Origin: Pseudoclavibacter sp. CFCC 11306
GTDB lineage: Bacteria > Actinomycetota > Actinomycetes > Actinomycetales > Microbacteriaceae
Direction of reading: 5' to 3'
Length of the DNA stretch: 64,000 nt
NCBI RefSeq assembly: GCF_008831235.1
Contig: NZ_WBKF01000001.1
Coordinates: 1,236,529 to 1,300,528, forward strand
The notes beneath the pieces are model-generated. The model was not told the DNA's origin and ran no database searches. It worked only from the letters and a program-made list of their open reading frames with translations. Position numbers and translations under genes: made by a program. Positions 1 to 64,000 of the stretch are shown piece after piece; position 1 is the stretch's first letter; each line of letters starts with the position of its first letter.

Positions 1-118
1 GGCTGGTGTGAGACACGCTTTTGAGGATACCGCTGTTGCGGTCTTCGTTGGCTTCTTTCACTACGACGTTCTTGCCGAGGTCTGTGTGAACGAGGTTACC
101 TGCTTGTTTGATTGCCAT
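1..118 (-). CDS. Small phage protein on the minus strand (5' part only)
   Basis: The first 39 residues are visible, starting MAIKQAGNLVHTDLGK, and the frame runs off the left edge. The ATG at 118 is preceded on the minus strand by a strong ribosome binding site (GGGGGTGAT, six bases before the start), which is why this is taken as real. It points away from the tail genes that start at 195, so a leftward gene interrupts the otherwise rightward late region. The visible part is hydrophilic and lysine-rich with no recognised motif. Function unknown. Confidence 0.6.
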   Translation of the reverse strand, partial: MAIKQAGNLVHTDLGKNVVVKEANEDRNSGILKSVSHTS

Positions 119-154
119 TTGTAATCACCCCCTCTCAATCAACTTCTCCATTCT

Positions 155-177
155 GCCCCGCCATCGTGCGGGGTTTC
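155..177 (+). terminator. Hairpin directly upstream of a phage late-gene ribosome binding site
   Basis: CCCCGC (156-161) and GCGGGG (168-173) form a stem with a six-base loop, followed by TTTC. The ribosome binding site TTAAGGAG starts only nine bases downstream at 182. The same layout recurs at 6990-7022 before the endolysin gene. It could be a terminator, an antiterminated or leaky terminator, or an RNA-processing stem. Confidence 0.5.
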
Positions 178-194
178 GCATTTAAGGAGTGCTC

Positions 195-1094
195 ATGTCT
201 ATTGGTTTTCCTGTCGCGGACGGGTCTGGTAACGGCACGTCGGCATCGGATATGCGCAAGATCGTGTCGTCTCATTGGGCGTCGCACGGGGTGATCGGTG
301 GTGCCGGGGTGTCCACGTCGTCGTCCGGGCTGACCTACAACGTTGCGGCTGGTACGGCGGTCGCTTCACGGGGCACAAGCTACGGTGTGGTCGAGTTTCT
401 GGTGCCTGCCGGGAGCGTGACCACGGACGCTGGCCCGTCGTCGGGGTCACGCATTGACGTGGTGTGGGCGAAGCCCAATGACCCGTCGCAGGGTGACGCG
501 AATGCCGACGTGGTGCTCGGCGTCACCAAGGGTGCCGCGGCGTCGACACCGTCGAAGCCGACCATCCCGACGGGGGCTGTCGAGCTGCGCACATTCCTCG
601 TGCCGCAGGGCGCGTCGAAGACGTCACAGGCGACCGTGTCAGGGTCGGTCAACTATGCGATCCCGTACGGGGCAAGTCTCGGAGTGCTGCACAGCGCAGT
701 CAATGCATACGACGGGAAAGCCGACGAATCGACCACCACGTGGCACACCGAGGGCAACGGGTCGTTCTACCTGCCGGTCGATTCCAGGGTGCGCCTGGAA
801 ATGTGGATGTGCCTGTCATCACGGCAGGGCGGATCATCCGTCGACGACCCGAACAAGGGCAGTATCAATTTCAACTTCAATGTTGACGGGCAGGCCGTGT
901 TTCAGACGGAGATCGGCTACTCCACGGTCTGGGAGACGAAATACATGTCGGTCGAGCTGGAGTTGCCGGCCGGTCCACACTCAGTATCGTATGCAACGAA
1001 GATGGCGTGGGGCTGGACGGCTTGGTATCACTACGGGGCGGGTGCGGCTATTGGCCGCCGGTTCGTGGTGACACACCTGGGTGTCGCAAAGTGA
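195..1094 (+). CDS. Phage minor tail / receptor-binding-type protein
   Basis: The protein has 299 residues. ATG at 195 is chosen because AAGGAG (184-189) lies five bases upstream; an in-frame GTG at 189 overlaps that site. The N-terminal half has the Gly/Ser/Thr/Ala-rich beta composition of actinophage minor tail proteins, including a VLGVTKGAAAS...PTIPTGAVELRTF stretch of the type found in baseplate and receptor-binding proteins. The C-terminal half (about 165-299) is aromatic-rich and beta-like and could be a host-binding domain. It is the first gene of the visible rightward tail operon. The family is inferred from composition and position, not from a database match. Confidence 0.6.
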   Translation: MSIGFPVADGSGNGTSASDMRKIVSSHWASHGVIGGAGVSTSSSGLTYNVAAGTAVASRGTSYGVVEFLVPAGSVTTDAGPSSGSRIDVVWAKPNDPSQGDANADVVLGVTKGAAASTPSKPTIPTGAVELRTFLVPQGASKTSQATVSGSVNYAIPYGASLGVLHSAVNAYDGKADESTTTWHTEGNGSFYLPVDSRVRLEMWMCLSSRQGGSSVDDPNKGSINFNFNVDGQAVFQTEIGYSTVWETKYMSVELELPAGPHSVSYATKMAWGWTAWYHYGAGAAIGRRFVVTHLGVAK

Positions 1095-2269
1095 GCTTCA
1101 CCCTGGAGGCTGTCCGCACGATGGATGGGCTGCGGTTGGGGGATCTCCCTGTGGTGCCGCTCACCTGGTCGCGGTCTGTGCGGGACGGAAAAATGGACGC
1201 CCCGCACGAGGGTGATTCCGCGCAGGCGGTGTCGTCGATCACACTGCCGTATGACGGGCTGCACAGTCTCGGGGTGGTCGACATGACCAAGGCGGGGTGG
1301 CGGCGTGAGCTGGCTCACAATCTGATGCCACTGATGACGGGTGCGGCGCTCTGCTGGGATGGTGTGCCGGTCGTCATGGGTCCGTTCACGGGCACGCCAA
1401 CGTTCGGTGACGACGGGCTCGGGGTGACGGTGGGCGGGGTGACGGCGATCCTGGCGCGTCGTGCTGTGGTGCCGGAGGCTTTCTCTGCCCGCGCGACCCT
1501 GTCGTATCGTGGCCTGTCGCTGGGGACGATCGCGAAGCGTGTCGTGCAGCAGGCGCTGGCGAAACCGAACGGTGGCCTGCCGATCAGCTTCGACCCTGAC
1601 GAGACGGCGGCCGACAACGCTGACCATCAGCGCACGTACAACGGCTACAACGTGGCGAATCTGATGTGTGCGGATGTGCTGTCGAAGATCGCGAACGTCG
1701 GCGGCGACTCGGTGGCCGGCACGTACGGGCCTGACATTGATTTCCGGCCCGAGGTGGTCGACTCGCAGCATTACGGGTGGCACATGCACACGGGCACGGA
1801 TCGTGACCCGTATATCGGCCAGTCCGTGGTGCACGACTGGGAAGAAGGGTCGGAGGGTACCGGCCGTGTCCAGTCGAAATTCACGGCGGATTACATTGCC
1901 CACCGGGTGTATGGGGTGGGTGACGGGCAGGATGAGGGCACCCGTGTGACCCGCGTCGGCACCAGCATCCCGCAGTTCATGCCGCTGCTGGAGACGGTCA
2001 TCTCCGACTCGCAGTGGACGTCCGACGACCTGGTCAGAGCTCATGCCCGCTCGGCGCTGTGCGCGACCGCGTTGGAGGGGCCGACCCTGACCGTCCGTGC
2101 TGACGGTGCGGAGCCGTTGGGAACCTTCTGGCCGGGCGACCAAGCGAAGGTGACGACCCATGACTCAGCCGATTTCGGCACCAGGACCCTTGACCTGCGC
2201 ATTCAGCAGATGGAGGGCGACGAGACGGGCAACGTGAAACTCACGTTCGACCCGATTCCGATGATGTGA
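1091..2269 (+). CDS. Phage tail-tip / baseplate hub-like protein
   Basis: The protein has 392 residues. GTG at 1091 overlaps the stop of the preceding gene (GTGA), the usual coupled arrangement in phage tail operons, although the local ribosome binding site is weak. The sequence opens with a DGLRLGDLPVVPLTWSRSVR region and continues with mixed alpha/beta segments and many Trp and Tyr residues. It resembles Gp37-like tail-tip components of actinobacterial siphoviruses, which connect the tail tube to the fibres. Position, between a minor tail gene and the fibre genes, supports this. No catalytic motif is visible. Confidence 0.55.
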   Translation: MSFTLEAVRTMDGLRLGDLPVVPLTWSRSVRDGKMDAPHEGDSAQAVSSITLPYDGLHSLGVVDMTKAGWRRELAHNLMPLMTGAALCWDGVPVVMGPFTGTPTFGDDGLGVTVGGVTAILARRAVVPEAFSARATLSYRGLSLGTIAKRVVQQALAKPNGGLPISFDPDETAADNADHQRTYNGYNVANLMCADVLSKIANVGGDSVAGTYGPDIDFRPEVVDSQHYGWHMHTGTDRDPYIGQSVVHDWEEGSEGTGRVQSKFTADYIAHRVYGVGDGQDEGTRVTRVGTSIPQFMPLLETVISDSQWTSDDLVRAHARSALCATALEGPTLTVRADGAEPLGTFWPGDQAKVTTHDSADFGTRTLDLRIQQMEGDETGNVKLTFDPIPMM

Positions 2270-2279
2270 GGAGGCCGCC

Positions 2280-3179
2280 ATGGTGCGGAAAGTGTCAATC
2301 AACGGGTCTGTCACTGATGTGATCAGTGACCTCAAGGGGCTGGCGGTGGACAAGGCTGGTGCCTCGTCCGGCACGGCTGTGTTTCATTCGGAGGATGGCA
2401 CGAAGACTGCGATCGGCGAACAGACCGGCGCGAAAGGCATCGTGCCGTTCATCGGCGACACGACCCCACCGCCGATCCCGTCTGCGCCTGCCTGTGACGG
2501 CAGTGCGGGTGTACTGGTGGTCGCCTGGGATGGTGGCTGGCAGAACTCTGTCGAGGCGACCCCGCCTGACTTCGCGGGCATCATCGTCGAGGTCAAGGGC
2601 ACCGGCGACTGGGCCGAGGAAGACCGCACACTGGTCGCTGCAGGGTCTGTGCCGATTGCGGTCGCTCCGGGCGACTACCAGGTTCGGCTGCGCTCGTTCG
2701 ACAATGCGCACGACGAGGCCCTGGAGGGTGCCCCGAACGTCTCGGACCCTTCCGGCATGGTGTCGGTCGCGGTGGAGGATGTGCCGGGGTCGGCGCAGGA
2801 AGCACAGGACGTAGCCGAGCAGGCTGCCGAGGATGCGGTGAAAGCCCTCACACAGTCACAGACCGCTTTGGATGGACGCCAGGCGGTGATGCACATCGAC
2901 TCCTCACGCGGCCTGGTATTCAAGAACAGTCAAGTCTCCACGGTGTTGACAGTGACGGTCATGTACGCCGACCTGATCATCACCGACATTGTCACGCTAC
3001 GTGAAACGTTCGGGCAGAGTGCGTACCTCGAATGGCAGTGGAAACGCATCGACGACACCGACTGGGGCACCATCTCCGTCGCAGATTCTCGCCTGTCGCA
3101 GGGCGGGTTCGCTTTCACCATCACGTCAGCCGACGTGGACACCAAAACCGTTTTTCAGTGCATTCTTCAAACAGATTAG
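2280..3179 (+). CDS. Minor tail protein with fibronectin/Ig-like segments
   Basis: The protein has 299 residues, starts at an ATG ten bases after the preceding stop, and has GAGGAGG-type spacing upstream. Residues 60-165 look like a fibronectin type III-like domain (TTPPPIPSAP linker, then alternating strands). Residues 175-200 are an Ala/Glu-rich helix. Residues about 205-299 form a beta domain opening with SSRGLVFKNSQVSTVLTV. That motif recurs near the C terminus of the next gene product, indicating domain duplication. It is probably a structural tail-tip component; the exact role is unknown. Confidence 0.55.
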   Translation: MVRKVSINGSVTDVISDLKGLAVDKAGASSGTAVFHSEDGTKTAIGEQTGAKGIVPFIGDTTPPPIPSAPACDGSAGVLVVAWDGGWQNSVEATPPDFAGIIVEVKGTGDWAEEDRTLVAAGSVPIAVAPGDYQVRLRSFDNAHDEALEGAPNVSDPSGMVSVAVEDVPGSAQEAQDVAEQAAEDAVKALTQSQTALDGRQAVMHIDSSRGLVFKNSQVSTVLTVTVMYADLIITDIVTLRETFGQSAYLEWQWKRIDDTDWGTISVADSRLSQGGFAFTITSADVDTKTVFQCILQTD

Positions 3180-3191
3180 GGGCAGCAGCTC

Positions 3192-4226
3192 ATGGCACAA
3201 AAGGCAGCAGACCAGGTCACCGTCGTCGACGTCACCGACGCATATTCGGTGATCCTCACCTCGGAGGCATACGCGTTCCCGGGCACCACATCGGCGGCGA
3301 AAGCTGGTTCGACCACGACACAGATCATCGCTATGCTGGGAGCTGCTCAGGTGGCTGCATCGGTGGTCCTGTCTGAGATCACCGCCCCGGCTGGCGTGAC
3401 GGTAACGAAGAACTCTGACGCGACGGCACCCACGCTGACGATCACCGTGGCCACGTCGGTCACGGCGGGTGGGAACCTGACCATCCCCGTGCACATCGGT
3501 GACGACATCGTGATCAACAAAACGTTCTCGTACTCGATCGCATTCACAGGCTCGACCGGCACCGCGGGTAAAGGCATCTCCTCGACGGCCGTCACCTATC
3601 AGGCATCCTCGTCGGGCACCACAGCCCCGACCGGCACCTGGTCGTCGACGGTCCCCGCGGTCACTGCGTCGCAGTACCTGTGGACGCGCACAGTGTTCAC
3701 CTACACGGACTCTTCGACAGTCACAGCCTACGCGGTCGGTATGGCCGGAGCGACAGGGGCAGCCGGTACTGCGGGCAAAGGGGTGAGCTCTGCTGCAGTC
3801 ACCTACCAGTCTGGAGCATCAGGCACGACCGTACCGACTGGCACGTGGGCGTCCTCCGTGCCAGCAGTAGCCAAAGGGTCTTACTTGTGGACCCGCACGG
3901 TAACCACGTACACGGACTCAACAACGTCGACCGGCTACTCGGTCACCTATGTGGGTACCGATGGCTCAGACGGGGCGGATGCACTGACCATTGCAATCAC
4001 CTCATCACAGGGCTTCATCTTCAAGAACAGCAGCATCGAAACGGTACTGACCGCGCACGTCTACAAGGCGGGGGCAGAAGTCACCGGCAGTGCACTGACC
4101 GCGCTCGGCACGATCAAGTGGTACAAGGACGGGTCAACGACCGCGACGGCGACCGGGCAGACCCTGACCATCGACGCCGGCCAGGTCACGTCGAAAGCGA
4201 CTTACACGGCAACATTGGAGGGCTGA
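3192..4226 (+). CDS. Modular tail protein with two tandem beta repeats and collagen-like linkers
   Basis: The protein has 344 residues. Residues 1-110 include an Ig-like region. Two tandem repeats of about 60 residues follow, each with a TYQ...SGTT.PTGTW motif, a VPAV segment and a YLWTRTV.TYTDS motif. They are separated by short collagen-like Gly-Ala-Thr runs (GSTGTAGKG, GATGAAGTAGKG). The C-terminal 75 residues contain SSQGFIFKNSSIETVLTA, related to the end of the upstream protein. The N terminus (MAQKAADQVT) resembles that of the next gene product (MAVKARDDVT), suggesting a shared docking segment. Such repeats are typical of fibre or tip proteins exposed to the host surface. Confidence 0.6.
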   Translation: MAQKAADQVTVVDVTDAYSVILTSEAYAFPGTTSAAKAGSTTTQIIAMLGAAQVAASVVLSEITAPAGVTVTKNSDATAPTLTITVATSVTAGGNLTIPVHIGDDIVINKTFSYSIAFTGSTGTAGKGISSTAVTYQASSSGTTAPTGTWSSTVPAVTASQYLWTRTVFTYTDSSTVTAYAVGMAGATGAAGTAGKGVSSAAVTYQSGASGTTVPTGTWASSVPAVAKGSYLWTRTVTTYTDSTTSTGYSVTYVGTDGSDGADALTIAITSSQGFIFKNSSIETVLTAHVYKAGAEVTGSALTALGTIKWYKDGSTTATATGQTLTIDAGQVTSKATYTATLEG

Positions 4227-4229
4227 ACT

Positions 4230-6296
4230 ATGGCAGTCAAGGCACGCGATGATGTGACGCTCTCAACGGTCACTGATGTGGCCTCGACGGCACGCTACTA
4301 CCTGATGCAAGCATCCACAGCGGCGGCACCCTCACAGCCGACTGCGGTGCCCGCACCATCTCCGTGGGTCACCTCAGAGCCGGCCTACACTGAGGGCTCC
4401 ACCAACACCCTCTACACAGTCGACGTGACGGTGTTTACCGATGGAACGTTCGATTACACGCCGGTGTCGAAATCGTCATCGTACGAGGCGGCGAAACAGG
4501 CATACAACAAGGCTGTGGCGGCTGGCACAGCGGCGTCTGCTGCCCAAGCACAAGCCGACGCAGCACTCGCTGCGGCACCTGAGTGGGTCACTGACCCAAA
4601 TTTCAGTACTGGCTCAGACAAGCCAACCGGGATCACTATCAACGCGACCGGAGCACCAGTCACGCCCCCCGGTCCTGCAACCACGTATGGACGCTTGAAT
4701 GGACGAGGTTCTTACCTGAACCTCACCATACGCAACTACGCGAAACCAACCACGTACCGGTTGAGTGCTGACCTCATCGCCGACAGCACAGCCACAGCGA
4801 AAGCAACCATCGGTTTCATTGTCAAGAGTGCTGCGGGCAACACTTCGTGGCCAACCATCGCAGGTGTCCTGCCTGCCGATGCGTCCACCGCATGGGCGCG
4901 AATCAGCGGGGACATCACTATCCCCGCCGGTTCCACCAACGTGCGTGTGTTCATGCAGATCAACAGTTCTGGTTCGACCGCTGTCGGGTGGTACGTCACC
5001 AACCTCAGTGTGAAAGACATCACGGAAGCCAAGACTGCACTAGACGCGGCAGCTGCGGCGAAAACAGCGGCAGACAATGCCCAGACTTCGGCGAACGCAG
5101 CGAACACGGATGCCGCGAACGCTCTGTCGGTGGCGAACCTCGCCGACGCAGCCGCCAAGGGCTTGATCAAAGCCACCGCCACCGATCCGGGCCAACAGGA
5201 AGGCCGCATCTGGTTGCAGCTCGACTCGTCCGGCCGGGTCATCGCGGTGAAAATCAGTAACGGCACCGCATGGTCGACGTATACGCTCATGGCCGGGCAG
5301 ATTATTGTCCCCGGTTCGATCGGCACCACGCTGATCGCTGACGGGGGGATCACCACCCCGAAGCTGAACGTCACCGACGCGATGAACGCGAAGATTCTCA
5401 ACATCGGGTTCGCCGACTCGCAAGGCCGCACCATCTTGAACGGCGACCGCATCCGCATGTGGAACAGTTCCGGGCAGGTCACTATCGACCTCGACGCCAC
5501 CACTGGCACCGCCACGCTCGTGAACGCGAACATCACGGGCACACTCCGCACCGGGGCAACCGGCAACCGTGTCGAAATTTCGACATCGTCGGATGATCAG
5601 ACCGAGCGTGGCACGATCGCGTTCTTCAACTCCAGCGCTGACGAAACGCCTTCTTCGCTCTCGGCTAGCACCCGCTATTACGGCAACGGGTTGAGCAGCA
5701 AGGGCATTGATGTTTCTGTCGGTGGCAGCAGTTTCTTTATCGGAGATGACACCGTGTTCTCTGAGAAGACGCTGGACATGCCGCTGAAAGTACGGCGCAC
5801 GGACCTGCAACCGGAGGTAGAAAGAGTCGTCCCTTATCTGTCGCTGGACTCTCCACCGACAGGCGGCGCGAACTACGAGGGTCGGCGCGCCCTCGCTTCC
5901 GAAGGCCAGTACTTCATGCGCGAGTACGTGTACTTCAACGATGCCTGGCACCTCGAAAATACTCAGGTGGCTCTTCCTCTTGGGTCGAACACAGCAGCAG
6001 GATTCGGCGGGGTGCCCACGGTGGTGCGTGACCGGCAGAATGTGGCGCTCTACGGGGTGGCGCAGTCGTCTAGTAACTGGGCCGTCGGCTGGGTGGTTGG
6101 CACCGTTCCAAGCGGCAAAGACCTGCTGCCAGCGAAGGATGCATATGGTCTGGCAGCGTCTGGCGGCTCACTCGTGAGGCTCAAGATCGCCACGAGCGGG
6201 GTGATCACCGTGGACGCGATCATGACCGGGTCGCCCGCGAACTGGATCATCCTAGACGGTATTAATTGGCTGAGCAATTTGCGGTGGCCACTATGA
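4230..6296 (+). CDS. Tail fibre-like protein
   Basis: The protein has 688 residues and starts three bases after the previous stop. Residues 1-75 share the MAxKAxDxVT opening with the preceding protein. Two Ala-rich helical segments (about 88-117 and 268-310) look like trimeric coiled-coil shafts. Between them is a beta domain of carbohydrate-binding-like composition (about 118-265). Residues 340-480 contain fibre-shaft sequence (GSIGTTLIADGGITTPKLNVTD region), and the last 200 residues form a distinct tip domain. It is the largest visible tail gene and the best candidate for the host-range determinant. Its stop overlaps the next start (ATGA). Confidence 0.65.
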   Translation: MAVKARDDVTLSTVTDVASTARYYLMQASTAAAPSQPTAVPAPSPWVTSEPAYTEGSTNTLYTVDVTVFTDGTFDYTPVSKSSSYEAAKQAYNKAVAAGTAASAAQAQADAALAAAPEWVTDPNFSTGSDKPTGITINATGAPVTPPGPATTYGRLNGRGSYLNLTIRNYAKPTTYRLSADLIADSTATAKATIGFIVKSAAGNTSWPTIAGVLPADASTAWARISGDITIPAGSTNVRVFMQINSSGSTAVGWYVTNLSVKDITEAKTALDAAAAAKTAADNAQTSANAANTDAANALSVANLADAAAKGLIKATATDPGQQEGRIWLQLDSSGRVIAVKISNGTAWSTYTLMAGQIIVPGSIGTTLIADGGITTPKLNVTDAMNAKILNIGFADSQGRTILNGDRIRMWNSSGQVTIDLDATTGTATLVNANITGTLRTGATGNRVEISTSSDDQTERGTIAFFNSSADETPSSLSASTRYYGNGLSSKGIDVSVGGSSFFIGDDTVFSEKTLDMPLKVRRTDLQPEVERVVPYLSLDSPPTGGANYEGRRALASEGQYFMREYVYFNDAWHLENTQVALPLGSNTAAGFGGVPTVVRDRQNVALYGVAQSSSNWAVGWVVGTVPSGKDLLPAKDAYGLAASGGSLVRLKIATSGVITVDAIMTGSPANWIILDGINWLSNLRWPL

Positions 6297-6748
6297 CCGC
6301 ACTGCGCGGCATCCTCGCCGCGACACGGTGGTTGCGTCACCGGTGGGACGAGATCCGTGAGCCGCGCAACGTCAAGATCGTCTACTGGTGCGCGTATTGG
6401 CTGGCGCTCGTTACGGGGGTGCTCACCCTCATGTGGCCGCCGCGCACGATCGTCGGGGAGATCGGAGACGAACTGACTGCGGTCTGGTCGCTGCTGTTCA
6501 TCGTGGGCGGCGCGGTCGGCGCAGGGTCGGTGTTCGGCGGTTGGTGGCAGTACGAGCGTCTGGCGCTCGCCTGTATCGGTGGCGGGCTACTCGTCTACCT
6601 GACCGTGGTCTGCTACCTGCACATCACCTCAGAGGGCAGCAGGGTCACACAGATCGGCATGATCCTCGGGTTCGCGCTGCTCTGGGTGCTGCGGCTGACC
6701 ATGATCTGGGCCTACAACTACGAACCGAGGTCACGTGGACGTCACTGA
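6293..6748 (+). CDS. Phage membrane protein, four predicted transmembrane segments
   Basis: The protein has 151 residues. ATG at 6293 overlaps the fibre-gene stop (ATGA), so the upstream in-frame codons are not needed. Four hydrophobic segments are visible at about 28-47, 62-82, 87-112 and 122-142, with a basic N terminus. It lies between the fibre gene and the lysis genes, so it could be a holin-like protein or a superinfection-exclusion membrane protein. No specific family is recognised. Confidence 0.6.
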   Translation: MTALRGILAATRWLRHRWDEIREPRNVKIVYWCAYWLALVTGVLTLMWPPRTIVGEIGDELTAVWSLLFIVGGAVGAGSVFGGWWQYERLALACIGGGLLVYLTVVCYLHITSEGSRVTQIGMILGFALLWVLRLTMIWAYNYEPRSRGRH

Positions 6749-6989
6749 GATTGTGAAGACGATCATCACCCTGCTCATCGGCGGGCTGTTCATTCCTGGG
6801 GTGCAAGCCGCTGCCACGTGGCTGACCGGCCGGGAGCGCCGGAAACGCGACGACGTCGAACGCCTCGAAGCGAAGAACGATCAGCTGTGGGCGCGCATGC
6901 GTCGCCGTAGCGACTACGCCGAGGAGCTGCGGGCGCACATTTCTCGCGGCGACCCACCGCCACCGCCCGACTACCCGGACAACTACTGA
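6735..6989 (+). CDS. Small phage protein with one membrane segment and a coiled coil
   Basis: The protein has 84 residues from a GTG at 6735 that overlaps the end of the preceding gene by 14 bases. Residues 5-27 are hydrophobic; 33-70 form a charged helix with coiled-coil character (RKRDDVERLEAKNDQLWARM); the tail is PPPPPDYPDNY. The layout resembles small membrane-anchored proteins beside actinophage endolysins (DUF2746-like). It may cooperate with the holin or act as a lysis accessory. The function is inferred from position only. Confidence 0.55.
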   Translation: MDVTEIVKTIITLLIGGLFIPGVQAAATWLTGRERRKRDDVERLEAKNDQLWARMRRRSDYAEELRAHISRGDPPPPPDYPDNY

Positions 6990-7010
6990 CCCCGCAGATG
7001 CGGGGTCTTT
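6989..7010 (+). terminator. Hairpin between tail/membrane genes and the endolysin
   Basis: CCCCGC (6990-6995) pairs with GCGGGG (7000-7005) around a four-base loop, followed by TCTTT. The endolysin ribosome binding site TTAAGGAG begins at 7015. It matches the arrangement at 155-189. It may terminate the tail transcript or act as a processing stem. Confidence 0.6.
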
Positions 7011-7028
7011 CCAGTTAAGGAGACCATC

Positions 7029-7964
7029 TTGGACTACATACAGGCCGGCGGGATGGGGGCGCTGCTCAACAACGGCCGCCCCTCCCTGCTGGTGATCCAT
7101 TCCATGGAGAACCCGCTGCAAGTGGGCCGGGCACGTGGCATTGCCAAGTACTTCGCCGGGATCAACACCGCGTCCGCGCACTACTGTGTCGGCCCTGACG
7201 AGGTCATCCAGTGTGTGCCGACGAACCGGAAAGCATGGCATGCCGGGCCGAACGCGAACGCGTTCACCCTCGGCTACGAGCAGACCGGGTACGCCGCCTA
7301 CTCCCGGTCAGACTGGCTGACTGCCACGGGTCGAGCACAGTTGGCGAACCTCGCCTCGGTCTGCCGTGCGGACGCCGCCCGCTACGGCATTCCTATCCGG
7401 TGGGCCACGGATGAGCAGATCCGCGCCGCACGCTACGGCACCCCGGCCGGTTTCTGCACGCATGCCGACATCAGCCGGGTGCTCGGCGGCACCAATCATT
7501 GGGACCCCGGAAACAACTACCCCCGCGACCTGCTCATGCAGGCCATGAACGGACAACAGATCGGAGACGACATGCCATCAGTGACAGACATTTGGGACTG
7601 GAAGATCGGCCAGAACGGCATCTACGGGAAAGACAACATGCCCGCCTGGCAGGTGCTCGGCTACACGCACGCCGACGGGCTCTGGACACAGGGGCTCGTC
7701 AAGGCGCTGCCGGGCACGATCCTGGGCACGAGCATCAAGGACGCCGACGGCATCAACGGCACGGTCGGCGACCGTCTCGCCTGGATTGACAAGCGTGCGA
7801 GGGACACCGAGGCGAAGGTCGACCAGGTCGCCGCAGCTGTGACCGCCCTCGGCCAGACCATCGAAGCCATGAACACGGGGCAGATCGCAGAGCAGGTCAA
7901 AGCCCAGATCACGGACGCCCTCAAAGGACTGTCCATCACTCTCACCACGAAGGAGAACGCATGA
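7029..7964 (+). CDS. Endolysin, N-acetylmuramoyl-L-alanine amidase (Amidase_2 type)
   Basis: The protein has 311 residues and a TTG start, chosen because AAGGAG (7017-7022) lies six bases upstream. Residues 20-165 form an amidase_2/PGRP-like domain that cuts the bond between MurNAc and L-Ala in peptidoglycan. Candidate zinc ligands are His24 (VIHSMEN), His145 (CTHAD) and Asp159 in HWDPG, with Glu84 (GYEQTG) as candidate catalytic residue. Residues 178-235 form a separate region of unknown role, possibly wall-binding. Residues 240-300 are a predicted coiled coil. No signal peptide is seen, so export should depend on a holin; the next gene is a holin candidate overlapping by ATGA. Confidence 0.88.
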   Translation: MDYIQAGGMGALLNNGRPSLLVIHSMENPLQVGRARGIAKYFAGINTASAHYCVGPDEVIQCVPTNRKAWHAGPNANAFTLGYEQTGYAAYSRSDWLTATGRAQLANLASVCRADAARYGIPIRWATDEQIRAARYGTPAGFCTHADISRVLGGTNHWDPGNNYPRDLLMQAMNGQQIGDDMPSVTDIWDWKIGQNGIYGKDNMPAWQVLGYTHADGLWTQGLVKALPGTILGTSIKDADGINGTVGDRLAWIDKRARDTEAKVDQVAAAVTALGQTIEAMNTGQIAEQVKAQITDALKGLSITLTTKENA

Positions 7965-8344
7965 CCGTCACCACGCCCACGAACGAGTCCGGGGCCGTCT
8001 ACAACAGCCTGCCGGCGAAAGCACGACAGGCCGTCTACTGGGCGTACACCGCCGCTGGCATCAGCCTCGGCGCCGTGCAAGTCGCCTACGCCACACTGGA
8101 GCACGCACAGCCCGGCTGGCTGAAAGTCGCGTTGGCGGTGTTCACGTTCCTCGGTGGTGCGGTCGGGATCGTCGCAGCCACCAACACGAACAAAACCCTG
8201 CCTGACGTCGAGCCCGCGGTCGACCACTCGCACGACGTGGCCACGATCGCAGACCTCATTGGCGACACCACAGACACCACCCCAGAGCCTGCGGCCGAGC
8301 CCGCCACCTACCAGGCGGCCGCAGACCCCACGAAGGAGAACTGA
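7961..8344 (+). CDS. Holin candidate (two membrane segments)
   Basis: The protein has 127 residues and its start overlaps the endolysin stop (ATGA), indicating coupled expression. Two hydrophobic helices lie at about 24-46 and 52-70, followed by an acidic Pro/Thr/Ala-rich tail. Small size, two helices and the position after the endolysin fit a phage holin that permeabilises the membrane at lysis. No family is recognised from sequence alone. Confidence 0.65.
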   Translation: MTVTTPTNESGAVYNSLPAKARQAVYWAYTAAGISLGAVQVAYATLEHAQPGWLKVALAVFTFLGGAVGIVAATNTNKTLPDVEPAVDHSHDVATIADLIGDTTDTTPEPAAEPATYQAAADPTKEN

Positions 8345-8345
8345 C

Positions 8346-8537
8346 ATGGCCATCGCAATCAAGGGCAATGACGGGGTGCTGCACCTGCACCCGACCGGCA
8401 CACAGACCGCGATCTCGGGTGACAAGACGCTCGTCCTCACCGACACCGAGATCGTCACCGTCTACCCAACGGCTGACGTGTCGCAGTCGCTGAAATACAC
8501 CGAGGTCGACGAAGGCTCCACCATCACCGCCGACTGA
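8346..8537 (+). CDS. Small phage protein, last gene of the late operon
   Basis: The protein has 63 residues, starting MAIAIKGNDGVLHLHP. The ATG at 8346 has AAGGAG (8334-8339) at ideal spacing and begins one base after the holin-candidate stop. It is acidic, beta-rich and Thr-rich (GDKTLVLTDTEIVTVYPT), with no membrane segment or cysteines. A terminator follows. Function unknown; it may be a virion decoration or lysis accessory protein. Confidence 0.65.
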   Translation: MAIAIKGNDGVLHLHPTGTQTAISGDKTLVLTDTEIVTVYPTADVSQSLKYTEVDEGSTITAD

Positions 8538-8551
8538 CCGCCGTACAGTAC

Positions 8552-8592
8552 CGCCCCCGACTGGCCTCACTGGCTGGCCGGGGGCGCTTTCT
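8552..8592 (+). terminator. Terminator of the late tail/lysis operon
   Basis: CGCCCCCG (8552-8559) pairs with CGGGGGCG (8579-8586), and the inner part can pair further (GCC with GGC). CTTTCTG follows. It lies 15 bases after the stop of the last late gene. Confidence 0.75.
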
Positions 8593-8623
8593 GCATGTCA
8601 GGGGGTGGTGTCACTCTGGTCTC

Positions 8624-8851
8624 ATGCAGGCAGACGCGACGGGGGACTACAGCGGCGGGGTGATGCGGCTCGAGATCAGCCACAGCGGTGTGTTGATCGG
8701 ACGCTGGGTGATTCGTGCACGCCGTGTCTCGGACGTACAGCGGGCAATGCTCCCCGAGGGTTGGCGGGTCGAGCTGCGCAAGACGTCGGCCGGCGGCAGT
8801 AGGTGGAGAGGCCGCGCGTACCGGCCGAAAGACTGGGCGAAGAGGCTCTAG
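8624..8851 (+). CDS. Hypothetical small basic phage protein
   Basis: The protein would have 75 residues, starting MQADATGDYSGGVMRLEIS, with many Arg and Trp residues near the end. Third codon positions are strongly G/C, as in real genes here. There is no convincing ribosome binding site, and it lies just after the late-operon terminator. It may be a separate short gene or a chance frame. Confidence 0.35.
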   Translation: MQADATGDYSGGVMRLEISHSGVLIGRWVIRARRVSDVQRAMLPEGWRVELRKTSAGGSRWRGRAYRPKDWAKRL

Positions 8852-8876
8852 TGGTCTAGTGAAACGGGCACTTCGT

Positions 8877-9044
8877 TCAACATGCTGACAGTTTGGCGCG
8901 ATTACGCAGCGTGTCTCGGCGCTGAGCCTCACCACGTACCAGCCATTCCGCTTCTTGGCGAGCTTCAGCCTGCTGGCGACGGGCTTCCTCTGAGAGAGTC
9001 ACGCGCTTCGAAGGTTGCGCTACAACCTTTTTAGTCTTCCTCAT
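8877..9044 (-). CDS. Small charged helical phage protein (55 residues)
   Basis: The reading frame of 55 codons starts MRKTKKVVAQPSKRVTLSEE and continues with an Arg/Gln/Glu-rich helix. The ATG at 9044 has GGAAGGGAG upstream at good spacing. The sequence is strongly amphipathic and charged, with no hydrophobic segment; it could bind nucleic acid or a protein partner. It is the last gene of a leftward group behind the GAF-like gene, 53 bases after it. Codon use is less G/C-biased than in the late genes, consistent with a separately acquired gene. Confidence 0.55.
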   Translation of the reverse strand: MRKTKKVVAQPSKRVTLSEEARRQQAEARQEAEWLVRGEAQRRDTLRNRAKLSAC

Positions 9045-9097
9045 GTCCACTCCCTTCCTCGTTCTTCCACACTAGTGGCTGCGTGTGACATTGGCCC

Positions 9098-9991
9098 TTA
9101 TTTTTCAGTGCCGTTCCGAATCTGAAACCCAACTGTGATGAGCCCTGCGAGCAGTCTCATGACACGTTCGTCAGTCGGGTCGAGGTCACCAGGCTCAGCT
9201 GAATCGACCGTCAGCATGCCGTAGACGCGATCTTCGTGCTTCAGAGGTGCCGAGATGTATGTCGCATACCCGTTGCCAGACCCTTGCCAGTCGGGGTCGG
9301 TTTCATCAGCCACGTTCCCGATGAACTTCGGCTTGTGGGCTTTGGCAAGCCAAGCAAGCACCTTGTCACCCCGACCGCCATCGCCAGATATAAACGGTCG
9401 AGGCTCTTCGTCTCGACCGTTCCCTGGCGGCGCGAAGTAGTTCATGACGACCAGTTTTGTTTTCAGCCCTGAGCCTGACTCTCGACGGTACACGACCATT
9501 CGGTACTTTTCTGCAGAAGTGATCAGCATAGGCGCCATCCCAAGCGCTGTACCCACCAGCTGGACAAGCTTCGCCTCGCGTTTATTTGACTTGCACGCAG
9601 CCAGATACCGAAGGTCATGAACGACTGGAAGGAATGCCGCTTTGAGCGCAGCTTGGAGACTCACTGCCTCCTGTGTGGCCTTCTCAATCTCTGCATCTTT
9701 GGCCTTGATGGCATTGGATAGTTCCTGGTCAGCCTTTTCTTTGGCCGTAATCTCAGCCTGGCGATAGTTGCCCATTTGAAGGATTTTGACGACCAGCCCG
9801 ACTACAGCACACACTACTCCAAAAACCAACAGTAGCATGTTTGTGGTGTCAGCGCCGAACAAAGTGAGCAACAACGTTGAAACTATGCCTAAAACGCTTG
9901 CAACTACATCAGGCAGCCACCATATACGGGGAAACCACGCATCAACCCAGCGCTTGACTCGATCCCGCATCGCCTGGGTTCCATTAGTCAT
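9098..9991 (-). CDS. Membrane-anchored GAF-like sensor protein (prophage accessory gene)
   Basis: The protein has 297 residues from ATG at 9991; a TTG 24 bases upstream is possible. Two membrane helices lie near the N terminus (about 25-46 and 50-72). A Lys/Glu/Ala-rich coiled coil spans about 75-120. The C-terminal part (about 125-295) ends with a GAF-like pattern (ISAPLKHEDRVYGMLTVDS). GAF domains bind small molecules including cyclic nucleotides and often dimerise. The gene is visibly richer in A/T than its neighbours and lies in the accessory slot between lysis genes and integrase. Lysogenic conversion, superinfection exclusion or defence is plausible, but no nucleotidyl cyclase or other partner is visible. 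Confidence 0.6.
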   Translation of the reverse strand: MTNGTQAMRDRVKRWVDAWFPRIWWLPDVVASVLGIVSTLLLTLFGADTTNMLLLVFGVVCAVVGLVVKILQMGNYRQAEITAKEKADQELSNAIKAKDAEIEKATQEAVSLQAALKAAFLPVVHDLRYLAACKSNKREAKLVQLVGTALGMAPMLITSAEKYRMVVYRRESGSGLKTKLVVMNYFAPPGNGRDEEPRPFISGDGGRGDKVLAWLAKAHKPKFIGNVADETDPDWQGSGNGYATYISAPLKHEDRVYGMLTVDSAEPGDLDPTDERVMRLLAGLITVGFQIRNGTEK

Positions 9992-10042
9992 CCCAGGCAC
10001 ACACACCCCCAACAAGCTAAGCAGAACTATCAGCCATTCATC

Positions 10043-10234
10043 CTAGTCGTCTTGCTGTCCATACCGGCACTGAATTACTCCCTCGACCATCGCCACCCGC
10101 TGCTCCCACTCCTCCAGGCTCACCGGCCCGCCGACACACAGCGCCCTGTATCTGCGCAGCCAAGCCAGCCGCTCCTCCAGCTCCGCGATCTCGTCATCAG
10201 TGTGCGCGGCCTCCACAGCAGGATCAATCATCAT
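10043..10234 (-). CDS. Small coiled-coil protein coupled to the integrase
   Basis: The protein has 63 residues, and its ATG overlaps the integrase stop codon (ATGA at 10,231-10,234), so it is translated with or after the integrase. It is acidic and helical (TDDEIAELEERLAWLRRYRA). A small gene coupled to an integrase raises the possibility of a directionality or regulatory factor. Excisionases are usually basic with a winged helix, which is not evident here. Function unknown. Confidence 0.6.
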   Translation of the reverse strand: MMIDPAVEAAHTDDEIAELEERLAWLRRYRALCVGGPVSLEEWEQRVAMVEGVIQCRYGQQDD

Positions 10235-11457
10235 GAGAGCAGTCTGACAGAGCGCGCCAGTGGGGCTGTGGATAAGCCGTTCTTTGGCAGGGCTTTGGGA
10301 GAAGTGACAACGCTGTCAGGGCCCATAATCCGCTCGAGCGCATCCACAGCATCCTGCTGAGCCTGCGGCATCAGATGGCCGTAGATGCGTGTCGTCGTGC
10401 GGATGTCAGCGTGGCCCAGCCGCCTCGACACCACATACAGAGGCACGCCAGCCTGGATCAGCCACGACGCATGCGTGTGCCGCAGGTCATGCGGCCGCGG
10501 GCACTTCCCCAACCCCTCCGCCTGTGCGCCCTGCACGGCCTGCTGCCACGCCGCCTGGTGAAAGTTCGTGTTCCGCAACGGCCCCGCCCACTTGTTCTCG
10601 AACAGCCAGTGCGAGCGCCGCTCCACGGCGACCAGTTCCTCAGCGAGCTCGACACGAATCGACACGTCACGCACCGACTGATCGTTCTTCGGCGGGCCGA
10701 TGATGTTACGGCGACGGACGCTGCGCGTCCACGCTTTCGTCACGTGCACGATCGGCACGCTCCCCGACATGTCCAGGTCAGAGACGTTCAGCGCCGACGC
10801 CTCGCTGTATCGCAGCCCCGACTCCACCAGGAAGCGCGTCAGCGGCTGGTAATACTCGGGCACGTGCTCGAGCAGCAGGTCGAATTCCGGCCGGGTCAGG
10901 AACGTCGCCCGGCGGCCGCCACGCTGATCGCGCTGCAGCTCCACCTGATCGCACGGGTTGTCCGCACGCCAGCCGCACCGAATCGCCGTCTTGAATGCCG
11001 ACGACAGCAGACCTTTCGCGTTGTGAATGGTCTTCGCTGACTTGCCCCTCCCCCGCTCCCACTGCACCCACTCGACGATATGGTCGGCGGTCACATCCTC
11101 GACGAGGAGCGCGCCGAGCTGCCCGAGCAGGTGGTCGCGGGCGAGCGCCCGGTAGCCGTCCACTGTCCCGTCCGTGGGGCGTGTCAGGGAATTGATGTGC
11201 CGCTCGATCATCTTCGCCACCGTCGGCTTCGTGGCGTTCGTGCGGCGCAGCGTCTCGACTGCGAGGGTGAGCGACTGTCCATTCGCGTCGAGCAGCTGCC
11301 GGTACGTGGTCGCGTCGCGCTCGGTGGGGAATGTCTCGGAGCGCTGTCGCTTCGTGACGGGGTCGCGCCACAGCACCCGCCACGTGGTGGTGCCGTCTTT
11401 TCGGGCGTAGGAACGAATTGAGGCCATGCCTCTCAGCATGGCCTCAACCACCGACAT
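10231..11457 (-). CDS. int: Tyrosine recombinase (phage integrase)
   Basis: The protein has 408 residues. An AP2-like arm-binding region (about 11-60) is followed by a SAM-like core-binding domain (about 78-165) and the catalytic domain (about 185-375). The catalytic set is visible: Arg216 in ESGLRYSEA, candidate Lys257, His323 and Arg326 in HDLRHTHAS, His349 in GHADIRT, and Tyr359 in RIYGH. It catalyses site-specific integration and excision. The 5' end faces tRNA-Ser 56 bases away. The start is uncertain: Met1, Met7 and Met11 are all possible, and the latter two lie within the arms of a perfect inverted repeat. Confidence 0.95.
   Translation of the reverse strand: MSVVEAMLRGMASIRSYARKDGTTTWRVLWRDPVTKRQRSETFPTERDATTYRQLLDANGQSLTLAVETLRRTNATKPTVAKMIERHINSLTRPTDGTVDGYRALARDHLLGQLGALLVEDVTADHIVEWVQWERGRGKSAKTIHNAKGLLSSAFKTAIRCGWRADNPCDQVELQRDQRGGRRATFLTRPEFDLLLEHVPEYYQPLTRFLVESGLRYSEASALNVSDLDMSGSVPIVHVTKAWTRSVRRRNIIGPPKNDQSVRDVSIRVELAEELVAVERRSHWLFENKWAGPLRNTNFHQAAWQQAVQGAQAEGLGKCPRPHDLRHTHASWLIQAGVPLYVVSRRLGHADIRTTTRIYGHLMPQAQQDAVDALERIMGPDSVVTSPKALPKNGLSTAPLARSVRLLS
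11418..11447. repeat. Perfect 11-bp inverted repeat over the integrase start codons
   Basis: TTGAGGCCATG (11,418-11,428) and CATGGCCTCAA (11,437-11,447) are exact inverted copies separated by eight bases. Each arm contains one possible integrase ATG (codons 7 and 11). It may be an operator for a phage repressor or integrase itself, or an mRNA hairpin that restricts translation of integrase. Confidence 0.8.
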
Positions 11458-11513
11458 CTTTCAACGCCGGTTCCCAACTTTTCAACCGAGACCCTTACAA
11501 GCCCCGGTATTAC

Positions 11514-11601
11514 TGGCGGTGACGGCGGGATTTGAACCCGCGGTAGGTTGCCCTACACATCATTTCGAGTGATGCACTTTCGGCCGCTCAGACACGTCAC
11601 C
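11514..11601 (-). tRNA. tRNA-Ser (anticodon CGA), likely phage attachment site
   Basis: The minus-strand sequence folds as a class II tRNA. The acceptor stem is GGTGACG paired with CGTCACC, the anticodon loop is CTCGAAA (anticodon CGA, decoding UCG), and the long variable arm is GTAGGGCAACCTAC. The T arm is GCGGGTTCAAATCCCGC, and the gene encodes G plus CCA at the 3' end. The 3' end borders the prophage integrase, the standard position for a phage attB/attR site. The tRNA appears intact after integration. Confidence 0.93.
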
Positions 11602-11671
11602 GCAAGCAAATATAGCGGAGTCGGACCGACTCGCCAAATCCGTCCGGGGAGCACAGTCGGCAGAGACGATC

Positions 11672-12337
11672 TCAGAACCCGAGCAGCAGCCGCAGCCCCA
11701 GCGCGAACATGATGACGGCGATACAGATGTCCAGGATCTGCCAGGCCCTCGGCTTCGCGAAGAGCGGCCGCAGCATCCGCGCACCGAACCCGAGCGCGTA
11801 GAACCAGACGAAGCTCGACAGGATCGCCCCAGCGGCCCACCACCACGGGTGCGTCTGGTGCTGCGCGAGCGAGCCGAGCAGCACCACGGTGTCGATGTAG
11901 ACGTGCGGATTCAGCCAGGTGAACGCCAGCACGGTGAGCAGCACCGAGATCAGCGAGCGGCGACCGCGGCCTGCGTCCGTCTCGGCATCGGTGTCGCCAG
12001 CACCTGTCGCTGTCCCGGCATCGACGGCCATCGCCGTCGGTTTCAGCGCCCGCTTCGCCGCGAGCACCCCGTACCCGATCAGGAACGCCGCACCGACCGC
12101 ACGAATCACCGTCATCACCACCGGCAGCGACTGCACCAACGCGCCGACCCCGGCCACACCCGCGATGATCAGCACCGCATCCGACAGGGCGCACACGGTG
12201 ACGACCGGCAGCATCACCGACCGACTCGCGGTCACCCCCAGTCGCAGCAGATAGGCGTTCTGGCTGCCGATCGCGACGATCAGCGAGAGACCGGTCATCA
12301 GGCCGAGCGCCGAGGAGAGCAGGAGTGAGTTTTGCAT
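11672..12337 (-). CDS. lysE: LysE/ArgO-family amino-acid exporter
   Basis: The protein has 221 residues from ATG at 12,337; a TTG ten codons upstream is less likely. It has about six hydrophobic helices and the family's N-terminal pattern with IVAIGSQNAYLLRLG. A variable Ala/Asp/Thr loop lies at about 115-130, and WLNPHVYIDTV opens the second half. LysE proteins export L-lysine and L-arginine (or related basic amino acids) by secondary transport. Divergent transcription from a LysG-type regulator over a short shared region is the classic lysEG arrangement, so induction by intracellular basic amino acids is expected. Confidence 0.9.
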   Translation of the reverse strand: MQNSLLLSSALGLMTGLSLIVAIGSQNAYLLRLGVTASRSVMLPVVTVCALSDAVLIIAGVAGVGALVQSLPVVMTVIRAVGAAFLIGYGVLAAKRALKPTAMAVDAGTATGAGDTDAETDAGRGRRSLISVLLTVLAFTWLNPHVYIDTVVLLGSLAQHQTHPWWWAAGAILSSFVWFYALGFGARMLRPLFAKPRAWQILDICIAVIMFALGLRLLLGF

Positions 12338-12373
12338 GCTTCGATCGTCACCCGAGCCGTAGATCAAGTCCAG

Positions 12374-12404
12374 CTAATCTATCTAAACCTGCATTAGATA
12401 CTCT
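12374..12404. promoter_or_regulatory. lysE/lysG intergenic operator and lysG leaderless promoter
   Basis: CTAAT (12,374-12,378) and ATTAG (12,393-12,397) are inverted copies; ATCTA and TAGAT extend the dyad. This fits a LysR-type binding site between the divergent genes. TACTCT (12,399-12,404) lies six bases before the lysG ATG and is a likely -10 box of a leaderless transcript. Confidence 0.55.
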
Positions 12405-12410
12405 TCATAC

Positions 12411-13385
12411 ATGATGTCCTTTCAGCTCGACCACGCCGCCACCCTCGTCGCTCTCGTCGACGAGGGCAGCTTCGAACGCGCGGCCCGCTCTCTGCATGTG
12501 ACTCCCTCGGCAGTCTCGCAGCGCATCCATGCGATGGAAGAGGCGGTCGGCAGCGTGCTCGTCCAGCGCACCACCCCGGTCGTGCCGACGCAGGCGGGCC
12601 GGGTGGCCCTGCGCTACGCCCGTCAGCTGCTGCTGGTCAGCGCAGATGCAGCGCGTGCGCTCCGCCTCGACGGCGGCGGCCCGACTGCGGCCCACCGCGG
12701 CGACGGGGACGCGGGTGATGCGGCCTCGAGCCTGACGATCACCATTCCGATCGCGGCGAACGGAGACAGTCTCGCGACCTGGTTCCTTGGTGCGCTGGCC
12801 GCGACTCGCGATCGGATCGACGCGGTGTATGACATCCGCCGAGAAGACGAGGAGCTCGCCACTCGACTGCTGCGTCGAGGCGAGGTGATGGCGGCCATCA
12901 CGACGACGGCGAAACCGGTGCAGGGCTGCACGAGCACGCCTCTCGGAATGATGCGCTACCGGGCGGTGTCCTCGCCCGGCTTCTACGAGCGATGGTGTCG
13001 AGAGCCAGACGACGAGACAGCCGGCAGCCCGCTCGGCTGGCCCCTGCGCCGGCTCGCACCGATGATCAACTTCGACCGCTCCGACATGCTGCAGCAGCGC
13101 TATCTCGACTCAGTGCTGGGCAAGGCCGCCCAGCCACCGAGCCATTATGTTCCCGCCGCGCAGGACTTCGGCGACGCCATCGTGCTCGGTCTCGGCTGGG
13201 GTCTGCTCCCAGATCAGCAGGCCGACGAGTGGCTGCGCGCGGGCCGACTCGTCGAGCTCATGCCCGGTTCTGCAGTGCACGTGCCGCTGCACTGGCAGCG
13301 ATGGAAGCTGCCCTCCGATGCGTTGGAGCTGCTCAGCGAAACTGTCGTGGCACACGCCGCGCAGAGCCTGCTGCGCAACGAGTAG
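12411..13385 (+). CDS. lysG: LysG/ArgP-type LysR family regulator of the exporter
   Basis: The protein has 324 residues. Residues 5-63 form the LysR winged helix-turn-helix (FERAARSLHVTPSAVSQRIHAME). The rest is the ligand-binding domain, with a short Gly/Asp-rich insertion near residue 95. ArgP/LysG proteins activate exporter genes when basic amino acids accumulate. No ribosome binding site is visible; a TACTCT box six bases upstream suggests a leaderless transcript starting at the ATG. A second ATG follows directly at 12,414. Confidence 0.9.
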   Translation: MMSFQLDHAATLVALVDEGSFERAARSLHVTPSAVSQRIHAMEEAVGSVLVQRTTPVVPTQAGRVALRYARQLLLVSADAARALRLDGGGPTAAHRGDGDAGDAASSLTITIPIAANGDSLATWFLGALAATRDRIDAVYDIRREDEELATRLLRRGEVMAAITTTAKPVQGCTSTPLGMMRYRAVSSPGFYERWCREPDDETAGSPLGWPLRRLAPMINFDRSDMLQQRYLDSVLGKAAQPPSHYVPAAQDFGDAIVLGLGWGLLPDQQADEWLRAGRLVELMPGSAVHVPLHWQRWKLPSDALELLSETVVAHAAQSLLRNE

Positions 13386-13442
13386 CGCAGACAGGAACGC
13401 CCCAGACCGCTCCGTGTCAGTGGGGTCGCCTACTGTGGACGC

Positions 13443-14810
13443 ATGGCGAAGAACACAATTGCTCCGTACCACTGCACAGAGTGCGGCTTCAAGGCGTCGA
13501 AGTGGGTCGGCCGGTGCCCCGAATGCCAGGCTTGGGGCACCGTCGTCGAGGTCGGCACGCAGACCGGCATCGTCAGCGGCCGCCGCGGGTCGGTGCAGAT
13601 GGTCGATGCGTTGGGCGCGCTGCCGACGCTCGATGCAGACCGCCTTGCCCGGCCGATCACCGAGCTCTCGTCGCATGACGCCACACACGTGCCGACCGGC
13701 ATCGGCGAGCTCGACCGTGTGCTCGGCGGCGGCATCGTCCCGGGTGCGGCCATTCTGCTCAGCGGTGAGCCCGGCGTCGGCAAGTCGACCCTGCTGCTCG
13801 AAGTCGCCGCACGCTGGGCGGCCGAAGAGCGAACTGTGCTCTATCTGACCGCCGAGGAGTCCACCGGGCAGGTGCGTCTGCGTGCCGAACGCACCGGAGC
13901 CGTGCACGAGCATCTGCTGCTCGCCGCCGAGACCGATCTCACCGCCGCGCTCGCGCAGGTCGAGGCGGCACAGCCGTCACTGGTCATCGTCGACTCGGTG
14001 CAGACGATCACCGATGCGAGCATCGAAGGCATCCCTGGCGGCACGGCTCAGGTGCGAGCCGTCGCGCACACCCTGACCCGCGCGGCGAAGCAGTGGGGCA
14101 TCCCGCTGCTGCTCGTCGGCCACGTCACCAAAGACGGTTCGATCGCCGGCCCGCGCCTGCTCGAGCATCTCGTCGACGTCGTCTGCCAGTTCGAGGGCGA
14201 CCCCCAGACCTCACTGCGATTTCTGCGTGCGCACAAGAACCGTTTCGGTTCGATCGACGAGGTGGGCTGCTTCGAGATGGGAGGCGAAGGCATCCGTGAG
14301 GTGCCCGACCCCTCAGGGCTGTTCCTCACCCGAGGCAGCGACGTGCCGGGCACGATCGTCACCATCGCGATGGAGGGTCGCCGTGCGCTGCCGGTCGAGA
14401 TTCAGGCACTCGTCGTGACGTCGACCGCGCCGCAGCCGCGTCGGGTCACCAACGGGCTCGACTCATCGCGCGTCTCGATGCTGATCGCCGTCCTCGAGCG
14501 TCGCGCAGGCATCACCGTGAGCAATATGGAGGTCTACGTCTCAACTGTGGGCGGGGTGAAGGTGACCGACCCGGCCGCCGACCTGCCCATCGCACTGGCC
14601 ATCGCATCCGCTGCCACCGGGCGTGCGATCGACGAGCACACCGTCGCCTACGGCGAGATCAGCCTCGCCGGTCAGGTGCGCCGCGCCGCCCAGTCGGCCC
14701 AGCGCGCCGACGAGGCCGTGCGCCTCGGATACGCCACCCATCTCGACGATCGCAGCGTCTCAAGCCTGCACGAGGCACTGGCGAGAGCGCTGCAGCCCCG
14801 CAGAGCGTGA
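13443..14810 (+). CDS. radA: DNA repair protein RadA (Sms)
   Basis: The protein has 455 residues, normal for the family. An N-terminal C4 zinc finger (Cys11, Cys14, Cys25, Cys28) is followed by a RecA-like ATPase with Walker A GEPGVGKS at 108-115. The RadA signature KNRFG lies near residue 260, and a Lon-like C-terminal domain completes it. RadA promotes branch migration and processing of recombination intermediates. There is no ribosome binding site; TACTGT (13,431-13,436) six bases before the ATG indicates a leaderless mRNA. The gene is alone on its strand, convergent with the next one. Confidence 0.97.
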   Translation: MAKNTIAPYHCTECGFKASKWVGRCPECQAWGTVVEVGTQTGIVSGRRGSVQMVDALGALPTLDADRLARPITELSSHDATHVPTGIGELDRVLGGGIVPGAAILLSGEPGVGKSTLLLEVAARWAAEERTVLYLTAEESTGQVRLRAERTGAVHEHLLLAAETDLTAALAQVEAAQPSLVIVDSVQTITDASIEGIPGGTAQVRAVAHTLTRAAKQWGIPLLLVGHVTKDGSIAGPRLLEHLVDVVCQFEGDPQTSLRFLRAHKNRFGSIDEVGCFEMGGEGIREVPDPSGLFLTRGSDVPGTIVTIAMEGRRALPVEIQALVVTSTAPQPRRVTNGLDSSRVSMLIAVLERRAGITVSNMEVYVSTVGGVKVTDPAADLPIALAIASAATGRAIDEHTVAYGEISLAGQVRRAAQSAQRADEAVRLGYATHLDDRSVSSLHEALARALQPRRA

Positions 14811-14820
14811 TGCCGTGCGG

Positions 14821-15483
14821 CTACTGCATGACGAACGAGTACTGCTCAGACGACCGGCCGACGATCGTGGCCTGCACCCAGTAGGTGCCGGCCACTGACG
14901 CGTGACGATCTTTCGAGCAGGTCGAGCCGTCGTTCATCGAGAGGTCCCACGAGACCGTTCCGGTCAGCGGTTTTCCGGGTTCCAGCACGTTCATGGCGTC
15001 GGAGGGATTCGCGATGCACGGCGTCGACTTCCAGATCTCGGCCGGCCCGGAGCCCACGACCAGCTCCTGCTGCGACGTGCCGACGTTGGCCGAACACGGC
15101 GCGGATGTGATGTTCGAGACTTCGTACACGAAGACCGGCTGCTGTGAGAACGAGTACTGGCCCTTCTCGGTCTTCACGCTCACCGAGAGTTCGCCGGGGT
15201 CACAGGTCGGCACCGAGCCCGGATCTGCCGACGGCGTGGCCGAGGCAGCAGGTTCGCTCTTCGCTGCGTCGTCGCTCGTGGGGTCTGCAGATCCTGTGCT
15301 CTGCGGCTCGCTCGTCTGCGAGGTCTGTGCAGCAGAGTCGGCTTCGCTGCTGCCTTTCCTGCTGCTCGTGGCGCAGCTCACCGCCCAGACGACAATCAGA
15401 ACGATGACGACCAGCAGAACGAGTGCTGCGAGACGCCTGCGACGATAGACCGCGGGGGAAGGACGTTTCGACGTGGCATGCAT
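14821..15483 (-). CDS. Exported or membrane-anchored hypothetical protein
   Basis: The protein has 220 residues. A basic N terminus (KRPSPAVYRRRR) precedes a single hydrophobic helix (about 18-37). A Ser/Thr/Ala/Asp-rich linker (40-95) follows. The C-terminal domain of about 125 residues is beta-rich with four or five cysteines, some probably disulfide-bonded outside the cell. A cysteine directly after the helix (VSCATSS) could be a lipobox variant. TAGTCT six bases upstream of the ATG suggests a leaderless transcript. Function unknown. Confidence 0.75.
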   Translation of the reverse strand: MHATSKRPSPAVYRRRRLAALVLLVVIVLIVVWAVSCATSSRKGSSEADSAAQTSQTSEPQSTGSADPTSDDAAKSEPAASATPSADPGSVPTCDPGELSVSVKTEKGQYSFSQQPVFVYEVSNITSAPCSANVGTSQQELVVGSGPAEIWKSTPCIANPSDAMNVLEPGKPLTGTVSWDLSMNDGSTCSKDRHASVAGTYWVQATIVGRSSEQYSFVMQ

Positions 15484-15492
15484 GGTTCCAGA

Positions 15493-16056
15493 CTACCGAT
15501 CGGCCGGGTCGTCGAATCGCCCTTGCCGGGCCGACTCATCGCCGTTCGACGAGTCATGGTCGAGGTGCAGGATCATGCGGGTGTTGCCCAAGGTGTTCTG
15601 CTTCACACGCTGCAGCTCGAGGAACTCTGCCACGCCTTCGTCGGGTGACCGCACGAGCTCGACATAGGTGTCGGGGTCGATTCCAGGATCGAGCATGCGG
15701 GTGAAGCCGCTGCGAGTGAAGAAGTCGACCTCGAAGGTCAGGCAGAAGATGCGCCACACCCCGATCGTGCGGCCGCGCTCGATGAGCGCTGACACCAGCT
15801 TGTGTCCGATGCCGTGCCCCTGCGCGGTGCGGTCGACGACGAGGGTGCGAATCTCGGCGAGATCCTCCCAGAAGATGTGCAGAGCGCCCGCGCCGACGAC
15901 GCGGCCGTCGAGCTCGGCGACCAGAAACTCCTGCGTCGCCTCGTAGAGCACCACCAGCTCTTTGCCGAGCAGTACGCGTTCCTCGACGTACGGAGTGATC
16001 AGGTCGCGAATGGCCTGAATGTCACTGGTGCGGGCGGAGCGAATCAAAAGAGCCAT
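15493..16056 (-). CDS. argA: Amino-acid N-acetyltransferase (N-acetylglutamate synthase, GNAT type)
   Basis: The protein has 187 residues. The GNAT fold covers about 3-155 with the acetyl-CoA motif around VDRTAQGHGIGHKLVSALI. The segment ITPYVEERVLLGKE near the N terminus is typical of the short actinobacterial enzyme that acetylates L-glutamate as the first step of arginine synthesis. The last 25 residues are acidic and probably disordered. TATTCT lies seven bases before the ATG, so the transcript may be leaderless, although a G-rich stretch could serve as ribosome binding site. Confidence 0.85.
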   Translation of the reverse strand: MALLIRSARTSDIQAIRDLITPYVEERVLLGKELVVLYEATQEFLVAELDGRVVGAGALHIFWEDLAEIRTLVVDRTAQGHGIGHKLVSALIERGRTIGVWRIFCLTFEVDFFTRSGFTRMLDPGIDPDTYVELVRSPDEGVAEFLELQRVKQNTLGNTRMILHLDHDSSNGDESARQGRFDDPADR

Positions 16057-16138
16057 GCCCCCCAGAATAACCCCTGGCGGGCATGGCGCCTCTGTTCTGC
16101 AGCACCGCGTCCCGTCTCAGAGACTCGGCATCGTGCGT

Positions 16139-18637
<2,499 letters not shown>

Positions 18638-18776
18638 GGCATCTCCTTCGCGGTTTGCCGGTTATGAACATCAAACCAGAAACCTGCCGCAGATCGGGGC
18701 GTGTTCGCCGTGGGCTAAGCGCACACCGGCGGCTGCGTCTCCGCTCGCGTCCTGCTCGGCGACGAGAGGGGTCAGA

Positions 18777-19064
18777 TCAGCGGTCGGTGGCTGCGTCTGC
18801 GTCAGACGGATGCTTCGGCCGAGCCTGTGCGTCAGCCGACGAAGCGGGGCGCGCGACTGCGTTCGCCTGCCGATCGCTGTCCGGGAGCGCACCATAGCGC
18901 TCGGCGAACCGGGCCTCTTCCTGCTGTTCCACGCTCTTGCGCACCTTGCGCTCAGTGCGGTCGGCCCGCAGCACCGACCGAAACGTGTACCAGAACAGCA
19001 CGCCGACCAGCGCCGTGGGTGTGATCGCCCACAGGGCCGCCGTCATCCATTCCTGCGCACTCAT
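18777..19064 (-). CDS. Small membrane protein between lysS and clpC
   Basis: The protein has 95 residues. One membrane helix (about 8-30) is followed by a charged region (RADRTERKVRKSVEQQEEARFAERYG) and an Ala/Asp-rich tail. It starts ten bases after the lysS stop with AAAGGGG upstream, so it is probably the last gene of the ftsH-fol-panC-lysS transcript. Small proteins of this type often sit here in Micrococcales; function unknown. Confidence 0.7.
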   Translation of the reverse strand: MSAQEWMTAALWAITPTALVGVLFWYTFRSVLRADRTERKVRKSVEQQEEARFAERYGALPDSDRQANAVARPASSADAQARPKHPSDADAATDR

Positions 19065-19074
19065 CGCATCCCCT

Positions 19075-20631
19075 TTATCGCACCAGCGGGAACAGCACCG
19101 TCTCGCGGATGCCGAGGCCGGTCAGGGCCATCAGCAGGCGATCGATGCCCATGCCCATGCCGCCTGCAGGCGGCATGCCGTACTCCATGGCGGTCAGGAA
19201 GTCTTCGTCGACCTGCATCGCCTCGGGGTCACCGGCGGCGGCCAGCAGGGACTGCTCGACGAAGCGCTGTCGCTGAATCACCGGATCGGCGAGCTCGGAG
19301 TAGCCGGTGGCGAGTTCGAACCCGCGCACGTAGAGATCCCACTTCTCGACGACGCCGGGCTTCGAGCGGTGTGCGCGCGTGAGCGGGCTGGTGTCGAGCG
19401 GAAAGTCCATCACGAACGTCGGACGCGTCAGCCCCGGCTTCACGTAGTGCTCCCAGAGCTCTTCGACGAACTTGCCGTGCGTGGCGGTCTTCGGATCGAG
19501 CGTGATGCCCACGGCGTCGGCCAGCGACGACAGCTCGGCGACCGAGGTCTCGACCGTGATCTGCGGAGCGCTGCCGGTGCCGGCCCACTGAGCGGCGAGC
19601 TGCTCGTTGAGCGAGCCGTACAGGTCGATGCGATCCCAGTCACCCGAGTAGTCGTGCGCCGTGCCGTCGCTCCAGACCACCGTCTCGTCGCCGGTCGGGC
19701 TGGATGCCTTCGCCGCGTTCTGAATCAGCTCCTGTGTCAGATCGGCGATGCTGTTGTAGTCGCCGTAGGCCTCGTAGGCCTCCAGCATCGCGAACTCGGG
19801 GCTGTGCGTCGAATCGGCGCCCTCGTTGCGGAAGTTGCGGTTGATCTCGAACACGCGATCGATGCCGCCCACCAGGGCGCGCTTGAGAAAGAGCTCGGGG
19901 GCGATGCGCAGATAGAGATCCATGTCGAAGGCGTTCGAATGCGTGACGAACGGACGCGCCGAGGCACCGCCGTGCACTGTCTGCAGCATCGGCGTCTCGA
20001 CCTCGACGAAACCGTGCTCGGCAAAGGTATGACGCAGCGAGGCATTGGTGTGCGCGCGGGTGAGCACCATCTCGCGGGCCGCGTCACGCGCGATCAGATC
20101 GAGGTAGCGGTTGCGCACGCGGAACTCTTCGCCGAGCTCGCTGTGCAGATTCGGCAGCGGGCGGATCGCCTTCGAGGCGATCTGCCAGCGGTCGACGAAG
20201 ACCGACAGCTCGCCGCGCTTCGACGCGATCACCCTGCCGTGCACGAAGAGGTGATCGCCGAGATCGACCAGCTCTTTGAACGCGGTGAGTGACTCTTTGC
20301 CCACCTCACCCTGGCTGAGCATCGCCTGGATGCGCTCCCCGTCGCCCGCCTGCAGCGCCACGAAGCACAGACGCCCGGTGTTGCGCACGTGGACGACGCG
20401 GCCGGCGATGCCGACGATGTCATCCGTCTCTTCACCGGCCTCGAGACCGGCATGACGGTCGCGGACGGCATGGATGCTCGTGGTCACCGGCACACTCACC
20501 GGGTAGGCGTCGCCCTCGGCCAGCAGACGATCGCGCTTGGCCAGACGCACCTCGCGCTGCTCGTTCGAGTCAGCCGCCAACTGCTGTTCGGCGCTGAGCC
20601 CCTGCTCGCCGGTCACATCGTGTTCGGTCAT
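19075..20631 (-). CDS. lysS: Lysyl-tRNA synthetase, class II
   Basis: The protein has 518 residues. ATG at 20,631 has GGAGAACGC upstream and overlaps the panC stop (ATGA). An OB-fold anticodon-binding domain (about 65-180) precedes the class II catalytic core, with motif 2 around RNFRNEGADSTHSPEF and motif 3 near GMGMGIDRLLMALTG. The enzyme charges tRNA-Lys in the cytoplasm. It is translationally coupled to panC. Confidence 0.97.
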   Translation of the reverse strand: MTEHDVTGEQGLSAEQQLAADSNEQREVRLAKRDRLLAEGDAYPVSVPVTTSIHAVRDRHAGLEAGEETDDIVGIAGRVVHVRNTGRLCFVALQAGDGERIQAMLSQGEVGKESLTAFKELVDLGDHLFVHGRVIASKRGELSVFVDRWQIASKAIRPLPNLHSELGEEFRVRNRYLDLIARDAAREMVLTRAHTNASLRHTFAEHGFVEVETPMLQTVHGGASARPFVTHSNAFDMDLYLRIAPELFLKRALVGGIDRVFEINRNFRNEGADSTHSPEFAMLEAYEAYGDYNSIADLTQELIQNAAKASSPTGDETVVWSDGTAHDYSGDWDRIDLYGSLNEQLAAQWAGTGSAPQITVETSVAELSSLADAVGITLDPKTATHGKFVEELWEHYVKPGLTRPTFVMDFPLDTSPLTRAHRSKPGVVEKWDLYVRGFELATGYSELADPVIQRQRFVEQSLLAAAGDPEAMQVDEDFLTAMEYGMPPAGGMGMGIDRLLMALTGLGIRETVLFPLVR

Positions 20632-21590
20632 GCGTTCTCCTCCGTTGATGGCCCGGCGATCTCTACCGCAGCGTTGTCGATGAGTCTCACCTGGCCGACG
20701 CGTGCGGCCAGAATCACTCTGGCGGCGCCGGCGACATCGTCTGCGACCGGCACGAAAGTCTGTGGTTCCACGATCTCGAGATAGTCGACCTCGATGCCCG
20801 GCTGTGCCTCGAGCAGAGAGAGACCGACGCGCTTTGCCTCGCTCGGCAGAGCCCCGTCGACGCACTGTCGCTGCACGGCGAGCACGGCCTTCGAGAGAAA
20901 CAGCGCCGTGACACGCTCTGTCTCGCTGAGCCGGGCGTTGCGACTCGACAGCGCCAGACCGTCGGTGTCACGACGAATCGGCACCGGCAGAATGCGCACG
21001 GGCAGGTTGAGGTCGGCGACCATGTTCGTGACCAGCACGAGCTGCTGAAAGTCCTTCTCGCCGAAGGCGGCCACATCGGGCTGCACGATGTTCAGCAGCT
21101 TGTTGACCACCGTCAGTGCACCGGCGAAGTGCGTCGGTCGCGTCTTGCCTTCGAAATAGCGTCCCGGCAGACCAGGCAGGATGCTGGTGCGCAGCTCGCC
21201 CTGCGGGTACATCTCGGCGGGCGTGGGGGCGAACACCGCGTCGACTCCGACGGTGGCGAGCAGCTCGACATCGGCATCCAGCGTGCGCGGATAGGAGTCG
21301 TAGTCATCCCCCGGTGCGAACTGCGTGGGGTTGACGAAGATCGACACGATCACCGTGTCGACCTCCTGCTGCAGAGCATCGACGAGTGAGAGGTGACCCG
21401 CGTGGAGCGCACCCATGGTCGGTACGAGCCCGACCGTCAGCCCCTGTTCGCGCAGGGCGCTGACGTAGGCATGCATCTCGGCAAGACGGTGCATCACGAC
21501 CGGCCCGAGCGGTCGGGCGGCATCGGCGCTGACTGGATCCGCTGGGATCGAGGTGCCGGCTTCTTCGGGTGACGTGGACAAAACGCTCAT
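20628..21590 (-). CDS. panC: Pantothenate synthetase (pantoate-beta-alanine ligase)
   Basis: The protein has 320 residues. ATG at 21,590 overlaps the upstream DUF2520 stop (ATGA). After a non-conserved N-terminal extension of about 45 residues come the ATP-binding motif VPTMGALHAGH, the FVNPTQF segment, GEKDFQQL and the SSRNARLS motif. The enzyme condenses pantoate with beta-alanine. No panD is in this cluster, although it often follows panC in actinobacteria. Confidence 0.95.
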   Translation of the reverse strand: MSVLSTSPEEAGTSIPADPVSADAARPLGPVVMHRLAEMHAYVSALREQGLTVGLVPTMGALHAGHLSLVDALQQEVDTVIVSIFVNPTQFAPGDDYDSYPRTLDADVELLATVGVDAVFAPTPAEMYPQGELRTSILPGLPGRYFEGKTRPTHFAGALTVVNKLLNIVQPDVAAFGEKDFQQLVLVTNMVADLNLPVRILPVPIRRDTDGLALSSRNARLSETERVTALFLSKAVLAVQRQCVDGALPSEAKRVGLSLLEAQPGIEVDYLEIVEPQTFVPVADDVAGAARVILAARVGQVRLIDNAAVEIAGPSTEENA

Positions 21591-22315
21591 CTCTCGTCTG
21601 GGCGGAGGTCGGTCAGACCGGGGTCCGAGTCTGGCCACTGGGATCGGTCGAGGGCCGCATCCACCGATGACTGAATCACCGAACGGATCAGCCTGGCAGG
21701 GTTCTGCACACCGATCTCGCGCAGCAGACCCGTCGACTGATCGACGATCGCACGCGAGAAATCGCCTGCGACCGCACGCGCTTCAGCATACACCGAGCGG
21801 TCTGCGTCACTGATCGGCACTGGTTCGCCGCCCATCTCTATCACCAGGGCCTGTGCGATCGGAGCCACCGCGGGAGGTGCCGACACCGCGAAGGCCGCGC
21901 CGTGCATCCGCTGCACATCGAGCCCGGTGTCGGTGAGCTGCACCGCCGGGCTCACCGCCAGCGGAATCACGCCCTGCCGTGCGATCGGATCGAGCACGCG
22001 TTCGCCGAACTGCGGCGCAGTGTGCAGGGCGAGCTGCCCCGGACGCCACAGCTGCGCAGCGGCGGTGCCTTCGACGAAGACGGCGAGCTGATCACCGGGA
22101 AGGGCGAGCACGACCAGATCGGCCCGTTCAATCACCTGCGCCTCATCGACGACCGGCACCTGCGGCATCGCGGTCTCGAGACGATCACGATGCCGTTCTG
22201 ACGAGGTCGAGACGGCAACGATGCGATGGCCGGCTCCGGCCAGGGCCAGCCCCAGCGCGATGCCGACCGCGCCTGCGCCGACCACACCGACGTCGAGTCT
22301 GGGCGCCTGGCTCAC
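21587..22315 (-). CDS. DUF2520 Rossmann-fold protein, ketopantoate-reductase-like
   Basis: The protein has 242 residues from a GTG at 22,315 that overlaps the upstream stop (GTGA). The N-terminal NAD(P)-binding fold has GVVGAGAVGIALGLALAGAGH. The C-terminal DUF2520-type helical domain spans about 130-235. Family members sit almost invariably beside panC, so a role in pantoate supply is likely by context. The motif order resembles ketopantoate and pyrroline-5-carboxylate reductases. Direct enzymatic proof for this subfamily is not known to me. Confidence 0.85.
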   Translation of the reverse strand: MSQAPRLDVGVVGAGAVGIALGLALAGAGHRIVAVSTSSERHRDRLETAMPQVPVVDEAQVIERADLVVLALPGDQLAVFVEGTAAAQLWRPGQLALHTAPQFGERVLDPIARQGVIPLAVSPAVQLTDTGLDVQRMHGAAFAVSAPPAVAPIAQALVIEMGGEPVPISDADRSVYAEARAVAGDFSRAIVDQSTGLLREIGVQNPARLIRSVIQSSVDAALDRSQWPDSDPGLTDLRPDER

Positions 22316-22875
22316 AGTCGGCTCCTGGTGCGAGCGGGCGCCGGATCGATCGGCCCGGTCGCCGGAGTGCCGGACTTCGGGGTGCCTCCGCGGCCCTGGT
22401 CGTCGCCGTCGCTCGGCGGCAGCCGACACCAGAGCTCGGCGACCACGCCGCAGATCGCGAGCACGAGCGATGCGCCCGCTGTGACGACCAGCGGAAGCAC
22501 GATGCTCGCACTCGGCGTCGCCGGGGGAATGAGTGCGAAGATCAGCAGGCCCACGAACACCCCGCTCAGACCAGAGGCGCTCACCGAGCTGGCTTTGGCC
22601 AGCAGCAGTGCGCGCGTGGCGAAGAACGGATCGATCGCCTCGACGTTCGAGCTGCCGTGCTCTCGCAGCTCGCGGTCACGGGCTCGGGTGCGAGACCGCA
22701 CTCTCCAGGCCATGCCCAACACGACGAGCGCGATCACGATCAGCGCCCCCGGAAGGGTCCACGGTGGCAGCAGCTGACGCTGGCCGAGCTGCACGAGACT
22801 CGCCTGGCCTGCCCAGCCCAGCGCCGCGAAGATGCCGGCGATCAAGAACAGGGAGCGAATGCGGGTGGTGCCCAT
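22312..22875 (-). CDS. DUF3180 membrane protein
   Basis: The protein has 187 residues with four hydrophobic helices in two pairs (about 8-28, 38-57, 100-120, 125-148). A charged central loop (RSRTRARDRELREHG) and a disordered Pro/Thr tail complete it. DUF3180 proteins are found in actinobacteria next to folK, as here. The start overlaps the folK stop by one base (TGATG). Function unknown. Confidence 0.85.
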   Translation of the reverse strand: MGTTRIRSLFLIAGIFAALGWAGQASLVQLGQRQLLPPWTLPGALIVIALVVLGMAWRVRSRTRARDRELREHGSSNVEAIDPFFATRALLLAKASSVSASGLSGVFVGLLIFALIPPATPSASIVLPLVVTAGASLVLAICGVVAELWCRLPPSDGDDQGRGGTPKSGTPATGPIDPAPARTRSRL

Positions 22876-23384
22876 CAGCTCTCCTGCCCCTCAGACCGCA
22901 CGCGGGCGAGCAGCTCGACGATCGGCGTGCCCGAGAGCGTGGCCGTGGGATCGATCTCGGCCCAGGGCGCGAGCACGAAGTCCCGTTCGGCCGCACGTAC
23001 GTGCGGCACGGTGAGCTCGGCGGTCTGCAGTCGCACCCCTGGGATGTCGACGATATCGAGGTCGAGCGTTCGATCGCCCCAGCGCACATCACGGCGTCGG
23101 TGGTGACGCTGCTCGATCGCCTGCAGTGCGTGCAGCAGGGGCAGTGGCTCGAGTGTCGTCGAGATGAGCGCCACTGCGTTCGCGAAGCGCGGGCGCGACG
23201 GATCGGGCCCGTCCAGCGAGACCGCGACCGTCTCATGGATGCGGGACATGCGTTCGACGGTGATGCCCGCCGTCGCGCCGAGATCGCGCACCGCCGCCTG
23301 CAGAGTCGCTCCGGTGTCGCCGAGATTGCTGCCCAGCGCGATCACCGCAGCGCGGGACGCAGACGGCTGCGAGTTCTCGTTCAT
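22875..23384 (-). CDS. folK: 6-hydroxymethyl-7,8-dihydropterin pyrophosphokinase
   Basis: The protein has 169 residues. It carries the N-terminal ALGSNLGD motif, FANAVALI, and the signature RWGDRTLDLDIV with paired Asp residues for magnesium and ATP, then VPHVRAAERDFVLAPW. It transfers pyrophosphate from ATP to the pterin in folate synthesis. TGATG overlap with folB and with the downstream gene shows translational coupling. Confidence 0.96.
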   Translation of the reverse strand: MNENSQPSASRAAVIALGSNLGDTGATLQAAVRDLGATAGITVERMSRIHETVAVSLDGPDPSRPRFANAVALISTTLEPLPLLHALQAIEQRHHRRRDVRWGDRTLDLDIVDIPGVRLQTAELTVPHVRAAERDFVLAPWAEIDPTATLSGTPIVELLARVRSEGQES

Positions 23385-23779
23385 CAGCGCTGCCTGCGAA
23401 TGGTCAGAGTCACATCGCTGAACGCGACGGTGATCGGCGCCTGGGGCTTGTGCACCGTGACCTCGACCGCCTGCACCCCGCTCAGGGCCAAGAGATCGCC
23501 GGCGATCAGCTCGGCGAGGCGTTCGATCAGATCGACCGGCTCGCCGGTGATGCGTGCATTGATCAGCTCGGCGGCCACCCCGTAGTCGACCGTGTCATCG
23601 AGTCGGTCGCTGCGCCCTGCAGCACGTGTCGACACTTCGAGCACCGCATCGACCGTGAACCACTGCCCGTCTCGGCGCTCGGCGGGAAACACCCCGTGGC
23701 GTCCGCGGGCGCGCACGCCGCTCAGCCGGATGAGGTCTGGCGACTCCACCGCATTCGTCTGCGCTGACTCTGCACTCAT
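23384..23779 (-). CDS. folB: Dihydroneopterin aldolase
   Basis: The protein has 131 residues from ATG at 23,779, which overlaps the folP stop (ATGA). Family motifs include RGRHGVFPAERRDGQWFTVD near the N terminus, DTVDYG in the middle, and VEVTVHKPQAPI at the end. It cleaves dihydroneopterin to hydroxymethyl-dihydropterin and glycolaldehyde, the step before FolK. Confidence 0.95.
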   Translation of the reverse strand: MSAESAQTNAVESPDLIRLSGVRARGRHGVFPAERRDGQWFTVDAVLEVSTRAAGRSDRLDDTVDYGVAAELINARITGEPVDLIERLAELIAGDLLALSGVQAVEVTVHKPQAPITVAFSDVTLTIRRQR

Positions 23780-24630
23780 CGGTGCTCCCCCTCTGTCGGT
23801 TCGAACCTCTCTGCCGCGGCCAACGCTGCGGCCGTCGCTGCGACGTCGTGCACGCGAAACCCCCACACTCCGCGGTGCGCCATCAGCGCCGAGATCGCAG
23901 CCGTGGCGGCGTCCTTGGCCCGCAGAACCGCTGCAGGATCGGCGTCCGGCTCGCGCAGCGCCGCCGGCAGCAGCCGGCCGACGAACCGCTTGCGGCTCGC
24001 CCCGATCATCACAGGCAGTCCGAACGCGAGCAGTCGGTCGAACCCGTTGATGATCTGCCAGTTGTGCTCGGCGTTCTTGCTGAAGCCGAGGCCCGGGTCG
24101 AGAATCAGCCGCGAGTCGTCGATGCCCGCGGCTCGCGCCGCCTCGACGCGCTGCTCGAGCTCGGCGAGCACCTCGCAGAGCACGTCGTCGTAGTGCGCGG
24201 GCGCGTGCCCCGGGCTGAGCAGACCACGCCAGTGAGACAGGATGAGCCTGGCGTCGGTGTCGCTGACTGCGTCGAACATGTCGGGGTCGGCAAGGCCGGC
24301 CGAGACGTCGTTGATGTATACGGCGCCGGCCTGAGCCGTCGCCAGGGCGGTCGCGGCGTTCATGGTGTCGATGCTGAGTGTGACGCCCGCCTCGACGAGC
24401 GGTCGCACCACTGGCAGGATGCGCTGCTGCTCGACCTCGACCGGCACGCGCTGGCTGCCGGGCCGGGTCGATTCTCCGCCCACGTCGATCAGGTCGGCGC
24501 CCTGTGCCGTGAGGTCGAGACCGTGGCGCACCGCGTCCGTCGGATCAAGCCAGCATCCGCCGTCGCTGAACGAGTCTGGAGTGACGTTGAGCACACCCAT
24601 GATTCTGGGACGGGCCGATTCAGACCTCAC
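23776..24630 (-). CDS. folP: Dihydropteroate synthase
   Basis: The protein has 284 residues from a GTG at 24,630, overlapping folE by 11 bases; an ATG ten codons in is possible. Signatures are MGVLNVTPDSFSDGG, DVGGESTRPGS, YINDVSAG, LDPGLGFSKNAEHNW and GASRKRF, with the closing RVHDV. It joins p-aminobenzoate to the pterin pyrophosphate and is the sulfonamide target. It belongs to the coupled folate cluster. Confidence 0.96.
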   Translation of the reverse strand: MRSESARPRIMGVLNVTPDSFSDGGCWLDPTDAVRHGLDLTAQGADLIDVGGESTRPGSQRVPVEVEQQRILPVVRPLVEAGVTLSIDTMNAATALATAQAGAVYINDVSAGLADPDMFDAVSDTDARLILSHWRGLLSPGHAPAHYDDVLCEVLAELEQRVEAARAAGIDDSRLILDPGLGFSKNAEHNWQIINGFDRLLAFGLPVMIGASRKRFVGRLLPAALREPDADPAAVLRAKDAATAAISALMAHRGVWGFRVHDVAATAAALAAAERFEPTEGEHR

Positions 24631-25203
24631 GGCGCCGGCCTTTCGTCGACAGGTCAGACAGCGCTGCCAACGCCTGTGTCTGTCCTGCGGGCTCTCGGAG
24701 CTCGCCCCGTGCGGCGACAGTGACCGACTCTGCCTCCTGCTGACGGGCTCCGCGCGCGCTGACGCAGTCCTGGTGCAGGCGCAGGGTGACGAGCACCCCG
24801 CGTGCGTCGATGCCGGTCATCAGCGCATCGGCGATCTGAGCGGTGAGCGTCTCCTGCACCTGCGGCCGCGAGGCCAGCAGATCGACCAGATGCGGCAGCG
24901 TGCTGAGCCCGACGATGCGCTCGTCCGGCAAATACGCGATCGAGGCCGTGCCGTACATCGGCAGCAGGTGATGCGCGCACAGCGAGCGAACGGTGATGCC
25001 CGTCATCGCGACCAGATCATGCGACTGCGCGACGATGGTCTTCTCGAAGAGCACGGCGGGGTCTGCCGACACACCGGCGAACAGTTCGGTGGCTGCCTTG
25101 GCGACGCGCGCTGGCGTGTCGCGCAGCACGTCGTCGTCAGGGTCCAGCCCGACGGCGATGAGAAAGCTGCGCACCGCCTGCTGCGCGGCGACCTGGTCGA
25201 CCA

Positions 25204-25204
<1 letters not shown>
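24620..25204 (-). CDS. folE: GTP cyclohydrolase I
   Basis: The protein has 194 residues from ATG at 25,204, whose last base overlaps the ftsH stop (TGATG); GTG at 25,207 is also possible. Zinc ligands Cys76, His79 (CAHHLLP) and Cys147 (HQDCVSARG) are visible. It converts GTP to dihydroneopterin triphosphate, the first step of folate synthesis. The C-terminal 30 residues are an extension rich in Ala and Glu. Confidence 0.95.
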
Positions 25205-27204
<2,000 letters not shown>

Positions 27205-27365
27205 AGATTGCGGGCAGCCCCCGAATCCTTCCGTACGTTGGTGCGATAGAGCCTAATAGTACTTGAGGTGTTCTGCGGCGTTCTGCGTGTTCGCTGTGAG
27301 CACTCGCCCCGGTCGGCGTCTGAGCACCCCGGCGTTCGAGCCGCCCGCGCACGGCAGACGCAGAA

Positions 27366-27917
27366 TCAGCTGTACACCTCGGGCTTGAGGATGCCCACGC
27401 CTTTGACGTTGCGGTAGCGCTCGTCGTAGTCGAGGCCGTAGCCGACGACGAAGTCGACCGGGATGTCGAAGCCCACGTACTTCACGTCGATGTCGACCGC
27501 GAGCGCCTCGGGCTTGCGCAGCAGCGCGCAGATCTCGATCGACTCGGTGCCGCGCGAGCGCAGATTCTTCTGCAGCCACGAGAGCGTGAGCCCCGAGTCG
27601 ATGACGTCTTCGACGATGAGCACGTGTTTGCCGTGCAGGTCGGTGTCCAGATCTTTGAGAATGCGCACCACACCCGACGACTTCGTGCCCGAACCGTATG
27701 ACGAGACGGCCATCCAGTCCATCGTCACCGGCAGCTTCAGCTCGCGGGAGAGATCGGCCATGATCATCACCGCGCCCTTGAGCACGCCGACGAGCAGCAC
27801 GTCCTTGCCCTGGTAGTCCTTTTCGATCTCGCGCGCCATCTCGGCAACCCGCGTGCTGATCTGCTCCGGGGTGAGCAGAACCTCTTTCAGATCGTTCTGG
27901 ATGTCAGCAAGCTCCAT
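27366..27917 (-). CDS. hpt: Hypoxanthine phosphoribosyltransferase
   Basis: The protein has 183 residues. The PRPP-binding motif [13 protein letters not shown] is at about 99-111, and [16 protein letters not shown] precedes it. It salvages hypoxanthine and guanine to IMP and GMP. It lies between tilS and ftsH, the standard bacterial order (tilS-hpt-ftsH), all on the same strand. GAGGAG lies 11 bases upstream of the ATG. Confidence 0.97.
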
Positions 27918-27974
27918 GTGTGTTCGACTCCTCAGGGGTGTGATCGGAAAACGGGTCGGAACCCGTTCACCACT

Positions 27975-28982
27975 CTAGTGCGCACGAGCGCACGCCCGCA
28001 CTTCGCCCTCAGCCCTCCACACACGGCCGCCAGGCACGTCGAGCGGCCCCTGACCGTGCCACTCGGTCGCCAGGCGCAGCGTCTCAAGCACATGTCGACG
28101 TGTGGGAGCGCGCCCGGTGGCTCGTTCCAGCATCCCTTTGACGACCCGAGTCGCGAGGCCGGCCGGCAGGCCGCGCAGCATCTCGACCGGCAGCGCGCCC
28201 GGCTCGCACGCGTTCAGCCGGTCGACCGCCAGCGCATCGAGCACGACTGCGTCTTCGGCGAGCAGGTCGGCCGTGCGGGCGAGCGCCGCGACGATACCGG
28301 GACCGAGCTCGCGTTCGAGCACGGGCAGCACCCGGTCACGCACCCGCACCCGAGCGAACGCGGCGTCGTGGTTCTGCGGATCGTCCCATGAGTCGATGCC
28401 CTGCGCCCGACACGAGGCACGTGTGGTCTCGCGACGCAGGCCGAGCAGCGGACGCCCCAGTCTTCCCGCCAGCGGGCGCATGCCCCGCAGCGAGGCGGCG
28501 CCCGAACCGCGGGCGAGCCCGAGCAGCACCGTCTCGGCCTGATCGTCCATGGTGTGCGCCAGCAGGATCAGATCGCTCTGCGTCGCGACGCGCTCGCCCT
28601 CGAGCGCCGCATACCGCGCCCGACGGGCTGCGGCCTCGGGCCCGCCGGCGTCGCCGACCTCGACTCGCCTCACATGGGCGAAGGATGCTCCGAGGGCCAG
28701 CATCTCGGCCTGCGTTCGTCTCGCCACGGCTGCGCTGCCCTGCTGCAGCCCGTGGTCGACGGTCAGCGTTCCCCAGGCGATGCCCAGTCGCGGCGCCACG
28801 TGTGCGACGGCCGCCGCCAGCGCCAGTGAGTCGGCCCCGCCGCTCACTCCGACCAGTACGCGCCCGATGCCGGCCGGCGCCGATGGGACGGGCTGCTGCA
28901 GCATCCGCCGCACATCGTGTCGGATCGCGGCGGTGGCCGCGTCAAGCGACGGGCGACGCTCCGTGGGGCGCTGTTCAGGCAT
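27975..28982 (-). CDS. tilS: tRNA(Ile)-lysidine synthetase
   Basis: The protein has 335 residues from ATG at 28,982. The PP-loop ATP motif SGGADS is at 47-52 and LLAHTMDDQAETVLLGL further on. The C-terminal substrate-binding part is shorter than in Escherichia coli, as usual in actinobacteria. It converts the wobble C of the AUA-reading tRNA-Ile to lysidine. TAGATT lies seven bases before the ATG within a palindrome, consistent with a leaderless start. Confidence 0.95.
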   Translation of the reverse strand: MPEQRPTERRPSLDAATAAIRHDVRRMLQQPVPSAPAGIGRVLVGVSGGADSLALAAAVAHVAPRLGIAWGTLTVDHGLQQGSAAVARRTQAEMLALGASFAHVRRVEVGDAGGPEAAARRARYAALEGERVATQSDLILLAHTMDDQAETVLLGLARGSGAASLRGMRPLAGRLGRPLLGLRRETTRASCRAQGIDSWDDPQNHDAAFARVRVRDRVLPVLERELGPGIVAALARTADLLAEDAVVLDALAVDRLNACEPGALPVEMLRGLPAGLATRVVKGMLERATGRAPTRRHVLETLRLATEWHGQGPLDVPGGRVWRAEGEVRACARAH

Positions 28983-28984
28983 GT

Positions 28985-28999
28985 GCACTAATCTAGTGC
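28985..28999. promoter_or_regulatory. Palindrome over the tilS -10 region
   Basis: GCACTA (28,985-28,990) and TAGTGC (28,994-28,999) are inverted copies around ATC. On the minus strand the element contains TAGATT, a -10-like box seven bases before the tilS ATG. It lies between divergent tilS and ppa and could be a binding site. Confidence 0.45.
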
Positions 29000-29141
29000 G
29001 GGGGTCGGAGCGACGCCGAGCGACTGCTGAGTCACGGTGTCGCACGCAGCATCGGCCGCCGCTCGACATCCGCAAGACACGGGCGCTCGCCCCGACGCCG
29101 ACAGCCGGCGCACCAGGGCACGCCGCACAAGGAGACAACCC

Positions 29142-29633
29142 ATGGCAATCTACGACGCAATCATCGAGATCCCCGCTGGTTCACGCAACAAGTACGAGGT
29201 CGACCACGAGACCGGCCGCGTTTTTCTCGACCGCGTGCTCTTCACCAACTTCGTCTACCCCACCGACTACGGCTTCTTCGAGAACACGCTCGGCCAGGAC
29301 GGCGATCCGGTCGACGTGCTGGTGCTCACCGAGATCCCGGTGTTCCCCGGTGTCGGCGTCAAGGTTCGTCCGGTCGGCATGCTGAACATGAAAGACGAGG
29401 CGGGCATCGACACCAAGGTCATCGCCGTTCCGAAGGATCCGCGTTTCGACCACATCCAGGACATCGACGATGTGCCCCAGGAGCTCAAGGATCGCATCGA
29501 GCACTTCTTCGCTCACTACAAAGACCTCGAGAAGGGCAAAGAGGTCACGCTGGGCGGCTGGGAGGGCGTCGAGGCCGCCGAGCGCGAGGTCCAGGAGGGC
29601 TTCGATCGACTGAAGGCAGAAGAGGCGAAGTAG
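29142..29633 (+). CDS. ppa: Inorganic pyrophosphatase (family I)
   Basis: The protein has 163 residues from ATG at 29,142, which has AAGGAG upstream; earlier in-frame starts are not supported. Metal-binding signature [10 protein letters not shown] and the N-terminal [14 protein letters not shown] are present. It hydrolyses pyrophosphate produced by biosynthesis. It is divergent from tilS and convergent with the M23 peptidase gene. Confidence 0.97.
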
Positions 29634-29652
29634 CCTCCTGCATCGCAAAGCC

Positions 29653-29699
29653 CAGGGCCCGACCGCCGTGCGAACTCACACGTGCGAGGTCGGGCCCTG
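29653..29699. terminator. Bidirectional terminator between ppa and the M23 peptidase gene
   Basis: CAGGGCCCGACC (29,653-29,664) pairs perfectly with GGTCGGGCCCTG (29,688-29,699). The two flanking genes are convergent. There is no strong U-tract on either side, as often in high-GC bacteria. Confidence 0.75.
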
Positions 29700-29761
29700 A
29701 GTCGTCTCTGCCGATCGGCGGTGCAGCGAATGCGTCACAGCGCGGATGCGTCAGCTGACGC

Positions 29762-31111
29762 TCAGTGAGACGCCAGCCAGATTGCCGGGTCGACGGTGTT
29801 TCCCCCGCCAACGCCGTATGGCGAACCGTAGCCAATCGAGCCGATGTGAATCTCGAAGTGCAGGTGCGGGCCGGTCGACGCACCGGTGCTGCCGGTCAGC
29901 CCGATCTGCTGCCCCTTGCCGACCGACTGGCCGACCGAGACCGTCGCTCGGGACAGGTGCTGATAGCGGCCGTAGATCGTCTGCCCGCCGATCACGTAGC
30001 GCACGTCGATGTAGTTGCCTCGTGCACTGTCGTAGGTCACCGCTGTGACCGTGCCATTGGCGATGGCCAGCGCAGGAGTGCCGGTCGGAACCGAGTAGTC
30101 GGTGCCGTAATGGAACCTTCGGACTCCGGCGATCGGGTGCACGCGGAACCCATAGCCGCTCGAGGCACGAAGGTACGGGATCGGGTAGCCGACTCCGCTG
30201 CCCGGGCGGACTGCAGGAGCAGGTGCGCCACCGCCCCCACCGCCTGAGGCCGGCCGGCTGGGCTGGGAGGGCGCGTATGACCCGTCATCGTCGTTGCCGC
30301 CGGAGCGCTTCGCCGCCGCTGCGGCCTGAGCAGCCGCGGCCGCCTTCGCCCGAGCCTCGGCCTCGGCCTGCATGCCTGCAGCGCGCTGCTGCTGCAGCTC
30401 AGCGGTCTCGCCCTGCAGCGACGAGAGCTGAGCCGCGAGATTGGCGGCGTGGTCCTTCTGCTCCTGCAGCGACGCATCGACCTGCTGCTGAGCCTGCTGA
30501 GCCTGCTGAGCCTTTGTCGCGGCGTCGTCGGCGAGCGCCTGCAGCTGCGTCAGCGCAGCATCTGCCTGCTGTTTGAGCGAATCCGCAGTCTTGGCGTCGG
30601 CGATCGCACCGCGGTAGGTCTCGTCGCTGCTCTCTCCGAATCGCCCCATCACTCCGAGCTGATACAGCACTTCGTCGGCACCGTCGCCGGAGAGGTAGAT
30701 GTTCATACTCGCGTTGCTGCCGCCGCTGCGGTACAGCTGCGCGATGCTCGCCCCGGCAGCGCGTTTCGACTCGTCGGCGCGTGCCTGAGCATTGAGCTGC
30801 TGCACTCGGAGCGTGTCATACGTCGTCTGCTGGTCTGCCACCTGCTGCAGCGCGGAGTCTGCCGCTGCCTGAGCGGAGTCGACGGCGGCCTGAGCGGAGT
30901 CGAGCTGGCCGTTGAGATCGGAGATGAGCCCCTGAACGCGAGTGATCTCGCTCTGCTTCGCCTGCTCGCTGTTCTTGGCGTTGTTGATGTCATCCCACGA
31001 CGGATAGTTCGCAGCCTGACTCGGAGCCACCGGGGCAACCAGACTCTGTCCCCCGACCAGAGCCACGGAAAGTGCCGTGCCGATGACGACTCGACGCAGT
31101 GCGCGCATCAT
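29762..31111 (-). CDS. Secreted M23-family peptidase with coiled-coil domain
   Basis: The protein has 449 residues. A signal peptide (about 1-33, ending APSQA) precedes a long coiled coil (about 50-265) of the EnvC/peptidoglycan-hydrolase-activator type. A Gly/Pro/Ser linker leads to a LytM/M23 domain (about 320-440). Metal-binding motifs HYGTDYSVP and HLHFEIH are intact, so it is probably an active endopeptidase rather than a degenerate activator. The likely role is cutting peptidoglycan cross-bridges during growth or division. The ribosome binding site GAAGGGAG precedes the ATG. Confidence 0.92.
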   Translation of the reverse strand: MMRALRRVVIGTALSVALVGGQSLVAPVAPSQAANYPSWDDINNAKNSEQAKQSEITRVQGLISDLNGQLDSAQAAVDSAQAAADSALQQVADQQTTYDTLRVQQLNAQARADESKRAAGASIAQLYRSGGSNASMNIYLSGDGADEVLYQLGVMGRFGESSDETYRGAIADAKTADSLKQQADAALTQLQALADDAATKAQQAQQAQQQVDASLQEQKDHAANLAAQLSSLQGETAELQQQRAAGMQAEAEARAKAAAAAQAAAAAKRSGGNDDDGSYAPSQPSRPASGGGGGGAPAPAVRPGSGVGYPIPYLRASSGYGFRVHPIAGVRRFHYGTDYSVPTGTPALAIANGTVTAVTYDSARGNYIDVRYVIGGQTIYGRYQHLSRATVSVGQSVGKGQQIGLTGSTGASTGPHLHFEIHIGSIGYGSPYGVGGGNTVDPAIWLASH

Positions 31112-31238
31112 GCTCCCTTCACGTAGACCTTCGCCAGACTACACGGCACACCTGTGCACGTCTCGCAGGCCACCACGATTCGTTCGCACAATCTCTGCGG
31201 TTCTAGACTGGTTACTCAGGAACCTATTGAGGAGCAGC

Positions 31239-32042
31239 ATGCCGACCACTGGATCGAAACGGGCCGCGCGAGTCATCTCCTGGCTTCGCGAGCAGGTCAC
31301 AAGCGGAGCGTGGCCGATCGGCACCAAGATCCCCACTGAACCAGAGCTCACCGAGCAGTTGGGTGTCGGGCGCAGCACCGTCCGCGAAGCGGTGCGCGCG
31401 CTGGCCAGCTTGGGCATTCTCGAGACTGCTCCCGGCCGAGGCACCTTCGTCCGGTCAAGCAGCCCGGTGAGCGCCGTGCTCACCGACTACTTAGGAGAGA
31501 AAGAGATCTCGGACGTGCTCGGCATCCGCCGCACTCTCGAGATCGAGGCTGCCCGAAAGGCCGCCCTCGACCTGAGCGACGAGCACATCGACGCCCTGCG
31601 CCGCGCTCTCGAGGAGGAGCGCGAACACGTTCAAAGCGGTCACACCGAGGCACTCGACCCACCGGGGCCGTTTCATGTCGCGCTGGTGCAGGCCAGCGGC
31701 AACCCGCTACTGACCGAGCTCTATCAGGGGCTCGCACATGCGGTGAAGCTCGGCATCCGCGACGGCAAAGTCAAGTCATCGCCTGCCGACGAGAAGCTGC
31801 GCGATCACGAACGCATCTTCGAAGCCGTGGTGAAGCACGACCTTGTCGAGGCGGTCCACGCAGCCAACGATCACGGTGATCGAGATCTCGTCGTGGTTCC
31901 CGGCGACGGCGAGAAGAGCGACGGCGGCCGCTCTGCCGCCGCGCCCGCCGAGCCCCCCGCTGTGTATCGGCGCATCGACACCCGCCGAGGCGGCTCGCTC
32001 TCGCCGGTGCGCATCTTCCGCGCCCCGGACGACGCCCGCTGA
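31239..32042 (+). CDS. FadR-type GntR family transcriptional regulator
   Basis: The protein has 267 residues from ATG at 31,239 with GAGGAGC upstream. Winged helix residues 5-70 contain the GntR signature (PTEPELTEQLGVGRSTVREAVRALASLGILE). The FCD helical ligand-binding domain covers about 85-215, with candidate metal ligands in DPPGPFHVALV and the later HDHG/NDHGDRD region. The tail after 220 is disordered. No transporter or enzyme gene adjoins it, so its target is elsewhere or autoregulatory. An imperfect dyad TGGTTACTCAGGAACCT overlaps its promoter region. Confidence 0.88.
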   Translation: MPTTGSKRAARVISWLREQVTSGAWPIGTKIPTEPELTEQLGVGRSTVREAVRALASLGILETAPGRGTFVRSSSPVSAVLTDYLGEKEISDVLGIRRTLEIEAARKAALDLSDEHIDALRRALEEEREHVQSGHTEALDPPGPFHVALVQASGNPLLTELYQGLAHAVKLGIRDGKVKSSPADEKLRDHERIFEAVVKHDLVEAVHAANDHGDRDLVVVPGDGEKSDGGRSAAAPAEPPAVYRRIDTRRGGSLSPVRIFRAPDDAR

Positions 32043-32073
32043 TATCGCGACACACCCCGCGGACGGATCCGTT

Positions 32074-32102
32074 TTGCACTCGGCGTCGGAATTCCGTAAT
32101 GT
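32074..32102 (+). promoter_or_regulatory. Promoter of the tRNA cluster
   Basis: TTGCAC (32,074-32,079) and TAATGT (32,097-32,102) are separated by exactly 17 bases, a good housekeeping sigma-type promoter. It lies 49 bases upstream of tRNA-Glu. Confidence 0.65.
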
Positions 32103-32151
32103 ATGACGTCGGTACTGCGGGTTCGGAAACATCAGAAACGCCAGAACAAGC

Positions 32152-32224
32152 GGCCCCATCGTCTAGTGGCCTAGGACACTGCCCTTTCACGGCGGTAACA
32201 CGGGTTCGAATCCCGTTGGGGTCA
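32152..32224 (+). tRNA. tRNA-Glu (anticodon UUC)
   Basis: Acceptor stem GGCCCCA pairs with TGGGGTC, the anticodon loop is CTTTCAC (TTC), and the T arm is ACGGGTTCGAATCCCGT. The discriminator is A and CCA is not encoded. It is first of a Glu-Asp-Phe cluster found in many actinobacteria. Confidence 0.95.
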
Positions 32225-32282
32225 CAAAGCGGTGCCGGCAGCATGATATAGTTCCACAGGCAGTATCGGCAGTACACTGCAT

Positions 32283-32356
32283 GGCCCTGTAGCGCAGTTG
32301 GTTAGCGCGCCGCCCTGTCACGGCGGAGGTCGCGGGTTCAAGTCCCGTCAGGGTCG
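32283..32356 (+). tRNA. tRNA-Asp (anticodon GUC)
   Basis: Acceptor stem GGCCCTG pairs with CAGGGTC, the anticodon loop is CTGTCAC (GTC), and the T arm is GCGGGTTCAAGTCCCGT. The discriminator is G. CCA is not encoded; a terminator follows. Confidence 0.95.
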
Positions 32357-32368
32357 CTTCGGCGACAG

Positions 32369-32396
32369 GAGCCCTTCCTTTTGGAAGGGCTCTTTC
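32369..32396 (+). terminator. Intrinsic terminator after tRNA-Asp
   Basis: GAGCCCTTCC and GGAAGGGCTC form a perfect 10-bp stem with a TTTT loop, followed by TTTC. It separates the Glu/Asp unit from tRNA-Phe, so tRNA-Phe has its own promoter or depends on read-through. Confidence 0.85.
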
Positions 32397-32423
32397 ACCG
32401 ATCGGGCCGTGTGAGCGCGCCCC

Positions 32424-32499
32424 GGCTCTGTAGCTCAGTTGGTAGAGCGCACGACTGAAAATCGTGAGGTCACGGGATCGACGCCCGTCGGAGCCACCA
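32424..32499 (+). tRNA. tRNA-Phe (anticodon GAA)
   Basis: Acceptor stem GGCTCTG pairs with CGGAGCC (one G-U), the anticodon loop is CTGAAAA (GAA), and the T loop reads ATCGACG, the variant common in actinobacterial tRNA-Phe. CCA is encoded at 32,497-32,499. Confidence 0.95.
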
Positions 32500-32572
32500 C
32501 ATTCCTCCTGCTCCTATATTCTCCTTTTCACAGTCTGATCGTGCGATCCTTTTCCGGGCTGCCCAGAATTCG

Positions 32573-32600
32573 TTGTAGCAGCAAGTTATGCTGCTACAAT
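32573..32600. promoter_or_regulatory. Perfect palindromic operator with embedded marR promoter
   Basis: TTGTAGCAGC (32,573-32,582) and GCTGCTACAA (32,590-32,599) are exact inverted copies around AAGTTAT. TTGTAG is a good -35 box and TACAAT (32,595-32,600) a good -10 box with 16-base spacing. The -10 ends six bases before the marR ATG. Binding of the MarR dimer would cover the whole promoter, the expected layout for autorepression. Confidence 0.85.
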
Positions 32601-32606
32601 CGGCAC

Positions 32607-33086
32607 ATGACCGAACCTCGCTGGCTTTCCCCGATCGAGCTCAACGCATGGATGCGTTTCGAGGCCGTCGTCGAGCTCATGCCCGGGGCACTCGACTCAC
32701 AGCTGCAACGCGACGCGCAGCTCACGCACTTCGACTACCTGGTGCTCGCCAAGCTCTCTGAACGCGACGATCGCGCCATGCGCATGACGCAGCTCGCGGC
32801 CTCGACGAACTCCACGCTGCCCCGGCTCTCGCATGTGGTCTCGCGGCTGGAGCGTCGCGGCTTCGTCGAGCGCTCTTCGTGCGACACCGATCGCCGTGTC
32901 ACGATCGCACGCCTGACCGACGCGGGTTGGGACAAAGTCGTCGCCTCGGCGCCCGGTCATGTCGAGAACGTGCGCGCGACCGTCTTCGACCAGCTCGCAC
33001 CAGAACAGGTCGTGCAGCTCGATCAGATCTGCTCTCGTCTGCTCGCCAAGCTCGACCCGGACAACCGGCTCGAAGTGCAGCGCTGA
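32607..33086 (+). CDS. MarR-family transcriptional regulator
   Basis: The protein has 159 residues from ATG at 32,607. A winged helix (about 40-130) contains the family pattern MRMTQLAASTNSTLPRLSHVVSRLERRGFVERSSCDTDRRVTIARLTDAG. There is no ribosome binding site; TACAAT six bases upstream implies a leaderless transcript. The palindrome over its promoter is a probable autoregulatory site. No drug exporter or catabolic gene is directly beside it in the same direction, so other targets would be found by searching the palindrome elsewhere in the genome. Confidence 0.93.
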   Translation: MTEPRWLSPIELNAWMRFEAVVELMPGALDSQLQRDAQLTHFDYLVLAKLSERDDRAMRMTQLAASTNSTLPRLSHVVSRLERRGFVERSSCDTDRRVTIARLTDAGWDKVVASAPGHVENVRATVFDQLAPEQVVQLDQICSRLLAKLDPDNRLEVQR

Positions 33087-33095
33087 ACTGGACAT

Positions 33096-33122
33096 GAAAA
33101 AGCCCCGCACGGAGTGCGGGGC
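33096..33122 (-). terminator. Intrinsic terminator for the cold-shock gene
   Basis: On the minus strand GCCCCGCAC and GTGCGGGGC form a 9-bp stem with a three-base loop followed by TTTTT. It lies downstream of the cold-shock gene and also separates it from convergent marR. Confidence 0.9.
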
Positions 33123-33158
33123 CAGGTCAGGTGCGCTCAGAGCGCCGACTGACGAATC

Positions 33159-33362
33159 TCAGATGGTGCGAATGTTCTCTGCCTGCAGCCCCTTGGGGCC
33201 CTGCACGACATCGAACTCGACCTTCTGGTTCTCGTCGAGCGAGCGGAAGCCCTCAGACTGAATGTTCTTGTAGTGAGCGAACACGTCTGCGCTGCCGTCG
33301 TCAGGCGAGATGAATCCGTAGCCCTTTTCAGCGTTGAACCACTTCACGGTACCGGTTGCCAT
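33159..33362 (-). CDS. cspA: Cold-shock domain protein
   Basis: The protein has 67 residues of a single OB-fold cold-shock domain, with RNP1 KGYGFI and RNP2 DVFAHY. It binds single-stranded RNA and DNA and can act as an RNA chaperone. A TACACT box on the minus strand at 33,502-33,507 would give a leader of about 130 bases, as is common for cold-shock genes. That promoter call is tentative. Confidence 0.96.
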
Positions 33363-33550
33363 ATCACTGCTCTTTCTTGCTGTTGCGCCGAGACTCTCAC
33401 GACGACTTGTGCGGTGTTGCTTTGCACTCCGACAGAACAGTTGGGCCGGCGATGAGCAGCCCGACCTGCGGTACGGCGATCAAACAAAAACCTCGTGACC
33501 AAGTGTAGACGGATTCGCCGTCGACGCGCGGAGTCCGGTGACCGGCTGAC

Positions 33551-34462
33551 TCAGAGCTGCCGGTCGGGCACATCGAAGATCTGCAGGCACTTCTGCGGCC
33601 CCTGCTGCATGCCAGTGGTGAACCAGCGCTGGCGCATCTCAGACGATCCATGCGTCCAGGAGTCCGGATCGGCATGGCCTTGCGCCTGCTCCTGGATGTG
33701 ATCGTCTCCGACGGATGCTGCGGCGTTGAGCGCATCGGCCACCTGTGCCGAGGTGGGTGGCTCCAGATACGCCTGCCCGTTCTCGTCTCGAGTCGTGGAG
33801 GCCGCTCCGACCCAGCTTCCGGCGAAGCAGTCGGCCTGCAGCTCAGTGCGCACCGACCCTCCGGTTCTGCCGACGTCTTGTGTGCGCTGCGAGGTCAGCA
33901 GGCCGCCCAGCTGCTGGATGTGGTGGCCCCACTCATGCGCCACGATGTAGAGCTGAGAGAGCGATCCCCCGCTGGCGCCGTACTGCGAGCGCAGCACCTG
34001 GAAGAACGACGTGTCGATGTAGATCGTCTCGTCAGCCGGGCAGTAGAACGGCCCCGTCGACGACGTGGCGCTGCCGCATCCCGTCGACGTCGCACCTGAG
34101 AAGAGCTGCATGTCAGGATCGTGATACGTGCCACGCACGTCCAACTGCGGGTACTCGTCTTTCCAGTACGCCGAGATGGAGCTCGCCGCACCGACCATGC
34201 GACAGTCGTCGCGCGCGTTGGCGTCGGCGCCGGTCAGACAGTCGTCGATCGGCGCCGAACTGCCGTCAGTCGTGCGAATCTGGCCGCCGTACTGGCCGGT
34301 GGCCGATTCGAGCGTGCCCGGGTCGATGCCGGTCAGCTGTGAGATCACGAACACCAGCAGCAGAACCACCAGCCCGCCGCCGCCGGCGATGGCGGTGCCC
34401 CGAGCGCCCGACGATCGGCGCACGTGAGACGGGTCGAGCTTGGCGTTGGGGTTGAAAGTCAT
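33551..34462 (-). CDS. YpfJ-type neutral zinc metallopeptidase, membrane-anchored
   Basis: The protein has 303 residues. One membrane helix (about 26-44) follows a short cytoplasmic tail with NPNAKLDPSHV. The zinc site HEWGHH is at 176-181, and a downstream Glu in RTELQADCFAGSW is the probable third ligand. Six cysteines suggest disulfides outside the cell. The substrate of this family is unknown. TAGACT six bases before the ATG indicates a leaderless transcript. Confidence 0.9.
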   Translation of the reverse strand: MTFNPNAKLDPSHVRRSSGARGTAIAGGGGLVVLLLVFVISQLTGIDPGTLESATGQYGGQIRTTDGSSAPIDDCLTGADANARDDCRMVGAASSISAYWKDEYPQLDVRGTYHDPDMQLFSGATSTGCGSATSSTGPFYCPADETIYIDTSFFQVLRSQYGASGGSLSQLYIVAHEWGHHIQQLGGLLTSQRTQDVGRTGGSVRTELQADCFAGSWVGAASTTRDENGQAYLEPPTSAQVADALNAAASVGDDHIQEQAQGHADPDSWTHGSSEMRQRWFTTGMQQGPQKCLQIFDVPDRQL

Positions 34463-34471
34463 ATCACCAGT

Positions 34472-37400
34472 CTAGGCAGGCGCACTCTCGGTCGAGGGCT
34501 CCGCCGACAGCCGTCGTGACCGCGCCCGGTCACGACGATCGCGGTGGCCTTCGACCGCCCAGTAGAGCACCGGCAGCACGATGAGCGTCAGCAGCGTCGA
34601 CGACACCAGGCCGCCGATCACCACGAGCGCCAGCGGCTGCGAGATGAATCCGGCATGCCCTGTGATTCCGAGGGCCATCGGCACAAGTGCGAACACCGTG
34701 GCCGCAGCGGTCATCAGAATCGGCCGCAGACGCCGAGAGGCTCCCTCGACGATCGCTTCGAGCGTGCCTACGCCCTTGGCCCTGAACTGATTGACCAGGT
34801 CGATGAGCACAATCGCGTTGGTGACCACGATGCCGACAAGCATCAGCAGCCCGACCAGAGACGCCGCCCCCAGCGGCGTGCCGCTGATCAGCAGCGCGGC
34901 AAGCGCCCCTGTCGCAGCGAACGGGATCGAGACCAGCAGCAGCAGCGGCTGCCGCAGCGATTTGAACGTCGCCACCATGATCACGTAGACGATGAGCACA
35001 GCGGCGAGCAGAGCGAGGCCCAGACTGCTGAACGCCGACGCCTGATCGCTGAGCACCCCGCCGATCGATGCTGTGACACCCGCAGGCAGCTGGGTGTCGT
35101 CCAGCAGCTTCGTCACGCCTGCAGAGACGGTGTTGAGCGACTCACCTGCCGGGGTGATCGTCACCGTCGCCGAACGGCTGCCCCGTACCGAGCTGATCGA
35201 CTGCGGCACCTGCTGCGTCTGCACGTCGGCGAGCGCGTCGAGGCGAACCGTGCCGGTGGGCGTCGTCACCGGCAGCGCCCGCAGTTCGTCTGCGGTCTTG
35301 GGCTGCTCGTCGCTGCGCACCACCACCGAGACGTCTTTCGAGTCGATCGTCACCTTGGCAACCTGCTGGGGGTTCATCGCCGGGGCGAGGGTCTGGACGA
35401 TCTGAGATTCGGTCATGCCATGCTCCGCCGCACGCTGCCGGTCGACGGCGACATGCAGCGTGTCAATCGTCGAGCTCAGGCTGCTCGTGACCTCGGCCAC
35501 GTCGTCGATTTCGCGTGCTCCCGAGACCAGCTGATTCGCAGCGTCCTCAAGGCGCTGGTCGTCAGGCGCCTCGACGTCGATCGCGATGTCGTTCGAGACT
35601 CCGGCGCCACCCGACGTCGACAGCGAGAGATCGTCGGCGTCAGGCTGGGCGTTCAGCGCGTCACGCAGCTTCTGCTGCACCTTGGCGGCATCGGCCCCGT
35701 CGGCGAACGCCACTTGGAACAGTGTGCTCTGCCCCGCACCGCCCCCGGCGAACGAGGCCATGCTGATGCCGCCGGAGCTGCCGACGGTGGTCGAGACGGT
35801 CTGCACGCCGTCGACGTCGCGCAGCGCCTGCTCGACCGGCAGCGCACGCTGTGTCGCACTCTCGAGGCTCGTGCCCGGCCTGAGCGCCTGTGAGATGCTC
35901 GCCGTGTTCTGCCCCGAGTCGCCGATGAAGTTGGTCTGCATGAGCGGCGTCAGCGCCAGTGTGACGCCCAAGACGACGACCGCCCCGACCAGCGTGAGCG
36001 CGGGATGCCGCAGCGTGCCGCGCAGCACCGGTTCGTACCAGCGTTGGAGGCGGGTGCGTGGCTCGTCTGCGAGCGCGTCGGTGGCTCCGAGCGTACGCTG
36101 ACGACGCCGCGACTCCCCACGCGGCAACGCGTCGCTTTCACTCTCGCTCATCGAGGCATCCGACGTTTTGGGTGCCCTGAGCAGCCAGTAGGCCAGCACC
36201 GGCACGATGGTCAGCGACACCAGCAGCGAGGCGATCAGCGCGATGACCACGGTGAACGCGAACGGTTTGAAGAGTTCGCCGACCAGACCGGTGACGAACC
36301 CGACCGGCAGGAACACGGCAGCGGTGGTGAGCGTCGATGCGGTGATCGCGCCGGCCACCTCGCGCACACCATGCAGGATCACGGCCGACTTGCGCTCGCC
36401 CCGTTCGAGAGCGAGATGACGGTTGATGTTCTCGATCACCACGATCGAGTCGTCGACGACTCGACCGATCGCGATCGTCAACGCGCCGAGCGTCAGCACG
36501 TTCAGCGAGTATCCGGCCGCTTCGATGCCGATGAACGTCACGAGCAGCGAGGTCGGAATCGAGATCGCGGTGACCAGCGTCGACCGCACCGAAAGCAGGA
36601 AGAGCAGGATGACCACGATCGCGAAGGCCAGCCCCAGCAGCCCCTCGGTCGTGAGCGACTCGATCGACTGCTCGATCGACGGCGCCTGGTCGTACATCAC
36701 TGAGAGGGTGATGTCGTCGCCGACCTTCGCCTGCAGCTCGTCCACCTGAGCGTTGATCTGCTTCGACACCTCGACGGTGTTGCCGGTCGGGCGCTTCGTC
36801 ACCTGAATGGTCACGGCCGGCTGACCGTCGACTCGGCTGATGCCGGTGACCGGCGCCTCGGTCAGTGTGACCTGTGCGACGTCTCCCAGCCGCACGGGCG
36901 CGATCGCAGCGGGCTGCGCCGCCCCACCGGCCGCAGCGGCACCTTGGCTCGCACCAGCGCTGACAGACTGGCTCGCAGCGCCGGCGGCAGACTGGCTCGT
37001 ACCACCAGCGGCAGGCAGCAGCGGCAGCGCCGCCAGGTCGTCTGTCGAGGTGAACGAGTCGCCGACGCGCACTGAGAGATCTCGGTCTCCTTCGGTGACG
37101 CTGCCGGCACCGCCGACGGTGCCGTTGGCAGCGAGCGCCTGCGAGATCGAAGCTGCGGTCAGCCCGTGCTGGGCCAGCTTGGTCTGGTCGGGCACCACCC
37201 GAACCTCGCGACCCCCCCCGCCGACCACCGTGGCCGAGGCGACGCCATCAACGTGTTCGAGATCGTTGGTCACTGTGGAGCGCAGCCGCTCGGCGATGTC
37301 GACCGGCGCGACCTGCGACGAGGCGGCCGAGAGCATGATCACCGGCAGATCGTCTGTCGAACCGGTGGCGATGATCGGATCGAGGTCTTTCGGCAGCTGG

Positions 37401-37753
37401 CTCGAGATTCGGTTGACCGCCTGCTGCACCTTCTGCTCGGCACCGACGCGATCGGTGCCGAAGGCGAACTTGGCCGTCACCATCGAAACCCCGGTGCTCG
37501 ACGTCGACGACGTCGACTCGATGCCTTCGACGCTCTGCACCGCGGCTTCGACCGGTGCGCTGATCTGCGCATCGATCACATCTGGGGCGTCGCCCGGGCT
37601 CGACGACTGCACGACCACCATGGGCAGCTCGATGCTCGGCATGAGCTCCTGTCGAGCGCCGGTCATCGAGAACACGCCGAAGAAGGCGACCACGATGGTG
37701 ATCAGCGCGATCAGCGCTCGGTTACGCATGCTGAGAGCAGTCAGTCGTGACAT
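34472..37753 (-). CDS. RND-type efflux transporter permease (HAE1/AcrB-like)
   Basis: The protein has 1093 residues with 12 membrane helices in the RND order: one at the N terminus, five after about residue 360, then a repeat of this pattern after about 580. Two large periplasmic-type loops carry porter domains (ELMPSIELPMVVVQSSSPGD near the start). RND pumps of this class use proton motive force to export drugs or lipids. No membrane-fusion protein or outer-membrane channel gene lies nearby, as is usual in Gram-positive actinobacteria. A Ser/Ala/Gly-rich low-complexity insert lies near residues 245-290. Confidence 0.9.
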   Translation of the reverse strand: MSRLTALSMRNRALIALITIVVAFFGVFSMTGARQELMPSIELPMVVVQSSSPGDAPDVIDAQISAPVEAAVQSVEGIESTSSTSSTGVSMVTAKFAFGTDRVGAEQKVQQAVNRISSQLPKDLDPIIATGSTDDLPVIMLSAASSQVAPVDIAERLRSTVTNDLEHVDGVASATVVGGGGREVRVVPDQTKLAQHGLTAASISQALAANGTVGGAGSVTEGDRDLSVRVGDSFTSTDDLAALPLLPAAGGTSQSAAGAASQSVSAGASQGAAAAGGAAQPAAIAPVRLGDVAQVTLTEAPVTGISRVDGQPAVTIQVTKRPTGNTVEVSKQINAQVDELQAKVGDDITLSVMYDQAPSIEQSIESLTTEGLLGLAFAIVVILLFLLSVRSTLVTAISIPTSLLVTFIGIEAAGYSLNVLTLGALTIAIGRVVDDSIVVIENINRHLALERGERKSAVILHGVREVAGAITASTLTTAAVFLPVGFVTGLVGELFKPFAFTVVIALIASLLVSLTIVPVLAYWLLRAPKTSDASMSESESDALPRGESRRRQRTLGATDALADEPRTRLQRWYEPVLRGTLRHPALTLVGAVVVLGVTLALTPLMQTNFIGDSGQNTASISQALRPGTSLESATQRALPVEQALRDVDGVQTVSTTVGSSGGISMASFAGGGAGQSTLFQVAFADGADAAKVQQKLRDALNAQPDADDLSLSTSGGAGVSNDIAIDVEAPDDQRLEDAANQLVSGAREIDDVAEVTSSLSSTIDTLHVAVDRQRAAEHGMTESQIVQTLAPAMNPQQVAKVTIDSKDVSVVVRSDEQPKTADELRALPVTTPTGTVRLDALADVQTQQVPQSISSVRGSRSATVTITPAGESLNTVSAGVTKLLDDTQLPAGVTASIGGVLSDQASAFSSLGLALLAAVLIVYVIMVATFKSLRQPLLLLVSIPFAATGALAALLISGTPLGAASLVGLLMLVGIVVTNAIVLIDLVNQFRAKGVGTLEAIVEGASRRLRPILMTAAATVFALVPMALGITGHAGFISQPLALVVIGGLVSSTLLTLIVLPVLYWAVEGHRDRRDRARSRRLSAEPSTESAPA

Positions 37754-37941
37754 GTTTCCTTACCTGACGGGTTCCGGGAGTCGGGCCGCTTGGTGCATTG
37801 TTTCACACCTGTTTGAGAGGTTCGGCCAGGCCGCATCGGCCACAGCCGTGATAGACTTGCGGCCAGCATGTGCGCAGTCCACGTGACAGTGGTCGTACGC
37901 GCCGTCTTAACGAATCATGACAGTGACAGGAGGTCTCGTTC

Positions 37942-38133
37942 ATGGGACGCGGCCGCCAGAAGGCGAAACACACCAAAGTCGCCCGGGAACTCAAATACAA
38001 CGTTCCTGCAACTGACTACGAGGCTCTCGAGCGAGAGCTGCGCAGCCGTGCTCATCACGACGAGGGCTCCAGCGAAGACTGGAGCGAGTACCACTACCCC
38101 GCCGACGACGAGCGCGACGAAGACGAACGCTGA
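37942..38133 (+). CDS. DUF3073 family protein
   Basis: The protein has 63 residues, starting MGRGRQKAKHTKVARELKY, and ends in a strongly acidic tail. DUF3073 is an actinobacteria-specific family of unknown function, basic at the start and acidic at the end. AGGAGG precedes the ATG at good spacing. It often lies near purM/purF, as here. Confidence 0.93.
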   Translation: MGRGRQKAKHTKVARELKYNVPATDYEALERELRSRAHHDEGSSEDWSEYHYPADDERDEDER

Positions 38134-38185
38134 GTTCCGAGCGCTGAGCAGAGCACTGCGCTCGCTCCCGCGCACTCCTGTTCTC

Positions 38186-38210
38186 TCACACTCACACTCA
38201 CACTCACACT
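38186..38210. repeat. Four copies of the hexamer TCACAC
   Basis: Four exact tandem copies of TCACAC followed by T occupy the gap between DUF3073 and purM stops. Such a tract can vary in length by slippage. It is outside any gene. Confidence 0.85.
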
Positions 38211-38250
38211 GAGCATCGAACGCAGCCAGAACACGGCGCGGTGCGGTCAC

Positions 38251-38285
38251 CGAGCCGCGATGCTGCGTCGACAGCACGCGGCTCG
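38251..38285. terminator. Hairpin between convergent DUF3073 and purM
   Basis: CGAGCCGCG (38,251-38,259) and CGCGGCTCG (38,277-38,285) pair perfectly, with an inner TGCTG/CAGCA stem around CGTCGA. It lies eight bases after the purM stop and is a likely bidirectional terminator. Confidence 0.7.
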
Positions 38286-38293
38286 CCCCGGAC

Positions 38294-39397
38294 TCAGCTG
38301 GCGAAGTCTCCGACGAGACGAACACCGCCCGCATGCACGCCCTTCGCACCGACGGTGAATCCGTCAGCCGCCAGATCGCGCTGGGCATCGCTGACCACAC
38401 CGGCCTGCCAGGTCGGGATGCCCTGCTGAACGAAGGCCTGCTGCACGGCTTCGGCGCGATCGGCCTCGACCAAAGCCACCATACCGATGCCCAGGTTCCA
38501 GGTGTCTTCGACCTCGCCCAGTGCGAAGCCTCCCAGATCGGCGAGCACGCGGAAGACCTGCGGCGGCTGCCAGGTCGAGCGATCGAGTTCGAGCCACAGA
38601 CCGGCGGGCAGCACCCGGGCGATGTTCGCCGCGATGCCTCCACCGGTGATGTGGCTGAGCATGTGCACCGCACCCTTGGTCGTTGCGCTCTCGAGCACGC
38701 TCACCACCGGCCCGGCGTAGAGACGCGTGGGCTCCAGCAGCTCTTCGCCCACTGAGCGTGAGAAGTCTGCGATCGACGAGGTGTAGTCAAGCTCTGCATC
38801 GGCGAGCACACGGCGGACGAGCGAGTAGCCGTTCGAGTGCAGGCCGCTCGAGGCCAGAGCGAGCACGACATCCCCCGAACGCACACGCGAGGGGTCGAGG
38901 CGCAGCTCGAAGTCGACCGCTCCCACGGCGGCGCCCGCGAGGTCGTACTCGTCGGGCCCCAGCAGATCGGGATGCTCCGCGACCTCCCCGCCGACCAGCG
39001 ACGTGCCCGTCTCGGCACAGGCGCGTGCGATCGAGCCGACGATCTCGGCGATGCGCTCGGGGATCACCCGCCCGGTGGCGACGTAGTCGGTCATGAACAG
39101 CGGCTTCGCCCCGACCACGACGATGTCGTCGACTACCATGCCGACGAGATCCTGACCGATGGTGTCGTGCTTGTCGATCGCCTGGGCGATCGCGACCTTG
39201 GTGCCGACGCCGTCAGTCGACGTGGCCAGAACGGGATGGTCGAACTCTTTCAGCGCCGACACGTCGAACATGCCGGCGAAGCCGCCGACCCCGCCGATCA
39301 CCTGAGGGCCGTGGGTCGCCTGAACCGCCGCCTTCATCAGTTCGACGGCGCGATCGCCGGCCTCGGTGTCGACTCCGGACTGCGCGTAGAGGCTCAC
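38294..39397 (-). CDS. purM: Phosphoribosylformylglycinamidine cyclo-ligase
   Basis: The protein has 367 residues from a GTG at 39,397 with AAGGAG six bases upstream. It is an ATP-grasp-like AIR synthetase: GGFAGMFDV near the N terminus, VDDIVVVGAKPLFMTDY, GGEVAEHPD, and HITGGGIAANIARVLP. It closes FGAM to AIR in purine synthesis. It follows purF on the same strand with an 84-base gap. Confidence 0.97.
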   Translation of the reverse strand: MSLYAQSGVDTEAGDRAVELMKAAVQATHGPQVIGGVGGFAGMFDVSALKEFDHPVLATSTDGVGTKVAIAQAIDKHDTIGQDLVGMVVDDIVVVGAKPLFMTDYVATGRVIPERIAEIVGSIARACAETGTSLVGGEVAEHPDLLGPDEYDLAGAAVGAVDFELRLDPSRVRSGDVVLALASSGLHSNGYSLVRRVLADAELDYTSSIADFSRSVGEELLEPTRLYAGPVVSVLESATTKGAVHMLSHITGGGIAANIARVLPAGLWLELDRSTWQPPQVFRVLADLGGFALGEVEDTWNLGIGMVALVEADRAEAVQQAFVQQGIPTWQAGVVSDAQRDLAADGFTVGAKGVHAGGVRLVGDFAS

Positions 39398-39481
39398 AGG
39401 TTCTCCTTGGTGCTCTCGATGATGGGATCGCTGGTCGGTGCTGGATGGTGTCGGTGCGGGATGCTGCGGGGCTCGATCGAG

Positions 39482-41053
39482 TCAGCGTTTCGGGGTCGAG
39501 AGCGCGCCATGCGTAATGCCGCTCTGCCCGCTCACCAGCCGGTCGAGCTCGGAGTCGGGGCCGGGATTGCAGGCTGCCGGGGCCTTCGCTCCTGCCTGCT
39601 CGAGCAGGTCTTTGCCCAGCTCGTCGTCGCTCGGCAGCTCGATCGGGTACTGCCCGGTGAAGCATGCGGTGCACAGCTCGCTCTCGGGCTGCTGCGAGGC
39701 CTCGATCATGCCGTCTTTGCTCAGGTAGCCCAGTGAGTCGGCGCCGATCATGCTGCGGATCTCTTCGACCGAGGCGCCCGACGCGATCAGCTCGGCACGC
39801 GAGGCGAAGTCGATGCCGTAGAAGCACGGCCAGGTGATCGGCGGAGACGAGATGCGCACGTGCACTTCGGCGGCACCGGCCTCGCGAAGCATCGCCACCA
39901 GCGCACGCTGGGTGTTGCCTCGCACGATCGAGTCGTCGATCACGACCAGTCGCTTGCCTCGGATCACCTCGCGCAGAGGATTCAGCTTCAGACGGATGCC
40001 GCGCTGACGGATCGTCTGAGACGGCTGGATGAACGTGCGCCCGACATAGGCGTTCTTGACGAGACCCTGCCCATAGGGAATGCCCGACTGCTGCGAGTAG
40101 CCGATCGCCGCCGGCGTTCCCGAATCGGGAGTGGGAATCACGAGGTCGGCTTCGACAGGGTACTCACGCGCCAGCGCTTTGCCCATGTCGATGCGCGATG
40201 CGTTGACCGAGCGGCCGTGGATCGTGGTGTCGGGACGCGCCAGGTAGACGTATTCGAAGACGCATCCGGCTCGTTTCGTCTGCGCAAAGCGCTGACTGCG
40301 GATGCCGCTCTCGTTGATCGCGAGCAGCTCGCCCGGCTCGACCTCGCGCACGAACGAGGCGCCGACGATGTCGAGCGCGGCGGTTTCGCTGGCCACCACC
40401 CACCCGTGATCGAGTCGGCCGAGCACCAGCGGGCGCACGCCCTGCGGGTCTCGTGCGGCGTAGAGCGTGTGCTCGTCCATGAAGGCGAGGCAGAACGCCC
40501 CGCGCACCTTCGGCAGAATCTGCATCGCGGTGGCTTCAAGAGTGTGGTCGGCGTCGCCGCTGAGCAGCGCGGTGAGCACTGCGGTATCGGTGGTGTTCCC
40601 ATGCGAGAGCTCGCCGAAGGTCTGATCGGGATGCAGGTCGTGCAGCAGCCGAAGCAGCTCGGCGGTGTTCGTCAGGTTGCCGTTGTGGCCGAGTGCGATC
40701 GTGCCGTTGGCGGTCTTGCCGAGCGTCGGCTGAGCGTTCGCCCACGTCGAGCGGCCGGTCGTCGAGTATCGGTTGTGCCCGACCGCGATGTGTCCGGTGA
40801 GAGTGTTGAGCGAGGACTCATCGAAGACCTGCGAGACCAGACCCATGTCTTTGTAGACCATGATCTGCTCGCCGTCGGAGGTCGCAATGCCCGCCGACTC
40901 GGTGCCGCGGTGCTGCAGGGCGAAGAGACCGAAGTACGTGAGCTTGGCCACCTCTTCGTCAGGCGCCCAGACTCCGAAGACGCCGCATTCGTCCTGCGGA
41001 CCCTTCTCGTTCGGCAGAAGGTCGTGGTTGAGCATGCCGTCACCGCGAGCCAC
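39482..41053 (-). CDS. purF: Amidophosphoribosyltransferase
   Basis: The protein has 523 residues. GTG at 41,053 is preferred because AAGGAG sits five bases upstream; the GTG at 41,059 overlaps the upstream stop but also covers that site. The N-terminal propeptide of about 22 residues is followed by DECGVFG, whose cysteine (about residue 23) becomes the glutaminase nucleophile after cleavage. The PRPP motif VVIDDSIVRGNTQ is in the C-terminal half. It makes phosphoribosylamine, the first committed step of purine synthesis. Confidence 0.97.
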   Translation of the reverse strand: MARGDGMLNHDLLPNEKGPQDECGVFGVWAPDEEVAKLTYFGLFALQHRGTESAGIATSDGEQIMVYKDMGLVSQVFDESSLNTLTGHIAVGHNRYSTTGRSTWANAQPTLGKTANGTIALGHNGNLTNTAELLRLLHDLHPDQTFGELSHGNTTDTAVLTALLSGDADHTLEATAMQILPKVRGAFCLAFMDEHTLYAARDPQGVRPLVLGRLDHGWVVASETAALDIVGASFVREVEPGELLAINESGIRSQRFAQTKRAGCVFEYVYLARPDTTIHGRSVNASRIDMGKALAREYPVEADLVIPTPDSGTPAAIGYSQQSGIPYGQGLVKNAYVGRTFIQPSQTIRQRGIRLKLNPLREVIRGKRLVVIDDSIVRGNTQRALVAMLREAGAAEVHVRISSPPITWPCFYGIDFASRAELIASGASVEEIRSMIGADSLGYLSKDGMIEASQQPESELCTACFTGQYPIELPSDDELGKDLLEQAGAKAPAACNPGPDSELDRLVSGQSGITHGALSTPKR

Positions 41054-41055
41054 GG

Positions 41056-41547
41056 TCACTCCTTGTCTTCTCCACCCGAGGTGGAGTTCGTGCGGTCTTC
41101 AGACGAGGCGTCGGCTCCCCCGTCAGACGCCTCAGCGTCAATTGTCGCACCGGCACCCCGGGCGAGGCCACCCCCAGCGGAAGATTCGGAGACGGGCACG
41201 GCCACGGCATCCGCCGCAGCCTCTTCGCCGTCACTCGTGAACTTCTCGTGCACGGCGCTGGCCAGGCGGGCCCGGCGTGCCATCACACGGTCGAGCACGA
41301 GGGCGATCACGAGCATGACCAAGGCGCAGACCACGGCGAGCGTCAGTCCCAGCAGCAGGAAGGCCTGCATCGGGCTGATCTGTCGTGTCGGGTCGTCGGC
41401 GTCTGCCGGGTCACGGGGCTGTGCCATCGCGATCAGCGACACGACTGCAGAGATCACCAGGCCGATGACCGCTCCGAACATCGCGAACGTCAGATATTTG
41501 GGTGCCTGGCGCACCTGCACCTGCACCTCTTGGGTCTCTCGCCTCAC
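41056..41547 (-). CDS. Two-helix membrane protein upstream of purF
   Basis: The protein has 163 residues from a GTG. Two membrane helices (about 20-42 and 62-86) are followed by a charged acidic Ala/Glu/Ser-rich tail. TAGGGT six bases before the start points to a leaderless transcript. Its stop overlaps possible purF starts, so the two are cotranscribed. Function unknown; proteins of this shape commonly precede purF in Micrococcales. Confidence 0.8.
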   Translation of the reverse strand: MRRETQEVQVQVRQAPKYLTFAMFGAVIGLVISAVVSLIAMAQPRDPADADDPTRQISPMQAFLLLGLTLAVVCALVMLVIALVLDRVMARRARLASAVHEKFTSDGEEAAADAVAVPVSESSAGGGLARGAGATIDAEASDGGADASSEDRTNSTSGGEDKE

Positions 41548-41561
41548 CCAGACACCCTATC

Positions 41562-42026
41562 TCACTTGTGCGGCTGCCCTCTGCGCACCCGATGCAGTCC
41601 GGGAATCGGCAGCATGCCGTCGAGATGCGCCCGGGCGCCGGAGGCGTCGACCAGGCCGGACGACAACGCCTCGGCCCAGAGCAGCCGGCCGCTCGCGAGC
41701 TCCAGCCAGGTCGCCGCATCGGTCTCGATGACGTTCGGAGGCGTGCCTCTGGTGTGCCGCGGCCCCTCGATGCACTGCACCGCGCCGTACGGCGGCACCC
41801 GCACCTCGACCGAATGGCCCGGGTGGTCGTCGGCGAGTGTCTGCAGCGTGAACCGCACGGCCGTCGCGATCGTCGCACGGGGAGCCGCGATCGTGCCCCG
41901 CTCGAGAGCACCCTCAACTGCGGGCTCGACCGGCGCATCCGCATCGACCTCGCCCGCGCTCAGGCCGGCCAGCGCCGCATCGAACGCGCTGATGCCGTCG
42001 CGTTCTTCGATTCTCTTCATCGCCAC
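41562..42026 (-). CDS. Sterol-carrier-family-like protein
   Basis: The protein has 154 residues from a GTG; TAGAAT six bases upstream suggests a leaderless start. Residues 50-140 form an alpha/beta domain with VRFTLQTLADDHPGHSVEVRVPPYGAVQC and a WLELASGRLLWAEALSSG region. This is typical of the actinobacterial sterol carrier family proteins (SCP2/MDMPI-C-like) that sit between purF and purD. A lipid-binding role is only inferred from the fold name. It is divergent from purD. Confidence 0.78.
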   Translation of the reverse strand: MAMKRIEERDGISAFDAALAGLSAGEVDADAPVEPAVEGALERGTIAAPRATIATAVRFTLQTLADDHPGHSVEVRVPPYGAVQCIEGPRHTRGTPPNVIETDAATWLELASGRLLWAEALSSGLVDASGARAHLDGMLPIPGLHRVRRGQPHK

Positions 42027-42064
42027 GGGGCGATTCTACGGGTCGGCTTCGGTAGGCTGGGCGA

Positions 42065-43342
42065 GTGAAGATTCTCGTACTCGGCTCGGGCGCGCGCGAG
42101 CACGCCATCATCCGTCGGCTGCTGGCCGACCAGACCACCCATGAGATCGTCGCGGCTCCCGGCAACGCCGGCATCGCGGCAGACGTGCCCGTCGTCGCCC
42201 TCGACGCCGCTGACGGTGCGGCCGTCGTCGCGCAGGTCGAGCGCGACCGACCTGATCTGGTCGTCGTCGGCCCCGAGGCCCCTCTGGTCGCGGGTGTGGC
42301 GGATGCCGTGCGCGCGCTGGGCGTACCCGTGTTCGGCCCCGACCGTGACGCGGCTCGGCTCGAAGGCTCGAAGAGCTTCGCCAAGCAGGTCATGGAGGCC
42401 GCTGGGGTGCCCACCGGGCGCGCGGTTCGCGCCAGCACCCTGCCCGAGGCCGAGGCCGCGCTGGACGAGTTCGGCGCTCCGTATGTGGTGAAGGCCGACG
42501 GTCTCGCCGCAGGCAAGGGCGTCATCGTCACCGACGACCGCGACGCGGCCGTCGCACACGCGAGCCGATGGATCGACCAGAGCGTGCTGATCGAGGAGTT
42601 CCTCAGCGGGCAGGAGGTCTCGCTCTTCTTTCTCGCCGACGGCACCCGGGTCGCACCGCTCTCTCCCGCGCAGGATTACAAACGCGTCGACGACGACGAC
42701 CAGGGTGCGAACACCGGAGGCATGGGCGCCTATTCGCCGCTGCCCTGGGTGGGCGACGACTTCGTGGCGCAGGTGCGCGACACGGTGGCCCAGCCGACGA
42801 TCACCCAGCTCGCGAAACAGGGCGACGAGTTTCGCGGTCTGCTCTACTGCGGTCTGATCATCACGCCGAAGGGCCTCCGCGTCATCGAGTTCAACGCTCG
42901 TTTCGGCGATCCCGAGACGCAGGTCGTGCTGCCCCGCCTCGAAGGCGAGTTCGGCGAGCTGCTGCTCGCCGCCGCCGAAGGCCGCCTCGACTCTGTGCCG
43001 GCACCTCGTTTCTCTCCCCAGTGCGCGATCACCGTGGTCATGGCCAGCGAGGGCTACCCCGAGCAGTCGCTCACCGGTCGGGTGATCACCGGCGTCGACG
43101 AGGCCGAGCAGCTGCCCGGTGTGAGCGTCATCCATGCGGCGACCGCCGATGAGAACGGCCATCTGATCGCCACCGGCGGCCGAGTGCTCAACGTTGTCGC
43201 GGTCGCCGACACCTTCGAGGCGGCTCGGGCCGCAGCGTATGCTGGCATCGAACGCATCGGGCTCGAAGGCGAGCACCATCGCGGCGACATCGCCGCCGCG
43301 AGCCGCACCCGCGCCGACCTTTTGACCGATCCGAACGCCTGA
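42065..43342 (+). CDS. purD: Phosphoribosylamine-glycine ligase
   Basis: The protein has 425 residues from a GTG. ATP-grasp motifs are clear: VLGSGAREHA at the start, VVVGPEAPL, YVVKADGLAAGKGVIV, NTGGMGAYSP and EFNARFGDPETQ. It makes GAR from phosphoribosylamine and glycine. TAGGCT (42,053-42,058) six bases before the GTG marks a leaderless transcript, back to back with the sterol-carrier gene's similar promoter. Confidence 0.97.
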   Translation: MKILVLGSGAREHAIIRRLLADQTTHEIVAAPGNAGIAADVPVVALDAADGAAVVAQVERDRPDLVVVGPEAPLVAGVADAVRALGVPVFGPDRDAARLEGSKSFAKQVMEAAGVPTGRAVRASTLPEAEAALDEFGAPYVVKADGLAAGKGVIVTDDRDAAVAHASRWIDQSVLIEEFLSGQEVSLFFLADGTRVAPLSPAQDYKRVDDDDQGANTGGMGAYSPLPWVGDDFVAQVRDTVAQPTITQLAKQGDEFRGLLYCGLIITPKGLRVIEFNARFGDPETQVVLPRLEGEFGELLLAAAEGRLDSVPAPRFSPQCAITVVMASEGYPEQSLTGRVITGVDEAEQLPGVSVIHAATADENGHLIATGGRVLNVVAVADTFEAARAAAYAGIERIGLEGEHHRGDIAAASRTRADLLTDPNA

Positions 43343-43370
43343 CGACAACTGAACCACTGGAAAGGTGACC

Positions 43371-44252
43371 ATGTCTTCGTCTGCCCTTGAGCTGCCCGGC
43401 TGGAAGCACGTCTACTCCGGCAAAGTGCGCGAGCTCTACATTCCTCTGAGCGCAGAGTCGCTCGACACCGCCACACAGGTGCTGATGGTGGCCTCAGACC
43501 GCGTCAGCGCCTTCGACCACATGCTCGAACCGCCGATCCCGGGCAAAGGCGAGCTGCTCAACCAGATGGCGCTGTGGTGGTTCGAGAAGCTCGACTTCGC
43601 GAACCACGTGCTCAGCACCGACGTGCCAGACGCCGTCGCCGGTCGTGCGATCATCGCGAAGCGGCTCAAGATGTACCCGCTCGAGGCGGTCGTTCGCGGC
43701 TACATCGCCGGATCAGGCTGGGAGGAGTACCAGCGCAGCGGCACCGTGTGCGGCATCGAGCTGCCCGCCGGACTCGAATTCGGAGACAAGCTACCCGAGC
43801 CGATCTACACACCGGCGTTCAAGGCTCCTGCCGGCCAGCACGACGAGAACATCTCGTACGAGCAGAGCATCGACCTCGTCGGTGAAGAGGCGGCAAAGGC
43901 CATTCGCGACGCCTCGCTGAACCTCTACCAGCAGGGTGCGGCCGTCGCCGAGCAGCACGACCTGATCATCGCCGACACGAAGTTCGAGTTCGGCAGCGAC
44001 CTCGGCCGTCTGGTGCTGGCAGACGAAGTGCTCACCTCTGACTCGTCCCGCTACTGGAGTCGCGAGGCCTGGGCCGAGGGCCGCCGTCGTGAGAGCTTCG
44101 ACAAACAGATCGTGCGCAACTGGCTGAGCGACAACTGGGACAAAACCGGGGTGCCGCCAGAGCTCCCCGAAGAGATCGTGCAGCAGACCGCCGCCCGCTA
44201 TCGCGAGCTCTTCGAGAAGCTCACCGGCGAGAGTGCCCCGGCCGAGCGCTGA
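43371..44252 (+). CDS. purC: SAICAR synthase
   Basis: The protein has 293 residues from ATG at 43,371, preceded by GGAAAGG five bases upstream; a GTG at 43,365 lies in that site. Motifs include YSGKVRELY near the N terminus, VEAxVRGYIAGSGW-type sequence, and the IADTKFEFG metal/substrate motif. It joins aspartate to CAIR. It is 28 bases downstream of purD, so cotranscribed with it. Confidence 0.97.
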   Translation: MSSSALELPGWKHVYSGKVRELYIPLSAESLDTATQVLMVASDRVSAFDHMLEPPIPGKGELLNQMALWWFEKLDFANHVLSTDVPDAVAGRAIIAKRLKMYPLEAVVRGYIAGSGWEEYQRSGTVCGIELPAGLEFGDKLPEPIYTPAFKAPAGQHDENISYEQSIDLVGEEAAKAIRDASLNLYQQGAAVAEQHDLIIADTKFEFGSDLGRLVLADEVLTSDSSRYWSREAWAEGRRRESFDKQIVRNWLSDNWDKTGVPPELPEEIVQQTAARYRELFEKLTGESAPAER

Positions 44253-44284
44253 GTCTGCAGCGCTCAGCGAGACCTCGCTGAGCG
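44244..44284 (+). promoter_or_regulatory. Two overlapping, mutually exclusive hairpins after purC
   Basis: Hairpin A pairs GAGCGCTG (44,244-44,251) with CAGCGCTC (44,258-44,265). Hairpin B pairs CGCTCAGCGAG (44,261-44,271) with CTCGCTGAGCG (44,274-44,284). They share bases 44,261-44,265, so only one can form. A strong terminator-like stem follows before purS. This could be attenuation or only a complex terminator. Confidence 0.45.
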
Positions 44285-44295
44285 GAATCCGCCCG

Positions 44296-44342
44296 GAAGG
44301 TGGGGCTGTTCGGAGAACCGAGCAGCCCCACCTTCGGCTTTC
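44296..44342 (+). terminator. Long terminator-like stem between purC and purS
   Basis: Bases 44,296-44,313 pair with 44,318-44,335 over 18 positions (one G-U), around an AGAA loop, followed by GGCTTTCGG. It would end the purDC transcript or regulate entry into purSQL. Confidence 0.75.
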
Positions 44343-44468
44343 GGCCCTGCCGACTCGCAGTCTCGCCGCCCGACGTCTCGGTCGGCCCCGGTGCGCCGAC
44401 CTTCGCCTGCGATAGGATAGAGCCCGCCGTCAGGCGCAACAATCACTCACACGGTAAGGCGAGTATCA

Positions 44469-44723
44469 GTGTCGAAGATCATTGTCGAAATCATGCCCAA
44501 ACCAGAGATTCTGGACCCTCAGGGCAAAGCGGTCGCCGGGGTGCTGCAGCGTCTCGGCCATGAGCAGATCACGGGCGTGCGCATCGGCAAACGCTTCGAG
44601 GTCGAGGTCGACGGCGAGGTCAGCGACGAGCTGCTCTCCAAGGTGGCCGAAGTCGCCGCCGACGTCTTCTCGAACCCTGTGATCGAAGACGTCGTCAGCG
44701 TCGCCGCCGCCAAGGAGGACTGA
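44469..44723 (+). CDS. purS: Phosphoribosylformylglycinamidine synthase, PurS subunit
   Basis: The protein has 84 residues from a GTG at 44,469, with AAGGCGAG upstream. It has the small alpha/beta PurS fold ([30 protein letters not shown]). PurS bridges PurQ and PurL in the three-part FGAM synthase. Its stop codon shares a base with the purQ start (TGATG). Confidence 0.95.
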
Positions 44724-45523
44724 TGGCCGACGCGACCACAGCATCCGCCGCACGGCCGGCGCGCATCGGCGTCGTGACCTTTCCCGGCACGCTCGACGAC
44801 GGAGACGCCCGCCGTGCAGTGCGCTTCGCCGGTGCCGAGGCCGTCGCTCTCTGGCACGCCGACACCGACATCTCAGGCGTCGACGCCATCGTGCTGCCGG
44901 GCGGGTTCAGCTACGGCGACTACCTGCGGGCCGGCGCGCTCGCGACGCAGTCGCCGATCATGCGCTCGATCATCGAAGCGGCGAACGACGGTCTGCCCGT
45001 ACTCGGCATCTGCAACGGCTTTCAGGTGCTTACCGAGTCTCATCTGCTGCCCGGTGCGCTCGTGCGCAACGAGCACCTGCACTTCATTCGACATGATCAG
45101 AGCCTGCGCATCGAGTCGACCGAGACCGCGTGGACGAACGGCTACGAGCGCGGCCAAGAGGTCGTCATTCCGCTGAAGAACGCCGAAGGCCGCTATGTGG
45201 CCGACGAGACGACGCTGCAGCAGCTCGAAGACGACGGCCGCATCATCGCGCGCTACATCGACGGCAACCCCAACGGCTCGGCCCACGACATCGCCGGCAT
45301 CACCAACGCCGCAGGCAACGTCGTCGGCCTCATGCCGCACCCCGAGCACGCGATCGTGCCCGGCTTCGGCCCCGACACCGCCGAGCGCATGCGCTCGGGC
45401 ACCGACGGCCTGACCTTCTTCACCTCTGTGCTCACGCATCTGGGCATCGCACCCGTCGACGATGTGGTGCCCGCCTCACACGCACCAGAGCACCACACCG
45501 CAGACGCAGGGATTCGCGAATGA
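44723..45523 (+). CDS. purQ: Phosphoribosylformylglycinamidine synthase, PurQ glutaminase subunit
   Basis: The protein has 266 residues. It is a class I glutamine amidotransferase with nucleophile Cys in LGICNGFQ and the His-Glu pair in LMPHPEH. The C-terminal 30 residues extend beyond the usual PurQ end. It supplies ammonia to PurL. The start and stop both overlap neighbours (TGATG with purS, ATGA with purL). Confidence 0.96.
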
Positions 45524-47817
45524 CCACCACACAGAACCCAGCCGTGCCCCAGCCCGACAGCGTGCAGCACGCCGCCGAGACGCCCGACGTCGCACAGCCC
45601 TACGACCAGCTCGGCCTGACCGCCGACGAGTACCAGCGCATCCGTGACATCCTCGGGCGCCGCCCCACCTCAGGCGAGCTCGCAATGTACTCGGTGATGT
45701 GGAGCGAGCACTGCTCGTACAAGTCGAGCAAGAAGTACCTGCGACAGTTCGGCGACACCACTCCGGAGCAGCGCGAGCGCATGATGGTCGGCATCGGCGA
45801 GAACGCCGGCGTCGTCGACATCGGCGAGGGCTGGGCCGTCACGTTCAAGGTCGAGAGCCACAACCATCCGAGCTTCGTCGAGCCCTTCCAGGGTGCGGCC
45901 ACCGGCGTGGGCGGCATCGTGCGCGACATCATCTCGATGGGCGCACGCCCGGTCGCAGTGATGGATCAGCTGCGCTTCGGCGCGATCGATGCTCCCGACA
46001 CCCGCCGCGTCGTCGACGGAGTCGTGCGCGGCATCTCGGCCTACGCGAACAGCCTCGGCCTGCCGAACATCGGCGGCGAGACCGTCTTCGACAAGGTGTA
46101 TCAGGCGAACCCGTTGGTGAACGCCCTCGCGGTGGGCGTGCTGCGCCACGACGAACTGCACCTGGCCAACGCCAAGGGCGCCGGAAACAAGGTCGTGCTC
46201 TTCGGTGCGCGCACCGGCGGCGACGGCATCGGCGGCGCGTCGATCCTCGCCTCGGACACATTCAGCGAAGGTGGGCCCACGAAGCGGCCGGCCGTGCAGG
46301 TCGGCGACCCCTTCGCCGAGAAGCTGCTCATCGAGATGTGCATCGAGCTGTTCAAGCACGATCTCGTCGAGGGCATCCAAGACCTGGGCGCGGCGGGCAT
46401 CTCGTGTGCGACCAGCGAGCTGGCGGCCAACGGAGACGGCGGCATGACCGTCGAACTCGACAGCGTTCTGCTGCGCGACCCCACGCTCACCGCCGAAGAG
46501 ATTCTGATGAGCGAGTCGCAGGAGCGCATGATGGCCGTGGTGCGGCCTGAGAAGCTCGATGCGTTCCTCGCCGTCGCCGAGAAGTGGGCCGTCGAGACCT
46601 CGGTCATCGGCGAGGTCACCGACGGCGACCGTCTGATCATCAACTGGCGTGGCGTCGAGATCGTCAACGTGCCGCCGCGCACGGTCGCCGTAGACGGGCC
46701 CGTCTACGACCGCCCGGTGCAGCATCCGGCATGGATCGACGACTTGCAGGCCGACACTGCGGCCGCACTGGAGCGCGACAACTCGGGCGAGGGTCTGGGC
46801 GACACACTGCTGTCGATCATCGCAAGCCCGAACCAGGCCGACACAGCACTGATCACCGACCAGTACGACTACTACGTGCTGGGCAACACCGCGTTCTCGT
46901 TCCCCGAAGACGCAGGCATGATCCGCGTCGACGAAGAGACCGGTCTGGGCGTGGCTCTCGCGACCGACGCGAACGGACGCTACGCGCAGCTCGACCCGCG
47001 TGCCGGCGCCCGACTCGCGCTCGCAGAGGCCTACCGCAACGTCGCCGTGAGCGGCGCTGTGCCCGCCGCGGTGACTGACTGCCTGAACTTCGGCAGCCCC
47101 GAGAACCCCGAGGTCATGTGGCAGTTCTCCGAGGCCACCGCCGGGCTGGCCGCGGGCTGCCGCGAGCTGGGCATCCCGGTGACCGGCGGCAACGTGAGCT
47201 TCTACAACCAGACCGGTGAAACCCCGATCCACCCGACGCCGGTCGTCGGCGTGCTCGGCATCATCGACGACGTCGCGCGCCGAGTGCCGAGCGGCTGGCA
47301 GGATGAGGGCCACAACCTGTATCTGCTCGGCACGACCTACGACGAGCTCGACGGTTCGGCTTGGGCGGAGACGGTCTACGACCACCTCGGCGGTGTGCCG
47401 CCGACGGTCGACCTGGCGGCAGAGCGCAAGCTCGGCGAGATTCTCGCCTCGCTCGCCCGTGAGGGCCTGGTCACCTCGGCGCACGATCTGAGCGAGGGCG
47501 GCCTGGGCGTCGCGCTTGCCGAGGGCGTGATGCGCTTCGGCGTCGGTGCGCGGGTCTGGCTCGACGAGATCATGTCGCGCGATGAGGTGGATGCCACGGC
47601 TGCGCTGTTCTCTGAGTCGACGGGCCGCGTGCTGGTCTCGGTCGCTCGCGAAGACCAGGTTCGGTTCGAGGGCATGCTCTCGGCCCGAGACTACCCGGTG
47701 ATCCGCATCGGCGTGACCGACAAGACCGTCGGCCTCGAGGTGCAGGGGCTGTTCTCGATGGGCGTCGACGTGCTCCGGGCCGCGCATCAGGGCACGCTGC
47801 CCCGCTACTTCGGCTGA
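45520..47817 (+). CDS. purL: Phosphoribosylformylglycinamidine synthase, PurL subunit
   Basis: The protein has 765 residues, the size of the small PurL used with PurS and PurQ. ATG at 45,520 overlaps the purQ stop. Motifs include [15 protein letters not shown] near residue 65, [24 protein letters not shown] and the second half repeat [12 protein letters not shown]. It is the ATP-dependent synthetase of the FGAM complex. A strong hairpin follows. Confidence 0.97.
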
Positions 47818-47831
47818 GCGGCTGCTGCGCT

Positions 47832-47877
47832 GCGACAGCGCCGACCGACGGGGCTTCCCGTTCGTCGGCGCTGTCGC
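47832..47877 (+). terminator. Terminator after purL
   Basis: GCGACAGCGCCGAC (47,832-47,845) pairs perfectly with GTCGGCGCTGTCGC (47,864-47,877). It lies 14 bases after the purL stop and closes the purSQL unit. Confidence 0.85.
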
Positions 47878-47972
47878 TCGTTAACGGGGTCGCTGCGGTG
47901 TCAGCTCGCCGGCCGAGCTGCATCGTATAAGTTCGCTGGCTCTTCTGAACGACCATCACGTAGCGTGACGGC

Positions 47973-48338
47973 ATGAGCGCGCACCGACAGCATCCACATG
48001 ACGACGTCGACATCAGACACCTGCCCGACGAGCACGCCTTCGCCCTCTACGACGGCGACGCTCGTATCGGCCGCATCGACTATGCGCGCGAGGGGACGGG
48101 ATCAGACAGTGTGATCGATCTGCATCACACCGAGGTCGACAAGGAGTACGGCGGTCGTGGACTCGCCGGGCGCCTCGTGCGCACCGCAGCAGATCACTTC
48201 GCGGCTGAGGCCGACCAACCGCGGCTGAAGGCCACGTGCCCGTACGCGCGCGGATGGCTGTCGAGGCACACCGAAGACTACGGCCGCATCTTCGACCCCG
48301 AGTTCATGAAGAGACTGCAGGGTGAGGCGTCCGAGTAG
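47973..48338 (+). CDS. GNAT-fold N-acetyltransferase-like protein (COG2388 type)
   Basis: The protein has 121 residues. It is a short GNAT fold with IDLHHTEVDKEYGGRGLAGRLVRTAADHF for acetyl-CoA and CPYARGWLSRH near the end, as in YjdJ-like proteins. The substrate is unknown. TAGCGT (47,961-47,966) six bases before the ATG suggests a leaderless transcript. Confidence 0.88.
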   Translation: MSAHRQHPHDDVDIRHLPDEHAFALYDGDARIGRIDYAREGTGSDSVIDLHHTEVDKEYGGRGLAGRLVRTAADHFAAEADQPRLKATCPYARGWLSRHTEDYGRIFDPEFMKRLQGEASE

Positions 48339-48374
48339 CCGGTCAGACAGGCTGCGAGCCGAGGTGCGGTCTGA

Positions 48375-48725
48375 TCAGTGCCAGAGCGTCGCGACCGCGA
48401 CGTTGACGAGCGCGAGCCCGCCGACGGCATGCGCCAGGCCGACCGGCACGGTCTCACCGCGCACTGCCTTGCCGCGGCCCACGAACGCCGCAGCGGCGAT
48501 CACGATCGCGAGCACCAGCTTCACGCCGATCTTGATGTAGTTGATCGTGTGCCCGTCCATTTCGGCGAGGCCGACCAGAGCGATGCCGCTGACCAGCTGC
48601 ACGAGTGCGCCGATGAGCTGCCACTGCGTCACCGTCGGGGTCTTGAACGTCGCCAGCCACCCGCCGACGAGTGCCGCCGCGCCGAGAATGTGCAGAAAGA
48701 CCAGGATGGAAGTGACGATGCTCAT
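48375..48725 (-). CDS. Small four-helix membrane protein
   Basis: The protein has 116 residues from ATG at 48,725 with TATCGT six bases upstream (leaderless). Four hydrophobic helices cover most of the length (about 2-22, 32-52, 63-82, 92-114). Such proteins are common in Micrococcales and unannotated. It has no charged catalytic residues in the helices other than a Lys and His at loops. Function unknown. Confidence 0.78.
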   Translation of the reverse strand: MSIVTSILVFLHILGAAALVGGWLATFKTPTVTQWQLIGALVQLVSGIALVGLAEMDGHTINYIKIGVKLVLAIVIAAAAFVGRGKAVRGETVPVGLAHAVGGLALVNVAVATLWH

Positions 48726-48828
48726 ACGTCCACGATATCCACGGTCGAGCCACAGCGCCCGCGAGCACCGCCTTGCCTGACCTACAGCCGATGTTTGCGC
48801 AGCCGGAGGCGCCGGCGCAGCACGCCCT

Positions 48829-49494
48829 TCACGGCGCGAACGACGGACACAGCTGCGCGAGCGGACAGCTGGCGCACTCCGGCTTGCGCGCATGGCAGAT
48901 GCGTCGCCCATGCCAGATGAGCTGGTGTGAGAGCTGAGTCCAGTCTTTCTTCGGGAACAGCTCCGCGATCTCGAACTCCACCTTGACGGGGTCTTTCTGC
49001 TTCGTCCAGCCGAAGCGCCGCACCAGCCGCCCGAAGTGGGTGTCCACAGTCAGCCCCGGCACTCCGAACGCATTGCCCAACACCACGTTGGCCGTCTTGC
49101 GCCCGACCCCGGGCAGCGTGACCAGCTCGTTCAGCCGATGCGGGATCTCCCCATGAAAATTCTCGACGACGCCCTGTGCCATGCCGATGAGGTTGCGCGA
49201 CTTCGCCCGGAAGAACCCGGTCGAGCGAATGATCGATTCGAGCTCGATCGGGTCGGCCTCGGCGAGCGCCTGCGGCGACGGATACCGGGCGAACAGGGCC
49301 GGGGTGACCATGTTCACCCTGGCGTCGGTGCACTGCGCCGAGAGAATCGTCGCCGCCGTCAGCTCGTACGGCGAGCGAAAGTCGAGCTCGCAGTGAGCCT
49401 CGGGATAGGTCTCAGCGAGGATGCGCCCCATCTTTCGCGCACGGCGAGTGCGCGCGAGCGGCGTCTCGCGTTCGACGTCGGCCCAAGTGGTCAT
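48829..49494 (-). CDS. nth: Endonuclease III (DNA glycosylase/AP lyase)
   Basis: The protein has 221 residues. The helix-hairpin-helix [12 protein letters not shown], with the catalytic Lys, and the catalytic Asp in VDTHFGRL are present. The [4Fe-4S] ligands [17 protein letters not shown] follow the C-X6-C-X2-C-X5-C pattern. It removes oxidised pyrimidines from DNA and nicks the strand. Confidence 0.97.
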
Positions 49495-49512
49495 GCGGAT
49501 GCCCGGGTCGGG

Positions 49513-50802
49513 TCAGTCGTGCAGCATGCTGTGACGTTCGATGATCGCGTCACGAGCAGCGCCTGTGCCGATCACCGAGATGCGTGCGCCGGAGAGCTCT
49601 TCGAGATGCTCGACGTAGGCTTTGGCATTCGCTGGCAGATCGTCGAACTCGCGCGCGGTGGAGATGTCTTCGCTCCAGCCTGGGAAGTACTCGTAGATCG
49701 GCTTGGCGTGGTGGAAGTCGCTCTGGTTGACGGGCATCTCGTCGAAGCGCGTGCCGTCGACGTCGTAGGCCACGGCCACGGGGATCTTCTCGATGCCGGT
49801 GAGCACGTCGAGCTTGGTGAGCACGAAGTCGGTGACCCCGTTGACTCGCGCGGCATAGCGCGACACCAGCGAGTCATACCAGCCGGTGCGGCGCGGGCGC
49901 CCGGTGGTGACGCCGAACTCGAAGCCGGTCTTGCGCAGGTAGTCACCGCTCTCGTCGAAGAGCTCGGTCGGGAACGGCCCGGCTCCGACTCGTGTGACAT
50001 AGGCCTTGGCCACGGCGATCACGCGGTCGATGCGGTTGGGGGCGACGCCTGAACCGGTCGCTGCACCGCCCGAGGTGGGATTCGACGAGGTGACGAAGGG
50101 GTAGGTGCCGTGGTCGACGTCGAGCATGGTCGCCTGGCCGCCCTCGAAGAGCAGCGTCTTCCCGGCGTCGAGTGCCTGGTTCAGCTCGAGCGAGGTGTCA
50201 TGCACCATCGGGCGCAGTCGGTCGGCATAGCCGAGCAGCTCGTCGACGATCTCTTCGGCGTCGATGGCACGACGATTGTAGAGCTTGACCAGCAGCTGGT
50301 TCTTCTGTTCGAGCGCACCCTCTACCTTCTGCCGAAGGATGTTCTCGTCGAAGAGATCCTGCACGCGCACGCCGACGCGGTTGATCTTGTCGGCGTATGC
50401 GGGGCCGATGCCGCGCCCGGTGGTGCCGATCTGGCGTTTGCCGAGGAAGCGCTCGCTCACACGGTCGAGCACACGGTGATACTGCGTGATGACATGCGCA
50501 TTCGCGCTCACCCGAAGCTTCGAGGTGTCGACGCCGCGGGCCTCGATCGCATCGAGCTCTTGGAAGAGCACTTCGATGTCGACCACCACGCCGTTGGCGA
50601 TGACCGGCACGACCCCGGGGCTGAGAATGCCCGAGGGCAGCAGGTGCAGGGCGTACTTCTCGTCGCCGATGACCACGGTGTGGCCGGCGTTGTTGCCGCC
50701 GTTGTACTTGACGACATAGTCGACGCTGGAACCGAGCAGGTCAGTGGCCTTGCCCTTTCCTTCGTCGCCCCATTGAGCTCCGACCAGAACGATGGCAGGC
50801 AT
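49513..50802 (-). CDS. purA: Adenylosuccinate synthetase
   Basis: The protein has 429 residues. Key motifs are [16 protein letters not shown] with the phosphate loop and catalytic Asp, [26 protein letters not shown], and [12 protein letters not shown]. It converts IMP and aspartate to adenylosuccinate using GTP. It stands alone at this site, separate from the main pur cluster. AGAGGTG precedes the ATG. Confidence 0.98.
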
Positions 50803-50904
50803 TCGGCACCTCTCACTTGTTCGCTGTTGTGCGCCGTCGGCCCGGGAACATGGCGTTCGCCAGCAGGCACGACATTCCCAGTGTAGTGCACGGGTCTGAC
50901 TGCG

Positions 50905-52602
50905 TCAGTAGCTCCGTGAGCCCGACCCCGAAGACCGTGAGACCTGCTCGCCGATCGCCCGGCCGTAGTCCTGAAGCACGCTGTCGAGACGGCCTTCATC
51001 CTGCAGCCGCATGAACCTGCCGGAGATGTTGCTGGTGACGTCTGCCATGGTCGACAAGGGGCTGAAGTACCAGCCGCCCTGCTCTTTGACCGCGATGAAC
51101 GAGAACTGGTCGATGCCCAGCTCGCCGGCCTGCGGAGGCTCCGCGAAGTCGACCGTGACCGGCCGGCCCTGCACGGTCATAGTCACCTTGAGCTGACGGA
51201 TCTCCAGACGGACGTACTGGCCCGACATCGGAAAGTCCAAGACATAGCCGTCGGGCATCACGCGCGCCTGGTCTCCGCTGACCGTGCTCGACCCATGCGT
51301 CTGCCCCAACCGCACTTGGGGGTTCGAGCTCGGCCGTCCGAATCGTTCTGCGAACGGCTGGCCGTACAGGCTGAACGCTCGTCGCTCAGCAGTCGGCAGG
51401 CTCTTGGCCACGTCGTCGTAGCGGCCGCTCTGCATCGCGTCGACCACAGCCTTGGTCGTCGTCGAGAGCGCTTCTTCGGGGCTGGACGCGCCAGGGGCCT
51501 CGGCCGCTGAGAGCACCCTCCCGCGCTGCACCTGAGCGCTGGGATGCTGCTCGTTGTACGATCCGAGCGCTGCTTCGCCTGCGCTGAGCAGCGGGCTGAA
51601 GTACCATTTCCCAGACTCTTTGACGGTGACCATCGACAGCGGCAGAGTGCTGTGCTCGTCTGGTTTCGCCAGATCGATCGTCTGCGGCAGGTCGATCTGC
51701 CGCTGCATCTGCTCTGGTGTGGTCAGTCTTCCAGGCCTGCCCTGCATGGCGGCCATGCCGTTGCTGAGATCGGCCAGTCGCTGGGCCAGTGCGTCTTCGT
51801 CGGTGGTCGAGACTGTGAGCGTGCCTGAAACGAACGTCACTTTGGACACTTCGTCGTCTGCGATCGACTCCTGACGAGTCGAGACGTCTTTCTGCTCGAC
51901 ATCGATCAGCTGCACCACCTGCTGCAGGCTCTGGAGCACGTCTGTCGCCTCTGCGCCCAGACCGGAGTCGCTGGCATGGGTTGCGGACTGCTGCACCAGC
52001 GGGGTGAGCACCGCGGCCTCGGATGGCGCCACCGATTCCAGCAGCTTCACCGGGTTCTTCGCGGAGAGCCCGTCGATCAGACTCACCGCGGCGGCTTCCG
52101 GAGACGAGTGGCCGCCTCCCACGATCGAGCGAACCGCCCACCAGGCTCCCCCGCCGATCGCCAGTGCGATGACGACCACGATCGCCGCGATCCAGATCCA
52201 GCGACGCCCCTTCTTCGTGGCCGTAGGCGGCTCGTCTGCTCCTGGCCGCTCTGGTGCCGTCGGCTGTGACGAGGACCACTCGGGCTGCGCTGGCTGCAGT
52301 GCGGATCCGACTGGTGGGGTGTTGTGCGGCAGACGTGGCGGAGGCCCGCCTTCACCGGTGGCCGGTTTGGTCGCCAGATCTGCAGCCTGCCGGTCAGATG
52401 CCTCGGTCGAGCGAAGTCGAGCGACCTCTGCTCTGGCCCGCTGGTCGCCTTCGCTGCCCAGCCAGTCGAGAAGTCCGGGATAGACGTTCGGGTGACGAGC
52501 GATCAGCGACCCCAGGCCAGGTTCTGCCACGGCGATCTCGGCGAGTCTGGCAGCGCTGGTGGCAGGATCGCGCACCTCGTGTTCGAGTGCGGGATTCGTC
52601 AT
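50905..52602 (-). CDS. Large membrane-anchored protein with an N-terminal repeat domain
   Basis: The protein has 565 residues. Residues 3-62 resemble the variant leucine-rich repeat used at the N terminus of many actinobacterial proteins (EVRDPATSAARLAEIAVAEPGLGSLIARHP). A Pro/Gln-rich linker precedes one membrane helix (about 133-155). The extracytoplasmic part has two related domains (about 165-365 and 375-545). Each has a SPEEA/SPEAAAVSLIDGLSA opening and a GxWYFSPL motif, so it is probably an internal duplication. AAGGGAAC precedes the ATG. Function unknown. Confidence 0.78.
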   Translation of the reverse strand: MTNPALEHEVRDPATSAARLAEIAVAEPGLGSLIARHPNVYPGLLDWLGSEGDQRARAEVARLRSTEASDRQAADLATKPATGEGGPPPRLPHNTPPVGSALQPAQPEWSSSQPTAPERPGADEPPTATKKGRRWIWIAAIVVVIALAIGGGAWWAVRSIVGGGHSSPEAAAVSLIDGLSAKNPVKLLESVAPSEAAVLTPLVQQSATHASDSGLGAEATDVLQSLQQVVQLIDVEQKDVSTRQESIADDEVSKVTFVSGTLTVSTTDEDALAQRLADLSNGMAAMQGRPGRLTTPEQMQRQIDLPQTIDLAKPDEHSTLPLSMVTVKESGKWYFSPLLSAGEAALGSYNEQHPSAQVQRGRVLSAAEAPGASSPEEALSTTTKAVVDAMQSGRYDDVAKSLPTAERRAFSLYGQPFAERFGRPSSNPQVRLGQTHGSSTVSGDQARVMPDGYVLDFPMSGQYVRLEIRQLKVTMTVQGRPVTVDFAEPPQAGELGIDQFSFIAVKEQGGWYFSPLSTMADVTSNISGRFMRLQDEGRLDSVLQDYGRAIGEQVSRSSGSGSRSY

Positions 52603-52689
52603 CGGGGTTCCCTTCGGCAGAGCGGAGCAGACCTGTTCGACCTGCCTCCACCCTACCGAATGTGTTTCGCCCGACCGGAGGTCACGCGA

Positions 52690-54501
52690 TCAGTGATCGG
52701 CAGCCTCTTCGAGCTGCTGCTGCAGATCGCCCAGACGCTCGCGCAGTGCCACGGGCACGCGGGAGCCGAAGATCTTGAAGTAGCTCTCGACGTCGTCGGT
52801 CTCGTGCAGCCAGGCCTTCGGATCGAGTGCGAAGAGCGCCTGCCAGTCTTCATCGGTGACGTCGGTGCCCTCCAGCGCGAACTCCTGCTGCCGGGGAATG
52901 ACGCCGAGGACGTTGCTCTCGCCCTCGGCGTCACCGTCGAGGCGCTGAGCGATCCAGTCGATAACGCGCGAGTTGTCGCCGAAGCCCGGCCAGAGGAACG
53001 ATCCGTCAGCGCTGCGACGGAACCAGTTGACGCCGAAGATGCGCGGAGCACCCTCACCGAGCGCCTCGCCGATCTCGAGCCAGTGCCCCCAGTAGTCGGC
53101 CATGTTGTAGCCGCAGAACGGCAGCATCGCGAAGGGGTCTCGGCGCAGCTGCCCCACGGTGCCCTCAGCGGCGGCGGTCTGCTCGCTGGCCATGGTCGCC
53201 CCGATGTAGACGCCGTCACGCCACGAGTTCGACTCGACCACGAGCGGGGTGTTGGTGCGGCGGCGACCACCGAAGAGAATCGCGTCGACCGGCACGCCTT
53301 CCGGGGCATCCCAGTCATCAGCGAGCGACGGCGCCTGGTCGGCGCGCACCGTGAAGCGGGAGTTCGGGTGCGCGGCAGTCGTCTCGCTGGCCGGAGTCCA
53401 CTCGCGACCGCGCCAGTCGGTGAGGTGCTCGGGCACCTCTTCGGTGAGTCCCTCCCACCACACGTCGCCGTCGTCTGTCAGTGCGACGTTGGTGAAGATG
53501 ACATTCTCGCTGAGCGCTTCGATCGCATTCGGATTCGTCGTGACGCCAGTGCCCGGAGCGACGCCGAAAAACCCGTTCTCAGGGTTGATCGCGTACAGGC
53601 GGCCGTCTGCCTTGGGGCGCATCCAGACGATGTCGTCGCCGAGCGTCTCGACCTTCCAGCCGGGCAGCGTCGGGCGCATCATCGCGAAGTTCGTCTTGCC
53701 GCAGGCCGACGGGAACGCCGCGGTGATGTGGTAGCTCCGGCCTGCCGGGCTGGTGGCGCGAATCAGCAGCATGTGCTCGGCGAGCCAGCCCTGATCGCGC
53801 CCCATCGCCGAGGCGATGCGCAGCGCGTAGCACTTCTTGCCGAGCAGGGCGTTGCCGCCGTAGCCCGAGCCGAACGACCAGATCTCGCGGGTCTCGGGAA
53901 ACTGGACGATGTACTTCTTCTTGCTGCACGGCCACGGCACGTCGGCGATCTCGTTGCCCGCCTCGTCGCGCAGCGGGTGACCGACCGAGTGCACAGCCGG
54001 CACCCACTCGGCGCCGGCGTTGATCTGCTCGGCGACCTTGTCGTTGTCGACGCGAGTCATCAGGTGCATGCTCACCACGACGTAGGGAGAGTCGGTGAGC
54101 TGGATGCCGACCTTCGAGATGTCGCCGCCGAAAGGGCCCATCGAGAAGGGGATGACGTACATGGTGCGACCGCGCATGGCGCCGGTGAACGCCTCTTTGA
54201 GCTCTGCGCGCATCTCGTCGGGGTCACGCCAGTTGTTGGTCGGCCCGGCGTCTGCCTCGCTCTTCGAGCAGATGAAGGTGCGGTCTTCGACGCGCGCCAC
54301 GTCGGTGGGGTCGGTGCGAGCGAGAAAGCTGTTCGGACGCTTCTCGGGGTTCAGCCGAATGAAGGTGCCGTCGTCGACGAGCTGCTGGGTGAGGCGATCC
54401 CATTCCTCCTGCGAGCCGTCAGCCCACTCAATGCGATCAGGCTGCAGAATCTCTGCGAACTGATCGACCCACTGGCGTACGGACTCATTGTGCTGAACCA
54501 T
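52690..54501 (-). CDS. pckG: Phosphoenolpyruvate carboxykinase (GTP)
   Basis: The protein has 603 residues. GTP-type motifs are PSACGKTNFAMM (phosphate loop with the catalytic Cys), the metal ligands around GSGYGGNALLGKK, and DPEAPVGVP-like FGGRRRTNTPLV. It interconverts oxaloacetate and PEP for gluconeogenesis. The GTP-dependent form is the rule in actinobacteria. A promoter is visible upstream. Confidence 0.97.
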   Translation of the reverse strand: MVQHNESVRQWVDQFAEILQPDRIEWADGSQEEWDRLTQQLVDDGTFIRLNPEKRPNSFLARTDPTDVARVEDRTFICSKSEADAGPTNNWRDPDEMRAELKEAFTGAMRGRTMYVIPFSMGPFGGDISKVGIQLTDSPYVVVSMHLMTRVDNDKVAEQINAGAEWVPAVHSVGHPLRDEAGNEIADVPWPCSKKKYIVQFPETREIWSFGSGYGGNALLGKKCYALRIASAMGRDQGWLAEHMLLIRATSPAGRSYHITAAFPSACGKTNFAMMRPTLPGWKVETLGDDIVWMRPKADGRLYAINPENGFFGVAPGTGVTTNPNAIEALSENVIFTNVALTDDGDVWWEGLTEEVPEHLTDWRGREWTPASETTAAHPNSRFTVRADQAPSLADDWDAPEGVPVDAILFGGRRRTNTPLVVESNSWRDGVYIGATMASEQTAAAEGTVGQLRRDPFAMLPFCGYNMADYWGHWLEIGEALGEGAPRIFGVNWFRRSADGSFLWPGFGDNSRVIDWIAQRLDGDAEGESNVLGVIPRQQEFALEGTDVTDEDWQALFALDPKAWLHETDDVESYFKIFGSRVPVALRERLGDLQQQLEEAADH

Positions 54502-54569
54502 GGAATTCGACTCTCTTCATTGATAGCTGAGGTGTTTCAGGGGGACGCCGTTGGCCCTGCAAGACCTAC

Positions 54570-54597
54570 ACTATACCGGCAATATATTTTGTGCGAA
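54570..54597 (-). promoter_or_regulatory. Probable pckG promoter
   Basis: On the minus strand TTCGCA (54,597-54,592) and TATAGT (54,575-54,570) are separated by 16 bases in an AT-rich patch. It predicts a pckG leader of about 60 bases. Confidence 0.55.
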
Positions 54598-54688
54598 CCG
54601 GTGGCCGACCGGGCGTCCGCTCCACGTCGGAGACCAGACACACACCGTGAGACGAGGGGCGCACGCCGCGCACGGCATCCGCGTCATC

Positions 54689-55399
54689 TCAGTGCGCCGA
54701 AGCGGCCGTTCCAGGGATCACGGCGTGCTCCCGCACCCAGTCATGCATGATCACCGCAGCCGCCGCCGACGCGTTGATCGACCGGGTCGACCCGAACTGC
54801 GTGATCTCGACGATCTCGTCCGACGCCTCGATCGCAGCCTCGCTGAGCCCGGGGCCCTCCTGCCCGAACAGGAACACACATCGCTCAGGCAGGTGCAGCC
54901 CCTCGACCGGCACCGACCCCGGCACATTGTCGACGCCGATGATCGGCAGCTCTAAGCGATGCGCCCAGTCGACGAACTCCTCGATCGTCGCGTGGTGGTC
55001 GACGTGCTGGTAGCGATCGGTGACCATCGCACCGCGCTTGTTCCAGCGTCGGTTGCCGATGATGTGCACGCGCTCGGCCAGAAACGCGTTGGCGCTGCGC
55101 ACGATCGAGCCGATGTTCATGTCGTGCTGCCAGTTCTCGATCGCCACATGGAACGGATGCCGCTGCTGATCGAGATCGGCGACGATGGCCGCCATATTCC
55201 AGTACCGGTAGCGGTCGATCACGTTGCGAGAGTCGCCGTGCTCGAGCAGCTCAGGGTCGTAGCACGGGTCGTCAGGCCAGCTGGCCTGACCGCCGGGCCA
55301 CGGGCCGACGCCGTGCGTGGTGCGTTCCGGGGATGCCGTGCTCGGCTCAGACTGCTGCGCGTCAGGTCGGCTGTCGGTTGCGTTGCTCTGCTCGTTCAC
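54689..55399 (-). CDS. SpoU/TrmH-family RNA methyltransferase
   Basis: The protein has 236 residues from a GTG with TACACT six bases upstream (leaderless). After a disordered N-terminal 60 residues comes the SPOUT fold: NIGSIVRSANAF, FLFGQEGPGLSEAAIEASD and RSINASAAAAVIMHDW near the end. It methylates a ribose 2'-hydroxyl in tRNA or rRNA; the target base cannot be assigned from sequence. Confidence 0.92.
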   Translation of the reverse strand: MNEQSNATDSRPDAQQSEPSTASPERTTHGVGPWPGGQASWPDDPCYDPELLEHGDSRNVIDRYRYWNMAAIVADLDQQRHPFHVAIENWQHDMNIGSIVRSANAFLAERVHIIGNRRWNKRGAMVTDRYQHVDHHATIEEFVDWAHRLELPIIGVDNVPGSVPVEGLHLPERCVFLFGQEGPGLSEAAIEASDEIVEITQFGSTRSINASAAAAVIMHDWVREHAVIPGTAASAH

Positions 55400-55424
55400 C
55401 CGACGAGTGTAGCGCCGCAGGCCG

Positions 55425-56234
55425 TCAGATCAGGTCTGACACCGAGTCGAGCACTTCGTCAGGACGGAACGGGTAGCGCTCGACCTCGGCACGGTCTGAG
55501 ATGCCGGTGAGCACGAGCACAGTGTGCAGACCGGCCTCGATGCCGGCGACCACGTCGGTGTCCATGCGATCGCCGATCATCCCGGTGGTCTGTGAGTGGG
55601 CGCCGATGCGCGTCATCGCCGAGCGGAACATCATCGGGTTCGGCTTGCCCACGATATACGGCTCGTGACCGCCCGTGGCCTTCGAGATCAGTGCGGCGAT
55701 CGCTCCGGTGGCGGGCAGCGGCCCTTCAGGGCCGGGCCCGGTCGGATCGGGGTTCGTGCTGATGAAGCGAGCGCCGCCGAGAATCAGCCTGATCGCCTTG
55801 GCGATCGCCTCGAACGAATAGGTGCGGGTCTCGCCCACGACCACGTAGTCGGGGTCACGATCGGTCATGACGAAGCCGGCCTCGTAGAGCGCCGTGGTCA
55901 GCCCCGCTTCGCCGACCACATAGGCGCTGCCGCCGGGCATCTGGGACTTCAGAAAGTGCGCGGTGGCGAGCGCCGAGGTCCAGATCTCGTTTTCGGCGAC
56001 GTCGATGCCTATCGAGTGCAGCCGTGCGCTCAGGTCGCGCGGCGTGTAGATCGAATTGTTGGTGAGCACCAAGAAGCGTCGACCGGCCGCTCGCCAGCTG
56101 CGGATCAGCTCACCCGCGCCAGGAAGGGCGCGCCCCTCCTTGACCAGCACGCCGTCCATGTCGGTCAGCCACGAGACGATGCGCGAGCGCCGTTCCGGCT
56201 CGACGGGTGACTCGGGCTGCAGGTCTTCGCTCAT
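55425..56234 (-). CDS. HAD-IIA family phosphatase (NagD/AraL-like)
   Basis: The protein has 269 residues. HAD motifs are LTDMDGVLVKEG (nucleophile Asp), LVLTNNS, and GDRMDTDVVAGIEAGLHTVLVLTG. The cap region of the NagD type occupies about 80-185. These enzymes hydrolyse small phosphates such as sugar, nucleotide or phosphoglycolate species. The substrate cannot be chosen here. Confidence 0.92.
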   Translation of the reverse strand: MSEDLQPESPVEPERRSRIVSWLTDMDGVLVKEGRALPGAGELIRSWRAAGRRFLVLTNNSIYTPRDLSARLHSIGIDVAENEIWTSALATAHFLKSQMPGGSAYVVGEAGLTTALYEAGFVMTDRDPDYVVVGETRTYSFEAIAKAIRLILGGARFISTNPDPTGPGPEGPLPATGAIAALISKATGGHEPYIVGKPNPMMFRSAMTRIGAHSQTTGMIGDRMDTDVVAGIEAGLHTVLVLTGISDRAEVERYPFRPDEVLDSVSDLI

Positions 56235-56360
56235 GACTCCAGAATGCCACAGACGTGCGAGAGTGACGGGCGCGTTCAGCGTCTGTTCAGCTCGCGGTGC
56301 GCAGGCCTCAGTTCAGACGCCGGATCCGGCGATGCAGTAGGACAGCGCCAGACCATGAGC

Positions 56361-56924
56361 TCAGACGTCGAGCTCGTCGACGCTGATCGCAGCCAGATAC
56401 GGGATGCCCTCGGCCTCGATGGCCTCTTTCGCACCGGTATGGCGGTCGACGACGACGGCCACCGCGGCGATCTCTGCGCCGACCTTCTTCAGGGCCTCGA
56501 TTGCCTTCAGCGGCGACCCTCCGGTGGTCGAGGTGTCTTCGACCACGATCACGCGCTTGCCCGTGAGATCAGGACCCTCGACCTGACGGCCCCGGCCGTG
56601 GTCTTTGGGCTCTTTGCGCACGACGAAGGCGTGATAGTGCTGCCCCGCCGCGACGCCCTGATGCAGAATCGAGGTGGCGATGGGGTCTGCCCCGAGGGTC
56701 AGCCCGCCCACCGCATAGATGTCTGGCACGTCTTTGATCAGATCGACCATGACCTGGCCGATCAGCGGTGACACTCGGTAGTCGAGGCTCACCTTGCGCA
56801 TGTCGACGTAGTAGGTCGCATGCTTACCGCTGACCAGGGTGAAGTCACCGTGGAACACCGCGTCGGAGTTGATGTACGAGATGAGCTGACGGCGAACGTC
56901 GTCGATTGCGGGCGCAGAAGTCAT
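56361..56924 (-). CDS. pyrE: Orotate phosphoribosyltransferase
   Basis: The protein has 187 residues. PRPP-binding motif VIVVEDTSTTGGSPLKA and the N-terminal VSGKHATYYVDMRKVSLD region are typical. It makes OMP from orotate and PRPP in pyrimidine synthesis. TAGAAT six bases before the ATG marks a leaderless transcript. It is divergent from xthA. Confidence 0.96.
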   Translation of the reverse strand: MTSAPAIDDVRRQLISYINSDAVFHGDFTLVSGKHATYYVDMRKVSLDYRVSPLIGQVMVDLIKDVPDIYAVGGLTLGADPIATSILHQGVAAGQHYHAFVVRKEPKDHGRGRQVEGPDLTGKRVIVVEDTSTTGGSPLKAIEALKKVGAEIAAVAVVVDRHTGAKEAIEAEGIPYLAAISVDELDV

Positions 56925-57075
56925 GCCGCCATTCTACGTGTGCGCGGCGAGTGGCTCTGGCGCCGATGGCCGGCGGGGCGTGCACTCCCCCGGCGGCGCC
57001 CTGCACACCCGACCAGCGCGCGGCTCGCAGGCCCAGCGCGCCTCCGGCATCCCCCGACGTTGATAAAGTGACCCC

Positions 57076-57888
57076 GTGCGCATCGCAACTTGGAACGTGA
57101 ACTCGATCAGGGCCCGCATCGATCGGGTCGTCGAATGGCTCGACGAGAACGACGTCGACGTGCTCGCCATGCAGGAGATCAAGTGCAAGGAGTCGCAGTT
57201 CCCGTTCGGTCGCTTCGAGGAGCTCGGCTACGAGGTGCACATGCACGGCCTCAACCAGTGGAACGGCGTGGCGCTGGTCAGCCGCATTCCTGCCGAGGAC
57301 GTCGAGCGCGGCTTCTCCGGGCAGCCGGAGTTTCGCGATGTGGTCGAGGCGAGAGCAATCGGCGCGACCTTCGACGGCGTGCGCATCTGGAGCCTCTATG
57401 TGCCGAACGGCCGCGAGCTCGACGACCCGCACTACGCCTACAAGCTCGCCTGGCTGCGTCAGCTGCATGCGGATGCCGTGGGCTGGCTTGCCGACGACCC
57501 TGACGCCCGCATCGCGCTGGTCGGCGACTGGAACATCGCTCCGCACGACACTGATGTGTGGGACATGAAGGCGTTCGCGGGCAAGACGCACGTCTCACAG
57601 CCCGAGCGTGACGCTTTCGCGGCGTTCGAACGTGCGGGGTTCTCCGACGTCGTGCGCCCCTACGCCCCCGGGTACACGTACTGGGACTACAAGCAGCTGC
57701 GCTTCATCCGCGACGAAGGCATGCGCATCGACTTCGTGATGGGGTCGCCCGCGTTTGCCGCGAGTGTCGAGAACGCGTTCGTCGACCGCGGTGCACGCGA
57801 GGGTGTGCAGCCCAGCGACCATGTGCCCGTGGTCGTCGACATCGATGTGCCCGGCGCCTTCGACGACGACCGTCCGATGGCGTTCTGA
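57076..57888 (+). CDS. xthA: Exodeoxyribonuclease III / AP endonuclease
   Basis: The protein has 270 residues from a GTG; TAAAGT lies six bases upstream (leaderless). Exo III motifs: TWNVNSIRAR, MQEIKCKESQFPF, IWSLYVPNGRELDD, GDWNIAPHDTDV, and SDHVPVVVDID at the end with the catalytic His. It cleaves at abasic sites and removes 3' blocks in base excision repair. Confidence 0.96.
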   Translation: MRIATWNVNSIRARIDRVVEWLDENDVDVLAMQEIKCKESQFPFGRFEELGYEVHMHGLNQWNGVALVSRIPAEDVERGFSGQPEFRDVVEARAIGATFDGVRIWSLYVPNGRELDDPHYAYKLAWLRQLHADAVGWLADDPDARIALVGDWNIAPHDTDVWDMKAFAGKTHVSQPERDAFAAFERAGFSDVVRPYAPGYTYWDYKQLRFIRDEGMRIDFVMGSPAFAASVENAFVDRGAREGVQPSDHVPVVVDIDVPGAFDDDRPMAF

Positions 57889-57941
57889 GCGCTGCGCACT
57901 GACGGAGATTGCAGGCTGTCTACCGCGATTGCTCAGAATCG

Positions 57942-57986
57942 CCCGTATTCTGCCAATCCGTGGCGGCGAGGTGCAATCCCCGCAGG
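57942..57986. repeat. Left copy of a direct repeat flanking the AbiEi/DUF559-like gene
   Basis: The 35-base core (57,952-57,986, starting GCCAATCCGT and ending CCCCGCAGG) matches the right copy at 59,125-59,159 in 33 of 35 positions. The preceding ten bases are also similar apart from one insertion. No other repeat of this quality was noticed in the window. Confidence 0.8.
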
Positions 57987-58179
57987 CACGCTGGGTCAGC
58001 CGCGCGTGCTGGGCTGTGCGCGGAAGCCTGCCGGCGGGGTCGTCTCATAAAGCGCCCAGACGGAGTGCGAGATCCAGAGCACGTGACAGATTCTCCACAT
58101 TGGGCAGGCAGACCCGGAATTCTCCACAACGGCGAAACGCCCATATGGCGAGCTGCCATTTGCTGCGAGCATCAGAGCC

Positions 58180-59028
58180 ATGCCGTTACCGCACCGATTC
58201 TCACCGTTCGGCGTCTGCACGACTGCGACGCTCGCCCGTGCAGGCATCTCACGGTGGCAGATCAGAAGCCTGCACGCCGACGGCACGCTCACAACGGTGC
58301 GGACAGGCTGGCATGCCGAACGTAACGCAGAGAGCGCCGTTCTGGCAGCGGTTCAGGCCGGCGGGGTACTGAGCGGACTCCACCGTCTCAAACTCCTCGC
58401 CGACGGTATCTGGCTGCCGCCCCACTCACCACGTCACATGTACACACACCACCCTGCTCACCCCCAGGGCTGGGTTGGCCACCGCTGGCCCCGACTGTGC
58501 AGCCCAGACGTGCAGTTCGGCGTGGTCCCGACGATCATCGCGCTGCGTCATGGGCTGTCGGATCAGCCGCTTGAGCAGGCGGTCGCGGTCGTCGACTCAC
58601 TGGCTCGATCCTGCACGCTGGCGAAGCCCCAGCGCAGCCGACAGTCCCTCACGCTCAGCCCCACCGATCTGTTCGCCGAGCTCTCGCGTACGCCTTTCGG
58701 ACGCCGAGTCATCGCGCATTCCGACTCGGCTGCCGAGTCAGGGCTCGAGAGCATCGTACGAGTGCTGCTGACCTTGGCCGGCCACCATGTCGAGGCTCAG
58801 GTGGTCATCGCACGCAGTCAGCGCATCGATTTGGTGGTCGACGGAATTCTGGCGATCGAAGTCGATGGACGCACACACGATGAGCACCAGCGCACGCTGC
58901 AGGATCGCGCGAAAGAGGCTGACATCCGCGCTGCCGGCTACCGTCTGGCCAGATACAGCTATCCGCAGATCATGCAGAACTGGGCTGGTGTCTATGCCGA
59001 CATTCTGCGGCTGCTCACCATTGACTGA
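58180..59028 (+). CDS. AbiEi-like / DUF559 (Vsr-like nuclease fold) protein
   Basis: The protein has 282 residues. The N-terminal part (about 10-46) reads GVCTTATLARAGISRWQIRS, a winged-helix segment like the AbiEi antitoxin N-domain. The C-terminal part (about 185-280) matches the DUF559/Vsr-type PD-(D/E)XK fold. Candidate metal residues are Asp217 (RIDLVVDG), Glu227 and Asp229 (AIEVDGRTH) and His233. Such fusions are common, often multicopy, in actinobacterial genomes and have no known function. No ribosome binding site or clear promoter was seen at this ATG. It stands alone between direct repeats. Confidence 0.75.
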   Translation: MPLPHRFSPFGVCTTATLARAGISRWQIRSLHADGTLTTVRTGWHAERNAESAVLAAVQAGGVLSGLHRLKLLADGIWLPPHSPRHMYTHHPAHPQGWVGHRWPRLCSPDVQFGVVPTIIALRHGLSDQPLEQAVAVVDSLARSCTLAKPQRSRQSLTLSPTDLFAELSRTPFGRRVIAHSDSAAESGLESIVRVLLTLAGHHVEAQVVIARSQRIDLVVDGILAIEVDGRTHDEHQRTLQDRAKEADIRAAGYRLARYSYPQIMQNWAGVYADILRLLTID

Positions 59029-59113
59029 AACGTCTGCAGCTCCTGCCGTGTGAGCTGCCAGAGCGCGACGCCGCCCGAATTCGCACACCGTGCACCTCGG
59101 CTGGCTAAAGTCC

Positions 59114-59159
59114 CCCATATTTTCGCCAATCCGTAGCGGCGAGCTGCAATCCCCGCAGG
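59114..59159. repeat. Right copy of the direct repeat flanking the AbiEi/DUF559-like gene
   Basis: It matches 57,942-57,986 with two substitutions in the 35-base core and one indel in the flank. Both copies are in the same orientation, 1,173 bases apart, and bracket a single gene. Confidence 0.8.
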
Positions 59160-59200
59160 TGAGCTCTCTGCAGGAGCAGGCGGGTGCAGATGCCGAGTGG

Positions 59201-59260
59201 GCTGGAGTAGGTGGGTGCTGGAGTAGGTGGGTGCTGGAGTAGATGGGGTGCTGGTGTGGG
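59201..59260. repeat. Tandem 16-bp repeat
   Basis: GCTGGAGTAGGTGGGT occurs twice exactly (59,201-59,232), then once with two changes (59,233-59,248), then partially. It is in the gap between two convergent genes and has no coding frame of note. Confidence 0.85.
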
Positions 59261-59300
59261 CGAAGCTGAGTGCGGGAGGGGAATGCAGCTGCTGAGGCTC

Positions 59301-60221
59301 TCAGTAGAGCAGCGCGACGATGCCAGCGACGACCGGCACCGAGATCAGCGTGCTGGTGAACGCGGTGTCTCGTGCCAGCGTCTGCCCCACGCCATAGGTC
59401 GTCGCGTAGTTGTACGTGTTCTGCGCCGTCGGCAGCGCGGCCATCACCACGGCCACCATCAGCGCATGCCCCGACAGGCCGAAGAGGTGCACGGCGAGCA
59501 CCCACCCGATCGCCGGCTGCACGAAGCTCTTGACCAGCACGGCCACCGTGATGCGCCCGATCGGGCTGCCTGCTGAGAACGGACGCTTCGCGGCCAGTGA
59601 CATTCCGAAGTTGATCAGCATCGTCGGCACCGAGATGCCGGCGATCAGGTGGACGGGCTCATAGATCACATCGGGAACCGGAATGCCGATCGTCACCACC
59701 GCGATGGCCACGACACTCGCGATCAGCACCGGGTTCAGCAGCACGTGTTTGAGGGTGGGCCACAAGCCGTCTCCTCCGCCGGTCACGATGTCGAGACAGA
59801 TCATCGCGATCGGCGTGTAGAGCGCCATCTGGAAGAGCATGATCGGGGCGATCTGCGAGGAGTCGCCGAGCGCATATACCGCAATCGGAATACCGAGGTT
59901 GCCGATGTTCACGTAGGACGCCGACATGACTCCGATCACCGTCTCGCCGCCCTTGGGGCGCCAGATCGGCACGACCACGGCGAGATAGATCACGATCGCC
60001 GCGGCGACCGAGATCATCTGCACGCCGAGAGCCGGGGTGAGCAGATCCTGCGGCTGCGTCTTGACGATCAGGCTGAACAGCAGGCAGGGCTGAGCCACAT
60101 AGAAGATCAGCTTCGACAGCACCGGCCGAGCCTCAGGCCCGAGCACCCCGCCACGCCCGAGGCCGAAGCCGACGAGAATGATGACCGTGATGACGCCGAA
60201 GCCGACGAGCACCCCGCTCAC
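59301..60221 (-). CDS. AEC-family transporter
   Basis: The protein has 306 residues from a GTG at 60,221, 23 bases after the lipA stop; the start is uncertain. About ten hydrophobic helices and paired halves are visible, with NIGNLGIPIAVYALGD and PTMLINFGMSLAAKRPF conserved in the auxin efflux carrier family. Family members move small carboxylates or similar solutes. The substrate is unknown. Being downstream of lipB-lipA may be chance. Confidence 0.85.
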   Translation of the reverse strand: MSGVLVGFGVITVIILVGFGLGRGGVLGPEARPVLSKLIFYVAQPCLLFSLIVKTQPQDLLTPALGVQMISVAAAIVIYLAVVVPIWRPKGGETVIGVMSASYVNIGNLGIPIAVYALGDSSQIAPIMLFQMALYTPIAMICLDIVTGGGDGLWPTLKHVLLNPVLIASVVAIAVVTIGIPVPDVIYEPVHLIAGISVPTMLINFGMSLAAKRPFSAGSPIGRITVAVLVKSFVQPAIGWVLAVHLFGLSGHALMVAVVMAALPTAQNTYNYATTYGVGQTLARDTAFTSTLISVPVVAGIVALLY

Positions 60222-60243
60222 GAGCTGATTCCCGGATGCATGG

Positions 60244-61488
60244 TCAGACGGCCTGCCGGAACGCGTCCGGCTGATCCGCCTTGTCCGCAAGGTGCTGCAG
60301 GTGCGCAGGAATGGCACGCCCACGCTTGCGCATGGTCTGCGCCCACAGCCGACCGGCCCGGTACGATGACCGCACCAACGGCCCGGAGAGCACCCCGGGG
60401 AAGCCGATCTGTTCGGCCTCGGCCTTGAGCTCGACGAACTCCTGCGGCTTGACCCAGCGATCGATCGGGTGGTGCAGCTTCGACGGCCGCAGGTACTGCG
60501 TGATGGTCAGAATGTCGCATCCGGCCTCATGCAGATCGTGCATGGCCTGCGAGATCTCTTCACGGGTCTCGCCCATGCCGAGAATGAGGTTGGACTTCGT
60601 GATCATGCCGGCAGCCCGCGCCTGGGTGAGCACATCGAGCGAGCGCTCATACCGGAACGCCGGGCGAATGCGTTTGAAGATGCGCGGCACCGTCTCAAGG
60701 TTGTGCGCGAACACCTCCGGCTTCGCGTCGAACACCAGCTGCAGCCGCTCGGGTCTGCCGCTCAAGTCGTCGGCGAGCACCTCGACGCCGGTGCCCGGGT
60801 TCTGCTCGTGAATCTGGCGAATGGTCTCGGCATACAGCCAGGCGCCGTCGTCGGGCAGGTCGTCGCGGGTGACACCGGTGATCGTGGCATAGCGCAGATC
60901 CATGCGCGCGACCGACTCGCCGACACGACGCGGCTCGTCCATGTCGAGCGGCTCGGGCTTGCCCGACATGATGTCGCAGAAGTCACAGCGCCGAGTGCAG
61001 ATCGCGCCACCGATGAGGAACGTCGCCTCACGGTCTTCCCAGCATTCGAAGATGTTCGGGCAGCCGGCCTCCTGGCAGACCGTGTGCAGCCCCTCGTTCT
61101 TCACCAGGCCGTGCAGCTGCTGGTACTCGGGGCCCAAGTGCGCTCGCGTCTTGATCCACGAGGGCTTCTTCTCGATCGGGGTCTCGGCGTTGCGGCGCTC
61201 GACGCGGCGCAGTTTTCGCTCGCCGTCCTGTCTGAGGTTGCGCAGGTTGCCACGCGACGGCCCCGCGGTGCGTGCCGGCATGGTGGGCATGCCGAGACTG
61301 GCCGGGCCGGCGGATGCGCTGGCACCGTGAGAGCCGCATCCGCAGCCGCCAGCGGCGTGGGCCGCGTCAGCATTCGACTTATGCGAGCCCCCGCAGGCGC
61401 AGCCGGCGTCCTGCACTGCCGCGCCCGGCGCGGTCTCGACGCGAGTTGCGAGCATTCGGGCGACATGATCGGGAACGGGCTGAGTCAT
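60244..61488 (-). CDS. lipA: Lipoyl synthase with Cys/His-rich N-terminal extension
   Basis: The protein has 414 residues; ordinary LipA proteins have about 300-340. The catalytic core begins near residue 90. It has the auxiliary cluster cysteines Cys138, Cys143, Cys149 (CX4CX5C) and radical-SAM cysteines Cys164, Cys168, Cys171. It inserts two sulfurs into octanoyl groups. The extension (about 1-88) has two similar motifs, CACGGSH (30-36) and CGCGSH (49-54), possibly metal-binding. The start overlaps the lipB stop (ATGA), supporting the long form; Met67 or Met70 would remove the extension. Confidence 0.93.
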
Positions 61489-62150
61489 GAGACGGCGACC
61501 TCCTCGATGAGCTTCTCAAGATGGGGGGTGACGATCGGCACCATGTCGGCGGGCGTCACGGTGCGGCCGAGCACCTGCGAGATGCTGGTCACACCGGCAT
61601 CGGTGATGCCGCAGGGCACGAAGGTGTGGAAGACGGAGTTGTCAGTGCTGCAGTTCAGTGAGAAGCCGTGCGTGGTCACGCCGCGCGAGGCGTGGATGCC
61701 GATCTGCGCGATCTTCTCGTCGGTCGGCAGCCCCGTGTTGACCCAGACTCCTGACCGGCCCTCGACGCGAAAGCCGTCGATGCCGATCTCTGCCAGCGAG
61801 TCGATGAGCGCCTGCTCGACCGACCGCACGTAGGGCACCAGTCGCAGGTGCTCGCGCAGTTCGAAGACGGGGTAGCCGATCAGCTGGCCCGGCCCGTGCC
61901 AAGTCACTTTGCCGCCGCGGTTGATCGGTACGACGGGCGTGCCGTCGGTGGGGTAGTCTGCGGGGTCTGCACGACGACCTGCGGTGTAGACCGCCGGGTG
62001 CTCGAGCAGAAAGACGTCGCCACGGCTGTCGCCCGCCTTCACGGCGGCCTCGGTTCGCTCCTGCAGGTCGAGGGCCTCGCGGTAGTCGACGAGGTCGGGG
62101 GCGAGCCCGACCACCTTGATGGGGATCCCGGTGGCAGTGCTGACGTTCAC
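61485..62150 (-). CDS. lipB: Lipoyl(octanoyl) transferase
   Basis: The protein has 221 residues from a GTG at 62,150, chosen because TAGTGT lies seven bases upstream (leaderless); GTGs at 62,159 and 62,180 also exist. Motifs are [43 protein letters not shown] and the catalytic Cys/Lys of the family. It moves octanoyl from acyl-carrier protein to lipoyl domains, before LipA. It is coupled to lipA. Confidence 0.95.
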
Positions 62151-62215
62151 ACCTGTCACACTATCCCATCTCGATGACACGAAATGACACCCACCACTCG
62201 ACCATAATGTGAGGC

Positions 62216-63307
62216 ATGCAGACCTTCACGCCGCCAGACGGTCGCTGGCACCCGGATGTGCTCGGCGACGACTTCGAACAGCGCACCCTGCCGTTGGGCG
62301 TCGACGCAGAAGGCGACGTCTTCGCAACCCTAGTCAGATATCGGCCGAAGGATGCCGCACGCAGCGCGCAGCCCGGGCGTCTGCCCGCCGGCGGGCAGAT
62401 CTTCGCCGGGTGGGACGTACTTTATGTGCACGGCTGGAACGACTACTTCTTCCACCCTCACGTCGCACGATGGTTCGCCGAACGCGGCGCGCGCTTCTAT
62501 GCGCTCGACCTGCGCAAGTACGGCCGAAGCCTGCGTCCCGGGCAGACGCATGGGCTGATCTCGAATCTGAGCGAATACGACTATGACATCGCTGCGGCGC
62601 TCGAGGCGATGGCAGACGATCCGTTCGAGCCGACACGAGCCAGACGCCCGCTCGAAGAGATCGCGAGCCTGCTCACTCCTGCACGCAGCCACCACGCTCA
62701 CAAGCGTCGACTGGCGCTGTTCGGACATTCGACCGGCGGTCTCATCCTCAGCCTCTGGGCAGATCGGCATGCCGGTCGGGCCGACGCCCTGCTGCTCAAC
62801 AGCCCCTGGCTCGAGCTGCAGGCGAAGGCCATCGGGCGACAGGTGATCGCGCCGATGCTCGAGCTGCAGTCCCGAGTCGATCCGCACAACACGCTGCCGT
62901 CGATCGACTTGGGCTACTACAACCGTTCGGTCAGCGCCGAGGCCCGAGGACAGTGGACGTTCAACGAGGAGTGGCGGCTGCCCCGCGGCTGCGACATGCC
63001 GGCGATCTGGCTGTCGGCGGTGCTCGCCGGGCACGCGCGCGTCGCCGCCGGGCTCGACGTGCGCATCCCCATTCTCACCATGACCTCGGCACACAGCACG
63101 CTGTCGACCACGTGGAACGATGCGATGCTTCGCACAGACAGCGTGCTCAACGTTCGCGACGTCGCCGAGCGAGCCCTCGGCCTGGGGCCGGAGGTCACAG
63201 TGGTGCGCATCGAAGACGCCCTGCACGACATCTTTCTGTCACGACCTCGGGTGCGGCAGGCCGCCTTCGACTCGATCGCCCGTTGGGCCGGCGGCTACCT
63301 GCGCTGA
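62216..63307 (+). CDS. Alpha/beta hydrolase
   Basis: The protein has 363 residues. An alpha/beta hydrolase fold is shown by VLYVHGWNDYFF (oxyanion strand), the nucleophile elbow GHSTGG with Ser, and a C-terminal His in DALHDIFLSRPRVRQ. It is probably a lysophospholipase or esterase-like enzyme; the substrate is unknown. TAATGT five bases before the ATG suggests a leaderless transcript, divergent from lipB. Confidence 0.88.
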   Translation: MQTFTPPDGRWHPDVLGDDFEQRTLPLGVDAEGDVFATLVRYRPKDAARSAQPGRLPAGGQIFAGWDVLYVHGWNDYFFHPHVARWFAERGARFYALDLRKYGRSLRPGQTHGLISNLSEYDYDIAAALEAMADDPFEPTRARRPLEEIASLLTPARSHHAHKRRLALFGHSTGGLILSLWADRHAGRADALLLNSPWLELQAKAIGRQVIAPMLELQSRVDPHNTLPSIDLGYYNRSVSAEARGQWTFNEEWRLPRGCDMPAIWLSAVLAGHARVAAGLDVRIPILTMTSAHSTLSTTWNDAMLRTDSVLNVRDVAERALGLGPEVTVVRIEDALHDIFLSRPRVRQAAFDSIARWAGGYLR

Positions 63308-63352
63308 GGCGCCGCCGGCCTGATCATCGCGGTCGGCCGAGCAGGCGACCGC

Positions 63353-64000
63353 TCACTGCGTGAGCCGGTCGACGTATTCGCGGTTCTCGTCAGACCACTC
63401 GCGCACGGGACGCGTGTAGTCGTTGCCGTCGACGCCGCTGTTGAACATCGCGTTCTCGAGCGAGGCGAGCGTCGCGGTATCCATGCGGAAGCCGCGCATC
63501 CAGCGCACCAGATCTGGGTCGTCGTCTTCGAGACCGGCCCGGGCGAAGCTGTGAATCTGCTCGGCCTGACCGAGTGTGCCCAGTGGATCCTCGAGATCGC
63601 GGATCGGGAACGCGTCGTACGCCCAGTGCGGCTTCCACAGTGTGACCACGATGTTCTTGCCGCCACTGGTCGCGTTCTTCAGCTCGGTGAGCATCGCGGT
63701 GGTCGACGACGTCGTGTAGTCCATGCCCTGCAGACCGTACTGCGGGATCACCGCCTCTTTGGTGATGCGGGTGAGCCCGGCGCCCGGTTCGATGCCGATC
63801 AGACGGTTGTCGAACGCGTCGGCGTTCGCCGCCAGTTCGGAGAGCGACGTGATCGGAGCATCCTCGTTGACGGCGATGGTCAGCTTGGCCTCGTCGTTCC
63901 AGGCGCCCAGGTCGATCATCTTGTCGCCGTACTGCTCGATGTAGTCGCGATGGGTCTCAGGCAGCCAGGTGTCGAGCACCAAGTCGAAGCTGCCCTGCGC
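63353..64000 (-). CDS. Glycine betaine-type ABC transporter substrate-binding protein (C-terminal part)
   Basis: The 3' part of a gene that runs off the right edge, about 215 residues visible. It matches the OpuAC/ProX fold: SSTTAMLTELKNATSGGKNIVVTLWKPHWAYDAFPIRDLEDP with a Trp-rich ligand site, ending EYVDRLTQ. Such proteins capture glycine betaine, proline betaine or choline for uptake as osmoprotectants. The signal peptide and the transporter's membrane and ATPase genes lie outside the window. Confidence 0.88.
   Translation of the reverse strand, partial: AQGSFDLVLDTWLPETHRDYIEQYGDKMIDLGAWNDEAKLTIAVNEDAPITSLSELAANADAFDNRLIGIEPGAGLTRITKEAVIPQYGLQGMDYTTSSTTAMLTELKNATSGGKNIVVTLWKPHWAYDAFPIRDLEDPLGTLGQAEQIHSFARAGLEDDDPDLVRWMRGFRMDTATLASLENAMFNSGVDGNDYTRPVREWSDENREYVDRLTQ

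What the first reader, a model, noticed from the sequence alone, without database searches (positions are those of the whole stretch)
9098..9991. Prophage membrane-anchored GAF-like protein in the accessory slot beside integrase
Seen: two membrane helices, a coiled coil and a GAF-like C-terminal domain, on the opposite strand to the late operon, and richer in A/T than flanking genes. Known: this slot in prophages often holds genes expressed in the lysogen, including superinfection-exclusion and defence genes, and GAF domains bind small ligands including cyclic nucleotides. Inferred: it may be a ligand-sensing membrane effector acting in the lysogen. No cyclase or other partner gene is visible.
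Basis: partly seen in the sequence, partly recalled or inferred. Interest (0 to 1): 0.62.

Follow-up and report, generated by a model that had tools for sequence, protein, structure and literature searches.

The report
Prophage membrane-GAF gene with small partner

Summary
Window 9098-9991(-) encodes a two-helix membrane anchor, a long helix and a GAF domain (Pfam GAF_2 2.4e-9; predicted GAF fold, VIA Z 16.8). It lies between the lysis cassette and the integrase of a ~40 kb prophage bounded by a 28-bp att repeat in tRNA-Ser, and is A+T-rich. 'No partner gene' is probably wrong: a co-oriented 55-aa ORF with a strong ribosome site follows (8877-9044). In about 30 homologues across Actinomycetota the TM-GAF gene is usually followed by a small, mostly Arg-rich ORF (22 of 28 versus 37 of 348 control genes), often overlapping by 4 nt. 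Most of these small proteins form detectable families, but the window's own does not. Three homologues carry a Panacea antitoxin-domain gene (PF13274) directly downstream instead. A TM+GAF protein paired with PanA, toxFtsL-D9 of Gelidibacter, is a validated toxin (Ernits 2023). Gordonia phage GMA4 has the same order: integrase, TM-GAF, unannotated small ORF. Best reading: a prophage toxin-antitoxin-like (abortive-infection) module whose membrane GAF protein is the toxin or effector and whose small protein restrains it (confidence 0.5). No function was tested. It is a new variant of a known kind.

The parts
9098..9991 (-). TM-GAF gene (297 aa): membrane hairpin, long helix, cytoplasmic GAF domain
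9764..9925 (-). two hydrophobic segments (residues 23-76), putative membrane hairpin with both ends inside (topology inferred from flanking Arg/Lys)
   Evidence: hydropathy; model confidence low here
9596..9763 (-). charged long helix / putative coiled coil (residues 77-132)
   Evidence: DSSP of the model
9107..9589 (-). GAF domain (residues ~135-295)
8877..9044 (-). candidate partner gene, 55 aa, Arg/Lys-rich (pI 11.2), 53 nt after the TM-GAF stop; not detectably homologous to other partners by profile
9050..9060 (-). ribosome-binding-like sequence GAGGAAGGGAG before the partner ATG
   Evidence: sequence
10043..10234 (-). 63-aa acidic ORF of unknown function overlapping the integrase stop by 4 nt, upstream of TM-GAF
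10231..11457 (-). tyrosine integrase of the prophage, co-oriented and upstream
   Evidence: phrog_1 3.1e-73
11514..11541 (.). att core: 28-bp direct repeat inside the 3' end of tRNA-Ser (11514-11601 -), second copy at genome position 1207887
7029..8344 (+). endolysin (7029-7964) and holin-like gene (7961-8344, by position and hydrophobicity only): convergent late operon end that borders the slot
   Evidence: endolysin; second gene without a family match

Best explanation
The TM-GAF gene and the 55-aa gene behind it form a two-gene toxin-antitoxin-like (abortive-infection) module carried in the lysogeny end of the prophage. Shown by computation: membrane anchor plus GAF fold; in the family, a small mostly Arg-rich ORF usually follows directly; three relatives carry a Panacea-domain gene there instead; the order integrase, TM-GAF, small ORF recurs in GMA4 and one more prophage. 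Inferred: the TM-GAF protein is the toxin or effector, held as a membrane-bound dimer with its GAF domain in the cytoplasm; the small protein (or PanA) binds and restrains it; infection by another phage, or loss of the prophage, frees it, and it then blocks division or an envelope function, as toxFtsL-D9 does in E. coli. Whether the GAF domain binds a small ligand or only the partner is unknown.
For: Small co-oriented ORF with a ribosome site: 22 of 28 non-redundant members (PanA members left out) against 37 of 348 control genes from the same loci (Fisher p about 8e-15). Profiles built without a given partner still find it as the first ORF outside the training loci and their copies, among 10,125 ORFs: 11 of 11 in group A, 8 of 9 in group C, 2 of 2 in group E. 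Panacea (PF13274) sits directly downstream in L097 (2.2e-16) and L098 (2.8e-16) and in L129; the TM-GAF proteins of these match the small-partner family at 3.9e-16 over the GAF region. toxFtsL-D9:PanA, a TM plus GAF toxin, is experimentally validated (PMC10440598). Gordonia phage GMA4: integrase, TM-GAF, 55-aa ORF overlapping by 4 nt with AGGAGG. L081: integrase, TM-GAF, small ORF. L097: TM-GAF-PanA lies between a tRNA and a lysis cassette, as in the window.
Against: No function was tested. The window's partner is not found by any partner profile (group D, 0 of 4); only its nearest relative, L080, gives a marginal alignment (score 51, shuffle p 0.003 before correction for 26 comparisons). It lies 53 nt away, not overlapping, and about 11% of control genes have such an ORF by chance. 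The PanA-bearing members form one separate clade (support 92/74), so partner exchange may have happened once. The toxFtsL-D9 sequence could not be obtained, so homology to it was not tested. Several members are chromosomal without a mobile-element marker, and no control for mobile-element enrichment was made.
Confidence: 0.5

Rival explanations
1. Stand-alone (or partner-regulated) ligand sensor: the GAF domain binds a small cytoplasmic molecule and the membrane hairpin acts on the envelope of the lysogen; it is not a toxin held by an antitoxin.
For: Real GAF fold, with ligand-binding GAF structures among the matches, including Lcd1 with cAMP; membrane hairpin.
Against: The match list is led by many unrelated GAF proteins, so no ligand is indicated; a conserved small partner and three Panacea pairings are not expected for a stand-alone sensor.
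Confidence: 0.2
2. Superinfection exclusion or prophage-mediated defence without intrinsic toxicity: a membrane protein plus small co-expressed protein that blocks or aborts infection by other phages, like CarolAnn gp43/gp44 (a membrane protein and a co-expressed partner that are not toxic alone).
For: Lysogeny-end location beside the integrase in the window, GMA4 and L081; precedent PMC6426606.
Against: Family also sits on plasmids and in chromosomes without a visible prophage; pairing of relatives with an antitoxin domain points to a toxic component.
Confidence: 0.17
3. Regulatory or physiological membrane module with no defence role, for example one that couples host state to lysogeny or excision, with the small basic protein binding nucleic acid.
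For: Co-orientation with the integrase; small partners are mostly very basic (median pI 11.2).
Against: No DNA-binding domain was recognised in the partners scanned; plasmid and chromosomal copies have no integrase to regulate.
Confidence: 0.08
4. In this window the 55-aa ORF is spurious and the TM-GAF gene is an orphan or decaying member that has lost its partner.
For: No convincing homologue found for the ORF in phages or in 40 related genomes; not recovered by profiles.
Against: GAGGAAGGGAG ribosome site, same slot, length, charge (pI 11.2) and strand as partners elsewhere.
Confidence: 0.05

Closest known systems
toxFtsL-D9:PanA toxin-antitoxin system of Gelidibacter mesophilus (Ernits et al. 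2023, PMC10440598)
   Same: Toxin of similar length (281 aa) with membrane helix region and a GAF domain, next to a neutralising gene; three relatives of the window protein also have a Panacea gene directly downstream.
   Different: Partner in the window and in most relatives is a small non-Panacea protein; host is an actinobacterium; an FtsL-like region was not tested; toxicity untested; sequences not compared.
TM-GAF protein (gp45) of Gordonia phage GMA4 (NC_030939)
   Same: Same architecture and position: integrase, TM-GAF, small ORF overlapping by 4 nt, convergent with the lysis end.
   Different: Only distantly similar, detected by profile; its small ORF is unannotated and not recovered by the partner profiles.
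CarolAnn gp43/gp44 prophage defence (PMC6426606)
   Same: Prophage-expressed membrane protein with a co-expressed partner in an actinophage, abortive-infection type.
   Different: Four membrane helices and a DUF4747-like partner; no GAF domain reported.
Gordonia phage Finkle 'Membrane protein' (A0A9E7NJ10)
   Same: Best viral structure match over nearly the full length, Foldseek E 1.8e-11, 23% identity.
   Different: Unstudied as far as found; neighbourhood not examined here.

Membership tests
GAF domain proteins (Pfam GAF_2 / GAF) | Sequence match above the curated cut-off | tested here: met
   38 bits against 28.6 and 31.8 against 22.4
GAF domain proteins (Pfam GAF_2 / GAF) | GAF fold | tested here: met
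   VIA Z 16.8 to 3w2z over 167 residues
GAF domain proteins (Pfam GAF_2 / GAF) | Bound small ligand | not testable with these tools
   no ligand can be inferred from the fold
toxFtsL-D9:PanA (PanAT) systems | Membrane helices plus GAF domain in the toxin | tested here: met
toxFtsL-D9:PanA (PanAT) systems | Panacea (PF13274) antitoxin gene adjacent | tested here: not met
   No Pfam match in the window partner; no PF13274 match in the whole genome G000. Met in relatives L097, L098, L129.
toxFtsL-D9:PanA (PanAT) systems | Sequence homology to the G. mesophilus toxin, FtsL-like region | not tested
   sequence not available here (supplements not readable)
toxFtsL-D9:PanA (PanAT) systems | Toxicity neutralised by the partner | not testable with these tools
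   needs expression assays
SLATT membrane effectors | SLATT domain match above cut-off | tested here: not met
   16.8 bits against a cut-off of 41
CBASS / Pycsar cyclic-nucleotide systems | Adjacent cyclase | tested here: inconclusive
   Neighbours are integrase, endolysin and small ORFs; PADLOC was run on four proteins only; the genome was not searched for cyclases

The most novel reading that the evidence does not exclude
A widespread actinobacterial toxin-antitoxin or abortive-infection family, often on prophages and plasmids, in which a membrane-anchored GAF toxin is held by a fast-evolving 50-75 aa Arg-rich protein, a new antitoxin class that a Panacea domain can replace.
Probability: 0.4. 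Interest if true: 0.72.

Novelty: new variant of a known kind. Interest (0 to 1): 0.55.

Why it matters
If true, a single validated oddity (toxFtsL-D9) becomes one branch of a large family with a second, very small type of partner, missed by annotation in at least one isolated phage (GMA4). It would give a ready set of prophage, phage, plasmid and chromosomal pairs for testing how a GAF membrane protein is switched and whether prophages use it against other phages.

Tried and rejected
Close homologues in sequenced phages: none at 1e-3 with the window protein; only GMA4 through another member. One plasmid match. PADLOC gave only weak LeoB/LeoBC matches (0.007-0.017), read as low-specificity helix matches. 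PHROG spanin and holin matches (0.06-0.2) lie on the anchor helices only, so a lysis role was rejected. SLATT below cut-off. ATP synthase b-subunit matches are long-helix matches. GAF hits elsewhere in the phylum search are mostly other multi-domain GAF proteins and were not counted. L096 was left out of the family because its reading frame breaks off; L113 has no small ORF behind it; L082 and L092 have ORFs of doubtful character, although they count as positives in the position test. GMA4's small ORF resembles group A by eye (NPEEY..) but no profile finds it. Viral scan for Panacea-type TM-GAF found nothing. Promoter scan found none and its one terminator is no better than chance.

Full report
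Observation. The gene at 9098-9991 on the minus strand encodes 297 residues. Residues 23-50 and 47-76 are strongly hydrophobic. Its C-terminal half matches Pfam GAF_2 (2.4e-9) and GAF (2.3e-7), both over the curated cut-offs. AlphaFold on a seven-sequence alignment gives mean pLDDT 77.6: a long helix to about residue 132, then an alpha/beta domain. That domain aligns with solved GAF domains at Z 16.8 over 167 residues. The anchor is modelled at low confidence. G+C is 52-56% over the gene against about 65% around it.

Setting. The gene is in a real prophage. A 28-bp repeat in the 3' end of tRNA-Ser (11514-11541) recurs about 40.2 kb away, and the late genes lie on the plus strand (most read by eye, the endolysin by profile). 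On the minus strand the order is integrase (10231-11457), a 63-aa ORF overlapping it by 4 nt, TM-GAF, then a 55-aa ORF at 8877-9044 preceded by GAGGAAGGGAG.

Family. Searches of related genomes, plasmids, viral contigs and species genomes gave about 30 relatives, usually 20-30% identical to the window protein, nearly all with hydrophobic segments followed by a GAF domain. Conserved stretches include Y.TFIS.PI and YGMLTVD.P..G.L.

Partner. In most relatives a small ORF on the same strand follows at once, often with a 4-nt stop-start overlap. With a ribosome-site requirement, 22 of 28 non-redundant members have one, against 37 of 348 other genes of the same loci. The small proteins are mostly basic and Arg-rich (median length 58, pI 11.2), but high-G+C DNA favours Arg-rich reading frames, so homology is the better test. 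Profiles built with one partner left out recovered the held-out partner ahead of all other ORFs outside the training loci and their copies, among 10,125, in groups A (11 of 11; motif DPD.YF..AR..AR or RW..GE...D.YF), C (8 of 9; DLSDP......A....E..RR) and E (2 of 2). The groups were made by eye from the same sequences before the test, which favours recovery. In group D, which holds the window, L080, L084 and L093, none of four was recovered. The window's partner aligns best with that of L080 (score 51, shuffle p 0.003 uncorrected), and L080 is also the window protein's nearest row in the tree. So the window partner is a good candidate by position and ribosome site, not by homology.

Panacea. 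In L097, L098 and L129 the following gene is a Panacea (PF13274) protein. Their TM-GAF proteins match the small-partner family by profile at 3.9e-16 over the GAF region. They form one clade (92/74) apart from the rest, so a single exchange is enough to explain them, and which partner came first is not known. In L097 the pair sits between a tRNA-Thr and a phage lysis cassette, the same kind of slot as in the window.

Mobile elements. Direct evidence of a phage or plasmid: the window; GMA4; L021 (viral contig); L081 (integrase 2e-57), L095 (tape measure 1.5e-85), L097 (endolysin, holin), L098 (anti-repressor) and L099 (integrase 3e-78, with a SIR2_2 protein next door); plasmids pTC1 and NZ_CP026950. 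Others, such as L082, L085 and L087, show no such marker. No enrichment control was made.

Isolated phage. In Gordonia phage GMA4 the TM-GAF gene follows the integrase on the same strand and faces the lysis genes; a 55-aa ORF with AGGAGG overlaps its stop by 4 nt and is absent from the GenBank annotation. The protein is a family member by profile (1.6e-13).

Literature. toxFtsL-D9 of Gelidibacter mesophilus is a 281-aa toxin with a GAF domain and a membrane-located FtsL-like helix, neutralised by PanA; in E. coli it causes filamentation and late lysis (PMC10440598). The term occurs in only one paper of the library.

Judgement. Shown: fold, anchor, prophage slot, and a recurrent two-gene arrangement whose second gene is a small protein or a Panacea protein. 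Inferred: the TM-GAF protein is the toxin, the small protein restrains it, and the module acts in the lysogen against other phages or prophage loss.

Noticed in passing
L155:6501-6668 (Gordonia phage GMA4 NC_030939): An unannotated 55-aa ORF with AGGAGG overlaps the stop of gp45 by 4 nt and is followed by a terminator-like hairpin; probably a missed gene.
   Followed up: partly
window 10043-10234 (-): 63-aa acidic ORF overlaps the integrase stop by 4 nt; no family match. Could be an excision or regulatory protein.
   Followed up: no
L099:7814-9523 (-): A SIR2_2-domain protein lies directly behind a TM-GAF gene and its small ORF, with an integrase beyond: a possible defence island.
   Followed up: partly
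L121 and L122 (same-class genomes of 7-8 Mb, family f21): Shorter TM-GAF relatives followed by small ORFs with a shared R.WMAGE..(S/T)D.Y motif, suggesting that the module is wider than the order first searched.
   Followed up: partly
L084: TM-GAF pair flanked by genes that look like restriction (HsdS/HsdR-type) and helicase genes; read by eye, not tested.
   Followed up: no
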